Assembly: GCA_913062925.1 (NCBI GenBank)
Contig: CAJXWJ010000012.1
Coordinates: 1-60,006, forward strand
Source: an uncultured Pseudorhodobacter sp.
GTDB lineage: Bacteria; Pseudomonadota; Alphaproteobacteria; Rhodobacterales; Rhodobacteraceae
Direction of reading: 5' to 3'
DNA: 60,006 nt
Below are positions 1 to 60,006 of this stretch, in pieces; the stretch's first letter is position 1, and every line of letters starts with the position of its first letter. Under the pieces are notes generated by a model that saw only the letters and a list, made by a program, of their open reading frames with translations, searched no databases and was not told the DNA's origin. Both the position numbers and the translations under genes were made by a program.

Positions 1-1296
1 GCCGCGCAAGAGGCCGCTTTGGCCCAAGCTCAGGCCGAGCTTGCCCCGCAGGCCGATGGCACACTCCTTGATCCCAATGCGGGCCTTAAAACCGCGGTCG
101 AGGTGCTTGACCCCAATGCCCAGCCTGTCGAGGCCCCCGTGGTCTCGCAGGCCGAGGTGCAAAGCCTGACGACCCTACTGGCCGAACCCACAGCCGAGGC
201 TCCCACGGCCACCGCAGCACCCGAGCCCGCAGCCCCAATGGCGATGGCCGATGCGCCTGCCGATACCGCAGCCGCACCGCAGGCCGTGGCCAGCACCACC
301 GAAGTGATGACCGCGCAAAGCGCACGCTCGGCCACCGAAGAATTCGCCGCAGCTCCTGTGGTCGTAGAGGGGGGCAAAAAGAACCGGCTGTCAGACCTTG
401 AGAAATTCGGTCTGGTGGCGCTGGGCGCTTTGGCCGTGGGCGCGATCATCAAAGGCGCTAACAACGCGCCCGCCGAAGACCGTCAGGTGGTCTCGAACAC
501 CGGCGACCGTGTGGTGGTGCTGAACCCTGATGGGCAATATCAGGTCTACCGCGACGATGACGCGACGCTGCGCCAGCCCGGATCACAGGTGCGCACCGAA
601 ACCTTCAAGGATGGCTCGACCCGCACCACGGTGCTGCGCGAGGGCGGTGATCAGGTGGTGACGATCCGCGATGCGACGGGGCGTGTGCTGCGCCGGGCGA
701 CCTATGATGCACAGGGGCGCGAGCGGGTGCTGTTCAACGATCTGCAACCGGAACGCCGGGTTGTGGTTTCGACCCTGCCTGCGCCGCGCGCAAAGCAGGT
801 GGTGATCGCGGCCGAAGACCCGAACGCCGATTTTAAACGCGCAATGGCTGCGCAACAGATCGAAAAGCTGGGCCGCAGCTTTAGCCTGCGTCAAATCCGC
901 GAGATCCCTCAGGTGCGGCATCTGGCGGCGCAGATTGACGTTGACCTGATCAGCTTTGACAGCGGCTCGGCGGCGCTTAAACCGACCGAGGCTGGCAATC
1001 TGGCCGATCTGGGTGGCTTTATGCAGGATATGCTGGCGCAAAACCCCGGCGAGATTTTCCTGATCGAAGGTCATACCGATGCCACCGGTAAGGCTGCGAT
1101 GAACCTTGCGCTGTCAGATCGGCGGGCGGAAACCGTGGCGCTGGCGCTGGCTGAATATTTCGATATTCCGCCCGAAAACATGGTGATCCAAGGTTACGGC
1201 GAAGAAGAATTGCGCATCGACACCCAAGCCAACGAGCCGCGCAATCGCCGTGTGGCGGTGCGCATCATCACGCCTTTGCTGCAAGTGGCGAACTAA
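1..1296 (+). CDS. OmpA-family outer-membrane/peptidoglycan-associated protein, 5'-truncated
   Basis: The reading frame is open from base 1 to a TAA at 1294-1296, so the N-terminus lies outside the window. The first ~130 visible residues are rich in Ala, Pro and Glu and look disordered. A short hydrophobic segment (GLVALGALAVGAIIKG) follows, then a region of charged repeats (DRVVVLNPDGQYQVYRDDD). The last ~110 residues form an OmpA C-terminal domain, with IEGHTDATG and the NRRVAVRI end typical of peptidoglycan-binding OmpA/Pal domains. The likely role is to tie the outer membrane to peptidoglycan. The domain call is safe; the role of the N-terminal half is not visible. Confidence 0.85.
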   Translation, partial: AAQEAALAQAQAELAPQADGTLLDPNAGLKTAVEVLDPNAQPVEAPVVSQAEVQSLTTLLAEPTAEAPTATAAPEPAAPMAMADAPADTAAAPQAVASTTEVMTAQSARSATEEFAAAPVVVEGGKKNRLSDLEKFGLVALGALAVGAIIKGANNAPAEDRQVVSNTGDRVVVLNPDGQYQVYRDDDATLRQPGSQVRTETFKDGSTRTTVLREGGDQVVTIRDATGRVLRRATYDAQGRERVLFNDLQPERRVVVSTLPAPRAKQVVIAAEDPNADFKRAMAAQQIEKLGRSFSLRQIREIPQVRHLAAQIDVDLISFDSGSAALKPTEAGNLADLGGFMQDMLAQNPGEIFLIEGHTDATGKAAMNLALSDRRAETVALALAEYFDIPPENMVIQGYGEEELRIDTQANEPRNRRVAVRIITPLLQVAN

Positions 1297-1304
1297 ACGC
1301 TTTG

Positions 1305-1325
1305 GGCCCCGCCGCTTGCGGGGCC
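1305..1325 (+). terminator. Hairpin downstream of the OmpA-family gene
   Basis: A perfect 8-bp stem, GGCCCCGC / GCGGGGCC with loop CGCTT, starts 8 bases after the stop codon. It is followed by TTATC rather than a real T-run, so it is a weak intrinsic terminator or an mRNA-stabilising hairpin. Confidence 0.5.
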
Positions 1326-1398
1326 TTATCGGCATGCCACCTTTTGGCAATGGCACAGAGCGCTGGGCTGTCGCATAGTCGCGCAGGAGGTGGCCTTT

Positions 1399-2361
1399 AT
1401 GATGCATGATCAAATCCCCGAAACCGCGCTTGCCTGGCACCGCGAGGGGCGCGGGGCGGCGCTTGCCACTGTGGTGGAAACCTGGGGCTCGGCCCCGCGC
1501 CAAGCTGGCAGTCAGCTTGCGATTTCGGGCGCGGGCGAGATTATGGGATCGGTCTCGGGCGGCTGTGTCGAGGGCGCGGTGGTGGTCGAAGCGCTGGAGG
1601 CGATGCAAAGCGGTGAGCCGCGGCTGTTGTCCTTTGGCGTCTCGGATGAGACCGCGTTTTCGGTGGGGTTGGCCTGTGGCGGCACCATTCGGGTTCTGCT
1701 GGAACCTGTGGCGCCGATGGCTGATCTGCTGGCCGAGCTGGTGGCGATCAGGGCTGCGCGCAGGCCCGTGGCCTATGCGGTTGATCTGACCGATTGGAGC
1801 CGGGCGCTGCTGGCGCCGGGCGCTGCGGCTGAGGCCGATCTGCGGCTGCGGTCGGATAAGGCGGGGGTCGAGGGCGCGCGCTTTATCGCGCCGCATAATC
1901 CACCCTTGCGCCTGATCGTGGTGGGGGCTGTGCATATCGCCCAGCCCTTGGTCGCGATGGCGCGGCTTGCGGGCTATGACCCGACGCTGATCGACCCGCG
2001 CGAAACCTTTGGCGCGGCAGACCGCTTTCCGGGCGAGGTGATCTTGGACGATTGGCCGGACGAGGCCTTGCAACGGCTTGCTCCTGACGCGCGCAGCGCC
2101 ATCATCACCCTGACCCATGACAGCAAGCTTGACGATCCCGCGATTGCCTTTGCGCTGCGATCAGAGTGTTTTTATCTGGGCTGTCTGGGGTCGAAAAAGA
2201 CCCATGCGGCGCGGGTGGCGCGGCTGCAAGCGGCGGGCTTTTCCGAGGCCGAGATCGCGCGCATCCACGCCCCCGTCGGGCTTGCGATCGGCGCCAAGAC
2301 CCCGGCCGAGATTGCGATTTCCATCCTTGCACAGGTGACAGCCGTGCTGCGGGGGGCGTGA
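1399..2361 (+). CDS. xdhC: XdhC/CoxI family molybdenum-enzyme maturation protein
   Basis: A 320-residue protein with an N-terminal XdhC/CoxI domain (VETWGSAPRQAGSQLAI, GSVSGGCVEGAVV) and a C-terminal Rossmann-like domain (LIVVGAVHIAQPLVAMA). XdhC proteins bind molybdenum cofactor and help insert the sulfurated cofactor into xanthine-dehydrogenase-type enzymes. The ATG at 1399 was chosen because AGGAGG lies at 1385-1390, 8 bases upstream; a GTG at 1390 overlaps that Shine-Dalgarno and is unlikely. The stop overlaps the next start (TGATG), so the two genes are translationally coupled. No molybdenum hydroxylase is encoded in the window, so the client enzyme is unknown. Confidence 0.85.
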   Translation: MMHDQIPETALAWHREGRGAALATVVETWGSAPRQAGSQLAISGAGEIMGSVSGGCVEGAVVVEALEAMQSGEPRLLSFGVSDETAFSVGLACGGTIRVLLEPVAPMADLLAELVAIRAARRPVAYAVDLTDWSRALLAPGAAAEADLRLRSDKAGVEGARFIAPHNPPLRLIVVGAVHIAQPLVAMARLAGYDPTLIDPRETFGAADRFPGEVILDDWPDEALQRLAPDARSAIITLTHDSKLDDPAIAFALRSECFYLGCLGSKKTHAARVARLQAAGFSEAEIARIHAPVGLAIGAKTPAEIAISILAQVTAVLRGA

Positions 2362-3359
2362 TGCAATTTGGGCCGGTGCCCTTGGATCAAGCGCTTGGCG
2401 CGATTTTGGCGCATTCGCTGGCTTTGCCTGACGGGCGGCTGCGCAAGGGCTGCGTGCTGGGCAACACCGAGATTGCCGCACTGCGCGAGCTTGGGCTGGC
2501 GCAGGTCACCGTGGCGCGGCTGGGCCCGGATGATCTGGCAGAAGATGCTGCGGCAGAGGCTTTGGCTGCGGCCTTGCAACCTGGCTCGGGCCTGATCCGC
2601 TCGCAGGCCTTTACCGGACGCGTCAATCTGAACGCACCGGCTGCCGGGGTGGTGCGGGTGGATGCGGCGGCGGTGGCGGCGCTGAACCGCGCGCATCCGG
2701 CGATTACGCTTGCCACCTTGGCACCGCTGACGCGGGTCGAGGCGGGGACTTTGGTCGGCACTGTCAAGATCATCGCCTACGGGGTCGAGCGGGCAGCACT
2801 GGCGCAGGCCTGTGCAGCCGCCGTTGGGGCCTTGCAGTTTTGCCCGGTGGTGCGCCGCAGCGCCAGCCTGATTTTAACCGCAGTGGAAGGCCAAGACGAC
2901 AAGCTTGCCCTAAAGGGGCGGCGCGCGGTTTTGGCGCGGCTGACGGCGCTGGGGATGGATCTGGCAGGCGTCGAGGTGGTGGCGCATGACGAGGCCGCAC
3001 TTGGCGCGGCGATCACGCGGGCGGGCGGCGATATGGTGCTGATCCTGACCGGCTCTGCCACTTCGGACCTATACGACACCGCGCCACAAGCGCTGCGGCG
3101 CGCGGGGGGCAAGGTGCTGCGCTTTGGCATGCCGGTCGATCCGGGCAATCTGTTGTTTCTGGGCCAATTGGCCGCGCGGCCGGTGGTGGGCCTGCCGGGC
3201 TGCGCGCGCTCGCCCGCGCTGAACGGCGCCGATTGGGTGCTGGAACGGCTGGCCTGCGGCATCGCGGTCTCTAGCGATGACATCGCCGCGATGGGGGTCG
3301 GTGGGCTGTTGAAGGAAATCCCGATCCGGCCACAGCTGCGCGAACCAAAATCAAGATAA
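2361..3359 (+). CDS. Molybdopterin-binding (MoaB/MogA/MoeA-like) domain protein
   Basis: 332 residues from an ATG that overlaps the xdhC stop. The C-terminal half has the features of a molybdopterin-binding fold (LILTGSATSDLYDTAPQAL, then FGMPVDPGNLLFLGQL and VVGLPGCARSPALNG). The N-terminal half (LPDGRLRKGCVLGNTEIAAL, VRVDAAAVAALNR) resembles the leading domain seen in MoeA-type proteins that accompany XdhC. Together with XdhC it probably handles or delivers molybdenum cofactor for an enzyme encoded elsewhere. The open frame extends upstream inside xdhC, but the coupled ATG is the natural start. Family call is firm; the exact step is inferred. Confidence 0.75.
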   Translation: MQFGPVPLDQALGAILAHSLALPDGRLRKGCVLGNTEIAALRELGLAQVTVARLGPDDLAEDAAAEALAAALQPGSGLIRSQAFTGRVNLNAPAAGVVRVDAAAVAALNRAHPAITLATLAPLTRVEAGTLVGTVKIIAYGVERAALAQACAAAVGALQFCPVVRRSASLILTAVEGQDDKLALKGRRAVLARLTALGMDLAGVEVVAHDEAALGAAITRAGGDMVLILTGSATSDLYDTAPQALRRAGGKVLRFGMPVDPGNLLFLGQLAARPVVGLPGCARSPALNGADWVLERLACGIAVSSDDIAAMGVGGLLKEIPIRPQLREPKSR

Positions 3360-3424
3360 ACAATCACAATCATATATTTGTGACGCATACTTCATGTTTG
3401 GTGGCGCGCGTGGCCGCTGTTTGT

Positions 3425-3452
3425 TTTACAAATGTACAACTAACTGTATAGG
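3425..3452 (+). promoter_or_regulatory. Candidate sigma70-type promoter upstream of the GGDEF gene
   Basis: TTTACA at 3425-3430 and TATAGG at 3447-3452 are separated by 16 bases in an AT-rich gap of 233 bases between the molybdopterin-binding gene and the GGDEF gene. Start site not known; the CtrA-type repeats lie about 45 bases further downstream, so they could repress this promoter or activate a second one. Confidence 0.35.
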
Positions 3453-3493
3453 TTAAAGCTAAAATTATGGGCATCGGGATATGCGCCAGATTT

Positions 3494-3521
3494 GTTAACC
3501 TTTTGTTAACTATTCGTTAAC
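3494..3521 (+). promoter_or_regulatory. Triple CtrA-type box (TTAA-N7-TTAA-N7-TTAA)
   Basis: GTTAAC occurs three times, at 3494-3499, 3505-3510 and 3516-3521, on an exact 11-base period. The TTAA cores (3495, 3506, 3517) are therefore each separated by exactly 7 bases, which is the spacing of the CtrA site known from Caulobacter and other alphaproteobacteria. CtrA itself is encoded at 39.9 kb. The boxes lie 72 bases before the ATG of a diguanylate cyclase. Binding is inferred from the motif. Confidence 0.7.
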
Positions 3522-3592
3522 TATCGTCACGGCTTGAGAAGGGGATATCCAGAGGCCTGAACTTTGGCAAATGACAAATCAAGAAGCCGAGC

Positions 3593-4942
3593 ATGACCCG
3601 CAAAAGCCGTTCACCGCAAAAGCAAGTCTTTGCTTATAAACTTTTTCCCTTGGCGATGGTTGCCTTGGTTTGTGCGGGTCAGATTCCGTATTTTTTGGGC
3701 CGGCAGAATGAGTATCTTTTGCCAATGGCGACGGTATCGACGGGCGGTTATCTGGTTTTGGCGATTGCAATGGCGCGGGGCGCGCAGGGGCTTGGTCGTT
3801 CGGTTCTGCTGCACGGGTTAAGTTTCTTGGTCATAGCGCTATCTGTGCAAAGGCTTTTGCAAAACCTTATCCCAAGCTGGCCGCAGGTTTTGCAGCCGCA
3901 GCTTTTTGTTGACTATGGGTTGGTGCCCTTTGCGGCAAATAGACTGTCAAGCATCTGTGCGATTGGGCTCATTTTTCTAAATCTGGCGCTTTTAGTCGAG
4001 CTGCGCAGTCGCTGGCATGCGATCGTCTTTACGATGACGGCCTGGTTTGCTGCGATCTTCGCCTTGAACGGTCTTGTGGTTGACACTTCTTATCTGACCA
4101 ATGGCATCTCATTTTTCAGCGTCGCCAGTTTGGTAATCGGCGGTACTGCCATGGCGCTGCGGCTGAGTGCCGAAGCGCCGTTTTTGGTTTTATTTAAAGG
4201 CAGTGGGCTGGGATTGGCGCTGCGCATTGTGAGTTGTGTTATCGTGATCGAGCCTTTGGCGGTCGGCCTTTTTGTCAGCGCGTTTGAGACGGAGCGCTAT
4301 TATGTTTCAGCATCGGTGACGCATGTCGTGGCCATTATTGCTAGTATCAAATTGGCGATGATCCTTGCGGTCGCTTCGGTTTTTGATCAAAACCAGACGC
4401 TGTTGCAGCAAGCGGCCGAGTTTGATCATCTGACGGGGCTGTTAAACCGGCATGGCTTAGAGCGGGAGCTTGCAAACAACAGTTTTAACAGCGTGGTGAT
4501 GCTGGATATTGATCATTTCAAGCAGATCAATGACGCGCTTGGCCATGCTGCGGGCGATAAGCTGTTGGTGGCAGTGGCAAAGACCTTGTCCGGCTGTCTG
4601 GGGCCGGATGACGTTGTGGTGCGCTGGGGTGGGGATGAGTTTATCGTGCTGACCCAAGAACATGGTCAAGAGAGGTTACAGGCGCTCAGTGAGGGGCTGC
4701 GCAAAGCCATCACGACCTTGCCTGCGCTGCATCTGGCCACATGGCGCTTTCAGATAACGATGTCGCTGGGCTATGCGCAGATCGACTTTGGCACACAGGG
4801 CTTTGCGGGCGCTGTCAGCCGCGCCGATCAAGCGCTTTATGCGGCAAAATACGCCGGTCGCAACAAGACGCGCGGCGAAAGAGCCGAGCAGGTTTTACAG
4901 CAGTTTCAGGCCGCCGATATGGCGCCAGAAGCCAAGGTCTGA
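3593..4942 (+). CDS. Membrane-bound diguanylate cyclase (GGDEF domain)
   Basis: A 449-residue protein. Residues ~15-270 hold about seven or eight hydrophobic segments, a MASE-like membrane sensor. A GGDEF domain follows (DHLTGLLNRHG at its start, GGDEF at residues 346-350, DQALYAAKYAGRN near the end), so it should make cyclic di-GMP from two GTP at the inner membrane. The usual RxxD product-inhibition site reads GPDD (337-340), lacking the Arg, so classical I-site feedback is probably missing. There is no EAL domain. The ATG at 3593 has only a weak AG-rich stretch upstream. The triple TTAA box before the gene suggests CtrA control, linking c-di-GMP to motility or cell cycle. Confidence 0.88.
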   Translation: MTRKSRSPQKQVFAYKLFPLAMVALVCAGQIPYFLGRQNEYLLPMATVSTGGYLVLAIAMARGAQGLGRSVLLHGLSFLVIALSVQRLLQNLIPSWPQVLQPQLFVDYGLVPFAANRLSSICAIGLIFLNLALLVELRSRWHAIVFTMTAWFAAIFALNGLVVDTSYLTNGISFFSVASLVIGGTAMALRLSAEAPFLVLFKGSGLGLALRIVSCVIVIEPLAVGLFVSAFETERYYVSASVTHVVAIIASIKLAMILAVASVFDQNQTLLQQAAEFDHLTGLLNRHGLERELANNSFNSVVMLDIDHFKQINDALGHAAGDKLLVAVAKTLSGCLGPDDVVVRWGGDEFIVLTQEHGQERLQALSEGLRKAITTLPALHLATWRFQITMSLGYAQIDFGTQGFAGAVSRADQALYAAKYAGRNKTRGERAEQVLQQFQAADMAPEAKV

Positions 4943-4944
4943 GC

Positions 4945-4969
4945 AAAAAAAAGGGGCCCGAGGGCCCCT
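4945..4969 (-). terminator. Intrinsic terminator of infC
   Basis: On the minus strand an 8-bp GC stem (AGGGGCCC / GGGCCCCT, two-base loop) is followed directly by eight T residues (plus-strand A-run 4945-4952). It lies between the convergent GGDEF gene and infC and is oriented to stop infC transcripts. Confidence 0.85.
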
Positions 4970-4992
4970 GATTTCAGAGATAGGCGCGGCAG

Positions 4993-5532
4993 TTACTTTG
5001 CCGAGATCATCATCACCATCTGCCGGCCTTCCAGCCGTGGCATTGATTCGATCTTGCCGATTTCGGTCACATCGGCTGCGACGCGGTTCAGCAGCTCAAG
5101 CCCAAGCTCTTGGTGGGCCATCTCGCGGCCGCGAAAGCGCAGCGTGACTTTGACCTTATCGCCTTCTTCAAGGAATTTGACCACCGAGCGCATCTTCACA
5201 TCGTAGTCATGAATATCAGTGCCCGGACGGAACTTGATTTCCTTGATCTCGATGATCTTTTGCTTTTTGCGGGCCTCGGCCTCGCGCTTTTGAGTCTCGT
5301 ATTTATATTTGCCAAAGTCCATGATCTTGCACACGGGCGGTTCGGCATTCGGAGAAATCTCTACCAGATCAAGCCCGGCCTCTTCGGCCATTTGCATGGC
5401 GCGGGCGGGTGTGACGACGCCGACATTCTCGCCATCCGCGCCGATCAGGCGGATTTCGGGCGACCGGATGCGATCATTGATGCGCGGGCCGGTTTCGCGT
5501 TGTGGCGGGGCGTTGTGGGGTCTGCGGGCTAT
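4993..5532 (-). CDS. infC: Translation initiation factor IF-3, apparent ATA start
   Basis: IF-3 binds the 30S subunit, keeps it apart from 50S and checks start codon and initiator tRNA. The product shows IF-3 hallmarks ([38 protein letters not shown], the [13 protein letters not shown] region). Translation from the first in-frame ATG (5397) would lose about 45 conserved residues. The frame is open upstream through [20 protein letters not shown] to a stop just before AAGGA, and the only sensible initiation codon after that Shine-Dalgarno is ATA at complement 5530-5532 (8 bases after AAGGA). This gives 179 residues, the normal IF-3 length. A rare start codon (AUU) is the basis of infC autoregulation in E. 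coli; the same logic probably applies here. Confidence 0.9.
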
Positions 5533-5566
5533 GGGAGTGGTCCTTCATATGGTTGTAAGCGCTGTC

Positions 5567-5595
5567 AAGATAGTCTTTGCGCGCGCAAGCTTCAA
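5567..5595 (-). promoter_or_regulatory. Candidate infC promoter
   Basis: On the minus strand TTGAAG (complement 5590-5595) and TATCTT (complement 5567-5572) are separated by 17 bases. They lie about 35 bases upstream of the proposed ATA start, leaving a leader of roughly 25-30 bases with the AAGGA ribosome site. Confidence 0.4.
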
Positions 5596-5627
5596 CCACA
5601 TTCGGGCAAGGCGCAAAAACAAGGTTT

Positions 5628-5652
5628 CGGCAGGGTTTTGCCGGCCTTTTTT
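5628..5652 (+). terminator. Plus-strand hairpin with T-run between infC and the Ala-rich gene
   Basis: CGGCA (5628-5632) pairs with TGCCG (5639-5643) and is followed by GCC and six Ts. It has the form of a short intrinsic terminator on the plus strand, although no plus-strand gene precedes it after the GGDEF gene. It may end a short unannotated transcript or read-through from upstream. Confidence 0.4.
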
Positions 5653-5737
5653 GCAGGTGCAGCATGGCTCTGTTCTTCCGATCACGCATCTGTCATAGCG
5701 CCCCCGATCCCTTAGGTGAGGGATTTTGGAGAATAGA

Positions 5738-6262
5738 ATGAACAAGAATATCCTTATTGGCTTGGCGCTGATCGTGGCGGCTGGCGCGGGCTACTATGCG
5801 TTTGGCATGAAGCCACATGCGGCTGAAGAAGCGGCAGAAGCTGCAATCGAAGCCACGCCAGCTGTGGACGATGCCGCAGCTGCAACCGCCGCAGCGGCGA
5901 AAGTGGCTGCGGATGCTGCCACCAAAGCCGCCGCTGACGCTGCGGCTGCCACCCAGGCTGCGGCCGAGGCTGCGGCGCGTGCTGCCGCCGATGCTGCCGC
6001 CGCGGTGACAACGGCTGCGACCGAGACCACCGCCGCTGCGACCACCGAGGCTGTAACCGCCGCAACAGCTATGGCCGACGACACCATGGCACTGCTGGAT
6101 CCGGCCAACTTTGACGCAACCAAGATCAATGCCATGATCGAGGCGTCAGAATTGAACAGCGTTGTCAAAGCAACTCTGAAGTCAGGCGTTGATGCGGCCG
6201 CTGCCGAGCCTGCAAAGATCACAGAGGCTTTGGCTGCGATCAAAACCGCCTTGGGCCTGTAA
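5738..6262 (+). CDS. Alanine-rich membrane-anchored protein of unknown function
   Basis: 174 residues. The ATG at 5738 has GGAG 6 bases upstream; a TTG nine bases before the GGAG-to-ATG gap is a poorer start. One N-terminal hydrophobic segment (ILIGLALIVAAGAGYYAFG) probably anchors the protein in the inner membrane. Residues ~30-115 are built almost only of Ala with periodic Lys, Glu, Asp and Thr, expected to form a long helix or coiled coil across the periplasm. The last ~55 residues are of normal composition (LLDPANFDATKINAMIEAS...) and look like a small folded domain. I do not recognise a named family. It is transcribed away from infC and closed by a strong terminator. Confidence 0.7.
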   Translation: MNKNILIGLALIVAAGAGYYAFGMKPHAAEEAAEAAIEATPAVDDAAAATAAAAKVAADAATKAAADAAAATQAAAEAAARAAADAAAAVTTAATETTAAATTEAVTAATAMADDTMALLDPANFDATKINAMIEASELNSVVKATLKSGVDAAAAEPAKITEALAAIKTALGL

Positions 6263-6280
6263 TCGCCCCCAAAACCACAA

Positions 6281-6313
6281 AAGCCGCGCAAGGCAACCCT
6301 TGCGCGGCTTTTT
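6281..6313. terminator. Bidirectional intrinsic terminator
   Basis: A perfect 13-bp stem (AAGCCGCGCAAGG / CCTTGCGCGGCTT, 4-base loop) is flanked by As on the left and Ts on the right. It can end both the Ala-rich gene (plus) and the fpr/cys transcripts (minus). Confidence 0.88.
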
Positions 6314-6330
6314 CATGTCTGAACACCAGT

Positions 6331-7173
6331 TTAGATGCCGTCGCCGACAAAGGCCTTTTCGATCACAAAATGCTGCGGATCGGAATTTGCGCCCTCGACC
6401 AGACCGAAGCCTTCCAAGATTGCCTTGACGTCATGGTTAAAGGCAAGGCTGCCGCAGACCATGGCGCGATCCTCGGCAGGCGACATCTGCGGCAAGCCCA
6501 GATCAGCAAAGACCTTGCCCGAAGCCAGATTGTCGGTAACCCGGCCCATCTGCGCGAAAGGCTCGCGGGTGGTGGTGGGGTAGTAAAGCAGCTTGCCCGC
6601 CACCATCTCGCCAATCAGCGGATCATCGGCCAGCGATTGCACCAATTGGCGGCCATAGTCCAATTCGGCGACCTCGCGGCAGGTGTGCATCATGATCACC
6701 TGTTCGTATTTCTCATAGGTCTCGGGTTCGCGCAGCAGGCTGGCAAAGGGCGCAAAGCCGGTGCCGGTGGCCAAAAAGTAAATCCGCTTGCCGGGCAAAA
6801 GCGCGTCATGCACCAAAGTGCCAACGGGCTTGGGGCGCAGGATGATCTCGTCGCCGATCTTGATGTGCTGCAAGCGCGAGGTCAGCGGGCCGTCGGGAAC
6901 CTTGATCGAATAGAACTCCAGCTCGTCATCCCAAGCAGGCGAGGCGATGGAATAGGCGCGCAGCAAGGGCTTGCCGGTCTCGCCCAAAAGGCCAATCATC
7001 ACAAATTCACCCGAACGAAACCGCAGGCTGCGCGGGCGTGTGACGCGAAACGAGAACAGACGGTCGGTCCAATGCGTCACCGCAGTGACGATCTGGGCAT
7101 CGGGCAAATGGGCTTTGGCGGGGCTTGGGGCGGCTGTTTCGGTCATCTGGATCGCTTCGGTCATGTCATTCAT
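6331..7173 (-). CDS. fpr: Ferredoxin/flavodoxin-NADP+ reductase
   Basis: FAD enzyme that exchanges electrons between NADPH and ferredoxin or flavodoxin. Visible motifs are the FAD-binding RAYSIASP, the nucleotide-binding loop FLATGTGFAPFASLL, VCGSLAFNHDV and the C-terminal FVIEKAFVGDGI typical of bacterial subclass FPRs. 280 residues from the ATG at 7173; the ATG at 7164 is equally plausible because AAGAAG sits 9 bases before it. It follows DUF934 by 42 bases on the same strand. As no CysJ flavoprotein is seen, Fpr plus ferredoxin may supply electrons to the adjacent sulfite reductase; this is inference, as FPRs in this group also serve oxidative-stress roles. Confidence 0.9.
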   Translation of the reverse strand: MNDMTEAIQMTETAAPSPAKAHLPDAQIVTAVTHWTDRLFSFRVTRPRSLRFRSGEFVMIGLLGETGKPLLRAYSIASPAWDDELEFYSIKVPDGPLTSRLQHIKIGDEIILRPKPVGTLVHDALLPGKRIYFLATGTGFAPFASLLREPETYEKYEQVIMMHTCREVAELDYGRQLVQSLADDPLIGEMVAGKLLYYPTTTREPFAQMGRVTDNLASGKVFADLGLPQMSPAEDRAMVCGSLAFNHDVKAILEGFGLVEGANSDPQHFVIEKAFVGDGI

Positions 7174-7215
7174 CTTCTTGAATAGGTGGTTTTCCGCTGT
7201 GGTGGAAGCCAAAAC

Positions 7216-7620
7216 TCAGGCCCGCAGCCGCGACTGATAGTCATGGGCCTGCCAATTGGCGCGCGCCAGCCACTGCTCTTGCGGTTGGCGATCTGCCATG
7301 GCTTGCGGGATTTCCACCTCGTCAAACCCCGACCGCCGCGCCATGGCGTATTGATCGGCAATGATCGCGCCCTGCGCGCGCAGGGTGCCGGCAAAGCCCA
7401 AGGCTCGCAGCCGCCGCGCAAGCGTAAAGCCGCGCCCATCCGCGACGCTGGGAAAGGCGATGCGAATGCAGGCAAGATCGGCCAGGTAGGGCAGCGCCGC
7501 TTCGGGCGCGTCGGTTTGTGCAAGGTCCAGCGCGCCGCGATGGCTGGCGATCTGGTCCAGGCCCACGAAGGGCAGGGCGGGCACGGGGCCAAAGCCCTGA
7601 TCGGTGACAAGAAGGCTCAT
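7216..7620 (-). CDS. DUF934 family protein of the sulfite-reduction operon
   Basis: 134 residues starting at the ATG that overlaps the cysH stop (ATGA). Motifs such as LACIRIAFPSVADGRGFTLA and the LRALGFAGTLRAQGAIIADQ stretch are those of DUF934 proteins, small proteins regularly found beside cysI/cysH in alpha- and betaproteobacteria. Biochemical function is not established. The operon position suggests a role in assimilatory sulfite reduction, perhaps assembly or electron transfer to CysI. No cysteine cluster or cofactor motif is visible. Confidence 0.82.
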   Translation of the reverse strand: MSLLVTDQGFGPVPALPFVGLDQIASHRGALDLAQTDAPEAALPYLADLACIRIAFPSVADGRGFTLARRLRALGFAGTLRAQGAIIADQYAMARRSGFDEVEIPQAMADRQPQEQWLARANWQAHDYQSRLRA

Positions 7621-8366
7621 GCTGGGTCCTTTGCAGGGCTGCGGGTGGCGCGGCCATTGATGAAATGGATGCCGCATTCGGTTTTTTCTTGCCCGCGCCA
7701 ACGCCCCGAACGCGGGTCTTCGCCTGCCGCCACCTTCGAGGTGCAGGGCGCGCAGCCGATTGACGGGTAGCCTTGCGCCACAAGCGGGTGGCGCGGCAGG
7801 CGGTTGTTGATCATATAGTCGGCCAGATCTTCGCGGGTCCAATGCGCCAGCGGATTGACCTTGATGCGGGTCTCGGCCTCGGCCTCGAAAAACTCGACCG
7901 CTTGGCGGCTGCTGGCCTGAAAGCGTTTGCGCCCGGTGATCCAGCCGTCAAACTCGGCCAAGGCGCGTTCCAGCGGCGCTACTTTGCGCAAAGCGCAGCA
8001 AGCATCGGTGTTAAACTGATGCAGGGTGTTGTCGGGATCGTTGAAGCTGACATCGGGTTTCGGCGCACGGATGATGCGCAGATCGCACAGATCAAGGCTT
8101 TCGGCCAGTTGGCGCTGATAGGCCAGCGTTTCGGCAAACAGCATCCGCGTGTCGACAAACAGCACCGGCGTTTGCGGCGCAAGGATCGAGACCAGATGCA
8201 GCAAAACCACCGATTCCGCCCCAAAGGAAGAAACCAGCGCCACCTTGCCCAGATCCTTGTCGCGCAGCGCATGTTCCAAAACCGAGGTCGCGGCGTGGTG
8301 TTTATAGCGCGCGTTCAGCGCGCCAACCCGCACCGCCACGCTGACCTGCGACAGATCACGCGGCAT
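7617..8366 (-). CDS. cysH: Phosphoadenylyl/adenylyl-sulfate reductase
   Basis: 249 residues. CysH reduces PAPS or APS to sulfite with thioredoxin or glutathione. It has the PP-loop region VALVSSFGAESVVLLHL, the motif TDACCALRKV, the ITGRKRFQAS segment and the C-terminal GCAPCTSKV...ECGIH. The double-Cys pairs (CC in DACCALR and CxxC in GCAPC) are those of Fe-S-containing APS-type assimilatory reductases, so APS is the probable substrate. Start ATG 8366 overlaps the end of cysI by 11 bases; its stop overlaps the DUF934 start. Confidence 0.92.
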   Translation of the reverse strand: MPRDLSQVSVAVRVGALNARYKHHAATSVLEHALRDKDLGKVALVSSFGAESVVLLHLVSILAPQTPVLFVDTRMLFAETLAYQRQLAESLDLCDLRIIRAPKPDVSFNDPDNTLHQFNTDACCALRKVAPLERALAEFDGWITGRKRFQASSRQAVEFFEAEAETRIKVNPLAHWTREDLADYMINNRLPRHPLVAQGYPSIGCAPCTSKVAAGEDPRSGRWRGQEKTECGIHFINGRATRSPAKDPA

Positions 8367-10026
8367 CGTCGACCGCCTCGGGCGGGTAAAGCGCCGCTTT
8401 AAATGGGGCGATGCCAAGGCGCTGATAGGTCTGCAAAAACGTCTCGTCTTGCGCAAGGCGCAAGCCCAGATAGGCCAAAACAATCCGCTCGATCGCAGGC
8501 ACGATCTGGTCATAGGCAAAGCCGGGTCCGGTTTTCTCGCCAATCACCGCGTCTTGGCTGCCGTCGCCGCCCAGCGTGATCTGATAGCTTTCCACCCCCG
8601 CACGATCCAGCCCCAGAATGCCGATATGGCCGATATGGTGGTGCCCGCAGGCATTGATGCAGCCCGAGATCTTGATCTTCAACGGGCCGATGTCATGCTC
8701 AAGCTTCAGCGCGTCAAACCGCAGCGCGATGTCTTGCGCCACAGGGATCGAGCGCGCAGTGGCCAGTGCGCAATAATCCATGCCGGGGCAGGCGATGATG
8801 TCGGAAATCAAGCCGACATTGGCGGTGGCAAGCCCCGCTTCGGACAGGCCTGCGTGCAGGGCTGCCAGATCAGATTTATGCACATGCGGCAGGATCACGT
8901 TCTGCTCGTGGCTGATGCGCAGATCGCTGTGGCCATAGGCGGCGGCCAGATCGGCCAGCCGGTGCATCTGTGCCGCCGTCGCATCGCCCGGAGTTTGCCC
9001 ATGCGCTTTAATGCTGACGGTGACGATGGCGTAATCGGGGTGGCGGTGTGGGGCAAGGTTGGTATCGGCCCAAGCGCGGAAGATCGGGTCTTTGCTGCGC
9101 GCCGCCTCGTAGCCTATGGTCGGGGCCGTGCGGAACTTTGGCGGCGCAAAGGCTGCGCGAATATCGGCCAGCAATGCCTGATCCGCGCCGCCAAACTGCG
9201 GCTTGATCTCGGCAAAGCGTGCCTCGACCATGCGGGTGATTTCCTCGCGCCCGGTTTCATGCACGGTGATCTTGATGCGGGCCTTATATTTATTATCCCG
9301 CCGTCCCAAGGTGTTATAGACCGAAAGCACCGCCTCGACATAGGCCAGCAGATCCTCCACTGGCAAGAACGGGCGGATCACAAAGCCCAGCATCGGCGTG
9401 CGGCCAAGCCCGCCGCCTGCAATCACCTCAAAGCCCACCTCGCCAGCGGCATTGCGCTGCATCCGCAAGCCGATGTCATGCGCGCGCGTCACCGCCCGGT
9501 CGTTCGGGCTGCCGGTCACGGCGATCTTAAACTTGCGCGGCAGGAATTGAAACTCGGGGTGATCGCTTGACCATTGCCGCAGCAGTTCGGCATAGGGGCG
9601 GGGGTCCTCGATCTCATCGGCCGCAGCACCTGCAAAATGATCAGCCGTGACATTGCGCACGGTATTGCCCGAGGTCTGGATCGCATGCATTTCGACATCG
9701 GCCAGCGCCGACAGGATCGCGGGCACCTCGGGCAGCTTCGGCCAATTGAACTGAATGTTCTGCCGCGTGGTGAAATGGCCATAGCCCTTGTCATAGGTCT
9801 GGGCGATATCGGCCAAAGCATGCATCTGGCGCGGCGAAAGCGTGCCGTAGGGGATCGCCACCCGCAGCATATAGGCGTGCAATTGCAGATAAAGCCCGTT
9901 CATCAGCCGCAGCGGGCGAAACTCGTCCTCGGTCAGGCTGCCATCCAGACGGCGGCTGATCTGATCGGTAAATTGCGCCACACGGTTGCGCACAAAGGCT
10001 TCGTCAAAATCGGAATAGCTATACAT
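8356..10026 (-). CDS. cysI: Assimilatory sulfite (or nitrite/sulfite) reductase hemoprotein
   Basis: 556 residues. Reduces sulfite to sulfide at a siroheme-[4Fe-4S] centre. The second half has the diagnostic cysteines, CPGMDYC (C-x5-C) and SGCINACGHHHIG (C-x3-C), that bind the coupled cluster and siroheme. Two ferredoxin-like half-domains are visible (GHFTTRQNIQFNW, DLRISHEQNVILPHV). The start MYSYSDFDEAFV at 10026 matches the family and lies 7 bases inside the upstream DUF2849 gene. Its siroheme precursor comes from the cobA product encoded two genes upstream. Confidence 0.93.
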   Translation of the reverse strand: MYSYSDFDEAFVRNRVAQFTDQISRRLDGSLTEDEFRPLRLMNGLYLQLHAYMLRVAIPYGTLSPRQMHALADIAQTYDKGYGHFTTRQNIQFNWPKLPEVPAILSALADVEMHAIQTSGNTVRNVTADHFAGAAADEIEDPRPYAELLRQWSSDHPEFQFLPRKFKIAVTGSPNDRAVTRAHDIGLRMQRNAAGEVGFEVIAGGGLGRTPMLGFVIRPFLPVEDLLAYVEAVLSVYNTLGRRDNKYKARIKITVHETGREEITRMVEARFAEIKPQFGGADQALLADIRAAFAPPKFRTAPTIGYEAARSKDPIFRAWADTNLAPHRHPDYAIVTVSIKAHGQTPGDATAAQMHRLADLAAAYGHSDLRISHEQNVILPHVHKSDLAALHAGLSEAGLATANVGLISDIIACPGMDYCALATARSIPVAQDIALRFDALKLEHDIGPLKIKISGCINACGHHHIGHIGILGLDRAGVESYQITLGGDGSQDAVIGEKTGPGFAYDQIVPAIERIVLAYLGLRLAQDETFLQTYQRLGIAPFKAALYPPEAVDDAA

Positions 10027-10324
10027 TTTGCAAATCCACTTGCTTGCCATGGGCATAGTTTGACGGGCCACGGGTGCGAAACACCTCGCGAAAATGAATG
10101 GGCTCGGGGCCCATCGGGCCCGCCTTTGCATCGGCAAGATAGGCGCCCACCACCTCTGTCTGCTGGCCTGCGGCATGCAACAAGCGCAGCTGCGCATGCG
10201 CCTCATCTTCGATCAACTCGGCCAGATGATGCTGGCGCGTCCAAAGATCATCGGCGGTCAGATAAATCACATCGCCAAGACGCAGATCGTTGGCGGTCAC
10301 GACTTTTGGGCTAAAACGGCTCAT
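10019..10324 (-). CDS. DUF2849 family protein
   Basis: 101 residues (begins MSRFSPKVVTANDLRLGDVI). DUF2849 proteins are small and of unknown function and sit next to cysI in many Rhodobacterales and Rhizobiales. Starts at the ATG overlapping the cobA stop and ends inside the cysI start, so it is tightly coupled in the operon. It is mostly beta-strand by composition, with no metal-binding cysteines. Possibly a CysI assembly or regulatory partner. Confidence 0.8.
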   Translation of the reverse strand: MSRFSPKVVTANDLRLGDVIYLTADDLWTRQHHLAELIEDEAHAQLRLLHAAGQQTEVVGAYLADAKAGPMGPEPIHFREVFRTRGPSNYAHGKQVDLQNV

Positions 10325-11085
10325 GCTCTGGCTTCTTTCAAGGTTGCAAGGGCCTCGCGCGGAGCAAGACCATAAAGGATCACCGCAGGCCCCATAAGCC
10401 CGCTTGCGGCTTGCGGCAGGCTTACAAGACTGGCGGCAATCACCCGCTGATCCGGGCGCGAGACGTTCTCGATCAGGCAGACCGGCGTGTCAGCGGCCGC
10501 GCCATGCATCATCAAGCGGCCTTGGATAAAGCGCGCCGATTTCTTGCCCATGTAGATCGCGGCCACCTCGCCTTTACGCGCCAGACCAGCCCAATCTTGC
10601 TCGGCAAAGCCTGCCATATCGTGGCCAGTCAAGATCCGCAGGGCGGCGTTGCGCCCGCGCCGCGTCAGGCTTTGCCCGATTGCGGCGGCCGCAACCGTGG
10701 CTGACGTTAACCCCGGCAGAATAGCAAAGGACAAACCCGCCGCCTCCAGCGCCTCGATCTCCTCATCCATGCGGCCAAAGATGCCGCAATCGCCCCCCTT
10801 CAGCCGCACCACCCGCGCCCCGGTTAGCGCCTGCGCCACAAGGCAGGCGTTGATGTCCGCTTGCGCGGCCGATGCGCCAAAGCCCGCTTTGCCCATGTCA
10901 ATAAGGCGGGCCGCGGCTGGGATCAGCGCCAAAACTTCCGCCCCCACCAGCCGATCATGGATCACCACCTCTGCCGCTTGCAGCGCCTGATAAGCCCCAA
11001 GCGTCAGATGCGCCGCAGCCCCAGGACCCGCGCCCACAAAGGTCACATTGACCGGATCAGTCGCAAGAATTGGCAAAGCGGTCAT
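10321..11085 (-). CDS. cobA: Uroporphyrinogen-III C-methyltransferase (SUMT)
   Basis: 254 residues. Uses two S-adenosylmethionines to convert uroporphyrinogen III into precorrin-2, the precursor of siroheme and cobalamin. Motifs: FVGAGPGAAAHLTLGAYQAL at the N-terminus, VVRLKGGDCGIFGR, LPGLTSATVAA and PVCLIENVSRP. It lacks the dehydrogenase/ferrochelatase domain of a full CysG, so the oxidation and iron-insertion step must be done by another protein. First gene of the sulfite-reduction operon; an Lrp-like palindrome lies about 30 bases before the start. Its placement argues for siroheme for CysI as its main purpose here. Confidence 0.92.
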   Translation of the reverse strand: MTALPILATDPVNVTFVGAGPGAAAHLTLGAYQALQAAEVVIHDRLVGAEVLALIPAAARLIDMGKAGFGASAAQADINACLVAQALTGARVVRLKGGDCGIFGRMDEEIEALEAAGLSFAILPGLTSATVAAAAIGQSLTRRGRNAALRILTGHDMAGFAEQDWAGLARKGEVAAIYMGKKSARFIQGRLMMHGAAADTPVCLIENVSRPDQRVIAASLVSLPQAASGLMGPAVILYGLAPREALATLKEARA

Positions 11086-11116
11086 CTGGCTACCCCTGTT
11101 ATCTACGCGGCTAATA

Positions 11117-11131
11117 TAGAATATTTTCCTA
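11117..11131. promoter_or_regulatory. Lrp-like operator between cobA and the Lrp-family gene
   Basis: The 15-mer TAGAATATTTTCCTA matches the E. coli Lrp consensus YAGHAWATTWTDCTR at 14 of 15 positions. It lies 32 bases upstream of cobA and 92 bases upstream of the divergent Lrp/AsnC gene, a good position to control both. The match is seen in the sequence; binding by the neighbouring regulator is inferred. Confidence 0.5.
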
Positions 11132-11222
11132 CAAATGCGCCATAGACCCTTGCCAATAAGGATTTATGTTCTGATATTGGCGCAAATCGGGATGTGATCC
11201 CAAAATAGCAGAGGTTTGGCGA

Positions 11223-11684
11223 ATGGTAACCCAACTCGATGATCTAGACCGGAAAATTCTGACCGAGCTGCAAGAGGACGCCGCGCAATCGCTTGATGAG
11301 ATTGCCCGTAAAGTTGGCTCCTCAAAAACCCCAGTTTGGAATCGCATCCGCCGCATGCGCGAGCAAAAGGTGATCGTGAAACAAACCGCCCTGCTTGACG
11401 CCGAAAGCCTTGGGCTCGAGGCCTGTTTTTTTGTCCTTATTCGTACCAGCGAACACGAGGCCGAATGGCAAGGAAAATTCCTGCAAGTGCTGCGTGCGCG
11501 CCCCGAAGTGCTGGAAGCGCACCGGCTTGCAGGCGACATCGACTATCTGCTGAAAGTCCGTGTCAAAAACGCCCGCGCCTATGATCTGTTCTATCAGGCG
11601 CTGATTTCCGAGGTGAAGATTTTCAATGTCACCGCCTTGCTCAGCATGGAAGAAATCAAATCCACCACCGCGCTGCCGCTGTGA
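11223..11684 (+). CDS. Lrp/AsnC family transcriptional regulator (cys-linked)
   Basis: 153 residues. The N-terminal winged HTH (LDDLDRKILTELQEDAAQSLDEIA, SSKTPVWNRIRRMREQKVI) is followed by a RAM/AsnC effector domain (LEACFFVLIRTSEHEAEW, HRLAGDIDYLLKVRVKNARAY). It is divergent from cobA-cysIH and separated by 137 bases carrying an Lrp-like site, so it probably regulates sulfur assimilation and itself. The ligand may be a sulfur amino acid or precursor, which cannot be told from the sequence. The gene is followed by a GC-rich repeat cluster. Confidence 0.88.
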   Translation: MVTQLDDLDRKILTELQEDAAQSLDEIARKVGSSKTPVWNRIRRMREQKVIVKQTALLDAESLGLEACFFVLIRTSEHEAEWQGKFLQVLRARPEVLEAHRLAGDIDYLLKVRVKNARAYDLFYQALISEVKIFNVTALLSMEEIKSTTALPL

Positions 11685-11689
11685 AAACA

Positions 11690-11811
11690 GGGGGGCTGTC
11701 TGCCCCCCACGGCCTTCGGCCTCCCCCCGAGGATATTTTTCCCAAGGCGAAAGGGCTTTCATCTTGGTCAAAATATCCCGGGGTGAGGCGAAGCCGAGGG
11801 GCAGAGCCCCT
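11690..11811. repeat. Dispersed intergenic repeat, copy A (two inverted halves)
   Basis: Between the Lrp gene and the P450 gene lie a G6/C6 hairpin (11690-11708), a half-element with GGATATTTTTCCCAAGGCGAAAG (to 11753), an inverted half-element CTTTCATCTTGGTCAAAATA (starting 11756, extending to CCCGGGG at 11783) and a GGGGCAGAGCCCC hairpin (11799-11811). The two halves face each other tail to tail. The same core occurs at 19941, 26071 and 58372. It may also end the two convergent genes. Confidence 0.75.
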
Positions 11812-12985
11812 AATCTGCGCGCAGCATCAAGGATTTCAGGCCATGAAAGTGATAGACATCTGCATAGCGCGGCTTTGTGGTCAGGCGCAGCTTTGGCAGG
11901 CGTTGGAATAGGATCGGCAAAGCGATTTGCAGCTCGAGCCGCGCCAAAGGGGCGCCGACACAAAAGTGCAGGCCGCCGCCAAAGCTGACATGGGCTTTGG
12001 CGCTGCGGCTGGGGTGAAAGCTTGCCGGGTCTTCCCAAACACCGGGGTCGCGGTTGGCGGCGGCCAGCAGCAAGGAGACTTGATCGCCGCGCGCAAAGCG
12101 GTGGCCCATCACTTCGACATCCTCATAGGCCCAGCGGGTGAAGATATGCAGCGCGGGGTCAAAGCGCAGGATTTCTTCGCTGCAGGCCTCGGCGGTTTCT
12201 GGCGTGATGGTGTTTCCGGTTTCCAGCAGGGTTTTGACGCCATTGCCGATGGTATGCACCGTGGCCTCATGGCCTGCGTTCAGCAGCAAGATGCAGGTGG
12301 TGATCAGCTCGTCTGTGCTGAGTTTTTCGCCGGTTTCTTCGGCCGCGATCAGGGCGGTGATCAGATCGTCGCGCGGCTCGGCACGGCGGGCTTCGATATA
12401 GCTGCGCATAAAGGCCACAAAGGCCTCGGTTGCCGTGACCGCGCGGTCTTCGCGGGCGCGGTCGCGGCCTGCCATATACATGCCGACCATGGCGTTGGAC
12501 CAGCGCAGCAGATCATCAGACATGGTTTCGGGTACTCCCAGCAGCCGTGCGATGATGATCACGGGGAGTTTTTGGGCGAAATGTTGCAGCAGATCAAATT
12601 CGCCTTGCGGGAAGGCGTCAATCAACTGGTGCGACAGCGCCGCGATTTCGGGCGCAAGCGCCTGGATCCGGCGCGAGGTGAAGGCGCGCAGCACAAGGCC
12701 GCGCAGGCGGGTGTGGCGCGGCGGTTCAAGTTCCAGCATCGAATGCGCCTCGACCGCGTAAAAGGGCGCAAGATGCGGTGGGATCTTGGGGGCGCGTTCG
12801 GCGGGGGCTTCGCGGCCAAAGCGGCGGTCGCGAAAGATCGCGGCGCAGGCGGCGGCATTGGGGGTGGCGATGGCATCGTAATCGGCCCAGTGAAAGAACG
12901 GGCCATGGCTGCGCGCGGTCTCGTAGAACGGATAGGGGTCTTGCACGAAGGCGGGGTCTAGTGGCGATTGAGACAAAGATTTCAT
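11810..12985 (-). CDS. Cytochrome P450
   Basis: 391 residues, a soluble bacterial-class P450 with no membrane anchor. The I-helix oxygen-activation motif is LNAGHEATVH (AGxxxT-like), the ExxR motif is EEILRFDP, and the heme-thiolate signature is FGGGLHFCVGAPLAR with the ligand Cys. Such enzymes hydroxylate small organic molecules using electrons from a ferredoxin and its reductase. It starts 4 bases after the stop of an EamA-type transporter on the same strand, so the two are probably co-transcribed. The substrate is not visible; no dedicated ferredoxin is adjacent, although fpr lies 5 kb away. Confidence 0.92.
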   Translation of the reverse strand: MKSLSQSPLDPAFVQDPYPFYETARSHGPFFHWADYDAIATPNAAACAAIFRDRRFGREAPAERAPKIPPHLAPFYAVEAHSMLELEPPRHTRLRGLVLRAFTSRRIQALAPEIAALSHQLIDAFPQGEFDLLQHFAQKLPVIIIARLLGVPETMSDDLLRWSNAMVGMYMAGRDRAREDRAVTATEAFVAFMRSYIEARRAEPRDDLITALIAAEETGEKLSTDELITTCILLLNAGHEATVHTIGNGVKTLLETGNTITPETAEACSEEILRFDPALHIFTRWAYEDVEVMGHRFARGDQVSLLLAAANRDPGVWEDPASFHPSRSAKAHVSFGGGLHFCVGAPLARLELQIALPILFQRLPKLRLTTKPRYADVYHFHGLKSLMLRAD

Positions 12986-12989
12986 GCGG

Positions 12990-13934
12990 TTATGCCTGTT
13001 TCTTGCGCGGTCCCGGCAGCGGGATCAGGCCTTGGGCGATCAGCACGCCAAGACCGACAAGGGCTGCGGAGCCGGCTTGGCCCCAGCTCCATGCGCCGCC
13101 AAAGGCAAAGACGATCAGCATCACATAAAACGGCGTGGTGTTGATATGCAAGGACGACAGCCCAATGCCAAGCCGGCCCACGGCATAGATCCACAGCAGT
13201 TGCGAAATCGCCATGCCGCTGACCGAATAAAAAATCAGCGCGCCGAAATCGATCCAGCCAAGCGCTGCCCAATCGGGCTGCGCGCCGCCTGTGACCAAAG
13301 ATCCCAGCGCCACGACCAAGATACAGATTGCCGCCCCTGCCAGCGTGACGGTGGTGCGGCCAATCGAGGTTAGATCAGGAAAAGACGTCACCGCCCAGCG
13401 CGAACCAAGTGTGAAGGCCAGCACCGAGCCAAAGCAGAACAGCGCGCCAAGGCCCAATCCGATGCCTGCCTCGCCCGGCGCGCCTGTGACCACGATAAAG
13501 CCGCCCGCAAGCGACAACAGCCCGCCCAGCATGAGCCCCGCGGTCAGGCGGCGCCCGTCCAGCAGCACCTCGATGGCGATGCCGACCACTGGCATGCTCG
13601 CCGCGATCACCGCCACGGTGACAGGGCCGGTCATGCTTTGCCCCACCGTCATCAGATAGGCCCCAAAGGCAAAACCCGCGCCACCGATCAGGCAGCCTTT
13701 GCCCCAATGCGCGCTGAAAACCGCTTGGCGGCCATCCATCAACCACCAGATCGGCAGCAAAAACAGCCCCGACAGCCCGATGCGCGCGGCCGCCAGCAAC
13801 AGGGGCGGCACATGCGGCATCAAGGTTTGCGCCGCAGGCAGGCCCGCTGCCCAAAGCAGCATCGATGCCGAGCAAATCAGATTTGCCGCCAAAGTGCCCG
13901 AAAGCCCGCCTTGCGGCGCAGAGGTGATCGACAT
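12990..13934 (-). CDS. EamA/DMT family inner-membrane transporter
   Basis: 314 residues with about ten hydrophobic helices in two repeats, as in EamA (drug/metabolite transporter) proteins. Typical stretches are CSASMLLWAAGLPAAQTLMP, PVTVAVIAASMPVVGIAIEV and, in the second repeat, LGIGLSSLHINTTPFYVMLI. Members export metabolites, often amino acids or their derivatives. It precedes the P450 gene by 4 bases, so it may export the P450 product or move its substrate; no experimental basis is visible in the sequence. Confidence 0.85.
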   Translation of the reverse strand: MSITSAPQGGLSGTLAANLICSASMLLWAAGLPAAQTLMPHVPPLLLAAARIGLSGLFLLPIWWLMDGRQAVFSAHWGKGCLIGGAGFAFGAYLMTVGQSMTGPVTVAVIAASMPVVGIAIEVLLDGRRLTAGLMLGGLLSLAGGFIVVTGAPGEAGIGLGLGALFCFGSVLAFTLGSRWAVTSFPDLTSIGRTTVTLAGAAICILVVALGSLVTGGAQPDWAALGWIDFGALIFYSVSGMAISQLLWIYAVGRLGIGLSSLHINTTPFYVMLIVFAFGGAWSWGQAGSAALVGLGVLIAQGLIPLPGPRKKQA

Positions 13935-14018
13935 GGGATTTCCTTTTGCGCCAAGCCTAGGGCAGGGCGGGCGCAGTTGGCTGTGCCAAAGCCGACATCA
14001 CCGCGTCGCGTCAGTCGC

Positions 14019-14762
14019 TTAAGCCGCGCTTAGGGCCGCGACAATCGCACCGAAATCGGCGGCTTTCAGGCTGGCACCGCCGACAAGCGCGCCGTCGACC
14101 TCGGGCAGCGCAAAGATCTCGGCTGCATTCGAGGGTTTGACCGAGCCGCCGTAAAGCAGGCGCAGCCCTGCGGCCTCGGCCCCGATCAGCCCGGCAAGGC
14201 GCGCGCGCAAAAACCCATGCACCTCGGCGATTTGTGCAAGGGTCGGGGTACGGCCGGTGCCGATGGCCCAGACCGGCTCATAGGCAATCACCACAGTCGC
14301 CGCCGTGCTGCCTGCGGGGATCGAGGCATCAAGCTGCGCGCCAATCACCGCAAGCGTGGCACCGGCGTCGCGCTCGGCCTCGGTCTCGCCCAAGCAGACC
14401 ACGGCGATCAGACCTGCGGCAAGCGCGGCTTCTGCCTTTTGCCGCACCAGATCCGAGCTTTCGCCGTGATCGGCGCGGCGTTCGGAATGGCCAAGGATGA
14501 CATGGCTTGCGCCCGCCTCGGCCAGCATCGCGGCAGAGACATCGCCGGTATGCGCGCCGCTGGTGTTTTGGTGGCAATCTTGGCCGCCGACCTGCAAGGC
14601 AGAGCCTTGTGCGCGCGCGGCCATCGCCGCGATCAGTGGCGTGGGCGGGCACAGAAGCATATCGCAGGCAGGGGCGGGGTGGGCTGCAATCAGCGCATCA
14701 ACCTCGGCCAAAGCGGCCAAGCTGCCGTTCATCTTCCAATTGCCTGCTGCCAGCTTTTTCAT
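14019..14762 (-). CDS. tpiA: Triosephosphate isomerase
   Basis: 247 residues, full length. Interconverts dihydroxyacetone phosphate and glyceraldehyde 3-phosphate in glycolysis and gluconeogenesis. Catalytic elements are seen in order: GNWKMNG (Lys), VILGHSERR (His), VIAYEPVWAIGTG (Glu and mobile loop), RLLYGGSVKPSN and ALVGGASLKA for phosphate binding. It stands alone, with no other glycolytic gene next to it. Convergence and spacing show no obvious operon. Confidence 0.97.
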   Translation of the reverse strand: MKKLAAGNWKMNGSLAALAEVDALIAAHPAPACDMLLCPPTPLIAAMAARAQGSALQVGGQDCHQNTSGAHTGDVSAAMLAEAGASHVILGHSERRADHGESSDLVRQKAEAALAAGLIAVVCLGETEAERDAGATLAVIGAQLDASIPAGSTAATVVIAYEPVWAIGTGRTPTLAQIAEVHGFLRARLAGLIGAEAAGLRLLYGGSVKPSNAAEIFALPEVDGALVGGASLKAADFGAIVAALSAA

Positions 14763-14841
14763 CTTTGCGCCCCTTGATGGTTTCGGAGCAGGCTAGCGAA
14801 GCCAAGGCCAAGTGAAAAGGGGCCTCTGCGCAAAAGCGCGA

Positions 14842-15192
14842 TCAGGCGTCTTTGAACTTGATCGATTCGCCACAGCCACAGGCCTCGGCGACATTGGGGT
14901 TGTTGAACTTGAAACCCGCTTGCAGCAGATCGACCTCGTAGTCGATCTGGGTGCCAAAGAGGAACATCTGCGCCATCGGTGCAATCATCACCCGCGCGCC
15001 GTCTTGTTCTACGACCTCGTCCAGCGGATTAACTTCGGCGACATAGTCCATGGTGTATTCCATGCCCGCGCAGCCGCCCTTTTTCACGCCGATGCGCAGG
15101 CCCTGCACACCCTGTTTCGACATCAGCTGCGCAATCTGCTTTGCTGCAATCGGGGTGAGGGTGACGGCCGCTTTTCCGGGAATGCCGAACAT
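14842..15192 (-). CDS. A-type Fe-S cluster carrier (HesB/IscA/ErpA family)
   Basis: 116 residues. A-type carriers pass [4Fe-4S] or [2Fe-2S] clusters to apo-enzymes. The three conserved cysteines are present: one in KKGGCAGMEY and two in ACGCGESIKF. The length and the LTPIAAKQIAQLM opening fit the family. It sits 59 bases downstream of a MIP18/DUF59-type gene on the same strand, and both act late in Fe-S assembly. SufA, IscA and ErpA cannot be distinguished by eye, so no symbol is given. Confidence 0.9.
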   Translation of the reverse strand: MFGIPGKAAVTLTPIAAKQIAQLMSKQGVQGLRIGVKKGGCAGMEYTMDYVAEVNPLDEVVEQDGARVMIAPMAQMFLFGTQIDYEVDLLQAGFKFNNPNVAEACGCGESIKFKDA

Positions 15193-15251
15193 GGTGTTTA
15201 TCCTTATCGCGTTACGCTTAAGATAGGTCTGCGCGGGCGCAGGCTCAAGCC

Positions 15252-15614
15252 CTACATAAAGCCCATTTCAAGCCGGGCCTCGTCTGACATCATCTCCATG
15301 CCCCAAGGTGGGTCAAAGGTCATGCCGACGTTGACCTGCTTGATCCCCGCCACGGGTTCAACGGCATCTTGCAGCCAGCCCGGCATCTCGCCTGCAACAG
15401 GGCAGCCGGGGGCGGTCAGGGTCATCAGGATTTCGACCTCGTTCTCGGCGCTGATGTCGATGGTATAGACCAGCCCCAGATCAAAGACATTCACCGGAAT
15501 TTCAGGATCATAGACCGTGCGACAGGCCTCGACCACCGCCTCGTAAAGCGGATGCTCGGTGGTCGATGGGCGGATCAGGGGCGCGCCCTCGACCGGATTT
15601 TGCGACTGGGTCAT
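15252..15614 (-). CDS. DUF59/MIP18 (SufT-like) Fe-S assembly protein
   Basis: 120 residues from the ATG at 15614. Core motif: the EACRTVYDPEIPVNVFDLGL region, then LMTLTAPGCPVAGEMPGWLQ with the conserved Cys, and TFDPPWGMEMMSDEARLEMG. This is the SUF-associated SufT/PaaD-like family that supports Fe-S maturation. It is followed on the same strand by the A-type carrier gene and they probably form a two-gene transcript. Upstream is a very AT-rich stretch (around 15635-15670), a likely promoter, possibly for an iron-responsive regulator; I cannot assign a precise motif. Confidence 0.88.
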   Translation of the reverse strand: MTQSQNPVEGAPLIRPSTTEHPLYEAVVEACRTVYDPEIPVNVFDLGLVYTIDISAENEVEILMTLTAPGCPVAGEMPGWLQDAVEPVAGIKQVNVGMTFDPPWGMEMMSDEARLEMGFM

Positions 15615-15693
15615 ATTCGGCTCATTTGGTCGGTGAAATTGAGTTGTTGACCAAATATATAGGGAATTATCCGCCAAGGTCTAGTGCTTGCAT

Positions 15694-15727
15694 GAAAAAC
15701 GCCGCCAGCCTTGCGGGCGGGCGGCGT
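15694..15727 (-). terminator. Intrinsic terminator of ssb
   Basis: Minus-strand stem ACGCCGCC / GGCGGCGT (8 bp, complement 15699-15727, with a 13-base loop) is followed by a T-run (plus-strand AAAAA at 15695-15699). It lies 20 bases after the ssb stop. Confidence 0.8.
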
Positions 15728-15746
15728 AAATCTTGGGGTTTTTGGC

Positions 15747-16283
15747 TTAGAACGGGATTTCGTCGTCCATATCCGAACGGCCACCACCGCCGCCGCCGCT
15801 GCCCGAGGACCCGCCGCTGCGCGCGCCGTAGCCACCTGAGGCACCGCCCGACGACGCACCGCCGCCGCCCATTTCTTCATAGCCGCCACGCTCTTCATAG
15901 CCGCCGCCACCGCCGCCGCCCGAATTGCCGCCGTCACGGCCGCCAAGCAGGGTCAACTCGCCGCGATACTGGCGCAGCACGACTTCGGTGGTGTAGCGAT
16001 CAGCCCCCGATTGGTCTTGCCATTTGCGGGTTTCCAACTGGCCTTCGATGTAAACCGTCGAGCCTTTGCGCAGATATTGTTCGGCAATCTTGCCCAAAGC
16101 CTCGTTGAAAATCGCCACCGAATGCCATTCGGTGCGTTCCTTACGCTCGCCGCTGGCCTTGTCGCGCCAGGTTTCAGAGGTGGCAATGCGCAGGTTGACC
16201 ACCTTGCCGCCATTTGGAAAGGACCGCACTTCTGGGTCGCGGCCCAGATTGCCGACGATGATCACCTTGTTGACGCCTGCCAT
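15747..16283 (-). CDS. ssb: Single-stranded DNA-binding protein
   Basis: 178 residues from ATG 16283. The OB-fold domain covers the first ~110 residues ([20 protein letters not shown], then [21 protein letters not shown] and [14 protein letters not shown]). A Gly/Ser-rich flexible linker follows and ends in the acidic tip MDDEIPF that docks partner proteins. Binds single-stranded DNA in replication, recombination and repair. Divergent from the LuxR-type gene across a 220-base gap. No LexA box is visible in that gap, so SOS control is not supported. Confidence 0.97.
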
Positions 16284-16343
16284 ATCGCACTCCGTAATTG
16301 CTTGTCTGATGTCGTGACTGTTCGGCAGCATTGCCGAGTGTGG

Positions 16344-16372
16344 TTAACAAAACCCTTACCGAAGCGTATAGC
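16344..16372 (+). promoter_or_regulatory. Candidate promoter upstream of the tethered LuxR-type gene
   Basis: TTAACA (16344-16349) and TATAGC (16367-16372) are separated by exactly 17 bases on the plus strand. Transcription would start near 16379 and run straight into the terminator-like hairpin at 16395-16446 before reaching the LuxR-type gene at 16504. Confidence 0.45.
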
Positions 16373-16394
16373 CTGACCGCTTTGCGCCCGCAAC

Positions 16395-16446
16395 CTGCCT
16401 GCCAGCTTGCGCGGTTTGCGGTCGCAGGGGCAGGCAGTGGCTTTTT
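16395..16446 (+). terminator. Terminator/attenuator-like hairpin upstream of the LuxR-type gene
   Basis: CTGCCTGCC (16395-16403) pairs perfectly with GGCAGGCAG (16429-16437), and a T5 run follows at 16442-16446. A competing pairing exists: GACCGC (16375-16380) with GCGGTC (16418-16423, inside the loop), which cannot form together with the terminator except as a pseudoknot. The element lies between a promoter-like sequence and the LuxR-type gene, as expected for attenuation or for a short RNA of about 70 bases. Confidence 0.5.
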
Positions 16447-16503
16447 CCTCGGGACGAAAGCGGTTAGCCTTGGGCCGTAACGGGTGCAAGCGACGGGCAA
16501 AGT

Positions 16504-17067
16504 ATGCAGAGATTCGGGGTGGTGCTGCGCAAGTTGGGGCGTGATGCAGGCTGGCGGTTGATGGCTTTGATCGGGTTTCAGATTCTGTGTACCTTGGTTT
16601 TGGTGATCGATGTGCTTCACGAGGCCACCCGCGACGGCGGCAGACAGCTGTTTAGCCTTGCAATGCTGCCCGAATTTCTTGCCACCTTGGGCCTTTGCCT
16701 TGGCATGGTGGTCGAGGGGCGGTTTGTGTTGCAGATGCGGCGCAAGCAAGCCGATATGGCGCGCGGGCTCAGTGTGGCCGCCGGCGCGATTGATAGCCTG
16801 ATGCGGCGCTATTTCCGTGACTGGGAGCTGACGCCGGCGGAAAGCGATGTGGCGGCCTTTACCATCAAAGGCTTTTCGATCACCGAGGTCGCGCAGCTGC
16901 GCGGATCGGCAGAAGGCACGGTGAAAACCCATCTGAATGCGATCTACCGCAAGGCGGGGGTCTCGGGGCGGGCGCAATTGGTCAGCCTTTTGGTGGAAGA
17001 GCTGTTTGCAGCGCCTTTGCCGGGCCAGAGCCTGCCGGATCGGCAGAGCTTGGCCGAAGCGGGCTAG
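16504..17067 (+). CDS. Membrane-tethered LuxR/GerE-type transcriptional regulator
   Basis: 187 residues. The N-terminus has two hydrophobic segments (LMALIGFQILCTLVLVIDVL and FLATLGLCLGMVVEG), then a short linker, then a LuxR-type HTH at ~110-170 (LTPAESDVAAFTIKGFSITE, SAEGTVKTHLNAIYRKAGVS). There is no receiver or autoinducer-binding domain, so the membrane part is the only possible sensor. It would act at DNA from the inner membrane. Targets are unknown; it is upstream of a lytic transglycosylase gene (80-base gap), which may point to envelope stress or wall turnover. The start ATG at 16504 follows a purine-poor stretch and is less certain. Confidence 0.8.
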   Translation: MQRFGVVLRKLGRDAGWRLMALIGFQILCTLVLVIDVLHEATRDGGRQLFSLAMLPEFLATLGLCLGMVVEGRFVLQMRRKQADMARGLSVAAGAIDSLMRRYFRDWELTPAESDVAAFTIKGFSITEVAQLRGSAEGTVKTHLNAIYRKAGVSGRAQLVSLLVEELFAAPLPGQSLPDRQSLAEAG

Positions 17068-17147
17068 GCGCGGGGTGCAGGGTGCTGGCTTTGCACGGCG
17101 CAATCCGCTAGCTTTGCCGCGCAAGGGGTTTGGGTGTCAGGGAACGG

Positions 17148-17759
17148 ATGCAACATTTGGCCGGTAAAACGACAGCGGCGCTTTTGATCGCTTTGGTTTG
17201 TGCGGGGCCGGATCTGGCGGCGGCAGAGGGTTTGCGGCTTTCGGGCGGTAAAACCTCGAAAACTGCGCTGATGCGGACGCAGATGGCTTTGCTTGATGGC
17301 AAGCTTGCGACGCAATACGACAATTCGGCGCGACTGAAACCGACCTCGAACCGCGCCTCGACATTTGAGGCGGTGCCGCTGCGGTTTTCAGGCGCCTATC
17401 GCGGTGCTTATCTGCAAAAAGCGCGCAGCGCTGCGCGCAAAAATGGCGTGCCCGAGGATACGTTCTTGCGGCTGATCCAGCAGGAAAGCGGATGGAATCA
17501 AGCCGCCCTCTCGCCCAAGGGGGCCAAGGGTCTCGCACAGCTGATGCCCGAAACCGCGCAGCATTTGGGCGTCGATATCAATGATCCCGAAGACAATCTG
17601 GACGGCGGCGCGCGCTATTTGCGGATGATGTATGACCGCTTTGGCAGCTGGCGGCTGGCGCTTGCGGCCTACAATGCTGGCCCGCAAGCGGTTGAAAAAC
17701 ATGGCGGTATTCCGCCCTATGACGAAACCGTCAAATATGTCAAAGCCATTTTGGGCTAA
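17148..17759 (+). CDS. Lytic transglycosylase, SLT domain (family 1-like)
   Basis: 203 residues from ATG 17148 with AGGGA upstream; an upstream in-frame TTG (17130) is less likely. A signal peptide is visible ([21 protein letters not shown]). The SLT domain occupies the C-terminal ~110 residues: catalytic Glu in [21 protein letters not shown], then [31 protein letters not shown] and [16 protein letters not shown]. Cleaves the MurNAc-GlcNAc bond of peptidoglycan to give 1,6-anhydro products in the periplasm. Convergent with the ABC transporter genes. Confidence 0.93.
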
Positions 17760-17801
17760 GGCCCGCGCCAGTTGCGCCAGCCACAAGGGCTGGCGGCAGG
17801 A

Positions 17802-19889
17802 TTATTCCCCCGCCAGTTTGATCACAGGCTCCATCCCGGCCAAAATCTCATCCGAGAGGTGGCATTTGATCTGATGCGCGCCTTGCAGCTGGCGCACGGG
17901 CGGCATTTCGCGGTCGCAAAGCCCGTTTGGCACCTGATCTTTCCAGCGGCAGCGGGTTTGGAACGGGCAGCCGGGGGGCGGGTTCATCGCCGAGGGGATG
18001 TCGCCTTCCAGCACGATGCGTTTGCGGATCACGCGGGTATCGGCAATCGGCACCGCCGACAAAAGCGCCTCGGTATAGGGGTGATAGGGCGGCTGGAACA
18101 CCTGATCGGTGGTGCCCATTTCAACCACATGGCCCAGATACATCACCATCACCCGATCCGAGAGATAGCGCACGATCGACAGATCATGGCTGATGAACAG
18201 CAAGGTGGTGCCGTTCTCGCGCTGAATGTCCATCAAAAGATCGGTGACCGCCGCCTGAACCGAGACGTCAAGCGCCGAGACCGGCTCGTCGGCCACCACA
18301 ACCTTGGCGCCGCCAGCAAAGGCGCGGGCAATGCCGACGCGCTGCTTTTGCCCGCCCGAAAGCTGGCGCGGCATTCGATCCGCAAAGGCGCGCGGCAGTT
18401 TGACCAGATCCATCAGCTCGAGCATGCGGGCATGACGCTCTGCGTCCGAGCTGCCTTGCTTGAAAATCTCAAGCGCGCGGATGATCTGGCGCCCCACTGT
18501 CATCGAAGGGTTCAGGGTGTCAAAGGGGTTTTGAAACACCATCTGCACGCTGGAAACCGTATCGGTGTTGCGCTGCTGAATGGGGGTGGATTGCACGTTT
18601 TCGTCAAACAGCCGGATCGAACCCGAGGTCGCGGTTTCAAGCCCCATCAGCACCTTGGCGAAGGTGGATTTGCCGCAACCAGATTCGCCAACAATCGCCA
18701 GCGTTTCGCCGGCGCGGGCTTCAAATGTCAGGGTTTCATTGGCTTTGACGACTTTTTCGTCGCCTCCGCCAAAGCTGCCAGAGGAGACGGAATAATATTT
18801 CTTCAGATCCTCCATCTTCAGCACCACCTCGCCGATGGCGGCTTTTTCCTTGGTCACCACCTTGGCCAAGGGGGCGTCCCAATCAATCTCGGACCAGCGC
18901 AGGCAGCGGCTGGCGTGGCGGTCATCCTCGGGCAGGGCGGACATGCGCACATCGGCCTGATCGCAGCGGCCTTCGGCAAAGTAATCGCAGCGCGGGCCAA
19001 AGTTGCAGCCATTGGGCCGTTCATGCGGCAGCGGGAAGTTGCCGGGGATCGCCACCAAGGGCCGCGAGGTTTTATGCGCGGTGGGCAGTGGGATCGAGCG
19101 GAACAGCGCTTGGGTATAGGGGTGGCGCATTTTGTCAAAGACTTGGGCGACATTGCCGGTCTCGACCGCTTCGCCGGAATACATCACGCAAAGCCGGTCG
19201 CAGACATCCAAGATCAGGCCAAGGTTATGGCTGATAAACAGCATCGAGGTGCCGTATTTGCGGCCCAGATCCTTAACCAGATCGACGATGCCGGCCTCGA
19301 CGGTGACATCCAGCGCGGTGGTGGGTTCATCCAAGATCAGCAGGGCAGGCTTTGACATCAGCGCCATGGCGATGACAATGCGCTGTTGCTGGCCACCCGA
19401 AAGCTGATGCGGGAAGGCCTGCAAAATGCGGTCGGGGTCGGGCAGGCGCACATCTTCGACGATTTGACGCGCCAGCGCCATCGCCTCGGCGCGGCCCATG
19501 CCTTGGTGGATCATCGGCACTTCGATCAACTGCGCGCCGATTTTCATCGCCGGGTTCAGCGAGGCCATCGGCTCTTGGTAGATCATCGCGATTTCAGAGC
19601 CGCGCAGCTGGCGCAGCTGTTCTTCGGTCATCGTGGTCAGCTCGCGGCCCTTAAAGCGGATGCTGCCGCCGGTGATGCGGCCGTTTTTGCCCAGATCGCG
19701 CATCACCCCAAGCGCGACGGTGGATTTGCCGCAGCCGGATTCGCCGACCAGCCCCATCGCCTCGCCCGGCATCACCTTGCAAGAGAAATCCATCACCGCC
19801 GGGATTTCGCGCATGCGGGTGAAGAAGGAGATCGAGAGCTGGTCGATCTCGAGGATCGGCATCGACGGGTCCCAAGGGGTATCGGTCAT
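17802..19889 (-). CDS. Peptide-type ABC transporter, fused double ATP-binding subunit (DppD-DppF-like)
   Basis: 695 residues from ATG 19889, containing two complete ATPase domains. Each has Walker A (GLVGESGCGKST; AIVGESGCGKST), the signature LSGGQ(Q/K)QR, and Walker B (LLILDEPTTALD; VVVADEPVSALD). Each half ends in the oligopeptide-transporter C-terminal extension with Cys residues (CNFGPRCDYFAEGRC; CPFQTRCRWKDQVPNGLC). In most dpp/opp systems these are two genes; here they are one polypeptide. It energises uptake by the two permeases encoded upstream. Copy B of the dispersed repeat lies between it and the permease. Confidence 0.93.
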   Translation of the reverse strand: MTDTPWDPSMPILEIDQLSISFFTRMREIPAVMDFSCKVMPGEAMGLVGESGCGKSTVALGVMRDLGKNGRITGGSIRFKGRELTTMTEEQLRQLRGSEIAMIYQEPMASLNPAMKIGAQLIEVPMIHQGMGRAEAMALARQIVEDVRLPDPDRILQAFPHQLSGGQQQRIVIAMALMSKPALLILDEPTTALDVTVEAGIVDLVKDLGRKYGTSMLFISHNLGLILDVCDRLCVMYSGEAVETGNVAQVFDKMRHPYTQALFRSIPLPTAHKTSRPLVAIPGNFPLPHERPNGCNFGPRCDYFAEGRCDQADVRMSALPEDDRHASRCLRWSEIDWDAPLAKVVTKEKAAIGEVVLKMEDLKKYYSVSSGSFGGGDEKVVKANETLTFEARAGETLAIVGESGCGKSTFAKVLMGLETATSGSIRLFDENVQSTPIQQRNTDTVSSVQMVFQNPFDTLNPSMTVGRQIIRALEIFKQGSSDAERHARMLELMDLVKLPRAFADRMPRQLSGGQKQRVGIARAFAGGAKVVVADEPVSALDVSVQAAVTDLLMDIQRENGTTLLFISHDLSIVRYLSDRVMVMYLGHVVEMGTTDQVFQPPYHPYTEALLSAVPIADTRVIRKRIVLEGDIPSAMNPPPGCPFQTRCRWKDQVPNGLCDREMPPVRQLQGAHQIKCHLSDEILAGMEPVIKLAGE

Positions 19890-19940
19890 AGTAGCCTCGC
19901 GCGGGTTGAGGGGGCGGGACCGAGGGCTTTGCCCCCGGAC

Positions 19941-19968
19941 CCCCAGGATATTTTGGCCAAGATGAAAG
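19941..19968. repeat. Dispersed intergenic repeat, copy B
   Basis: The plus strand carries CCCCAGGATATTTTGGCCAA followed by GATGAAAG, preceded by a small GGG-CTTTG-CCC hairpin (19923-19935). It occupies the 82-base gap between the ATPase start and the permease stop. It matches the core of copies A, C and D. Confidence 0.75.
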
Positions 19969-19971
19969 CCA

Positions 19972-21141
19972 TCAGTCTTTGAGGCTTTCTTCGCGCAGGC
20001 CATCTGCCAGAAGATTGAGGCCAAGCACGAGGCTCATCAGGGCAAGGGCGGGCACGATGGCGGCATGGGGGTAGAGCAGCAGCAGTTTGCGGCCAGCGTT
20101 GATGGTCGAGCCCCAGTCGGGGGATTCTGGCGTGACGCCAAGGCCGAAGAAGCCAAGGGTGCCAAGCAGGATGGTGGTATAGCCGATGCGCAGGCAGAAA
20201 TCGACGATCAGCGGGCCGCGGGCATTGGGCAGGATTTCCCAGAGCATGATATACCAAGCGCTTTCGCCGCGGGTTTGGCCGGCGGCGACATAGTCGCGGG
20301 CTTTGATATCGAGCACCAGGCCGCGCACGATGCGAAACACCGTGGGCGCGTTGACAAAGACCACCGAGACAAAGACGTTGAGCAGGTTTGGCCCCATCGA
20401 CCAGATCCCCAGCGGGTCGAGGTTGAAGGCAAGGCCGGAATAGGCCCAAAGCCCGATCACCAAAGTGACGCCGATCATCAGGTTGCGTTTGGGCGGGTCG
20501 GTGTGAAAGCGCGAGTTCAGCACCGTGCAGGTGAAGATCACTGGAAAGATGAACAGCACGGCTGCGAGATAGACCGGAATGCCGGTGTCGCGGATTTCGG
20601 GGGTGACCAGCAGGTAGAACAGCAAGATCACTGGGAAGGCCAGCACCAGGTTGGCCAGAAAGGAGAGTGCTGTGTCCAGCTTGCCACCGAAATAGCCGGC
20701 AGGCAGGCCCAGAGTGACGCCGACCATGAAGGCGAAGGCGGTGGCAAAGGGGGCGATTTTTAGCACCTCGCGCGCGCCCATTACCATGCGCGAGAACACA
20801 TCGCGGGCCAAATGATCGCCGCCAAGCAGGAAATAGGGGTAGGGCGGGTTCTCGACCCCTGTCAGCGGCAGGCCGGGCAGCGGGTTTTTGGTGCGGCCAA
20901 ATTGCCCGATCGGGTCCATGGTGATGATCATATTGGCGAAAAGCGCCGTGAAGACCCAAAACAGCACCAGCGCAAGCCCGATCATGCCGACGGGGCTGTC
21001 GAACAATTTGCCAAACAGCCCGAGGTGGCGCTTGAAGCGCAGCGACAGCGCGAAGGTGGCGATCAGAGCGATCCAGACCGGCAGGAACTGTTGCAGAATG
21101 CGCAGGATAATCCCGCCCCAGGAAAGTGCGTCTTGCATCAT
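19972..21141 (-). CDS. Peptide-type ABC transporter permease (DppC-like)
   Basis: 389 residues, with an N-terminal membrane helix, a periplasmic loop and a C-terminal permease core carrying the coupling-loop motif (RGLVLDIKARDYVAAGQTRGE). It ends with INAGRKLLLLYPHAAIVPAL, the usual end of DppC/OppC-type subunits. It is longer than the ~300-residue average because of a large loop around residues 110-150 and about 200-230. Spaced 5 bases after the DppB-like gene. Forms the channel with the partner permease. Confidence 0.92.
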   Translation of the reverse strand: MMQDALSWGGIILRILQQFLPVWIALIATFALSLRFKRHLGLFGKLFDSPVGMIGLALVLFWVFTALFANMIITMDPIGQFGRTKNPLPGLPLTGVENPPYPYFLLGGDHLARDVFSRMVMGAREVLKIAPFATAFAFMVGVTLGLPAGYFGGKLDTALSFLANLVLAFPVILLFYLLVTPEIRDTGIPVYLAAVLFIFPVIFTCTVLNSRFHTDPPKRNLMIGVTLVIGLWAYSGLAFNLDPLGIWSMGPNLLNVFVSVVFVNAPTVFRIVRGLVLDIKARDYVAAGQTRGESAWYIMLWEILPNARGPLIVDFCLRIGYTTILLGTLGFFGLGVTPESPDWGSTINAGRKLLLLYPHAAIVPALALMSLVLGLNLLADGLREESLKD

Positions 21142-21146
21142 CTACC

Positions 21147-22232
21147 TCATGCCAGCCGGATACGGGGGTTCAGGAACACATAGCCGATATCCGAAATCAG
21201 CTGGGTGATCAGAACGACAAGGACGGCAACAACCGAGCAGCCCAGCAGCAAATCAATGTCATTATTGCCTGCGGCCTGCACCAGGGTCCAGCCGAAGCCT
21301 TTGTAGTTGAACAGAAGTTCGGTGATCACCACGCCGTTCAGCAGCCATGGGAATTGCAGCATGATCACGGTGAAGGGGGCGATCAGCGCGTTGCGCAGGG
21401 CATGGCGCAGCACCACATCACGAAAGCGCACGCCTTTCAGCCGCGCGGTGCGGATATATTGCTGGGTCATCACCTCGGTCATCGAGGCACGGGTCATCCG
21501 CGAGATATAGCCAATGCCGTAAAGTGCGATGGTCATCACCGGCAGGGCGAAATTCCAAAAGGTGATCTTATCCATCGCCGAAGTCGCGGTGCCATAAAAC
21601 AGGGTGCGATCCGACAGCAGGCCCCAATCGCGCAGCAGCGGCGAAAGCCCTGCGTTGACCGAAGCAAAGACCGCCAGCAAGATCACGCCCGAGACATATT
21701 CAGGGGTGGCGGTGCTGGCGATGGAAAACACTGAAAGCACGCGGTCGGTGCGCGCGCCTTCGCGCATCCCCGACAGGATGCCGATCACCAAAGATGCGGG
21801 CACCATCACCATCATCACCCAAAACATCAGCCAGCCCGTGGCGCCCAAAGAGCGGCCCAGCACATCGCCGACAGGTTCCTTGGCAAAGGTCGAAATGCCC
21901 CAATTGCCCTGCAAAATGCCGCAGAAGGTCGGCGCAGAGCCTGCCTCGGCATAGACATCAATGCAGCGGCCACGGGTCACGCCTTTTTCGTCGGTCAGCG
22001 TCCAGCCAGGCGCAAGGCCCAGCCATTCGGCATAGCGCCCCAGCAGCGGGCCGCCGTGGCCATTCTCGACGATCCAGCTTGCGACCGCATCATCTGTCAT
22101 GCGGACCGAGCCTTCGGAGCGGGCCAGTTTTTCAAGGTTTGGCGGCAGGTTGGTCAGGAAAAAGACCACGAATGTCAAAACAAGTGCCGTGAAAATCATG
22201 ACGCTGATGCGCCTGATCAAAAACTTTAACAT
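21147..22232 (-). CDS. Peptide-type ABC transporter permease (DppB-like)
   Basis: 361 residues. The opening MLKFLIRRISVMIFTALVLT is the canonical DppB start with the first helix. About six membrane helices follow, with a large periplasmic region after the first (~40-130). The coupling loop is YIRTARLKGVRFRDVVLRHA. It lies 112 bases after the binding-protein gene, with a hairpin in between, and 5 bases before the DppC-like gene. Confidence 0.92.
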   Translation of the reverse strand: MLKFLIRRISVMIFTALVLTFVVFFLTNLPPNLEKLARSEGSVRMTDDAVASWIVENGHGGPLLGRYAEWLGLAPGWTLTDEKGVTRGRCIDVYAEAGSAPTFCGILQGNWGISTFAKEPVGDVLGRSLGATGWLMFWVMMVMVPASLVIGILSGMREGARTDRVLSVFSIASTATPEYVSGVILLAVFASVNAGLSPLLRDWGLLSDRTLFYGTATSAMDKITFWNFALPVMTIALYGIGYISRMTRASMTEVMTQQYIRTARLKGVRFRDVVLRHALRNALIAPFTVIMLQFPWLLNGVVITELLFNYKGFGWTLVQAAGNNDIDLLLGCSVVAVLVVLITQLISDIGYVFLNPRIRLA

Positions 22233-22303
22233 CGATGGTTCCCCTCTGTGCCAATGCGATTGGCTGCCGCTGCAGGCTTATTTTTATATGCAGTCGGATG
22301 GTT

Positions 22304-22335
22304 GCCACGGGCAGGCGGCAAGGCCCGCCCGTGGC
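22304..22335 (-). promoter_or_regulatory. Hairpin between binding-protein and permease genes
   Basis: A perfect 9-bp stem (GCCACGGGC / GCCCGTGGC) with a 14-base loop lies 10 bases after the binding-protein stop. There is no T-run on the minus strand. In ABC operons such hairpins stabilise the upstream mRNA or reduce read-through so that the binding protein outnumbers the permease. Confidence 0.55.
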
Positions 22336-22344
22336 AGCTTTGGT

Positions 22345-23982
22345 TTACGCCATCGACCACTTGTAGTGGTGATGCTCAAACGATGGGTGCATATCGACCG
22401 TCACACCTTCTTTGGCGTGGCGGAACAGCGAGCGCCAGTAAGGCTGGATCAGATAGCCTTCGTCTTGCAGGATGGTTTCCAGCGAGACCATGACTTCGCG
22501 GCGCGCATCGGCATCCGCCAAGGACAGCGCTTTGAGCATGCCTGCGTCGAACTCTGGGTTGGACATGCCGGTCTCGTTCCACGAGCCTGTCGAAGTATAG
22601 GCATAGTTCATGTTCTGCACAGCCAGAGGGCGGTGGTTCCATGTGGTGGAGGAGAAGGGATATTTCTGCCAATCGTTCCAGAAGGTCGATCCCGGCATCA
22701 CCGTGCGCTTGATCTTGGCACCGGCGTCGCGCAGCTGGGCTGCCACGGCATCGGTCGAGGCGGCTTCAAAGCCGTCATCCAGCGAGATGATTTCAAACTC
22801 GGTATCAGCCAGACCAGCGGCGGTCAGCGCAGGCATAAGCCCAGCGGCGTCAACAGCTTGCGCAGGGATCTGCGCGTATTCTGGATGGATCGGGCAGACA
22901 TGGTGGTTTTCTGCCGTAGTTCCCAGACCGTTATAGCCAAGCTCCAAGATCACCTTTGGATCGACGGCCTTTTGGATCGCCTGACGAACCGCCTTATCCT
23001 TGTAAAGATCGCCATTGGCCGAGTTCATCCGGATCACGATGGTCGCAGCCGTCACTGCTTCGATTTTCTTCCAACCCAGACCGTCCAGCTGACCGATAAA
23101 GTCGCCGGTGGTCTCGTAGTTGACGTCGATCTCGTCGGAAGCTGCAAGGTTGATCATTGCCGATGGATCGGTGCCGAAATCAATATAGTGGATTTCGTCC
23201 AGCGGCGAGGTGCCGCCCCACCAGTTGTGGTTTGGTGCGCGCACCAAGACGGCCTTTTGGCCAACCATGATCTCTTGCGGCACATAGGGGCCGGTGCCGA
23301 TTGGGTTGCTGGCAGGATCAGAACCTTCAACATAAGAGCTATGGACCACAGCCGCCGGGTAATCCGAGATCGACGCGATCACCGAGATATCCGAAATCGC
23401 CATCTTCAGCACAACGGTCATATCGTCGGTTTTGACAACGGCGCCATCGCGCATTGCCTTGGTGGTCTCATCGGTCAGGCCTGGGAAGCGCGATGCCATG
23501 GCATTGCCTTCAACCGAAGCGTCGCCCCAACGGGTGAACATGCGCACAACGTCGTCTGCGGTAAAGGCGTCGCCGTTGTTCCAGGTCACGCCTGGGCGCA
23601 CATGCAGCGTGTATTCGGTGGCGTCAGCATTGACGTCCCAGCTTTCCAAAAGCCGGCCTTCAAAGCTGCCATCTGGGTTATATTGCACCAGATATTCCAG
23701 CCAGCCACGATAGACGTTGGCAATCTGTGGCCAATCCGCCGTGCGCGGATCTTTCATCGCTTTGACTTCCATTGCGCAGCGCATCACGCCGCCAACTTTG
23801 GCCTCTTGCGCCATCGCAGGGGCTTTCAGACCCAGCAGGCCATAAGCCGCCGCTGCCGAAACGCCAAGCGAGGTGGTGCGCGCCATGAATTCGCGACGGC
23901 TGAGTTTGCCATCCTGAACTTCCTGAGCATGCATCCGTGCCGCTGGATGAATGTCATGCGCCGTAATGCGGGTATCAGTCAT
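22345..23982 (-). CDS. Peptide/nickel-type ABC transporter substrate-binding protein, Tat-exported
   Basis: 545 residues from ATG 23982 (GGGAG upstream). A long n-region (~30 residues) precedes a twin-arginine motif [20 protein letters not shown], and the signal ends near APAMAQEA, so export should be through Tat in folded form. The mature part has the family-5 solute-binding features ([45 protein letters not shown]). It captures the substrate, probably peptides, in the periplasm. First gene of the importer operon; the AraC-type regulator lies 322 bases upstream on the same strand. Confidence 0.92.
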
Positions 23983-24304
23983 TCGTATCTCCCTGTCAGG
24001 CTGTGCCTTTGATTTTTGGGTGCAAGCCCGCCGCGCCGCAGCAACCAAGCTGGATTTGCAAGCAAAACCTCTTGGCTTTGGGTGCGACACATTCGACCCT
24101 CACAAAGCGCATTCGGCACTTTTTAAACCCGAAGGTCAACGCTTGTATTCGTCATAAAGCATAACATTTGCGACATTGGGCGGCGACAGCGCCTGCCTGA
24201 TAAGGCTTTAACGGCCAGGCAGAAGAATTTTCAGACGCAGCATTTTGCGCCCGTTTTTTCCGTTAGAGCGGATAGATTGCCGCGAATCGCAACAAGATCG
24301 GCCG
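23983..24304. other. 322-base gap between the AraC regulator and the binding-protein gene
   Basis: No ORF with a credible ribosome site is visible. The part next to the binding-protein gene holds its ribosome site (GGGAG) and probably its promoter; a minus-strand TTGACC (complement 24133-24138) could be a -35 element but has no convincing -10. CTGCCTG at ~24194 and CAGGCAG at ~24217 form an imperfect hairpin close to the AraC 3' side. No known operator could be assigned. Confidence 0.4.
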
Positions 24305-25099
24305 TTATTGGCCGCGGCGAAAGGCCGAGGGCGAAACGCCGGTGCGATGCTGAAAGGCGCGGGTGAAATAGGCCGCCGAGGTAAACCCCAAGCTCTCGCC
24401 AATTTTTCCCACTGGCATGTTGGTTTCCGACAGCAATTGGCGCGCCTCAAAGATGCGGCGGTCTTGCAGCAACTCGATCGCCGAGCGCCCACAACTTTCT
24501 TGGCAACAGCGCGTCAGATGCGTGGCGGTGATGCCCAATTCACAGGCCAATTCTCCCACCGAGATGCCGCGGCGAAAGTTCAGCTCCATCAGCGCGGTAT
24601 AGCGCGCCACCAAACGACGCGCCGCATCCGGTCGCGGGGTCTCAAGCGAAACCTTGGCACTTTGCCGCTCCAGCCAAACCCCAAGCAGACCCAGATGATG
24701 CCCCGCCGCCCGCTCATGCGCAGGGCTCAGGCTGTCCATCTCGCGCTGGATCATATCCAAAGTCAGGTTGATCTCTTGCTGGGCATGGGCTTCTCTGATG
24801 CGCAGATGCAGCGGCTCTTGCGGCAAGGTTATATCAGTGTCTTTTCCGAAAAAGACTGCTGTGCCAAAGACTTGCTGCCCGACCTCAAAGCCGTGCATCA
24901 CCCCTGCGGGAATAAAGATCGCATTGTGGGCGGTATAGCCGCGTGTGACCCCCGCCACGGTAATGCGACCCTGACCCTTGGTGAACCACAACAAACAGGG
25001 CTCTGACAGCGTCCGCATCGCCTCCACCCGCCAGCGCCCAGCCGCAGCCAGCCGCGACATGGCGACAAGGCGGATCTTGCTGGGCGGGATGACAGACAT
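24305..25099 (-). CDS. AraC family transcriptional regulator
   Basis: 264 residues from ATG 25099, preceded by AAAAAGG. The N-terminal half is a cupin-like sensor domain (CLLWFTKGQGRITVAGVTRG, FIPAGVMHGFEVGQQVFG). The C-terminal ~100 residues carry the two HTHs of AraC proteins (ISVGELACELGITATHLTRC and MPVGKIGESLGFTSAAYFTR), then FQHRTGVSPSAFRRG. Located upstream of, and co-oriented with, the peptide-type ABC operon, which it probably controls; the ligand is unknown. Confidence 0.9.
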   Translation of the reverse strand: MSVIPPSKIRLVAMSRLAAAGRWRVEAMRTLSEPCLLWFTKGQGRITVAGVTRGYTAHNAIFIPAGVMHGFEVGQQVFGTAVFFGKDTDITLPQEPLHLRIREAHAQQEINLTLDMIQREMDSLSPAHERAAGHHLGLLGVWLERQSAKVSLETPRPDAARRLVARYTALMELNFRRGISVGELACELGITATHLTRCCQESCGRSAIELLQDRRIFEARQLLSETNMPVGKIGESLGFTSAAYFTRAFQHRTGVSPSAFRRGQ

Positions 25100-25198
25100 T
25101 GTAGACCTTTTTATCACCGTTTGATTAACCATATTCCACGGTTGCCCAAAACCCCAAGACCCAAAAAGAATGACCCGCACTCTCTTTCGAGCAAGGTC

Positions 25199-26062
25199 TC
25201 AGGCGATTTCCCGCCACTCCCGCATCCGCGAGCGCAGCCAGGTCCGCTGGCGTTTGGCGTATTGCCGGCTGGCCAAAGTGGCCGCATCCACGGCCGTCTC
25301 CAAGTCGATTTCGCCGCGCAGATGCGCCACCAATTCCGGCGCACCAATCGCCTTGGCCCAAGCACGGCTGGCGTCCCAGTCGGGCAGGGCCGCGCGCACC
25401 TCGTCCAATGCACCCTGCTCCAGCATCTGCGCAAAGCGGCGCTTGATGCGCGCATCCAGCCATGCCACATCCGGCCGCAGAACAATCGCCTCAACCTGCG
25501 CGCGCGGCAAAAGCGCGGGGCCGGTTTGATCCTGCCAAGACGCCAAACCCCGCCCGGTTGCCGCCTGCACCTCCCAAGCCCGCTGCACCCGTGCCGGATT
25601 GTTGCGATCAATCCGCGCAGCCGTCGCGGGATCAAGCTCCGCCAAAAGGGCGGCAAACCCCTCTGCTGCTCGCCGCGCGTCTGCCCGCGCCCGCAGAGCG
25701 GGGGCTGTGGCGGGGATCTCGGCCAAACCTTCGGTCAGCGCTGAAAAATACAGCCCCGTCCCCCCCACAATTACCACCGGCCGTGCCAGAAATCCCGCCA
25801 CCTCGCGCAGCCAATGCCCCACCGAATAGGGCTCATCTTGCCCGACATGGCCATAAAGCGCATGCGGCACCGCCGCCTCATCAGCCCGCGAAGGCCGCGC
25901 GCTCAACACCCGCCAACAGCCATAGATCTGCAAAGCATCGGCATTGATCACCACCCGGCCATCGCGCGCAGCCAGCTCCATCGCCAAAGCTGATTTGCCA
26001 CTGGCGGTGGGACCGGCAATCAACACCGGCGCCTCGCGCGAAATTGCTGTGATCGCTGACAT
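25199..26062 (-). CDS. miaA: tRNA dimethylallyltransferase
   Basis: 287 residues from ATG 26062, with AGAGG upstream. Transfers a dimethylallyl group to N6 of A37 in tRNAs that read UNN codons. Motifs: the P-loop [50 protein letters not shown] and [14 protein letters not shown] near the end. An in-frame ATG at 26077 is provided by the adjoining repeat (GATGAAAG) and has no separate ribosome site, so I reject it as the start. Copy C of the repeat sits directly upstream. Confidence 0.95.
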
Positions 26063-26070
26063 GTGATCCT

Positions 26071-26146
26071 CTTTCATCTTGGCCCAAATATCCCACGGGG
26101 GCAGCGCTTTGCCTTAGGCAAAGCGCGTTGGGGGTGTGAAACCCCC
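26071..26146. repeat. Dispersed intergenic repeat, copy C with two hairpins
   Basis: CTTTCATCTTGGCCCAAATA followed by TCCCACGGGGGC (26071-26101) is the minus-orientation core. It is followed by a perfect 10-bp hairpin (GCGCTTTGCC-TTA-GGCAAAGCGC, 26104-26126) and by GGGGGT-GTGAA-ACCCCC (26130-26146). The GATGAAAG end abuts the miaA ribosome site. Confidence 0.75.
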
Positions 26147-26257
26147 AAGCCCGCTTTCAGGAAAACCGCGCCCTTGGTCGCTTAGCCGTTGAATCTGCCC
26201 CCGTTTTGCGACATTTTGCGCGGCAGTCAATTCATCATCGAACACAAAGGTAGACCC

Positions 26258-26989
26258 ATGCGCAATGCGGGCGAAGCAAAAGTGACCTACAAGCGGGTTA
26301 TGCTGAAAATCTCGGGCGAGGCGCTGATGGGCGACCAAGGCTATGGCCTGCATCCGCCAACCGTGCAGCGCATCGCCGAGGAAGTGAAATCGGTGCATGA
26401 TTTGGGCGTCGAGATCTGCATGGTGATCGGCGGCGGCAATATCTTTCGCGGCCTTGCAGGTGCTGCCCAAGGCATGGAGCGCACCACCGCAGATTATATG
26501 GGCATGCTTGCCACGGTGATGAACGCGCTGGGGATGCAAGCCGCCCTCGAATCCCTTGGTGTCTTTACCCGCGTGATCAGCGCCATCCCGATGGATCAGG
26601 TCTGCGAACCCTACATCCGCCGCCGCGCCGTGCGGCATCTGGAAAAAAAGCGCGTGGTGATTTTTGCAGCCGGCACCGGCAATCCCTATTTCACCACCGA
26701 CACCGCAGCGACCCTACGCGCCAATGAAATGGCCTGCGAGGCGATCTTCAAAGGCACCAAGGTCGACGGTGTCTACGACAAAGACCCCAAAAAGCACGCC
26801 GATGCCAAGCGCTATGACATCGTCACCTTTGACGAGGTGTTGCAAAAACATCTGGGTGTTATGGATGCCAGCGCTATCGCTTTGGCGCGCGACAATGATC
26901 TGCCGATCATCGTGTTCAGCTTGGATGAACCGGGTGGTTTCCGCGGGATTTTGGCCGGAGAGGGCACTTACACCCGCGTTCAGGGCTAG
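26258..26989 (+). CDS. pyrH: UMP kinase
   Basis: 243 residues from ATG 26258 (AAAGG upstream). Phosphorylates UMP to UDP with ATP in pyrimidine nucleotide synthesis. Motifs: [48 protein letters not shown], [20 protein letters not shown] and a C-terminal [19 protein letters not shown]. It starts the envelope/translation block that runs to 38.2 kb; the 98-base gap to frr has an AT-rich stretch that could hold a second promoter. Confidence 0.97.
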
Positions 26990-27087
26990 GGCTTGGTGCC
27001 ACAAGGGCTATACCTGCCCGCCTGCTTGCTGATATAGATTTAAAAAAAGCCGCGCCTCATCTGCGGCCCAGACGTAAGGAAGACTGC

Positions 27088-27651
27088 ATGTCCGACGATC
27101 TTGAAATTGATCTTGATGCCATCCAACGCCGGATGGATGGTGCGATGAATGCGCTGAAAACCGAATTTGGCAGCCTGCGCACCGGGCGGGCTTCGGCCTC
27201 GATCTTGGAACCTATTCAGGTTGATGCTTATGGCACCATGACCCCGATCAACCAGCTTGGCACCGTCAACGTGCCCGAGCCGCGCATGGTGGTGATCAAC
27301 GTCTGGGATAAGGCGATGATCGGCAAGGTTGAAAAGGCGATCCGCGAAAGCGGCATCGGCATCAATCCTGTCACCGATGGCCCCTTGATCCGCCTGCCGA
27401 TCCCCGAGCTGAACGAAGAGCGCCGCAAGCAGCTGACCAAAGTGGCCGCAGGCTACGCCGAAAACACCAAAGTCGCGATCCGCAACGTGCGCCGCGATGG
27501 CATGGATCAGATCAAAAAAGCCAAATCCGCCGGCATGGGCGAGGACGACCAGAAAATGTGGTCTGACGAGGTGCAAGAGCTGACCGATAAGGCGATTGCC
27601 GCCGTTGATAAGGCGCTTGAAGTCAAGCAAGCCGAAATTATGCAGGTTTAA
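27088..27651 (+). CDS. frr: Ribosome recycling factor
   Basis: 187 residues from ATG 27088, behind AAGGAAGA. With EF-G it splits post-termination ribosomes. Motifs are the opening helix [25 protein letters not shown] region, [20 protein letters not shown] and [20 protein letters not shown]. The order pyrH-frr-uppS is conserved in many bacteria. Confidence 0.97.
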
Positions 27652-27669
27652 TCCTTTCGAAAGGATTTT
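27650..27669 (+). terminator. Weak hairpin after frr
   Basis: AATCCTT-TCGA-AAGGATT followed by TTA directly overlaps the frr stop codon. With a 7-bp AT-rich stem and hardly any T-run it would give partial termination at most between frr and uppS. Confidence 0.4.
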
Positions 27670-27720
27670 ATGTGCTGGTCATTGGGGGTGCCCATTTTGG
27701 GCGTGGTGATGGGGTAGAGC

Positions 27721-28461
27721 GTGGGCTCAGAGAAGGCGTCGGCAGCAAAGCCGCTGCGACAGGTTGACCATGTTGCCATCATCATGGATGGCAATGGCCG
27801 CTGGGCCACCAATCGCGGCTGGCCGCGGCTTGTCGGGCATCGCAAGGGGGCCGAGCGGGTCAAGGAGATCGTTCGCTCGGCACCCGATCTTGGCATCAAA
27901 TGGCTGACGATCTACGCCTTTTCCACCGAAAACTGGAAACGATCTACCGAGGAAGTGCTGGGGCTGATGCGGATCTTTGCGCGCTATATCGAACGCGAGG
28001 CCGATCGGTTGGCGGCCGAGGGCGTGCGCATGCGCTTTATTGGTGACCGCAGCCGCTTGGACCCAAAGCTGCAACGGTTGATGGCCGGAATAGAGGCGCG
28101 CACTGCTGGCTTTACCCGCCTTAATCTGACTGTTGCGATCAACTATGGCGGCCGCGATGAGATTTTGCGCGCGCTGAAGCAGATTGCGCAAGATGTCACC
28201 GCAGGCAAGATTGCCGCGGACGCGATCGACGAGGCAATGCTTTCGGCAAGGCTTGACACGCATGATCTGCCCGACCCCGATCTGGTGATACGCACCAGTG
28301 GCGAGACGCGGACCTCGAACTTTTTGCCGTGGCAGGCGGCCTATGCAGAATATGAATTCACCCAAACACTTTGGCCCGATTTTACCCCAGCCGAGCTGGA
28401 TGAAATCCTGTCACGATTTGGCAACCGAGAACGGCGATTTGGCGGGGTAATAACGGCATGA
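27721..28461 (+). CDS. uppS: Undecaprenyl diphosphate synthase
   Basis: 246 residues. A cis-prenyltransferase that makes the C55 lipid carrier for peptidoglycan and other surface polymers. Motifs: HVAIIMDGNGRWATNRGWPR (catalytic Asp), LTIYAFSTENWKRS, and DLVIRTSGETRTSNFLPWQA near the C-terminus. The GTG at 27721 is taken as the start because it gives a normal-length protein; the ribosome site is weak. Its stop overlaps the cdsA start (ATGA). Confidence 0.95.
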   Translation: MGSEKASAAKPLRQVDHVAIIMDGNGRWATNRGWPRLVGHRKGAERVKEIVRSAPDLGIKWLTIYAFSTENWKRSTEEVLGLMRIFARYIEREADRLAAEGVRMRFIGDRSRLDPKLQRLMAGIEARTAGFTRLNLTVAINYGGRDEILRALKQIAQDVTAGKIAADAIDEAMLSARLDTHDLPDPDLVIRTSGETRTSNFLPWQAAYAEYEFTQTLWPDFTPAELDEILSRFGNRERRFGGVITA

Positions 28462-29249
28462 CAACACCATCAGACCGCTGGGCCGATCTGCGCCCAAGGG
28501 TGCTTTCAGCCATTGCGATGGTGGCGCTTGGCGCGGTGGAAATCTGGCTTGGTGGTCTCTCATTTCTGCTGTTGGTGACTTTGGCCACTGCGCTGATGAT
28601 CTGGGAATTGACCACGATCACAGCCCCCAAAAGCCCGAAAATCTCGCTTGCAATCGCGGTTCTAGCGGCGCTGAGCTTGATTGCGGATGAGGGCTGGCCG
28701 TCGATGTCGGCGTTTTTGCTGTTTCCTTGGGTGATTTTGGCGGTTGCTGTCACCCCAAGACTTTATGCGCTGCCATCTGCCGCGATTGCAGCCGCGATCA
28801 TGATCTCGGGGCATGGGCTGTTTGTGCTGCGCGACGAGGCGGGCACGCCGGCGATATTGTGGTTGTTGGGCGTGGTGATTGCATCTGATGTGATGGGCTA
28901 TTTTGCCGGGCGCATTCTGGGGGGGCCAAAGTTTTGGCCTGCGATCAGCCCGAAAAAGACTTGGTCTGGCACTGTTGCGGGCTGGATCGGTGCGGCTTTG
29001 GTGGGCTTGGGCTTTGTGCTGATGGGGCATGGCACTTGGCCTTTGGTGCTGCTTTCGCCGCTGATTGCTTTTGCGGGGCAGATGGGCGATGTGGGCGAAA
29101 GCTGGATCAAGCGGCGCACTGGGGTCAAGGACAGCTCGCAGCTTATTCCCGGTCATGGCGGCTTGATGGACCGGTTTGATGCGCTGACGGCTGCGATGGT
29201 TATCGTTCTGATTTTGCAATATCTTTCCGCTTTGCCGGTTGGGGTCTGA
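28458..29249 (+). CDS. cdsA: Phosphatidate cytidylyltransferase
   Basis: 263 residues, integral membrane with about seven or eight helices. Converts phosphatidate and CTP to CDP-diacylglycerol, the branch point of phospholipid synthesis. The CdsA signature is at the C-terminal end (SPKKTWSGTVAGWIGAALVG, then VKDSSQLIPGHGGLMDRFDA). Translationally coupled to uppS by a 4-base overlap and followed by dxr after 2 bases. Confidence 0.95.
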   Translation: MTTPSDRWADLRPRVLSAIAMVALGAVEIWLGGLSFLLLVTLATALMIWELTTITAPKSPKISLAIAVLAALSLIADEGWPSMSAFLLFPWVILAVAVTPRLYALPSAAIAAAIMISGHGLFVLRDEAGTPAILWLLGVVIASDVMGYFAGRILGGPKFWPAISPKKTWSGTVAGWIGAALVGLGFVLMGHGTWPLVLLSPLIAFAGQMGDVGESWIKRRTGVKDSSQLIPGHGGLMDRFDALTAAMVIVLILQYLSALPVGV

Positions 29250-29251
29250 CC

Positions 29252-30430
29252 ATGCGCTCGGTTTCGGTGTTTGGGGCAACAGGGTCGATTGGTGAAAGCA
29301 CTTTTGATCTGTTGATGCGCGATGGTGGGCCAGAGGCCTATCGCTGTGTGGCGCTGACTGGCGGGCAGAATGTAGCGCGTCTGGCCGAGATGGCGCAGGC
29401 GCTGCGGGCCGAGGTGGCGGTGACGGCTGATGAGGCGCGCTTGCCCGCGCTGCGCGAAGCGCTTGCGGGCACCGGCATCGAATGCGCCGCAGGCACCACC
29501 GCGATTGCCGAGGCTGCCGACCGACCCGCCGATTGGGTGATGAGCGCGATTGTGGGCGCGGCTGGCCTGACGCCGGGGTTTCGCGCTCTGCGCCATGGCG
29601 GCAAGCTGGCGCTTGCCAATAAGGAAACCCTTGTCACCGCAGGCCAATTGCTGATGGCCGAGGCCGCGCGCTGCGAGGCGACGATCCTGCCGGTCGACAG
29701 CGAACATTCGGCGATCTTTCAAGCGCTGGTGGGCGAGGATATGGCGGCGGTCGAGCGTATTATCCTGACGGCCTCGGGCGGGGCGCTGCGCGATTGGCCG
29801 CTGGAACGTTTGGCCAGTGCCACCATGGCCGAGGCTTTGGCGCATCCGAATTGGTCGATGGGGGCACGGATCACGATTGATTCGGCCTCGATGTTCAACA
29901 AGGCGTTGGAAGTCATTGAAACACGCGAGTTTTTCGAGATTGAGCCTGACAAGATCGAGGTGATCATTCACCCCGAATCGATCATCCATTCGATGGTGGG
30001 CTTTCGCGATGGCGCGGTGATGGCGCATTTGGGCGCGCCGGATATGCGCCATCCGATCGGCTATGCGTTGAACTGGCCGCAGCGCCAATCCCTGCCGGTG
30101 GCGCGGCTGGATCTGGCGGCTTTGGGCGCTTTGACCTTTCGTGCGCCCGATCTGAACCGCTTTCCGGCCTTGCGGCTGGCGCGCGAGGTGATGGCGCTGC
30201 GCGGTCTGTCGGGGGCGGTGTTCAACGCCGCCAAAGAGGTGGCGCTGGATCATTTTATCGCAGGATCTTTGGGCTTTATGCAGATGGCAGCAGTGGTCGA
30301 GACGACATTATCGCGGCTGGCGGGCGAAATTGCGCTGACATCTGCGGCATCAACGCTTGACGATGTGCTGGCGGCTGACCATTTGGCACGGATAAGGGCG
30401 GCCGAAGCCGCCGCAACCCTAAGGAAATAG
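29252..30430 (+). CDS. dxr: 1-deoxy-D-xylulose 5-phosphate reductoisomerase
   Basis: 392 residues. Second step of the MEP isoprenoid pathway, forming 2-C-methyl-D-erythritol 4-phosphate with NADPH. Visible motifs: VFGATGSIGESTFDLL (NADPH), ALANKETLVTAGQLLM, ILPVDSEHSAIFQAL, SGGALRDWPLE and HPNWSMGARITIDSASMFNK with metal and substrate ligands. It supplies the precursors used by UppS two genes upstream. Confidence 0.96.
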   Translation: MRSVSVFGATGSIGESTFDLLMRDGGPEAYRCVALTGGQNVARLAEMAQALRAEVAVTADEARLPALREALAGTGIECAAGTTAIAEAADRPADWVMSAIVGAAGLTPGFRALRHGGKLALANKETLVTAGQLLMAEAARCEATILPVDSEHSAIFQALVGEDMAAVERIILTASGGALRDWPLERLASATMAEALAHPNWSMGARITIDSASMFNKALEVIETREFFEIEPDKIEVIIHPESIIHSMVGFRDGAVMAHLGAPDMRHPIGYALNWPQRQSLPVARLDLAALGALTFRAPDLNRFPALRLAREVMALRGLSGAVFNAAKEVALDHFIAGSLGFMQMAAVVETTLSRLAGEIALTSAASTLDDVLAADHLARIRAAEAAATLRK

Positions 30431-30434
30431 CCGC

Positions 30435-31772
30435 GTGGATATGAATGCCTTGATCGCCAGCACCGGCAACGCTGTTTGGGCGACCGTGTTTTTTCTGATT
30501 GCCCTAAGTGTGATCGTGGCGATCCATGAATACGGCCATTACATCGTCGGCCGCTGGTCGGGTATCCATGCCGAAGTGTTCAGCCTTGGCTTTGGGCCGG
30601 TGATCTATGCGCGCATCGATAAGCGCGGCACCCGCTGGCAAATCGCGGCGATCCCACTGGGCGGCTATGTGAAGTTTCTGGGCGATAAGGACGCGGCCTC
30701 GGCGCCTGACAGCGCGGCTTTGGGCAGTCTAAGCCAAGACCAACGCAGGCGCACCATGTATGGCGCGCCGCTTTGGGCGCGCACGGCCACGGTTGCGGCG
30801 GGGCCGATTTTCAACTTTATTCTGGCGATTGCGGTTTATGCGGTTATGGCGATGGCTTCGGGCGTGCCGGAAGACAAGCCCGTGGTCGGCGCGCTGCGCC
30901 CCTTTCCCTTTGACGGGCCAAGCCTTCAGGTTGGCGACGAGATTCTGGCGATCAATGGGGCGGCAACGCCCGATTTCGCTGCCTATGGGGCTGTGGCCGA
31001 TGCGATTGCGGCAGCCCCTGCCGTGACCTATCACATTCGCCGCGAAGGGGCCGAGATGGATGTTCAGGGCCCGCATCCGCTGCCAGCGCTTGTGGGTGGC
31101 GTCTCGCTGCGCTCGCCTGCCTTTGATGCCGATATTCGGCCGGGCGATGTGGTGCTTTCGGTTGATGGTACGCAGGTCTACCGCTTTAACGATATGATCC
31201 CGCTGATCTCGGGCAAGGGCGGGGCGCCTGTGGATATCAAGCTTTGGCGAGATGGCACGGTTATGGATTTTCAGCTGACGCCCAAGCTGCAGGATCTTCC
31301 CAAAAGTGATTTGAGCTTTGAGACACGCTATGTGATTGGCCTGTCAAACGGGCTGCTGTTCGAGCCGCAAATGCGGTCGCTGCACGGGTTTGAGCCGCTG
31401 ACGACGGCGATCAATCAGGCTTGGTATGGCGTCAAGATGACCGGCGTTTCGCTTTACAGCATGGCGGTGGGCAAGATCAGCTCTTGCGGCTTGTCGGGTG
31501 CGATTGGCATGGCGAAAATTGCGGGCGATGCGGCAAAATCCGGGATCGAGACCTTTATGATGATGGTCGCGGGCCTGTCGCTGGGCATTGGTCTGTTGAA
31601 CTTGTTCCCCATTCCGGTTTTGGATGGTGGGCATTTGATGTTCTATGCCTTTGAAGCGGTGACGGGAAAGCCGCCCTCGGAGCGGTTTTTGCGGGTGCTG
31701 ATGACGGCGGGGCTGGCGATTGTTCTAAGCTTTATGGTGTTTGCGCTGTCCAATGACATTCTGTGCGGCTGA
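30435..31772 (+). CDS. rseP: RIP site-2 zinc metalloprotease
   Basis: 445 residues from a GTG at 30435 with AGGA 9 bases upstream. An intramembrane protease that cleaves anti-sigma factors or signal peptide remnants within the inner membrane. HEYGH in the first membrane segment is the zinc site; NLFPIPVLDGGHLMFYAFEA near the C-terminus supplies the third ligand. Two PDZ-like regions (~130-200 and ~210-290, e.g. LQVGDEILAINGAATPDFAA and IRPGDVVLSVDGTQVYRFND) lie between. Its place before bamA is conserved and fits outer-membrane stress control. Confidence 0.95.
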   Translation: MDMNALIASTGNAVWATVFFLIALSVIVAIHEYGHYIVGRWSGIHAEVFSLGFGPVIYARIDKRGTRWQIAAIPLGGYVKFLGDKDAASAPDSAALGSLSQDQRRRTMYGAPLWARTATVAAGPIFNFILAIAVYAVMAMASGVPEDKPVVGALRPFPFDGPSLQVGDEILAINGAATPDFAAYGAVADAIAAAPAVTYHIRREGAEMDVQGPHPLPALVGGVSLRSPAFDADIRPGDVVLSVDGTQVYRFNDMIPLISGKGGAPVDIKLWRDGTVMDFQLTPKLQDLPKSDLSFETRYVIGLSNGLLFEPQMRSLHGFEPLTTAINQAWYGVKMTGVSLYSMAVGKISSCGLSGAIGMAKIAGDAAKSGIETFMMMVAGLSLGIGLLNLFPIPVLDGGHLMFYAFEAVTGKPPSERFLRVLMTAGLAIVLSFMVFALSNDILCG

Positions 31773-31848
31773 GATTTGGCCATAGTGCTGCCGTAATCCT
31801 TGGCTAATTTCCGCTTGGTTGGGGCGAGATTGCTTAAGGAGCAGGGCT

Positions 31849-31986
31849 ATGCAGCGGGGCGCGAACGGCTATCGGGGGCTGTCATTGTTGGTCTGGTTGA
31901 ATTCTGATCGGCTTATGGCGATTGGCACCGTGGCCTTGGGGCTTTTGGCGGGCGCCTTTCTGGGGCAGGGCCTGCTTGCGCCCTAA
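31849..31986 (+). CDS. Small membrane protein ORF (45 aa) between rseP and bamA
   Basis: ATG at 31849 is preceded by AAGGAG with 8-base spacing, a very good ribosome site. It encodes 45 residues beginning MQRGANGYRGLSLLVWLNSD. After an Arg/Met-containing linker a single hydrophobic segment (AIGTVALGLLAGAFLGQGLL) ends near the C-terminus. It lies 76 bases after rseP and 116 bases before bamA, on the same strand. No known family is recognised. Its place suggests an envelope role, possibly as a partner of RseP or the BAM machinery; only position supports that. Confidence 0.55.
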   Translation: MQRGANGYRGLSLLVWLNSDRLMAIGTVALGLLAGAFLGQGLLAP

Positions 31987-32039
31987 CGGGTGACATGGCC
32001 AAAGCGTGTAGGAAAGGCCGCAAAGATTTTGCCAGCCTT

Positions 32040-32067
32040 TTGACATTGCTTGCGTCTGCGGTTAACC
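32040..32067 (+). promoter_or_regulatory. Possible bamA promoter region with a TTAACC half-site
   Basis: TTGACA (32040-32045) is a perfect -35 hexamer, but the -10 at 17-base spacing (TAACCA) is weak. GGTTAACC (32060-32067) is a palindrome containing a single CtrA-like TTAACC half-site; no second half-site follows at 7 bases. Could drive bamA separately from the upstream genes. Confidence 0.35.
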
Positions 32068-32102
32068 AGATGCACATAATATAGTGCAATCGGGGGCTCA
32101 TC

Positions 32103-34430
32103 ATGCTGGCAACGTCAGGCGCAAAGACAACTGGTCTTGCCACATCCTTTCGGCGCGTCAGACCGGCCTTGGTGGCTGTTCTTCTTTCATCTGCAATGGT
32201 TTCGGCGCCGTTCTTGACGCAGGCGGTGGCGCAAAGCTACAGTTTTGCTGCGGTGAAAATCGAAGGCAATAGCTTTGTTGATGCCGCAACCATCCTGTCT
32301 TATGCGGGAATCACGCGCGGCGCGAGCATCTCTGCGGGCGATTTGAATGACGCTTATCAGCGCATTGTGGCCTCGGGTCTGTTTGAGAGCGTCGAATTGC
32401 AGCCCAGTGGTGGCACTTTAGTGATTAAAGTTGTCGAATATCCGACGATCAATATCGTCGATTTTCAGGGCAACAAGCGGATCAAAGACGATAAGCTGAC
32501 CGAGATCATCAAATCGAAAGAGCGGCTGGTCTATTCGCCCGCCCAAGCCGAAACCGATGCGGCCTCGATCGCCGAAGCCTACCGCGTGCAGGGCCGTTTG
32601 GCGGCCTCGGTGGATCCGAAAATCATCCGCCGCTCGAACAACCGCGTCGATCTGGTGTTCAATATCACCGAAGGCAAGGTGGTTGAAAACGAGAAGATCT
32701 CGATCGTTGGCAATCGCGCCTTTAGTGATCGGCGCTTGCGGCAAGTGTTGCAGACCAAACAGGCGGGCTTTTTGCGCCAGTTGATCAAATCTGACACATT
32801 CATTCCCGAGCGGCTGGAGGCAGATAAGCAAACGCTGCGCGATTTCTACCTGTCGCGCGGCTATATTGATGTGCAGGTTCTGGATGCGCAGGGCCAACTT
32901 TCGCGCGAGCGCGATGCGACCTTCGTCACCTATACGCTGCGCGAAGGGAAAGTCTTTAGCATTGGCAAGATTAGCACGGTTTCGGCAATTGAAGGCGTGG
33001 ATGCTGCCGATTTTGCCGCCGTGCAGCGGGGCCGTACTGGGGCGATCTATTCGCCAGTGATTATCGATAATAACATCACGCGGATGGAAAACCTTGCGGT
33101 GCGCAAGGGTCTGAATTTTGTCCGCATCGAGCCGCGCCTGGTGCGCAATGACCGCGATCAGACGCTGGATGTGGAATATGTGATCCTGCGTGCCGATAAG
33201 GTTTTTGTTGAACGTATTGATATCGAAGGCAATACCACAACTTTGGATCAGGTTGTGCGGCGCCAGTTCCGCACCTCGGAAGGCGATGCCTTTAACCCGC
33301 GCGAAATCAAACAGGCGGCCGAGCGGATCCGTAATCTGGGCTTCTTTGAGGATGCAGCGGTTGAAACCAAGCCTGGCTCGAATGCCGATCAGGTGATCGT
33401 GAATGTCGATGTGATCGAAAAGCCGACAGGCTCGATCAGCTTTGGCGTAAGCTATGGCACCAGCTCGGGCGTGGGTCTGAACTTTGGCTTTTCTGAAAGC
33501 AATTTCCTGGGCCGTGGCCAAGGTCTTGCGCTGAATATCTCAAGCGGCACCAGCACGGTGGATTCCAGCATCTCCTTTGTCGAGCCCGCGCTTTTGGGCC
33601 GCGATCTGAAGTTCAAGCTGAACGCAGGCTATAACACCACCAACAACGACAACGCTTATTACGACACTCAGAAGATCTCGTTCATCCCTGCTCTCGAGTT
33701 TCCGGTGGCCGAGCGCTCGCGGCTTGAGCTGCGCTACAAGCTGTTTCAAGACACGATCAGCAATATAAATCCGGGCTCGACGGCATTAAGTGCTGAGCAG
33801 GGCGGCAAATTGGGCAGCGGCTTGGGCTATACCTTTAGCTTTGACAGCCGTCTAAGCGGCATCAGCCCAACCAGCTATACGTTGCTGCGTTTCGGCCAAG
33901 ATTTCCTTGGGTTTGGTGGCGATGTGAAATACGTTGAAACCAATGCTTTGGCTGTGGCCGAGACCAAGATCTTCAAAGAAGAGCTTGCGGTGCGCGCGAT
34001 TTTTGAAGGCGGCATGATCAACAGCTATGGCAATTCGACAACGCGGGTGACCGACCGGTTCTTTGGCGCGGGTAAGATCCGCGGTTTTGAGGGCAATGGC
34101 TTTGGGCCAAGGGATCTTGGCTCGAGCAATCTGGATGCTTTGGGGGGGAACAAATTTGCGGTGGTGCGGCTTGAGGCCGATTTCCCGCTGGGTCTGCCCG
34201 AAGAATACGGCATGAAGGGCGGCGCTTTCTTTGACATGGGCTCGGTCTGGGGTTCAGGCAATGGCGCTGCAGGGGCGACAGATTCTGCGCATCTGCGCTC
34301 GGTCGTTGGGGCATCGTTGCTTTGGGATACGCCGGTTGGGCCGTTGCGGTTTAACTTTACCAAGGCGATCAAGAAAGAAACCTACGACAAAGAGCAAAAG
34401 TTCGACCTTACCATCCAGACCTCGTTCTGA
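32103..34430 (+). CDS. bamA: Outer-membrane protein assembly factor
   Basis: 775 residues. Inserts beta-barrel proteins into the outer membrane. Signal sequence: a long n-region, then PALVAVLLSSAMVSAPFLTQ and AVAQ-SYSF as the probable cleavage. Five POTRA domains occupy ~45-410 (for example VKIEGNSFVDAATILSYAGI and VERIDIEGNTTTLDQVVRRQ). The C-terminal barrel contains the conserved loop-6 motif (GAGKIRGFEGNGFGPRD; IRGF instead of VRGF) and ends in a Phe (QTSF), the usual barrel signal. Stop overlaps the start of the OmpH-like gene. Confidence 0.96.
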   Translation: MLATSGAKTTGLATSFRRVRPALVAVLLSSAMVSAPFLTQAVAQSYSFAAVKIEGNSFVDAATILSYAGITRGASISAGDLNDAYQRIVASGLFESVELQPSGGTLVIKVVEYPTINIVDFQGNKRIKDDKLTEIIKSKERLVYSPAQAETDAASIAEAYRVQGRLAASVDPKIIRRSNNRVDLVFNITEGKVVENEKISIVGNRAFSDRRLRQVLQTKQAGFLRQLIKSDTFIPERLEADKQTLRDFYLSRGYIDVQVLDAQGQLSRERDATFVTYTLREGKVFSIGKISTVSAIEGVDAADFAAVQRGRTGAIYSPVIIDNNITRMENLAVRKGLNFVRIEPRLVRNDRDQTLDVEYVILRADKVFVERIDIEGNTTTLDQVVRRQFRTSEGDAFNPREIKQAAERIRNLGFFEDAAVETKPGSNADQVIVNVDVIEKPTGSISFGVSYGTSSGVGLNFGFSESNFLGRGQGLALNISSGTSTVDSSISFVEPALLGRDLKFKLNAGYNTTNNDNAYYDTQKISFIPALEFPVAERSRLELRYKLFQDTISNINPGSTALSAEQGGKLGSGLGYTFSFDSRLSGISPTSYTLLRFGQDFLGFGGDVKYVETNALAVAETKIFKEELAVRAIFEGGMINSYGNSTTRVTDRFFGAGKIRGFEGNGFGPRDLGSSNLDALGGNKFAVVRLEADFPLGLPEEYGMKGGAFFDMGSVWGSGNGAAGATDSAHLRSVVGASLLWDTPVGPLRFNFTKAIKKETYDKEQKFDLTIQTSF

Positions 34431-34990
34431 TGCGCAGGCTGGCGGGCATTGCGCTGGCCTTGGGGCTTTCGGCTTTGCCGCTGATTTTGGCGGCCCAGAC
34501 GCCCGAGGCGGCTTCGGTGCCGCCGGTGGCGATTGTGACGCTGGATCAAGAGCAGCTGTTTGCCGGCACGCTCTACGGCCAAGCCGTGCAAGCGCAGTTT
34601 GACGCCGAAGCTGCGGCTTTGCTGGCCGAGAATCGCAAGATTGATGCCGCCCTAGAGGCAGAAGAGCGGGCTTTGACCGATCAGCGCGCCACCATGAGCC
34701 CCGAGACCTTCCGCCCGCTGGCAGAGGCCTTTGACGAAAAGGCCAATGGGCTACGCAAAGCGCAAGAGGCCAAATCGCAAGCGGTCTCGCAGGCCCGCGA
34801 CGCGCGGCGGCAGGTGTTTTTCCGCTCAATCGGGCCGATCATTGGCGATTACATGGTCGAACGTGGCGCTGTGGCGGTACTGGATAAGGCCAGTATCATC
34901 GTATCGCTGGGCTCGATCGACATCACACAAGCGGTGATCGCGCGCATTGACAGCCAGCTTGGCCAAGGCCCCGAGGCGGTTAAACCCTGA
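34430..34990 (+). CDS. OmpH/Skp family periplasmic chaperone
   Basis: 186 residues with a signal peptide ([20 protein letters not shown]). The mature part has the short N-terminal strand [20 protein letters not shown] followed by a long charged coiled coil ([40 protein letters not shown]), the architecture of Skp/OmpH chaperones that hold unfolded outer-membrane proteins. It overlaps the bamA stop by one base (TGATG), placing it with its partner pathway. Confidence 0.88.
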
Positions 34991-35069
34991 GCGGTCAGCG
35001 GCTTGTTTTGGTCGCGACTTTTCGTTAGCTAGGCTTACTGACTATAAAGCCTTATCGACCGGAGACTTC

Positions 35070-35537
35070 ATGACTGACACGCTTGCACCGCCGCTCGAGG
35101 CAGATATCTCGCTGATCCAACGGATCATCCCGCATCGCTATCCGTTCTTGTTGGTGGACAAGGTGCGTGACATTCATATCAATAAGTCCTGCGTTGGTAT
35201 CAAGAATGTCACCTTTAACGAGCCGCAGTTTCAGGGCCATTTTCCCGGCATGCCAGTGTTTCCGGGGGTGATGATCATCGAGGCGATGGCGCAGACCTCG
35301 GGGATTTTGGTCGGGCTGTCGATGGACTTGGTCGACAAGCAAGCCAATGTTTTCTTTATGGGCGTTGATGCGGTGAAGTTTCGCCGCAAAGTCGTGCCGG
35401 GCGATGTGATGGAGCTGCATGTCACCGCGCTGCGCGGTGGCGGTCGGGTTTGGAAATTTGCTGGTCGCGCGCTGGTTGATGGCGAATTGGCCTGCGAGGC
35501 CGAGTTCATGGCCATGTTTGACGTTCCGAAGGCCTGA
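35070..35537 (+). CDS. fabZ: 3-hydroxyacyl-ACP dehydratase
   Basis: 155 residues from ATG 35070 with GGAG upstream. Dehydrates 3-hydroxyacyl-ACP in fatty-acid elongation. Hot-dog fold signature: [14 protein letters not shown] at the start and the catalytic region [20 protein letters not shown]. Its place before lpxA is typical: FabZ and LpxA compete for the same 3-hydroxyacyl-ACP. Confidence 0.96.
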
Positions 35538-35539
35538 GC

Positions 35540-36337
35540 ATGAGCATTTCGGTGCAGGCACGGATCCATCCTTCGGCCGTGGTCGAGCCAGGCGCTGTGA
35601 TTGGCGCTGGCTGCCAGATTGGCCCTTTTGTGCTGATCGGCCCCGAGGTTCGCTTGGCCGAGGGGGTCGAGGTGAAATCGCATGCGGTTGTCACCGGCTG
35701 GACCGAGATCGGTGCGGGCACGGTGATTTTCCCCTTCGCCTGTGTGGGCGAGGTGCCGCAAGATCTGAAATATGCTGGCGAGCGCACGCGGCTGATCGTG
35801 GGCGCGCGCTGCCGCATCCGCGAAGGGGCGACGCTGAACACTGGCACGGCTGGCGGTGGTGGTGTCACTCGGGTGGGCGATGATTGTCTGCTGATGACTG
35901 GCGCGCATGTCGGCCATGATGCGATCTTGGGCGATCGGGTGATCTTGGCCAATCAGGTCGCGATTGCGGGGCATTGCCAGATTGGCGATGATGTCATTAT
36001 TGGCGGGCTGTCGGGAATTCACCAATTTGTCCGCATTGGGCGCGGCGCCATCATTGGCGCGGTGACGATGGTGACCAATGATGTGCTGCCCTTTGGGCTG
36101 GTGCAGGGCCCGCGCGGGGTGTTGGACGGGCTGAACCTTGTCGGGCTGAAACGTCGCGGCGTTGATCGGAGCGATATCACCGCGATGCGCGCGGCCTTTC
36201 AGATGCTGGCGCAGGGCGAGGGGTCTTTTCTGGACCGCGCCCGCAAGCTTTCCGAAGAAACTGAGAGCGACTATGTGCGCGAGATGACTGATTTTGTGCT
36301 CTCTGCCTCGGACCGTTCGTTCCTGACGCCGAAATGA
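35540..36337 (+). CDS. lpxA: UDP-N-acetylglucosamine O-acyltransferase
   Basis: 265 residues. First step of lipid A synthesis: moves a 3-hydroxyacyl chain from ACP to UDP-GlcNAc. Left-handed beta-helix hexapeptide repeats are clear (IHPSAVVEPGAVIGAGCQIG, LANQVAIAGHCQIGDDVIIG). The catalytic His is in LMTGAHVGHDAILG. The C-terminal helical part is normal length. Two bases after fabZ; its stop overlaps the lpxI start. Confidence 0.96.
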   Translation: MSISVQARIHPSAVVEPGAVIGAGCQIGPFVLIGPEVRLAEGVEVKSHAVVTGWTEIGAGTVIFPFACVGEVPQDLKYAGERTRLIVGARCRIREGATLNTGTAGGGGVTRVGDDCLLMTGAHVGHDAILGDRVILANQVAIAGHCQIGDDVIIGGLSGIHQFVRIGRGAIIGAVTMVTNDVLPFGLVQGPRGVLDGLNLVGLKRRGVDRSDITAMRAAFQMLAQGEGSFLDRARKLSEETESDYVREMTDFVLSASDRSFLTPK

Positions 36338-37128
36338 GCCGGCTTGCCATCATCGCGGGGCGTGGCGCTTTGCCGGCGGCCTTGGTCGCGGCGCTGCCGC
36401 AGGCTCCGGTGATTTGCGCGCTTGACGGCTTTGCACCAGAAGGTCTGGCGGTGGATCTGGTGTTTCGGGTCGAAAGGCTGGCGCTGTTTTTGCGCAAGCT
36501 GGAAGATCTTGGCGTGACAGAGGTGATCTTTGCCGGTGCCGTGCAGCGCCCGCGTCTGGACCCTGCGCTGTTTGACCCGCAAACCGCACAGATGGTGCCG
36601 CGGCTGATGGCAGCGATGGCGGCGGGTGATGACGCCACATTGCGCGAAGTGATTGCGATTTTTGAGGATTTCGGCTTTGCCGTGGTGGGTGTTGAAACCA
36701 TAGCCCGCGATCTTTTGCCAAGTGCTGCGGTGCTGGCGGGGCAGATCACCGCGCAAGACGAGGCCGATGCTGCGCGCGCGGCAAGCATTGTTGCGGCCTT
36801 GGGGGCGGTGGATGTCGGCCAAGGCGCTGTGGTGGCGCAGGGCCTCTGTTTGGGCGTCGAGACGCTGGGCGGCACCGATGCGATGCTGGCCGCTGTGGCA
36901 GGCCTGCCGCAGGCGTTGCGGCCAAAGGGCGGGCTGTTTTACAAGGCCGCCAAGCCCGCGCAAGACCGCCGGATCGATCTGCCGACGCTTGGCCCTGCGA
37001 CGGTTGACGCGGTGGCCGCCGCTGGTCTTTCGGGGCTTTGCTTTCAGGCGGGCTCGGTGATCTGCCTTGATCTGCCCGAAATGCAGGCGCGCGCAGTTCA
37101 GCACGGCCTGCTGTTATGGGCGCGCTAA
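36334..37128 (+). CDS. lpxI: UDP-2,3-diacylglucosamine pyrophosphatase LpxI
   Basis: 264 residues. Hydrolyses UDP-2,3-diacylglucosamine to lipid X; LpxI replaces LpxH in alphaproteobacteria. Motifs: LAIIAGRGALPAALVAALPQ at the N-terminus, VIFAGAVQRPRLDPALFDPQ, and GGTDAMLAAVAGLPQ near the catalytic C-terminal domain. Coupled to lpxA (ATGA overlap) and overlapping lpxB by 13 bases, consistent with its biochemical place between them. LpxC and LpxD are not in the window. Confidence 0.92.
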   Translation: MSRLAIIAGRGALPAALVAALPQAPVICALDGFAPEGLAVDLVFRVERLALFLRKLEDLGVTEVIFAGAVQRPRLDPALFDPQTAQMVPRLMAAMAAGDDATLREVIAIFEDFGFAVVGVETIARDLLPSAAVLAGQITAQDEADAARAASIVAALGAVDVGQGAVVAQGLCLGVETLGGTDAMLAAVAGLPQALRPKGGLFYKAAKPAQDRRIDLPTLGPATVDAVAAAGLSGLCFQAGSVICLDLPEMQARAVQHGLLLWAR

Positions 37129-38246
37129 GGGTCTTTTTAATCGCGGGCGAGCCTTCGGGCGACCGTTTGGGCGCGGCCCTGATGGCGGGCCTGCGGGCTT
37201 TGCATGCCGATGTGGTGTTCAGCGGGGTCGGCGGCGCCTTGATGCAGGCGCAGGGGCTGCACAGCCTGTTTCCGATGGAAGAGCTGTCGGTGATGGGCAT
37301 CGCCGAGGTGCTACCGAAATATCGCCAGCTCAAACGCCGTATTGCCCAGACCGCTGAGGCGGCGCTGGCCGCAAGCCCAAGCGTGATGATCAGCATCGAC
37401 AGCCCCGATTTCTGCCTGCGTGTGGCCAAGCGCGTCAAGGCGCAGCGCCCTGATCTGCCGACGGTGCATTATGTCGCCCCCTCGGTCTGGGCGTGGCGGC
37501 CCAAACGCGCGGGCAAGATGGCGCGGGTGATCGACCATGTGCTGGCGCTTTTGCCCTTCGAGCCGCCCTTGATGCGCGCGGCGGGGATGAGTTGCGATTT
37601 TGTCGGCCATCCGGTGGTGGCCGAAGCCTTGGCAACGCCGGAAGAGCGGGCGCTTATGGCGGGCGAGGCGCCTTTGATCTTGGCGCTGCCCGGATCGCGG
37701 CGCGGCGAGGTTACGCGGCTGGCGCCTGTCATCGCGGAGGTTCTGGCGCAGATAAAGGTGGTTTACCCTGCGGCACGGGTGGCCTTGCCGACAGTGCGTG
37801 GCGTGGCCGATCTGGTGACCGATCTGTCGCGCGACTGGCCGATTGTGCCGCAGATCATCCAAGACCCCGCGCTGAAACGCGCAGCCTTTGCGGCGGCAGA
37901 TGTGGCGATTGCGGCCTCTGGCACGGTTTCGCTGGAACTTGCGGCCAATGGCTGCCCGATGGTGATCGCCTATGACATGCACCCGCTCACGCTCTGGCTG
38001 ATGCGGCGCGCGGCTTTGATTGATACCGTCACGCTGGTCAATCTGGTCTCGGATACCCGCGTGGTGCCCGAATTTATCGGCGCCAATTGCCGGGCTGATC
38101 TGATTGCCCCTGCGGTCTTGGCGCTGTTGCAGGGGGCGGGGGATCAGCAGGCGGCGATGGCGCTGACGATGCAGCGGCTGGGGCAGGACGGCACGCCGCC
38201 CGGCCTGCGGGCGGCACAATCTGTGCTGGATTTTCTGAAAATCTGA
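37116..38246 (+). CDS. lpxB: Lipid-A-disaccharide synthase
   Basis: 376 residues. Condenses lipid X with UDP-2,3-diacylglucosamine. GT-B fold features: FLIAGEPSGDRLGAALMAGL at the N-terminus, GVGGALMQAQGL, YVAPSVWAWRPKRAGKMARV and the C-terminal AASGTVSLELAANGCPMVIAY. Last gene of the envelope block. Convergent with mnmA, with only 13 bases between the two stops and no clear terminator. Confidence 0.96.
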   Translation: MGALRVFLIAGEPSGDRLGAALMAGLRALHADVVFSGVGGALMQAQGLHSLFPMEELSVMGIAEVLPKYRQLKRRIAQTAEAALAASPSVMISIDSPDFCLRVAKRVKAQRPDLPTVHYVAPSVWAWRPKRAGKMARVIDHVLALLPFEPPLMRAAGMSCDFVGHPVVAEALATPEERALMAGEAPLILALPGSRRGEVTRLAPVIAEVLAQIKVVYPAARVALPTVRGVADLVTDLSRDWPIVPQIIQDPALKRAAFAAADVAIAASGTVSLELAANGCPMVIAYDMHPLTLWLMRRAALIDTVTLVNLVSDTRVVPEFIGANCRADLIAPAVLALLQGAGDQQAAMALTMQRLGQDGTPPGLRAAQSVLDFLKI

Positions 38247-38259
38247 GCGAAAAAGCGCC

Positions 38260-39393
38260 TCAGCGCCCCTTCCAGATCCAGCCGCCGCCAAAAACGCGGC
38301 TGCCTTCGGCGGCGTAAAACACGCAAGCTTGACCCGCCGAGACGCCATCTTCGGGGTCCAACAACTCGACCGTGGCTTCAGTTGCCGAAATCGGCCGGAT
38401 CACCGCAGGGCGCGGCGGGCGGGTCGAGCGGACCTTGACGCTCAGATGCCATTCGCTGCGCGAGGTAAAGGGCTCGTCGCCCAGCCAATTGATCTCGCGC
38501 AGCGGAATTGTGCGGGTCGAAAGCGCCTCGCGGGGGCCGACGATGACATGGCGCTGCTCGGGGTCAAGGCGCACCACATACAAAGGATCGCCCAAGCCGC
38601 CAATGCCCAAACCCTTGCGCTGGCCAATGGTGTAATGGATGACGCCGCGGTGCTGGCCAAGAATATTTCCTGCCATATCAATGATATCACCCGGCTCTGC
38701 TGACCCCGGCCGCAGCTTTTCGATCACGGCTGCATAATTGCCATTGGGCACAAAACAGATGTCCTGACTGTCGGGCTTATCAGCCACCGACAGCCCGTAT
38801 TTCGAGGCCAGCGCCCGCGTCTCGGCCTTAGAGGCCAGATGGCCCAAGGGAAAGCGCAAATAGGACAGCTGCTCTGCGGTGGTGGAAAACAGAAAGTAGC
38901 TTTGGTCACGATTGGCGTCGCTTGCCATGTGCAATTCGGGCCCAGTGCCCATTTTGCGCTGAATATAATGCCCAGTGGCCATGCAATCGGCGTTCAGATC
39001 CTTGGCCGTGGCCAAAAGATCCTTGAACTTCACCCGCTCGTTGCAGCGAATGCAGGGCACGGGGGTTGCGCCCGACAAATAGGCGTCGGCAAATTCCTCG
39101 ATCACGGCTTCGCGGAAAGTGTTTTCATAATCAAGAACATAGTGCGGAAAGCCCATGGTCTCGGCCACCCGGGCGGCATCGTGAATATCGCGTCCAGCAC
39201 AGCAGGCACCCTTTTTTGCCAGCGCAGCACCATGGTCATAAAGTTGCAGGGTAACGCCCACGACATCATAGCCCTCTTCCGCCAATTGCGCCGCCACAAC
39301 CGAGGAATCAACCCCGCCGGACATCGCCACCACCACACGGGTGTCAGCAGGAGCCTTGGCAAAGCCAAGCGAATTCAAGGGCTGGTCAAGCAT
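38260..39393 (-). CDS. mnmA: tRNA-specific 2-thiouridylase
   Basis: 377 residues from ATG 39393. Thiolates U34 of tRNA-Lys, -Glu and -Gln. PP-loop [20 protein letters not shown]; catalytic Cys in [15 protein letters not shown] and in [12 protein letters not shown]-terminal beta-barrel with [11 protein letters not shown] start at 39423 (ten more residues, MRFRSS...) is possible, but the usual family start [11 protein letters not shown] favours 39393. Divergent from sciP. Confidence 0.95.
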
Positions 39394-39525
39394 ATTTTTA
39401 TCCGGGGAACTGCGGAAGCGCATTGCGACGTAATATAGGAAAATTTGCGATACTCTCAACCCCCCGCTTTACCCTTGATTAAGCGTGTTCCGACATCTTC
39501 CGCAGATATGAAAAAGGAACCGCCC

Positions 39526-39804
39526 ATGTTTTTGAAGAAAGTCGAAGGTCTGCGTCAGGTCACGCTGCCCGATGGCAGCATCTTAAGCCGCGCCGATTTG
39601 CCCCCTGCAACCACGCGGCGCTGGGTGGCAAGCCGTAAGGCTGTGGTGGTCAAAGCGGTGCTTCACGGCATTCTGAGCGAGGCTGAAGCGCTTGAACGTT
39701 ACGCCCTCTCGGAAGAAGAGTTTAAACTCTGGCGCGAAGCGGTTGAAAAACATGGCGAAAAGGGCTTGCGCGTCACCTCTTTACAAAAATATCGGCAACT
39801 TTGA
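39526..39804 (+). CDS. sciP: SciP-type CtrA antagonist (DUF1153)
   Basis: 92 residues from ATG 39526, behind AAAAAGGAAC. A small HTH protein (LPDGSILSRADLPPATTRRW, KAVVVKAVLHGILSEAEALE, RYALSEEEFKLWREAVEKHG). SciP of Caulobacter binds CtrA and blocks its transcription activation. Here it lies 96 bases upstream of ctrA on the same strand, so regulator and antagonist may be co-expressed. Only SciP-like identity is seen; function in this organism is inferred. Confidence 0.85.
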   Translation: MFLKKVEGLRQVTLPDGSILSRADLPPATTRRWVASRKAVVVKAVLHGILSEAEALERYALSEEEFKLWREAVEKHGEKGLRVTSLQKYRQL

Positions 39805-39831
39805 GTTGTTTTTGCGTTTTTTTTCGTTCAG

Positions 39832-39848
39832 ATAACGGTTGGTTAACC
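39832..39848 (+). promoter_or_regulatory. Degenerate CtrA box upstream of ctrA
   Basis: ATAA (39832-39835), exactly 7 bases, then TTAACC (39843-39848) gives (A/T)TAA-N7-TTAACC, one base from the full CtrA consensus. It lies 53 bases upstream of the ctrA ATG, so CtrA autoregulation is likely. GGTTAACC is a palindrome. A T-rich stretch after sciP separates the two genes. Confidence 0.55.
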
Positions 39849-39900
39849 ATTGATCGTCAAAGTCGTTAATGAACAAAAACTGAAGCCGGAGCGCGGACTG

Positions 39901-40614
39901 ATGCGAATTTTATTAGTTGAAGATGATCCAACCACCTCGCGCAGCATTGAATTGATGCTGACCCATGCGAATTTAAATGTGTATTGCACTGATCTGGGCG
40001 AAGACGGCGTCGATTTGGCCAAGCTTTACGACTATGATTTGATCCTGCTTGACCTGAACCTGCCGGATATGTCGGGACATGAGGTGTTGCGGCAATTGCG
40101 TATGGCGCGAATCGAGACACCGATTTTGATTCTTTCCGGCGCTGATGACACCGAAAACAAGATCAAGGGCTTCGGCTTTGGCGCAGATGACTATATGACC
40201 AAACCCTTCCACCGCGAAGAACTGGTCGCGCGCATCCATGCAATTATTCGCCGCTCGAAAGGCCATAGCCAATCGGTCATTCGCACGGGTCAGGTCAATG
40301 TCAATCTTGATGCCAAGACCGTCGATGTGATGGGGGCCTCGGTGCATTTGACGGGCAAAGAATATCAAATGCTCGAGCTTTTGAGCCTGCGCAAGGGCAC
40401 GACGCTGACCAAGGAAATGTTCCTGAACCACCTTTACGGCGGCATGGATGAGCCAGAACTGAAGATCATCGACGTCTTCATCTGCAAGTTGCGCAAAAAG
40501 CTTGCCGAAGCAACCGGCGGGCAAAACTATATCGAAACCGTTTGGGGGCGCGGCTATGTGTTGCGCGATCCGCAGCCGGTCGCAGGGGCAACTCTTTTAG
40601 CCGCAAGCGCTTAA
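39901..40614 (+). CDS. ctrA: Cell-cycle/motility response regulator CtrA
   Basis: 237 residues from ATG 39901; an upstream in-frame TTG is not a credible start. Receiver domain: acidic pair E7-D8-D9, phospho-acceptor D51 in [10 protein letters not shown], and Lys in [11 protein letters not shown]. OmpR-type winged [41 protein letters not shown] and [11 protein letters not shown]. In Rhodobacterales CtrA is activated by the CckA-ChpT relay and governs flagella, gene transfer agents, c-di-GMP genes and others rather than viability. The C-terminus ends LLAASA; the Caulobacter degradation tail is Ala-Ala, so ClpXP turnover is uncertain. Confidence 0.96.
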
Positions 40615-40655
40615 CCGCGCGGGCGGACCTTGCCCATTTTGCGCGCGCAGCATAA

Positions 40656-44887
<4,232 letters not shown>

Positions 44888-44895
44888 ATCCCATT

Positions 44896-44951
44896 TTGTT
44901 CTCATATGTTCTCATAAAGTTCTTTACAGACTTCGAATCATATGAGAACAA
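44896..44951 (+). promoter_or_regulatory. Inverted repeat and GTTC half-site array
   Basis: TTGTTCTCATATG (44896-44908) and its exact reverse complement CATATGAGAACAA (44939-44951) flank a 30-base loop. Inside and around are GTTC at 44898, 44908 and 44919 and GAAC at 44946: four half-sites. The array may let LexA or another factor bind cooperatively, or form a hairpin in the leader RNA. Confidence 0.6.
44908..44922 (+). promoter_or_regulatory. LexA-type SOS box (GTTC-N7-GTTC)
   Basis: GTTC (44908-44911), exactly seven bases (TCATAAA), then GTTC (44919-44922) is the direct-repeat SOS operator established for Rhodobacter and Caulobacter LexA. It is 21 bases after the recG stop and 58 bases before the start of the small membrane protein gene. 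Seen directly in the sequence; regulation is inferred. Confidence 0.75.
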
Positions 44952-44979
44952 TAGGGCAACACAGCAAATGGAGGTCGCC

Positions 44980-45102
44980 ATGATTACCGAGATTACCGAA
45001 ATCCTGCACCGCTCGCGCAAGGCCATATTGGTTGATTCTGTCGGGGTGGTGTCCCTATTTGTTCTGCTTTTCGCCGGATTGGGAATGTCTGGCACGCTTT
45101 GA
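44980..45102 (+). CDS. Small single-pass membrane protein (40 aa) downstream of an SOS box
   Basis: ATG at 44980 follows GGAGG with 5-base spacing; an ATG at 44968 overlaps that ribosome site and is unlikely. The 40 residues start MITEITEILHRSRKAILVDS, a basic amphipathic stretch, and end with one hydrophobic helix (GVVSLFVLLFAGLG) and MSGTL. An N-in orientation is expected from the positive charges. Caulobacter SidA is a small SOS-induced inner-membrane protein that blocks division, and this one has a similar design and control, but I see no sequence match I can claim. Placed right after recG. Real gene likely; function open. Confidence 0.7.
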   Translation: MITEITEILHRSRKAILVDSVGVVSLFVLLFAGLGMSGTL

Positions 45103-45123
45103 GAACTGCCTGCGGTCTTGTTG

Positions 45124-45186
45124 ACCCGAACTGTCGCACCTGTCCCCAACGGGGTGCGGCGCGGCTTTGCTGCCGCCTCTTCGGGT
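45124..45186 (+). ncRNA. Candidate branched structured RNA or 3' UTR
   Basis: ACCCGAA (45124-45130) pairs with TTCGGGT (45180-45186) and encloses two hairpins: CGCACC / GGTGCG (45135-45140 with 45153-45158, containing CCCC-AAC-GGGG) and GCGGC / GCCGC (45161-45165 with 45172-45176). This is a three-way junction, followed 15 bases later by a strong terminator. It could be a small RNA or the stabilised 3' end of the small membrane protein mRNA. It lacks the conserved SRP GGAA-loop sequence and does not match any RNA family I know. Confidence 0.4.
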
Positions 45187-45201
45187 AAGAACGCCCCTTT
45201 G

Positions 45202-45236
45202 CGCCGCCATCTGCCAAGATGTGCGGCGTTTTTTTT
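45202..45236 (+). terminator. Strong intrinsic terminator after the SOS-linked gene
   Basis: CGCCGC-CATCT-GCCA-AGATG-T-GCGGCG followed by a T8 run (45229-45236). It stops plus-strand transcripts before the convergent IscU-like gene. Confidence 0.9.
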
Positions 45237-45668
45237 CTAAAGCCCGGTCAGCGCCTCGGCCGTTGCCTCAAGTGTCAGCAAGATCGAGGCGTGACGGTTC
45301 TTATAGTCGCGTGCAGGGATCAGCACTTCCAAGCCGTCGAAAGGTGCGGCTGGCACCGGACCGTTGTCTTTCAACATGGCGCGAAGCGCATCGCGGCCTG
45401 CTTCCACCTCGGCAAGGCTGCGGCCCAGAATGGCGCCCCCCACCACGGCTGCCGCGGCCTGACCTAAGGCACAGGCCTTCACATCTTGGGCAAATGCGCT
45501 GATCCGGCCATTCTCAACCCGCAGATCGACCGTCACCGTCGATCCGCACAGCGGCGAGCGTTTGCGCGCGCTTCCCATTGGTTCGGGCAGGCGGCCCAGA
45601 TGCGGAATATCGGCGGCCAGTGCAAGGATACGGCCGGAGTAGAGTTTGACAAGATCGCTATCGCTCAT
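45237..45668 (-). CDS. IscU/NifU N-terminal-like Fe-S scaffold protein
   Basis: 143 residues from ATG 45668. It resembles the IscU fold (DLVKLYSGRILALAADIPHL, SPLCGSTVTVDLRVENGRIS, DVKACALGQAAAAVVGGAIL). IscU has three cluster-binding cysteines; here only the first two equivalents (LCGS and ACALG) are seen, and the C-terminal one is missing. It may be a derived scaffold or a carrier. Divergent from hisI across 61 bases and convergent with the SOS-linked unit. Confidence 0.78.
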   Translation of the reverse strand: MSDSDLVKLYSGRILALAADIPHLGRLPEPMGSARKRSPLCGSTVTVDLRVENGRISAFAQDVKACALGQAAAAVVGGAILGRSLAEVEAGRDALRAMLKDNGPVPAAPFDGLEVLIPARDYKNRHASILLTLEATAEALTGL

Positions 45669-45729
45669 GGCTTTTCCTTCTCTTGTGGTCAAGATAAGCC
45701 GGAGACGAGGCAAGTCCAAGGAGAACCGG

Positions 45730-46086
45730 ATGAAATTCGACGCAAGCACACTAAAGTATGATGCCGCCGGCCTGATCCCCTGCATTGCGCAGGATCACGC
45801 GACGGGCGAGGTGCTGATGATGGCTTGGATGAATGCCGCAAGCCTAGAGCGCACGCTGCAAACTGGGGCCATGACCTATTGGTCGCGCTCGCGGGCGGCG
45901 TTTTGGGCCAAGGGCGAGACCTCGGGGCATGTGCAGCGCTTGGTCGAGCTGCGCTTGGACTGTGATCGTGATTGTCTGTTGGCTTTGGTCACCCAAGAGG
46001 GGCCGGCCTGCCATACCAACCGGCGCAGCTGTTTTTATACATCCGTGCAAGATGGCCAAGAGGTGGTGATTTCGCAGCCGCTATAG
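45730..46086 (+). CDS. hisI: Phosphoribosyl-AMP cyclohydrolase
   Basis: 118 residues from ATG 45730, with AAGGAGA upstream. Opens the purine ring of phosphoribosyl-AMP in histidine biosynthesis. Motifs: LIPCIAQDHATGEVLMMAWM, TYWSRSRAAFWAKGETSGH, ELRLDCDRDCLLALVTQEGP and the zinc cysteines including ACHTNRRSCFY. Monofunctional; the HisE pyrophosphohydrolase domain is absent, as is usual in alphaproteobacteria. Its 3' end overlaps that of gluQ by 6 bases. Confidence 0.96.
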   Translation: MKFDASTLKYDAAGLIPCIAQDHATGEVLMMAWMNAASLERTLQTGAMTYWSRSRAAFWAKGETSGHVQRLVELRLDCDRDCLLALVTQEGPACHTNRRSCFYTSVQDGQEVVISQPL

Positions 46087-46893
46087 CCCGATCAAGCGGC
46101 GAATATCGGCAGGGCTGGCCCCCTCGGCGCGATATTTCGAGACTGCGCGGGCGTCATCGCGTTTTGCCAGCCGCTTGCCCTGATCATCGCGGATCAGGCG
46201 GTGGTGGTGATACTTGGGCGTCGGTAGCCCAAGAAGGCCTTGTAAAACCACATGAATTTTGGTGGCCTCGAACAGATCTGCGCCGCGCGTGACCTCGGTT
46301 ATGCCTTGGGCGGCATCATCGACGACCACGGCAAGGTGATAAGAGCTGCCAATATCGCGCCGCGCCAGCACGATATCGCCCACGGTTTCGCAAAGATTTG
46401 TGGCGTCAAAGGCATAGGCACCGGCGGCAGGTCCGGTTTCGGTAAAGCCAATCTCGCCCAGCCGCGCCATTGCTTTTGCCATATCCAACCGGACAGCCCC
46501 CGCGCCCTGACGCCCGCGGCAGGTGCCCGGATAGATCGGCCCGTCGGGGCCGATGGCGCCCTCTTGCGGTGCAGAGAGTGCCGCAAGAATATCGCCGCGC
46601 GTGCAGTTGCAAGCATAGGTCAGGCCAAGATTTTCCAACAAAGTCAGCGCCTTGGCATAGGCCTCACGCCGCTGCGATTGTCGCATCACCGGCTCAGGCC
46701 AAGCAAGCCCCAGCCAAAGCAGATCCTCATAGATCGCGGTCTCCCAGATGGGTTTGCAGCGCGCGGTGTCGATATCTTCGATCCGCAGCAAAAACCGGTC
46801 GCCGCGCTCTGCCGCAGTCAAAGCGGCAAAGGCGTGGCCAAGGTGCAGCGGCCCGGTGGGCGAGGGCGCAAAGCGGGTTACGCGTCCAGCCAT
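46081..46893 (-). CDS. gluQ: Glutamyl-Q tRNA(Asp) synthetase
   Basis: 270 residues, a GluRS paralog without the anticodon-binding domain. Activates glutamate and attaches it to queuosine in tRNA-Asp. HIGH-like motif [20 protein letters not shown], a Cys set (CNC ... YPGTC) that fits the zinc site of GluQ-RS, and the KMSKS-like [13 protein letters not shown]. The short length separates it from GluRS. Overlaps trmFO by 16 bases; both are tRNA-modification genes. Confidence 0.93.
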
Positions 46894-48209
46894 GCGGTGA
46901 ACATTTCTTTGGCGCGGTCGGTATAGGCCTTGTAGCGGTCCTTGCGCCCCTTGCGACCACCGCGCGCATCAATCGGCGGGAACAGGCCAAAGTTCACATT
47001 CATCGGCTGGAAGGTTTTTGCCTCGGCCCCACCAGTGATATGGGTGATCAGCGCGCCCATTGCGGTTTCGGGCGGCGGCGGTGGCAGGGTCTTGCCCAAG
47101 ATTTCCGCCGCAGCCATCCGCCCCGCCAAAAGCCCCATGGCCGAGGATTCAACATAGCCCTCGACCCCGGTGATCTGGCCCGCAAAGCGCAGATTGGGCC
47201 GCGATTTCAGCCGCATCTGATCATCAAGCAGGGTGGGCGAGTTGATAAAGGTGTTGCGGTGAATGCCGCCAAGGCGGGCAAAATTCGCATCCTGCAAGCC
47301 AGGAATCATTTTGAAAACAGCGGTTTGCGCGCCGTACTTCATCTTGGTTTGAAAGCCGACGATATTGTAAAGCGTGCCCAGCTTGTTGTCACGGCGCAGC
47401 TGCACCACGGCATAGGGTTTCATCGGGTTGTGCGGATTGGTCAGCCCCACCGGCTTCATCGGGCCAAAGCGCAGCGTCTCGCGGCCGCGCTCTGCCATCA
47501 CTTCGATCGGCAAGCAGCCGTCGAAATAGCCAGCGGTCTCGCCCTCGTGAAACTCGGTCTTCTCGGCCGCCAACATCGCGTCGATAAAGGCCTCGTATTC
47601 GTCTTTCGTCATCGGGCAATTCATATAGGCGGTCTGCTCTTCCTCGGTCTCGCCCTTATCATAGCGCGACTGCATCCAAGCCACTGACATATCAACACTT
47701 TCGGCGTAGACAATCGGCGCTATGGCATCAAAAAACGCCAAAGCCTCGGCGCCGGTGGTGGCGCGAATGCTTTCGGCCAGCGCACCCGAAGTCAGCGGGC
47801 CAGTGGCGATGATCCAATGGCCTTCGCTTGGCAGCTCTGTCACCTCTTCAAAGCTGGAGGAAATCAGCGGATGCGCATTCAACCGAGCCGTCACCGCCTC
47901 GGCAAAGGGATCGCGGTCAACCGCCAAAGCCCCGCCTGCGGGCAAGCGGTGCGCCTGAGCCATCTCCATGATCAGCCCCTTGGCTGCGCGCATTTCCCAA
48001 TGCAGCAGGCCGACGGCGTTTTGTTCATCATCATCCGAGCGGAAGGAATTTGAACAGACCATCTCGGCAAAATTGCCAGTGCGATGGGCAAAGGTGCCGA
48101 CGCTGGGTCGCATTTCGTGGATGACCACTGGCACGCCCATTTCTGCGGCTTGCCATGCGGCCTCTGATCCGGCCATTCCGCCGCCGATGATGTGCAATTG
48201 GTTTTTCAT
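46878..48209 (-). CDS. trmFO: Folate/FAD-dependent tRNA (uracil-54-C5)-methyltransferase
   Basis: 443 residues. Makes ribothymidine 54 using methylenetetrahydrofolate and FADH2. FAD loop [48 protein letters not shown] and [20 protein letters not shown] are typical of TrmFO (GidA-related). Upstream of gluQ and overlapping it; both act on tRNA. Confidence 0.95.
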
Positions 48210-48235
48210 GCAAGGGATGTAGCCCTGCGCGCGGC

Positions 48236-48586
48236 TTAGATCAAGGCGATGCGTTCACGTTGTGTCGGATCGGGGTAGGGTCGAAACAGGCCGGTTTCGA
48301 CGCGGGCGATCATCGTATGCATGCGGTCGTAGCGTTTCTCGGCCTCGGGGTCTTCATGCGCCAAGGCCGAAAAGGTTGCATCCAGATCTGACAGGCTGAC
48401 AACCGAAATTTCCAGCAAGAAATCGCTATAGGCTGAAGAGGCCAGCCCCAATTTGCGCCGCATCAGCCGCCAGTCGCGGATCAGTCCCTGCGCTTGCAGA
48501 TAGCTCATCCAGCCATCAACCGCCGCCGCAAAGCCAAGCGCGCGGGCGTCGTCTTTCAGCTCGATCATACAATGGTAGATATTCAT
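48236..48586 (-). CDS. Conserved-type small protein (DUF6614-like), function unknown
   Basis: 116 residues from ATG 48586 (starts [20 protein letters not shown]). The sequence alternates predicted strands and helices with a repeated [20 protein letters not shown] pattern, like ferredoxin-fold dimer proteins. It resembles a Rhodobacterales family I know as DUF6614; that identification is from memory. It is 27 bases before the end of trmFO and probably co-transcribed with it. No catalytic residues can be named. Confidence 0.65.
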
Positions 48587-48650
48587 GCGGGCTCCTGCGA
48601 TTTGGCACAGTTGACTACAAATATCTTGCGATTGGGTTAAGTAATCTGGG

Positions 48651-48962
48651 CTATTTTTGAAAAAGGGCGCGACGTTCATCGGCACAAAACTTAGCGGAAT
48701 CTGCACCATCAAAGCGGCCAAGGGCTTGAGCTTTCAAGAAAAAACCCGCAGCTGGCTGGCCTTGGGCCAGCCTAGCTTCACAGAGGGCTGCCCGAAAAGG
48801 CAGGCCAAGGGCGGCGTCTTCTTCCATCAGCGCTTCCAACATTGCTGTCAGTTTCGCAATCGATCCCGGCGGTGCAATCGACAGCTCGGCCGCCAAAGCG
48901 CCGTAGCTGATGGTTTGGCGTTGCGCGGCCAGCTCTGCCAGCCGCGCAATCAGCCTATTCAT
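48651..48962 (-). CDS. Small conserved-type protein overlapping the gyrA end, function unknown
   Basis: 103 residues from ATG 48962, which overlaps the last 8 bases of gyrA. The N-terminal third has an HTH-like look ([20 protein letters not shown] then [20 protein letters not shown]), with a loop similar to the DNA-binding part of alkyltransferase-like proteins, but no PCHR motif is present. The C-terminal part ([20 protein letters not shown]) is of unknown fold. Translationally coupled to gyrA, so it may help replication or repair; unproven. Confidence 0.65.
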
Positions 48963-51669
48963 CTTCGCCTTGTTCCGCGACCCGCGCGACCGAGACAACC
49001 TCTTCGCCCTTGCCGGTGTTGAACACCTTGACCCCACCCGCCGAACGCGAGCGGAACGAGATTTGCTCGACCGGCACGCGAATGGATTGGCCGGTCGAGG
49101 TGGCAAGCATGATCTGATCGGTCAGATCAACTGGGAAGGATGCGACCAGCGGCCCGCCGCGCATCGCGCCATCCATCGCCTTCACCCCCATGCCGCCGCG
49201 CCCGCGCACCGGATAATCGTGGCTGGAGGACAGTTTCCCAGACCCCGAGGTGGTGATGGTCAAGATCAGATCTTCGGCCGCAGACATCTCGGCATAGCGG
49301 TCTGGCGACAGCTGGCCGGTGGCGGTGCCTTCGTCTTCGTCATCAGACTCTTCCTCGACCACGCCCGCCATCAGACGGCGCTGCTTAAGATAAAGCGCGC
49401 GCTCGTCGGGATCGGCCTCGAAATGCCGAATGATCGACATCGAGACGACCTTATCTTCGGCGCCCAAGCGAATACCGCGCACGCCCGTCGAGCCACGCGA
49501 TTTGAACACGCGAATGTCTTGCGTCGAAAAGCGGATCGCCCGCCCGCCTGCCGTCACCAGCATCACATCGTCGTTTTCATCGGCAATCGCCGCGTTCACC
49601 AAGAACACGCCTTCGGGCAGGTTCATCGCGATTTTACCGTTGCGTTTGACGTTAACGAAATCAGACAGATCGTTTTGACGCACATCGCCGTCAGAGGTGG
49701 CAAAGACGATTTGCAGATTGTCCCATTCGGCTTCCGGTGCATCCACGGGCATCAGGGCTGCAATGCTAACCCCTTGTGCGATCGGCAGAATATTGACCAT
49801 CGCCTTGCCCTTGGCGGTGCGACCCGCCAGCGGCAGGCGCCAGGTTTTCATCTTGTAAACCATGCCATCGGTGGTGAAGAACAGCAGGTTGGTATGGGTA
49901 TTGGCGACAAACAGCGTGGTGACCACGTCGTCTTCTTTCGTAGCCATCGAGGACAGGCCCTTGCCGCCGCGATTTTGGCTGCGGAATTCGGCCAGATTGG
50001 TGCGCTTGATATAGCCGCCCGAGGTGATGGTGACCACCATATCTTCGCGCTCGATCAGGTCTTCGTCGTCCATATCGCCGGCCCAATCGACGATTTCGGT
50101 GCGACGAGGCACGGCAAAAGCGGCTTTCACCTCGCGCAATTCGTCCGAGATGATCGCCATGATGCGGTCGCGCGAGCCCAAAATCGCAAGGTAATCTTTG
50201 ATCTTTGCCGCAAGCTCTTGCAGCTCGTCGGTGACTTCCTTGACCCCCAAAGCCGTCAGACGTTGCAGGCGCAGATCAAGGATCGCGCGGGCCTGAATTT
50301 CAGACAGGTTATAGGTGCCATCTTCATTCACTGGATGAGAAGGGTCGTCTATCAGCTTGATATAAGGGATAATTTCGCCCGCAGGCCAGCGCCGTGTCAT
50401 CAGCCTCTCACGCGCTTCGGCAGGGTCTGCCGAAGACCGAATGGTGGCCACAACCTCATCGACGTTCGACACCGCAACCGCCAAACCACACAGAATATGG
50501 CTGCGTTCGCGGGCTTTGCGCAGCTCGAACGCGGTGCGGCGTGCAACAACTTCTTCGCGGAAGGTGATGAAATGGCGCAGGAAATCGGCAAGTGTCAGCT
50601 GTTCGGGCCGCCCACCATTCAGCGCCAGCATGTTGCAGCCAAACGAGGTCTGCATCGGCGTAAAGCGGTAAAGCTGGTTCAGCACCACATCCGCCGTGGC
50701 ATCGCGCTTCAGCTCGATCACCACGCGCACACCGATGCGGTCGGATTCGTCTTGCACATGCGCGATGCCTTCGATGCGCTTGTCGCGCACGGCCTCGGCG
50801 ATGATCTCGATCATCCGCGATTTGTTCACCTGATAGGGCACTTCGTCGATGATGATCGCAAAGCGGTCCTTGCGAATTTCCTCGACCCGAGTTTTGGCGC
50901 GGATCACCACCGAGCCGCGGCCCTCAAGATAGGCTTTGCGCGCGCCAGAGCGGCCCAAAATCGTCGCACCGGTCGGGAAATCGGGGGCAGGGATGATCTC
51001 CATCAGCTGTTCGATGCTGATGTCGGGGTTTTCAATCATCGCAAGCGTGCCGTCGATGACCTCGCCGAGGTTATGCGGCGGAATATTGGTGGCCATGCCA
51101 ACAGCAATACCGCCGGCGCCATTGACCAACATATTGGGAAAGCGCGCTGGCAGAACCGTGGGTTCGCGGTCTTTGCCGTCGTAATTGTCTTGGAAATCAA
51201 CGGTTTCTTTGTCGATGTCGGCCAGCAGAAAGGCGGCGGGCTTGTCCATCCGCACTTCGGTATAGCGCATCGCAGCGGCGGTATCGCCATCCATCGAGCC
51301 AAAGTTGCCTTGCCCATCCAACAGCTTCAGGCTCATCGAAAACGGCTGCGCCATCCGCACAAGCGCGTCATAAATGGCACTGTCGCCATGCGGGTGATAC
51401 TTGCCCATGGTGTCGCCAACCGGGCGCGCAGATTTGCGGTAGGGTTTGTCGTGGCCGTTGCCAGATTCGTGCATCGCGAACAAAATCCGGCGGTGCACGG
51501 GCTTAAGCCCATCGCGCAGATCGGGAATGGCGCGGCTGACGATCACGCTCATCGCGTAATCCAGATAGGCCGTCTTCATCTCGGAGGAGATGTCGATCTG
51601 CGGGCCATCATGGGCCATGCGAACGGGTTTATCGTCGGTTGCGTCTGGGGTTTCCGGAGTGTCGGTCAC
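48955..51669 (-). CDS. gyrA: DNA gyrase subunit A
   Basis: 904 residues from a GTG at 51669. Breaks and rejoins DNA to introduce negative supercoils with GyrB. The breakage region contains [20 protein letters not shown] (Ser and Asp at the positions equal to E. coli 83 and 87, i.e. the quinolone-sensitive residues) and the catalytic Tyr in AMRYTEVRM. The C-terminal half has the six-bladed pinwheel with GyrA-box-like stretches such as [10 protein letters not shown] and [10 protein letters not shown]. An acidic tail ends the protein (RVAEQGEDE). The long open frame on the opposite strand is only its shadow. Confidence 0.97.
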
Positions 51670-51849
51670 TGGGGCCGCGCCTTCCTGTTTTAGGACTATA
51701 TGTTGTTGCCTTTATCTTACACCATCGCGCATTTGGGGTGCAAGGCGGCAGGGCGGGCAGGCGGAAATTCCCACAGGATTCTGTGCTAAGCTATTGGCAA
51801 GTATAGCAATTAATATGCAGTCAGTAGCGGGGTTTTCCCTCGTTTTCAG

Positions 51850-51923
51850 CCGCTTTGGCAAAAGTCGTCCAAAGCGGGGTGAAAATGCCTCCGCTTGGCC
51901 TTTGCCGCGCGTGGGCAAAGGCC
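51850..51923. repeat. Tandem perfect hairpins between gyrA and ornithine cyclodeaminase
   Basis: CCGCTTTGG / CCAAAGCGG (9 bp, 51850-51858 with 51869-51877, flanked by TTTTCA / TGAAAA) and GGCCTTTGCC / GGCAAAGGCC (10 bp, 51897-51906 with 51914-51923). They lie in the 264-base gap after the ocd stop. No T-run follows on either strand, so they are not simple intrinsic terminators; they may stabilise the 3' end of the ocd mRNA. The rest of the gap holds an AT-rich stretch (~51795-51820) probably with the gyrA promoter; no other ORF is seen. Confidence 0.6.
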
Positions 51924-51933
51924 TGCGGCTGGC

Positions 51934-52977
51934 TCAGCCTGCGCGCAAAATCATCCCAAACAGATCGCGCGGATCATCGGGGTCGGCGATCATATCCAGC
52001 TGCGCAAACAGCCCGGTTTCGGCCAGTTTCGAGCGGATATAGCGCAATGCCGCGAAATCTTCGATGGCAAAGCCAACGCTGTCAAACAGCGTGATCTCGC
52101 GCGGATCAACGCGCCCCGCGGTCTGACCCGCAATCACCTGCCAAAGCTCGGTTACCGCGAAATCGGCGGGCATCTGCTGAATTTCGCCCTCGATCCTTGT
52201 CTGTTCGGGATATTCGACAAAAACCTTGGCGCGCAACAAGATGTCTTTGTGCAATTCGGTCTTGCCCGGACAATCGCCGCCCACCGCGTTCAAATGCACG
52301 CCCGCGCCAACCATATTGTCGGTCAGAATGGTGGCATATTGCTTATCGGCGGTGCAGGTGGTGATGATCTGCGCGCCCAAGATCGCCTCTTCCGGGGTTT
52401 TGCAGGCCACCACGTTTAGGCCTTGGCCTTCCAGATTGCGCGCACATTTGGCGGTGGCTTGGGCGTCGATGTCGTAAAGCCGCACCTCGGTGATGCCGCA
52501 AATCGCTTTGAACCCAAGCGCTTGGAATTCGGCCTGCGCGCCGTTGCCGATCAAGGCCATCACTGTGGCGCCCTTGGGGGCCAACCATTTGGCCGCCATC
52601 GCACTGGTGGCTGCGGTGCGCAGGGCGGTCAGGATCGTCATCTCGGACAACAGCACCGGATAGCCAGTCGCCACATCGGCCAAAAGCCCAAAGGCGGTGA
52701 CGGTTTGCAGCCCGGCTTTGGTGTTGGACGGATGTCCATTTACATATTTGAAGCCATAGCTTTCGCCGTCCGAGGTTGGCATCAACTCGATCACGCCGAT
52801 CTCGGAATGGCTGGCCACGCGCGGGGTTTTGTCAAACAGCGGCCAGCGCAGAAAATCGGCTTCGATCTCGGCGGCAAGATCGGCCAGCACGCGTTCAACC
52901 CCCAGCCGCACCACCAGCCGTAGCATGTTTTCCACCGAGACAAAGGGCACATAGGCGTGATGCGAAGGGGCAATCAT
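51934..52977 (-). CDS. Ornithine cyclodeaminase
   Basis: 347 residues. Converts L-ornithine to L-proline and ammonia with tightly bound NAD+. Rossmann motif ALIGNGAQAEFQALGFKAIC and the substrate region SEMTILTALRTAATSAMAAK are typical of the OCD/mu-crystallin family. It follows arginase by 15 bases on the same strand, which gives a complete arginine-to-ornithine-to-proline route and supports ornithine rather than another amino acid as substrate. Confidence 0.92.
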   Translation of the reverse strand: MIAPSHHAYVPFVSVENMLRLVVRLGVERVLADLAAEIEADFLRWPLFDKTPRVASHSEIGVIELMPTSDGESYGFKYVNGHPSNTKAGLQTVTAFGLLADVATGYPVLLSEMTILTALRTAATSAMAAKWLAPKGATVMALIGNGAQAEFQALGFKAICGITEVRLYDIDAQATAKCARNLEGQGLNVVACKTPEEAILGAQIITTCTADKQYATILTDNMVGAGVHLNAVGGDCPGKTELHKDILLRAKVFVEYPEQTRIEGEIQQMPADFAVTELWQVIAGQTAGRVDPREITLFDSVGFAIEDFAALRYIRSKLAETGLFAQLDMIADPDDPRDLFGMILRAG

Positions 52978-52992
52978 ATCAGATCCTTAGGG

Positions 52993-53916
52993 TTAAAAGC
53001 TGCGGGTGGGGCGGTCAAAAACCTTGCGGCCCATAAGCGAGCCTACCAGATCGACCATCAGCTTGGCGGTGCGGCCACGCTCGTCCAGAAACGGGTTCAA
53101 CTCGACCAGATCAAGCGAGCTTACAAGCGTGGATTCGTGCAGCAATTCCATCACCAGATGCGCCTCGCGAAAGGTCGCACCGCCCGGAACCGTGGTGCCA
53201 ACCGCGGGGGCGATCGAGGGGTCAAGGAAATCGACATCAAGGCTGACATGCAAAAGCCCATTGGCGGCGCGCACCTCGGCCAGAAACTCGCGCAGGGGGG
53301 CGACGACGCCGCGTTCATCCAGCACCCGCATGTCGTTGATGGCAATGTCGTGGTGCAAAAGCGCTGCATGTTCCGCCGGATCAACCGAGCGGATGCCGTA
53401 AAGACAGATCTGCGGCGCGGGGATCGGCTTGGGAAAGGCCGGAAAGGCGTCAAAGCCGTCGCGCCCTGCGATATAGGCCACGGGCGTGCCGTGCAGATTG
53501 CCGCTGGTGGTGGTCATCGGGGTGTGAAAATCCGAATGCGCATCCAGCCACAACAAAAACAGCGGTCGGTTTTGCTTGGCCGCATGCGCCGCAGCCCCCG
53601 CCACCGACCCCAGCGCAAGGCTGTGATCCCCGCCCAGAATGATTGGCATGCCGCCCAGATCCAGCGCCTCTTCCACCTTGGCGGCCAGCACCTGCTGCCA
53701 GCCCAGAACCGCGCGCAGATCATGCACGGCAGGGTTGGCGCAGCTCGCCTCGGGCAGGGCGGGCAGGGCGACATCGCCCCAATCATTCACGCCGTGGCCA
53801 CAGTCGCTGATCGCCGCTGCAAGCCCTGCAACGCGGTAGGCCGTCGGCCCCATCACGCAGCCGGCGCGGCGCTGGCCTTCGTCTATCGGGGCTCCGATCA
53901 GGATGGTGTTGTGCAT
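52993..53916 (-). CDS. rocF: Arginase
   Basis: 307 residues. Splits arginine into ornithine and urea with a Mn2+ pair. Metal motifs are in order: ILGGDHSLALGS (His), LLWLDAHSDFHTP (Asp-x-His-x-Asp) and SLDVDFLDPSIAP (Asp-x-Asp). The family includes agmatinase and similar ureohydrolases; the ocd neighbour makes arginase the best call. First of the two-gene catabolic operon, divergent from an Lrp-type regulator. Confidence 0.92.
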   Translation of the reverse strand: MHNTILIGAPIDEGQRRAGCVMGPTAYRVAGLAAAISDCGHGVNDWGDVALPALPEASCANPAVHDLRAVLGWQQVLAAKVEEALDLGGMPIILGGDHSLALGSVAGAAAHAAKQNRPLFLLWLDAHSDFHTPMTTTSGNLHGTPVAYIAGRDGFDAFPAFPKPIPAPQICLYGIRSVDPAEHAALLHHDIAINDMRVLDERGVVAPLREFLAEVRAANGLLHVSLDVDFLDPSIAPAVGTTVPGGATFREAHLVMELLHESTLVSSLDLVELNPFLDERGRTAKLMVDLVGSLMGRKVFDRPTRSF

Positions 53917-54020
53917 GGCGATCTCCTTTTGACACAGTGTCTTTCCAGCTTGCGGTAAAGACTAGCCCAATTTATAGCATTATGCGCAAGGTATTTACCA
54001 TAACGGCAGGAAATTTGCGC

Positions 54021-54455
54021 ATGTTGGATGAAATGGATCAACGCCTGATCGCCGAGCTGCGCCGCGATGGGCGCGCCTCGTTTTCGGATTTGGCTGAAAG
54101 GCTGGCGCTGTCGCGCGCCACGGTGCGCGCACGGATGGAGCGGCTTGCGGCCAAGGGCGAGATTGCGGGCTTTACCGTGCTGACCCGCAGCGATGTCGCC
54201 GACGCCCCGGTGCGCGGGTTGATGATGATCGGCATCGAAGGGCGGGGCGGCGAGAAGGTGATGGCGCGGCTGGCGGGGATTCCAGCGGTTTTGGCGGTGC
54301 ATTCGACCAATGGCAAATGGGATCTGATTGCCGAGCTTGCCACCCAAACCCTGCTAGAGCTGGATGAGGTGATCCACCGCATCCGCAATCTGGAAGGTGT
54401 GATGACGTCAGAAACCAATCTACTGTTGTCCACCCGTAAGGCGGGGCGGAAATAG
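54021..54455 (+). CDS. Lrp/AsnC family regulator of arginine/ornithine catabolism
   Basis: 144 residues from ATG 54021 (AGGAAA upstream). HTH: MDQRLIAELRRDGRASFSDL, ALSRATVRARMERLAAKGEI; RAM domain: VRGLMMIGIEGRGGEKVMAR, VHSTNGKWDLIAELATQTLL. It is divergent from rocF-ocd over 104 bases that include AT-rich inverted GGTAAA / TTTACC elements (~53954 and ~53995), possible operators. Its stop TAG directly abuts the stop of the next, convergent gene (TAGCTA). Confidence 0.88.
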   Translation: MLDEMDQRLIAELRRDGRASFSDLAERLALSRATVRARMERLAAKGEIAGFTVLTRSDVADAPVRGLMMIGIEGRGGEKVMARLAGIPAVLAVHSTNGKWDLIAELATQTLLELDEVIHRIRNLEGVMTSETNLLLSTRKAGRK

Positions 54456-55232
54456 CTAGCGGCCGGTGAACATCGCACTGCGCTTTTGCAAAAAGGCGCT
54501 GACGCCTTCGTGAAAATCCTCGGTCTGCCCACATTGGCCTTGCAACCGGGCTTCAAGCGCCAATTGGCCGTCAAGGTCATTGTCAAACGACTGCCGCAGC
54601 GCCTGTTTCACGCCGCGGTATGCCGCCGTTGGGCCCTTGGCCAAATGCGCCGCCCGCGCCTGCCAATGGGCGGCGAAACCCAGATCCGGCACCGCCTCAT
54701 AGATCATGCCCCAATCAGCGGCCTGACGCGCGCTGATCTTATCGGCAAAAAGCACCGCCCCCATCGCGCGCGCAAGCCCGATCTGGCGCGGCAACCAATA
54801 GCTGCCGCCGGCATCGGGCACCAAGCCAATGCGGGTAAAGGCCTGAATAAAGCTGGCACTTTCAGCCGCGATTACCACATCGGCGGCAAGCGCCAGATTG
54901 GCACCCGCACCCGCCGCAGCACCATTGACCGCCGCAATCGTCGGGATCGGGCAATCGGTAATGGCCTTCAGCAGCGGCACATATTCCTCGTTCAGGGTCT
55001 TTTCCAGATCAAGCTGGCCCTGCGCTGCGGCGTCTTGCAGATCTTGGCCGGAACAAAACGCACGCCCGGCGCCGGTGATCACCAAGACCCGCGCTTCTTT
55101 GGCGGCCATCTGCACGGCTTGCAGCATCTCGGCCCGCAAAGCCCGCGTCAGCGCGTTCATCACCTCGGGGCGGTGCAGGGTGATGACGGCGATGTCTTCG
55201 GCCAGATCATAGCGGATGGTGTCAAACGTCAT
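54456..55232 (-). CDS. Enoyl-CoA hydratase/isomerase family, PaaG-like
   Basis: 258 residues from ATG 55232. Crotonase fold: VITLHRPEVMNALTRALRAE, the oxyanion-hole stretches VITGAGRAFCSGQDLQDAAA and AAVNGAAAGAGANLALAADV, and IGLVPDAGGSYWLPRQIGLA. The GQDLxD motif and overall look are closest to PaaG (2-(1,2-epoxy-phenyl)acetyl-CoA isomerase); other paa genes are not in view, so plain enoyl-CoA hydratase in beta-oxidation remains possible. It lies 63 bases downstream of ccmH on the same strand. Confidence 0.85.
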   Translation of the reverse strand: MTFDTIRYDLAEDIAVITLHRPEVMNALTRALRAEMLQAVQMAAKEARVLVITGAGRAFCSGQDLQDAAAQGQLDLEKTLNEEYVPLLKAITDCPIPTIAAVNGAAAGAGANLALAADVVIAAESASFIQAFTRIGLVPDAGGSYWLPRQIGLARAMGAVLFADKISARQAADWGMIYEAVPDLGFAAHWQARAAHLAKGPTAAYRGVKQALRQSFDNDLDGQLALEARLQGQCGQTEDFHEGVSAFLQKRSAMFTGR

Positions 55233-55295
55233 AAGCGCCTCCCTAGAAGGCACCAGATTAACAGCGATTGCGCCCACGGCCAGACGAACCTCGCG

Positions 55296-55742
55296 TCACT
55301 TTTTCAGCAGATCGGCCAAGCGGGTCTTATCGGTTTCGGTCAGGGTTTCAGGCTCGGCTGCGGTTGCGCGTTTGCGGGTGGTGGCATAGGCAACACCCGC
55401 CCCCATCAGCAACATCGCAGGCCCCGCCAGCCAAAGGATCAGGCTAGAGCCTTGGGCGCGCGGCATGAACAGCACAAATTCGCCGTAGCGGTTAACGATA
55501 TAATCCACCACCTCGGTGTCATCATCCCCGGCCAGCAAGCGCTGGCGCACCGCAAGCCGCAGATCGCGGCTGATCGGCGCGTTAGAATCGTCAATCGTCT
55601 CGCCCTGACAGACAGGGCAGCGCAGATTGGCCGAGATCGCGCGTGCCCGCGCCTCTAGGCCTGCGTCGGGCAGCACCTCATCAGGCTGCACCGCAAAGGC
55701 GGGCGAGCCGATCAGCAAGAGGGCCAGCAGCAGCTTGCGCAT
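55296..55742 (-). CDS. ccmH: Cytochrome c maturation protein CcmH
   Basis: 148 residues, membrane-bound thioredox-like lyase partner. A signal/anchor (LLLALLLIGSPAFAVQPDEV), the redox motif RCPVCQGETI (C-x-x-C) that reduces apocytochrome, and a C-terminal membrane helix (LILWLAGPAMLLMGAGVAYA). Corresponds to Ccl2 of Rhodobacter capsulatus. Starts 2 bases after the ccmF stop. Confidence 0.94.
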   Translation of the reverse strand: MRKLLLALLLIGSPAFAVQPDEVLPDAGLEARARAISANLRCPVCQGETIDDSNAPISRDLRLAVRQRLLAGDDDTEVVDYIVNRYGEFVLFMPRAQGSSLILWLAGPAMLLMGAGVAYATTRKRATAAEPETLTETDKTRLADLLKK

Positions 55743-55744
55743 CG

Positions 55745-57718
55745 CTATTCCGCCGCCACGGTGACTTGTGGGGCAGGGCGCGCGCCAGCCGCCACCCGGA
55801 AGCGGCGGTCAGACAGGCTGAACATGCCGCCAATCGCCATCAACAAAGCCCCGCCCCAGATCCAATCGGCAAAGGGTTTGATATAGGTGCGCACCGCATA
55901 GCCGCCCGCATCCTGCGGATCGCCGATCACCAGATAAAGATCGCGAAACGCGCCCTGATGTATTGCGGCCTCGGTGGTGGGCATGCCAGCAACCGGATAG
56001 AAGCGTTTTTCAGGGTGCAGAAAAGCCACCTCTGCGCCGTCTTTGGTCACCAGCATATCGGCCATGGTCGAATGGTAATTCGGCCCCTCGACCTTATTGA
56101 CTGCCTGCAAGGTGATCTCATAAGCGCCCAAGGGGAAGGTCTCGCCGATCTTGACCACACGAATGTCTTCCGTGGCCCAAGCGGTGATCGCAGCCACCGC
56201 AAAGATCGTCACGCCCAAGCCCGAATGCGCCAAAACCTTGCCCCAATCGGCGCGCGGCAAGCGGCCCAACCGGGACAGGCGCGCGCCAAAATCGCCACGC
56301 CCGCCGCGCTGCCACAGATCCGTCAGCGCCCCCAGCACCACCCAAGCCCCCAAGCCCGCGCCAATCGGCCCCAGCGTCGAGCGGCCGGTTTGCAGCGCAT
56401 AGATCAGCAGCATCACCGCCACCGCCAAAGCCAAAGCCCCGCGCAACGACCGCACCACGCGGCCAATCTCGGCGCGTTTCCACGGCAGCATCGCGCCAAT
56501 CGGCAGCACAATCGCGATCAGCACCATAAAGGGCGTGAAGGCCGCGTTGAAAAACGGCACCCCAACCGAAAGCTTGCGCGCAAACAACAGCTCGGCCACC
56601 AAAGGCCAGATCGTGCCGACAAAGACCACAAAGGCCGAGACCGCCAACAGCAGGTTATTGGCGATCAGCGCCGTCTCGCGGCTGACCACCGAAAACATGC
56701 CCTTGGCCTCCAAGACATTGGCGCGAAACGCAAACAAGGTCAGCGACCCGCCCATGAACACGCCCAAGATCATCAGAATAAACACGCCGCGCGCCGGATC
56801 ATTGGCAAAAGCATGCACCGAGGTGATCACGCCCGAGCGCACGATAAAGGTGCCGGTCAGCGAAAAGCCAAAGGCCAAGATCGCCAGCAAAATCGTCCAA
56901 GCCTTCAGGCTTTCGCGCTTTTCCACCACAATCGCAGAATGCAGCAGGGCGGCGGCAATCAGCCAGGGCATAAAGCTTGCGTTTTCAACCGGATCCCAGA
57001 ACCAAAACCCACCCCAGCCCAGCTCGTAATAGGCCCACCACGACCCCAAAGCGATGCCAATGGTCAGGAAAATCCAAGCGGCCAGCGTCCAAGGCCGCAC
57101 CCAACGCCCCCAAGCCGCATCAACCCGCCCCTCCAACAGGGCGGCCACCGCAAAGGAAAAGCTCATCGACAGACCGACATAGCCCAAATACAAAAACGGC
57201 GGGTGAAAGGCGAGGCCGGGATCTTGCAGCAAGGGGTTCAAATCCGTGCCATTCAGCGGCGGCAGCTCCAGCCGCAAAAACGGGTTCGAGGTTAGTAGCA
57301 TAAAGGCCATAAAGGCCACCCCGATAGAGCCCTGCACCGCCAAAACCCGCGCCTTCAGCGTCGCTGGCAAATTGCCACCAAACCAAACCGCACAGGCGCC
57401 AAAGCCCGACAGGATCAAAACCCACAGCAGCAAAGACCCTTCGTGATTGCCCCAGACGCCGGCCACCTTGTAAAGCATCGGCTTGGCGGTATGCGAATTA
57501 TCCACCACCAGCTTGACCGAAAAGTCTGAAGTTACAAAGGCATAGGTCAGCGCCGCAAAAGACACAGCGATCAGCAAAAACTGGATCACCGCCGCGGGAT
57601 CCGCCACCGCCATCAGCCGTGCATCACGCCGATAAGCCCCCCAAAGTGGTAAACTCATCTGCACCAGCGCCACCATAAAGGCCAGCACCAAGGTGAAATG
57701 TCCAAGCTCTACAATCAT
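55745..57718 (-). CDS. ccmF: Heme lyase subunit CcmF
   Basis: 657 residues with about 14-15 membrane helices. Ligates heme to the CxxCH of apocytochrome c in the periplasm. The WWD-type region GSWWAYYELGWGGFWFWDPV, with conserved His around it (VWGNHEGSLLLWVL), identifies CcmF; FMPWLIAAALLHS follows. Upstream ccm genes are not in the window. Acts with CcmH and CcmI. Confidence 0.96.
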   Translation of the reverse strand: MIVELGHFTLVLAFMVALVQMSLPLWGAYRRDARLMAVADPAAVIQFLLIAVSFAALTYAFVTSDFSVKLVVDNSHTAKPMLYKVAGVWGNHEGSLLLWVLILSGFGACAVWFGGNLPATLKARVLAVQGSIGVAFMAFMLLTSNPFLRLELPPLNGTDLNPLLQDPGLAFHPPFLYLGYVGLSMSFSFAVAALLEGRVDAAWGRWVRPWTLAAWIFLTIGIALGSWWAYYELGWGGFWFWDPVENASFMPWLIAAALLHSAIVVEKRESLKAWTILLAILAFGFSLTGTFIVRSGVITSVHAFANDPARGVFILMILGVFMGGSLTLFAFRANVLEAKGMFSVVSRETALIANNLLLAVSAFVVFVGTIWPLVAELLFARKLSVGVPFFNAAFTPFMVLIAIVLPIGAMLPWKRAEIGRVVRSLRGALALAVAVMLLIYALQTGRSTLGPIGAGLGAWVVLGALTDLWQRGGRGDFGARLSRLGRLPRADWGKVLAHSGLGVTIFAVAAITAWATEDIRVVKIGETFPLGAYEITLQAVNKVEGPNYHSTMADMLVTKDGAEVAFLHPEKRFYPVAGMPTTEAAIHQGAFRDLYLVIGDPQDAGGYAVRTYIKPFADWIWGGALLMAIGGMFSLSDRRFRVAAGARPAPQVTVAAE

Positions 57719-57801
57719 GTCCGGCCTCCTGTTGCCCCGTTATAGGCCAGAAAAGCCCGCGCGGAAATAGCCTGCGCTGCCGTGTCGCGCAGGCGTGATC
57801 C

Positions 57802-58362
57802 TTAAGCGCCGCGCGACAGGGCGGCTACACCGGTGCGCGCAATCTCACGCAGGCCCAAAGGTCGCATCAGATCGGCAAAAGCATCAATCTTTTCCGGCGT
57901 GCCGGTCATCTCAAAGACAAAGCTTTCCAAGGTGCTATCAACCACATTGGCGCGGAAAATCTCGGCCAAGCGCAGCGCCTCGATGCGCGCCTCGCCCTTG
58001 CCTGCGACCTTGAACAGCGCCAATTCGCGCTGCACCGCCGGCCCCTCGACCGTCAGATCATGCACCTCATGCACTGGCACCATCCGCGCCAACTGCTTCT
58101 TGATCTGCTCGATCACCTGCGGCGTGCCGGTGGTCACAACCGTGATCCGGCTTTGATGGCTGGCGTGATCCACCTCGGCCACCGTCAGGCTTTCGATGTT
58201 ATAGCCCCGGCCTGAAAACAACCCGATCACCCGCGCCAAAACGCCACTCTCGTTGTCCACCACCACGGCCAAAGTATGGGTCTCGATCACCGGCGCATTC
58301 GGGTCGCGCAAATCATAGGCCGAATGGCTGGTCGATCCTGTCTTGATGTTTAGCGGAGACAT
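57802..58362 (-). CDS. ilvN: Acetolactate synthase small (regulatory) subunit
   Basis: 186 residues. Regulates valine-sensitive acetohydroxyacid synthase. N-terminal ACT domain (THTLAVVVDNESGVLARVIG, LFSGRGYNIESLTVAEVDHA) and a second ACT-like C-terminal half (EARIEALRLAEIFRANVVDS). Located directly downstream of ilvB on the minus strand, 66 bases away; the repeat copy D fills that gap. Confidence 0.95.
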   Translation of the reverse strand: MSPLNIKTGSTSHSAYDLRDPNAPVIETHTLAVVVDNESGVLARVIGLFSGRGYNIESLTVAEVDHASHQSRITVVTTGTPQVIEQIKKQLARMVPVHEVHDLTVEGPAVQRELALFKVAGKGEARIEALRLAEIFRANVVDSTLESFVFEMTGTPEKIDAFADLMRPLGLREIARTGVAALSRGA

Positions 58363-58371
58363 GCTCTGTCC

Positions 58372-58419
58372 CTTTCATCTGTCTGAAAATATCCCGGGGG
58401 TCCGGGGGCTGGCCCCCGG
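58372..58419. repeat. Dispersed intergenic repeat, copy D
   Basis: CTTTCATCTGTCTGAAAATA then TCCCGGGGG (58372-58400), followed by an 8-bp hairpin CCGGGGGC-TG-GCCCCCGG (58402-58419). It occupies the ilvB-ilvN gap in minus orientation, and its GATGAAAG end touches the ilvN ribosome site. Confidence 0.75.
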
Positions 58420-58428
58420 CTTGCAACG

Positions 58429-60006
58429 TTACACCAGCACCGCGCCTGCGGCCTTGATCACACCTTGCGTATCAGCATCGCCCAAAAGCATCTCGTTATG
58501 CGGCTTGCCCGAGGGGATCATCGGGAAGCAATTCTCATGCTTCTCGACACGGCAATCAAAGATCACCGGCCCGTCATAGCGCAGCATCTCCAGGATCGCC
58601 TCGTCCAGATCGGCGGGGTCAGTCACCAAAATGCCTTTGCAGCCAAAGGCTTCCGCCAGCTTGACAAAATCGGGCAGCGATTCCGACCAGCTTTGCGAAT
58701 AGCGCTCGCCGTGCAGCAGCTCTTGCCATTGCCGCACCATGCCAAGGCGTTCGTTGTTCAAGATGAACTGTTTGACCGGCGCGCGGAACTGCATCGCCGT
58801 GCCCATCTCTTGCATGTTCATCAGCCAAGAGGCCTCGCCCGCGACGTTGATCACCAGCGCATCGGGATGCGCCACCTGCACGCCAATCGAGGCAGGCAGG
58901 CCGTAGCCCATCGTCCCCAATCCGCCCGAGGTCATCCAGCGGTTTGGCCCTTCAAAACCAAGGTATTGCGCCGCCCACATCTGGTGCTGGCCAACCTCGG
59001 TGGTGATATAGCGATCATAGCCCTTGGTCAGCGCTTCCAGCCGCTCAAGCGCATATTGCGGTTTGATCACGGCGGTCGAATTCTTGTAGCTCAGGCATTT
59101 CACCGCCCGCCACTGCGCGATCTGCGCCCACCACTTTGCCAGACCGTCCTTATTGACCTTGCTGCCGCGCGCCTTCCACAGCGCAAGCGCCTCTTCAAGC
59201 ACGGTGGCAATATCGCCAATGATGCCGACATCAACCCGGATCACCTTATTGATCGACGAAGGATCGATATCGACATGCACTTTGCGCGAATTCGGGCTGA
59301 AATCGGCGATACGTCCAGTGATACGGTCATCAAAGCGCGCACCGATATTGATCATCAGATCGCAGCCATGCATCGCCAGATTGGCCTCATAAAGCCCGTG
59401 CATGCCCAGCATGCCCAGCCAAGAGCTGCCACTTGCCGGATAAGCGCCAAGCCCCATCAGCGTCGAGGTGATCGGAAAGCCGGTTGCGGCGACAAATTCG
59501 CGCAGCAAATCGCTGGCCTTGGGGCCAGAGTTGATCACGCCGCCGCCGGTGTAGAACACCGGCCGCTCGGCGGTTTCCATCATCTCGACCATCGCCGCAA
59601 TCGCGTCGCTGTCGCCTTTGATCTGCGGCTGGTAATGGCTGACCTTGGCCTGTGCGGGCGCTTGATATTCACCGGTGGCAAATTGCACATCCTTTGGGAT
59701 GTCGATCAGCACAGGCCCCGGACGACCCGAGCGCGAGACATGGAAGGCTTGGTGCAGGGTTTCGGCCAGCTTGTCGGTGTCCTTCACCAGCCAATTGTGC
59801 TTGGTGCAGGGGCGGGTGATGCCAACGGTATCGGCCTCTTGGAAGGCATCGGTGCCAATCATAAAGGTCGGCACCTGGCCCGACAGCACCACGATCGGAA
59901 TGCTGTCCAAAAGCGCATCGGTCAGACCGGTCACCGCATTGGTCGCACCGGCCCCCGAGGTCACCAGCGCCACGCCCACCTTGCCGGTCGAGCGGGCATA
60001 GCCCTC
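58429..60006 (-). CDS. ilvB: Acetolactate synthase large subunit, N-terminus outside window
   Basis: 525 residues are visible; the frame is open to the right edge ([20 protein letters not shown] is in frame), so the start lies beyond 60006. A ThDP enzyme that condenses two pyruvates for valine/leucine or pyruvate with 2-oxobutyrate for isoleucine. Motifs: [40 protein letters not shown] and the ThDP-binding region [20 protein letters not shown] with [20 protein letters not shown]. The usual SGPGATN reads SGAGATN, a small change of unknown effect. The paired small subunit follows. Confidence 0.96.

Follow-up and report, generated by a model that had tools for sequence, protein, structure and literature searches.

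Background

Blocking late division with small membrane proteins has been described as an SOS strategy of wide occurrence; for several of these proteins the predicted target is FtsW, in models that are not high-confidence (PMC13396833). In Caulobacter, where GTTCN7GTTC is the LexA motif, cells deleted for lexA are reported to filament because of SidA (PMC12700426), described as an inner-membrane protein of 29 residues that interacts with FtsW (PMC4211646). The DNA considered here (hereafter the window) is a stretch of 60,006 nucleotides from an uncultured Pseudorhodobacter sp. of the Rhodobacteraceae (GCA_913062925.1, contig CAJXWJ010000012.1). Few marine bacteria are as common as the Rhodobacteraceae, a family that also includes phototroph models; at title and abstract level we found no SOS division inhibitor of the family in the literature, nor did we find literature joining SidA, Rhodobacter and division inhibitor. 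An initial annotation of the window had proposed that a 40-residue membrane protein encoded behind recG is under SOS control and is a candidate SidA-like inhibitor of division.

Layout of the locus

The features of the locus are as follows (coordinates in the window, strand, description).

40686..42806, +, ligA, NAD-dependent DNA ligase (NCBIfam NF005932/TIGR00575, over cut-off)
42803..44887, +, recG (NCBIfam NF008164, 1105 bits against a cut-off of 785)
44896..44951, no strand, 13-bp inverted repeat with arms TTGTTCTCATATG (44896-44908) and CATATGAGAACAA (44939-44951)
44898..44901, +, extra GTTC half-site, N6 before the forward box
44908..44922, +, forward LexA-type box GTTC-N7-GTTC, abutting the predicted −35
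44923..44928, +, predicted −35 TTTACA (promoter scan; TTTAC in the consensus of loci, TTGAC in some relatives)
44946..44960, − (GTTG-N7-GTTC on the − strand), reverse LexA-type box GAAC-N7-CAAC, overlying the predicted −10
44947..44952, +, predicted −10 AACAAT, spacer 18
44970..44974, +, ribosome site GGAGG, 5 bases 5′ of the ATG
44980..45102, +, gene of the putative 40-residue membrane peptide (40 aa and stop; conservation, third-position bias, AlphaFold2 helix)
45201..45236, +, probable intrinsic terminator (29-nt hairpin, then a T run; fold −20.5 kcal/mol)

The coordinates given in the initial annotation are correct, with the end of recG at 44887, 92 bases between it and the ORF, and the ORF and GGAGG site at the positions listed above, and so is its description of ligA and recG as coupled repair genes, which overlap by 4 bases and are both confirmed by NCBIfam. 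The terminator hairpin comes from a fold computation and is absent from the output of a simple scan; beyond it lies a convergent gene with a sub-cut-off match to SufU. Because the peptide gene has a predicted promoter of its own and is followed by this hairpin, it looks like a separate, monocistronic transcription unit. The TTTACA-18-AACAAT element (44923-44952) is the sole promoter-like site in 44850-45300, where shuffles give 0.2.

Both elements of this promoter lie under LexA-type boxes. The GTTC half-sites at 44898, 44908 and 44919 form GTTC-N6-GTTC-N7-GTTC, the last two making the exact box at 44908-44922 that had been recognized from the outset, and on the other side of the promoter GAAC at 44946 and CAAC at 44957 form a second, inverted box that the initial annotation overlooked. 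It had listed further GTTC/GAAC half-sites and a 13-bp inverted repeat; these are present in the gap, and the repeat more plausibly belongs to two facing LexA-type boxes over the promoter. About 0.002 GTTC-N7-GTTC boxes are expected by chance in the 92-base gap, compared with 1.22 in the whole window, which holds two. The other one (49043-49057, − strand) lies inside a large − strand ORF read by eye as gyrA and looks like a chance match. Genome-wide, 53 matches to GTTC-N7-GTTC against 246 for the same pattern backwards indicate that the box alone is not enriched, and the composite operator occurs in this genome only at the peptide gene.

Conservation of the peptide gene

All 15 genomes of the same genus carry the ORF, its own included. 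Of 198 family genomes, 82 were recovered by a single-sequence search at E <= 0.1, and a 38-row profile at the same threshold found the ORF in 354 of 394 (own included), a sample with about one genome per genus; 16 of these 354 matches have a best E above 0.001, among the matches listed. Restricting the sample to good assemblies gave 315/347. An order-level sample yielded 137/149 at E <= 0.01, all 149 listed genomes belonging to the same family. At class level, profile matches were obtained in 6 of 289 genomes, four of them from the family (its own among these) and two from other families, in a sample whose family members are uncounted; the two other-family matches are weak and partial, one having an internal stop, and no credible relative outside the family was found by profile search among these 289 genomes. 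Comparing relatives in 1162 non-independent pairs gives 13784, 6327 and 24541 differences at the first, second and third codon positions; with over half of them at third positions, the ORF varies as a coding gene does.

Protein statistics were computed for 157 distinct members out of 183, with lengths of 36-46 residues kept. Of these 157, 151 have 39-42 residues, conservation is highest at D19 and G22 (98%), L34 (98%), L26 (95%) and L30 (94%), and the last eight residues are uncharged in every member. A hydrophobic stretch covers residues ~20-37, and AlphaFold2 models of 30 sequences give one helix over residues 2-39 (mean pLDDT 77, rising to 91 in residues 21-30), from which we infer a single helix that would insert into the membrane. 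The one membrane helix of the initial annotation is thus predicted by the models as well; its basic N-terminus is not clearly so, as the first 20 residues of the 157 members average only +0.4 net charge. A conserved helix face that might act as a docking surface was considered and dropped, since the moment at 100 degrees was not significant for either the membrane part (p = 0.30) or the N-terminal part (p = 0.15). Five members, the window's own among them, had no match in Pfam, SulA (PF03846) included, and five had no significant match in NCBIfam, where one of the five weakly matched Csx18 (E 0.016, 15 bits against a cut-off of 50). In PHROGs, a single weak match was hit by 2 of 38 members (best E 0.036). 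A phage or plasmid origin was also set aside, as the one 39-aa member searched (from L132) had no match in phage and plasmid records.

Conservation of the operator

The operator was sought within 150 bases 5′ of the ORF at loci chosen by protein alone. Set A comprises 44 loci from the genus and single-sequence searches, the window among them, and served to build the profile; set B comprises the 80 kept of 103 confirmed loci, which are mutually close, from search records that include Ruegeria pomeroyi, Phaeobacter, Leisingera, Sulfitobacter, Tritonibacter, Roseovarius and Rhodovulum. The two sets share three identical loci. GTTC-N7-GTTC is present upstream in 44/44 loci of set A and 78/80 of set B, the two exceptions (L221, L223) having a spacer of 6 bases, and the reverse-strand box, as GAAC-N7-SAAC, in 42/44 and 77/80. 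The strict form GAAC-N7-GAAC occurs in only 3/44 and 2/80 loci, the usual end being CAAC, one base off consensus. Where both boxes are present, their distance from start to start is 38 bp in 40 of 42 (A) and 74 of 75 (B), and the third GTTC, which completes the N6/N7 triple, is kept in 39/44 and 71/80.

Shuffling the upstream DNA in two-base blocks left the forward box in a mean of 0.10 (A) and 0.14 (B) loci, which, set against 44/44 and 78/80, rules out a chance box. No box was found in the 150 bases downstream (44 loci of A, 79 of B), nor in a control stretch mainly within recG (42 and 80 loci). In an upstream consensus of 122 loci, the conserved islands are the operator and the promoter, and the leader is not conserved.

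The converse search showed the operator to be almost confined to this gene. Run independently of the protein, it found the composite pattern GTTCN7GTTCTTN{17,24}GAACAA in 152 of 198 family genomes, and the reversed control gave 0 among the matches listed. The first 61 listed matches minus the window's own supplied 60 operator-chosen loci, 13 of them identical to loci of set A or B (seven to set A). In 59 of the 60, an ORF matching the profile (E < 1e-3) lies 22-71 bases downstream; at the sixtieth (L138) the operator pattern recurs by chance in a genome that also carries the real one. Second composite-operator matches were also seen at G020:C56:195587 and G059:C1:1741258, where the spacer sequence differs.

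A RecG match ends 5-182 bases upstream in 56 of the 60 operator-chosen loci, and recG is immediately upstream in 79 of the 80 loci of set B. At L145 only 111 bases precede the operator, and the last codons there, LISVG and stop, are compatible with a RecG end. Operator and ORF stand together away from recG at L135 (G189), at L152 (G145; no RecG match in the 445 bases upstream) and at L263 (Roseovarius aestuarii, 2001-2117), where both are kept beside other genes. This persistence at three loci indicates that operator and ORF form one movable unit independent of recG, and it rules out that the operator serves the regulation of recG rather than of the peptide.

The initial annotation had staked its reading on conservation of the ORF and of the box between related genomes, and both are conserved across the family. 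A conserved gene with a conserved operator is nearly certain. A chance ORF behind a chance box, for which it can be said that a single GTTC-N7-GTTC is common, is refuted by all the conservation results for ORF and operator alike.

Genomes without a profile match

Forty genomes of the family sample gave no profile match. Among the 20 of these that were listed, 14 have recG, four have an Mfd-type match only and two have nothing. The four (G028, G043, G073, G109) are 97-99% complete, and since a RecG C-terminal query matches only Mfd-type helicases in them, recG seems to be missing together with the peptide gene. In nine of the 14 recG-bearing genomes, recG is followed by a box and a small, divergent ORF (L160, L161, L163, L165, L167, L168, L171-L173; the L163 ORF fell below the hydrophobicity filter and was read by hand), which would bring the total to 363/394, or ~92%, if the weakest profile matches are counted. 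Strict GAAC-N7-GAAC is found at the divergent loci L161, L165, L171, L172 and L173, and at L161, L171 and L173 the inverted box, in this strict form, is the only one. L171 and L173 are AT-rich stretches in which the lone inverted box stands before a divergent hydrophobic ORF of 36-40 aa.

The other five of the 14 recG-bearing genomes have neither box nor ORF, and several gene-less genomes keep lexA, so the peptide gene is dispensable. No lexA match (E <= 1e-5) was found in 3 of 9 gene-less genomes (G022, G043, G181) versus 1 of 26 gene-bearing ones (G047), with G022 being 82% and G047 74% complete and the peptide gene of G047 divergent. For these groups, chosen after the fact, the Fisher p is 0.044, or 0.010 if G073, whose lexA match is partial and under the cut-off, is counted as missing; the comparison omits G072, G136 and G169, the first of which has lexA and a divergent ORF. 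Such counts lend weak support to co-loss of the peptide gene with lexA.

LexA and probable SOS control

The genome carries lexA, and copies of the exact box precede the lexA match (by 34 bases), the uvrA ORF (by 61) and an ORF for a uvrD/pcrA-type helicase (by 34), with starts as predicted. The spacer-composition filter excludes GC-rich boxes, that of lexA among them, and the lexA box was taken from coordinates. At L072 (G000:C20:45530), a box lies at the start of a polymerase IV-like ORF (ImuB-like by eye) and inside other predicted ORFs; it was not counted as an SOS promoter, and it is possible that it marks the SOS site of a mutagenesis operon. We found no mention in the literature of the three box sequences or of AAAGTTCTTTACA, and the words recG and sidA are absent from the main text of the Dinoroseobacter LexA paper (PMC6473078).

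LexA control of the peptide gene is, judged from these motifs, very likely. A regulator other than LexA that reads the facing GTTC/GAAC sites of a conserved small gene could account for the composite operator being unique to the peptide gene in its own genome, and an N6 spacing to a third half-site together with an inverted layout is unusual for LexA. We consider it very improbable, because the forward box has the sequence of the Caulobacter motif cited above (PMC12700426), because the same box precedes lexA and uvrA in this genome, and because the inverted site is exact GAAC-N7-GAAC at L165 and such a site is kept alone at L171 and L173.

Proposed function and alternatives

On balance we lean towards the peptide being an SOS checkpoint factor of the Rhodobacteraceae, a membrane helix held off by LexA that delays division when released. 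Two LexA dimers on the facing boxes would cover the −35 and the −10/start region and keep the promoter tightly off; upon DNA damage, RecA would trigger LexA cleavage and the 40-residue peptide would be made from its monocistronic unit. The product would insert into the inner membrane as one helix, amphipathic in its N-terminal part and uncharged in its C-terminal tail, and this helix may bind the machinery of the septal wall, with FtsW or its partners the most likely target, so that the last division step is delayed until repair is done, as with SidA in Caulobacter. With both promoter elements under facing boxes, repression should be tight and release sharp, which fits a product harmful when leaky; among SOS genes, a double operator suggests a product that is costly when it leaks. 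The division block itself, drawn by analogy, is likely only; sequence comparison ties the peptide to none of the known division inhibitors. Pfam SulA scores over cut-off in none of 149 family genomes, with one sub-threshold match containing stops.

Two other readings share the SOS control and the membrane helix. Since function is read from control and size only, the peptide might be a small SOS membrane regulator with a target outside division, such as a membrane protease, an envelope stress sensor, a repair-protein anchor or gene transfer agent release, and its site behind ligA-recG is compatible with a role in repair. That the gene has a predicted promoter and terminator of its own, and persists where recG is not adjacent, counts against a recG-linked role, and the member compared with phage and plasmid records has no relative there; we regard such a regulator as unlikely. 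DinQ has been described as an SOS-regulated toxic single-helix peptide and TisB as a dormancy-inducing membrane toxin, the latter also under SOS control, and the size, hydrophobicity and operator of the Rhodobacteraceae peptide would all suit an SOS-induced toxin of this type that lowers the membrane potential and yields dormant or persister cells. Its predicted leader, however, has only ~20 bases with a plain GGAGG site, and the lack of leader conservation in the 122-locus consensus, where operator and promoter are the conserved islands, gives no sign there of a type I antitoxin RNA. A toxin is a still less probable reading than a regulator of another target.

Significance and comparison with known systems

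Being near-universal and under a rigid double operator, the peptide is a candidate division inhibitor for the Rhodobacteraceae. We would give even chances to the fuller claim that it is an unnamed, family-wide SOS division-checkpoint peptide, of an evolutionary origin separate from SidA, SulA and YneA, with five GTTC-type half-sites and facing boxes at a fixed 38-bp offset that bracket one promoter, and that it would be the missing division inhibitor of this family. If true, the membrane peptides thought to converge on late division gain a further, unrelated member. The operator could also be a natural SOS reporter for the Rhodobacteraceae.

The SOS-controlled, SidA-like protein of the initial annotation stands in part, as to the small membrane protein, the fixed-geometry operator, the presence of lexA and the shared box. 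SidA-like is fair as an analogy rather than as a statement of homology, a likening by description from operator type, size and one helix. SidA of Caulobacter crescentus is described as an alphaproteobacterial, LexA-controlled, very small protein of the inner membrane (PMC4211646); the Rhodobacteraceae peptide, whose predicted control and location match, differs in its 40 aa, its putative amphipathic N-terminal part and its double facing operator, and in being near-universal across its family and usually behind recG. DidA, also of Caulobacter, is a small damage-induced division inhibitor with a single helix, but it has 71 aa, is SOS-independent (DriD) and interacts with FtsN (PMC4211646). YneA (Bacillus), SosA (Staphylococcus) and ChiZ (Mycobacterium) are described as membrane proteins that inhibit late division and are induced by SOS or damage, with LysM domains in YneA and ChiZ and an extended helix in SosA (PMC13396833), whereas the Rhodobacteraceae peptide has no outer domain. 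TisB and DinQ resemble it as small SOS-linked membrane peptides, yet these are toxins with RNA antitoxins, and none is apparent here. SulA, a soluble FtsZ inhibitor, would share its role alone, if the division reading is right. The peptide appears to represent a new protein family, lineage-wide and of a known functional kind, under an unusual operator.
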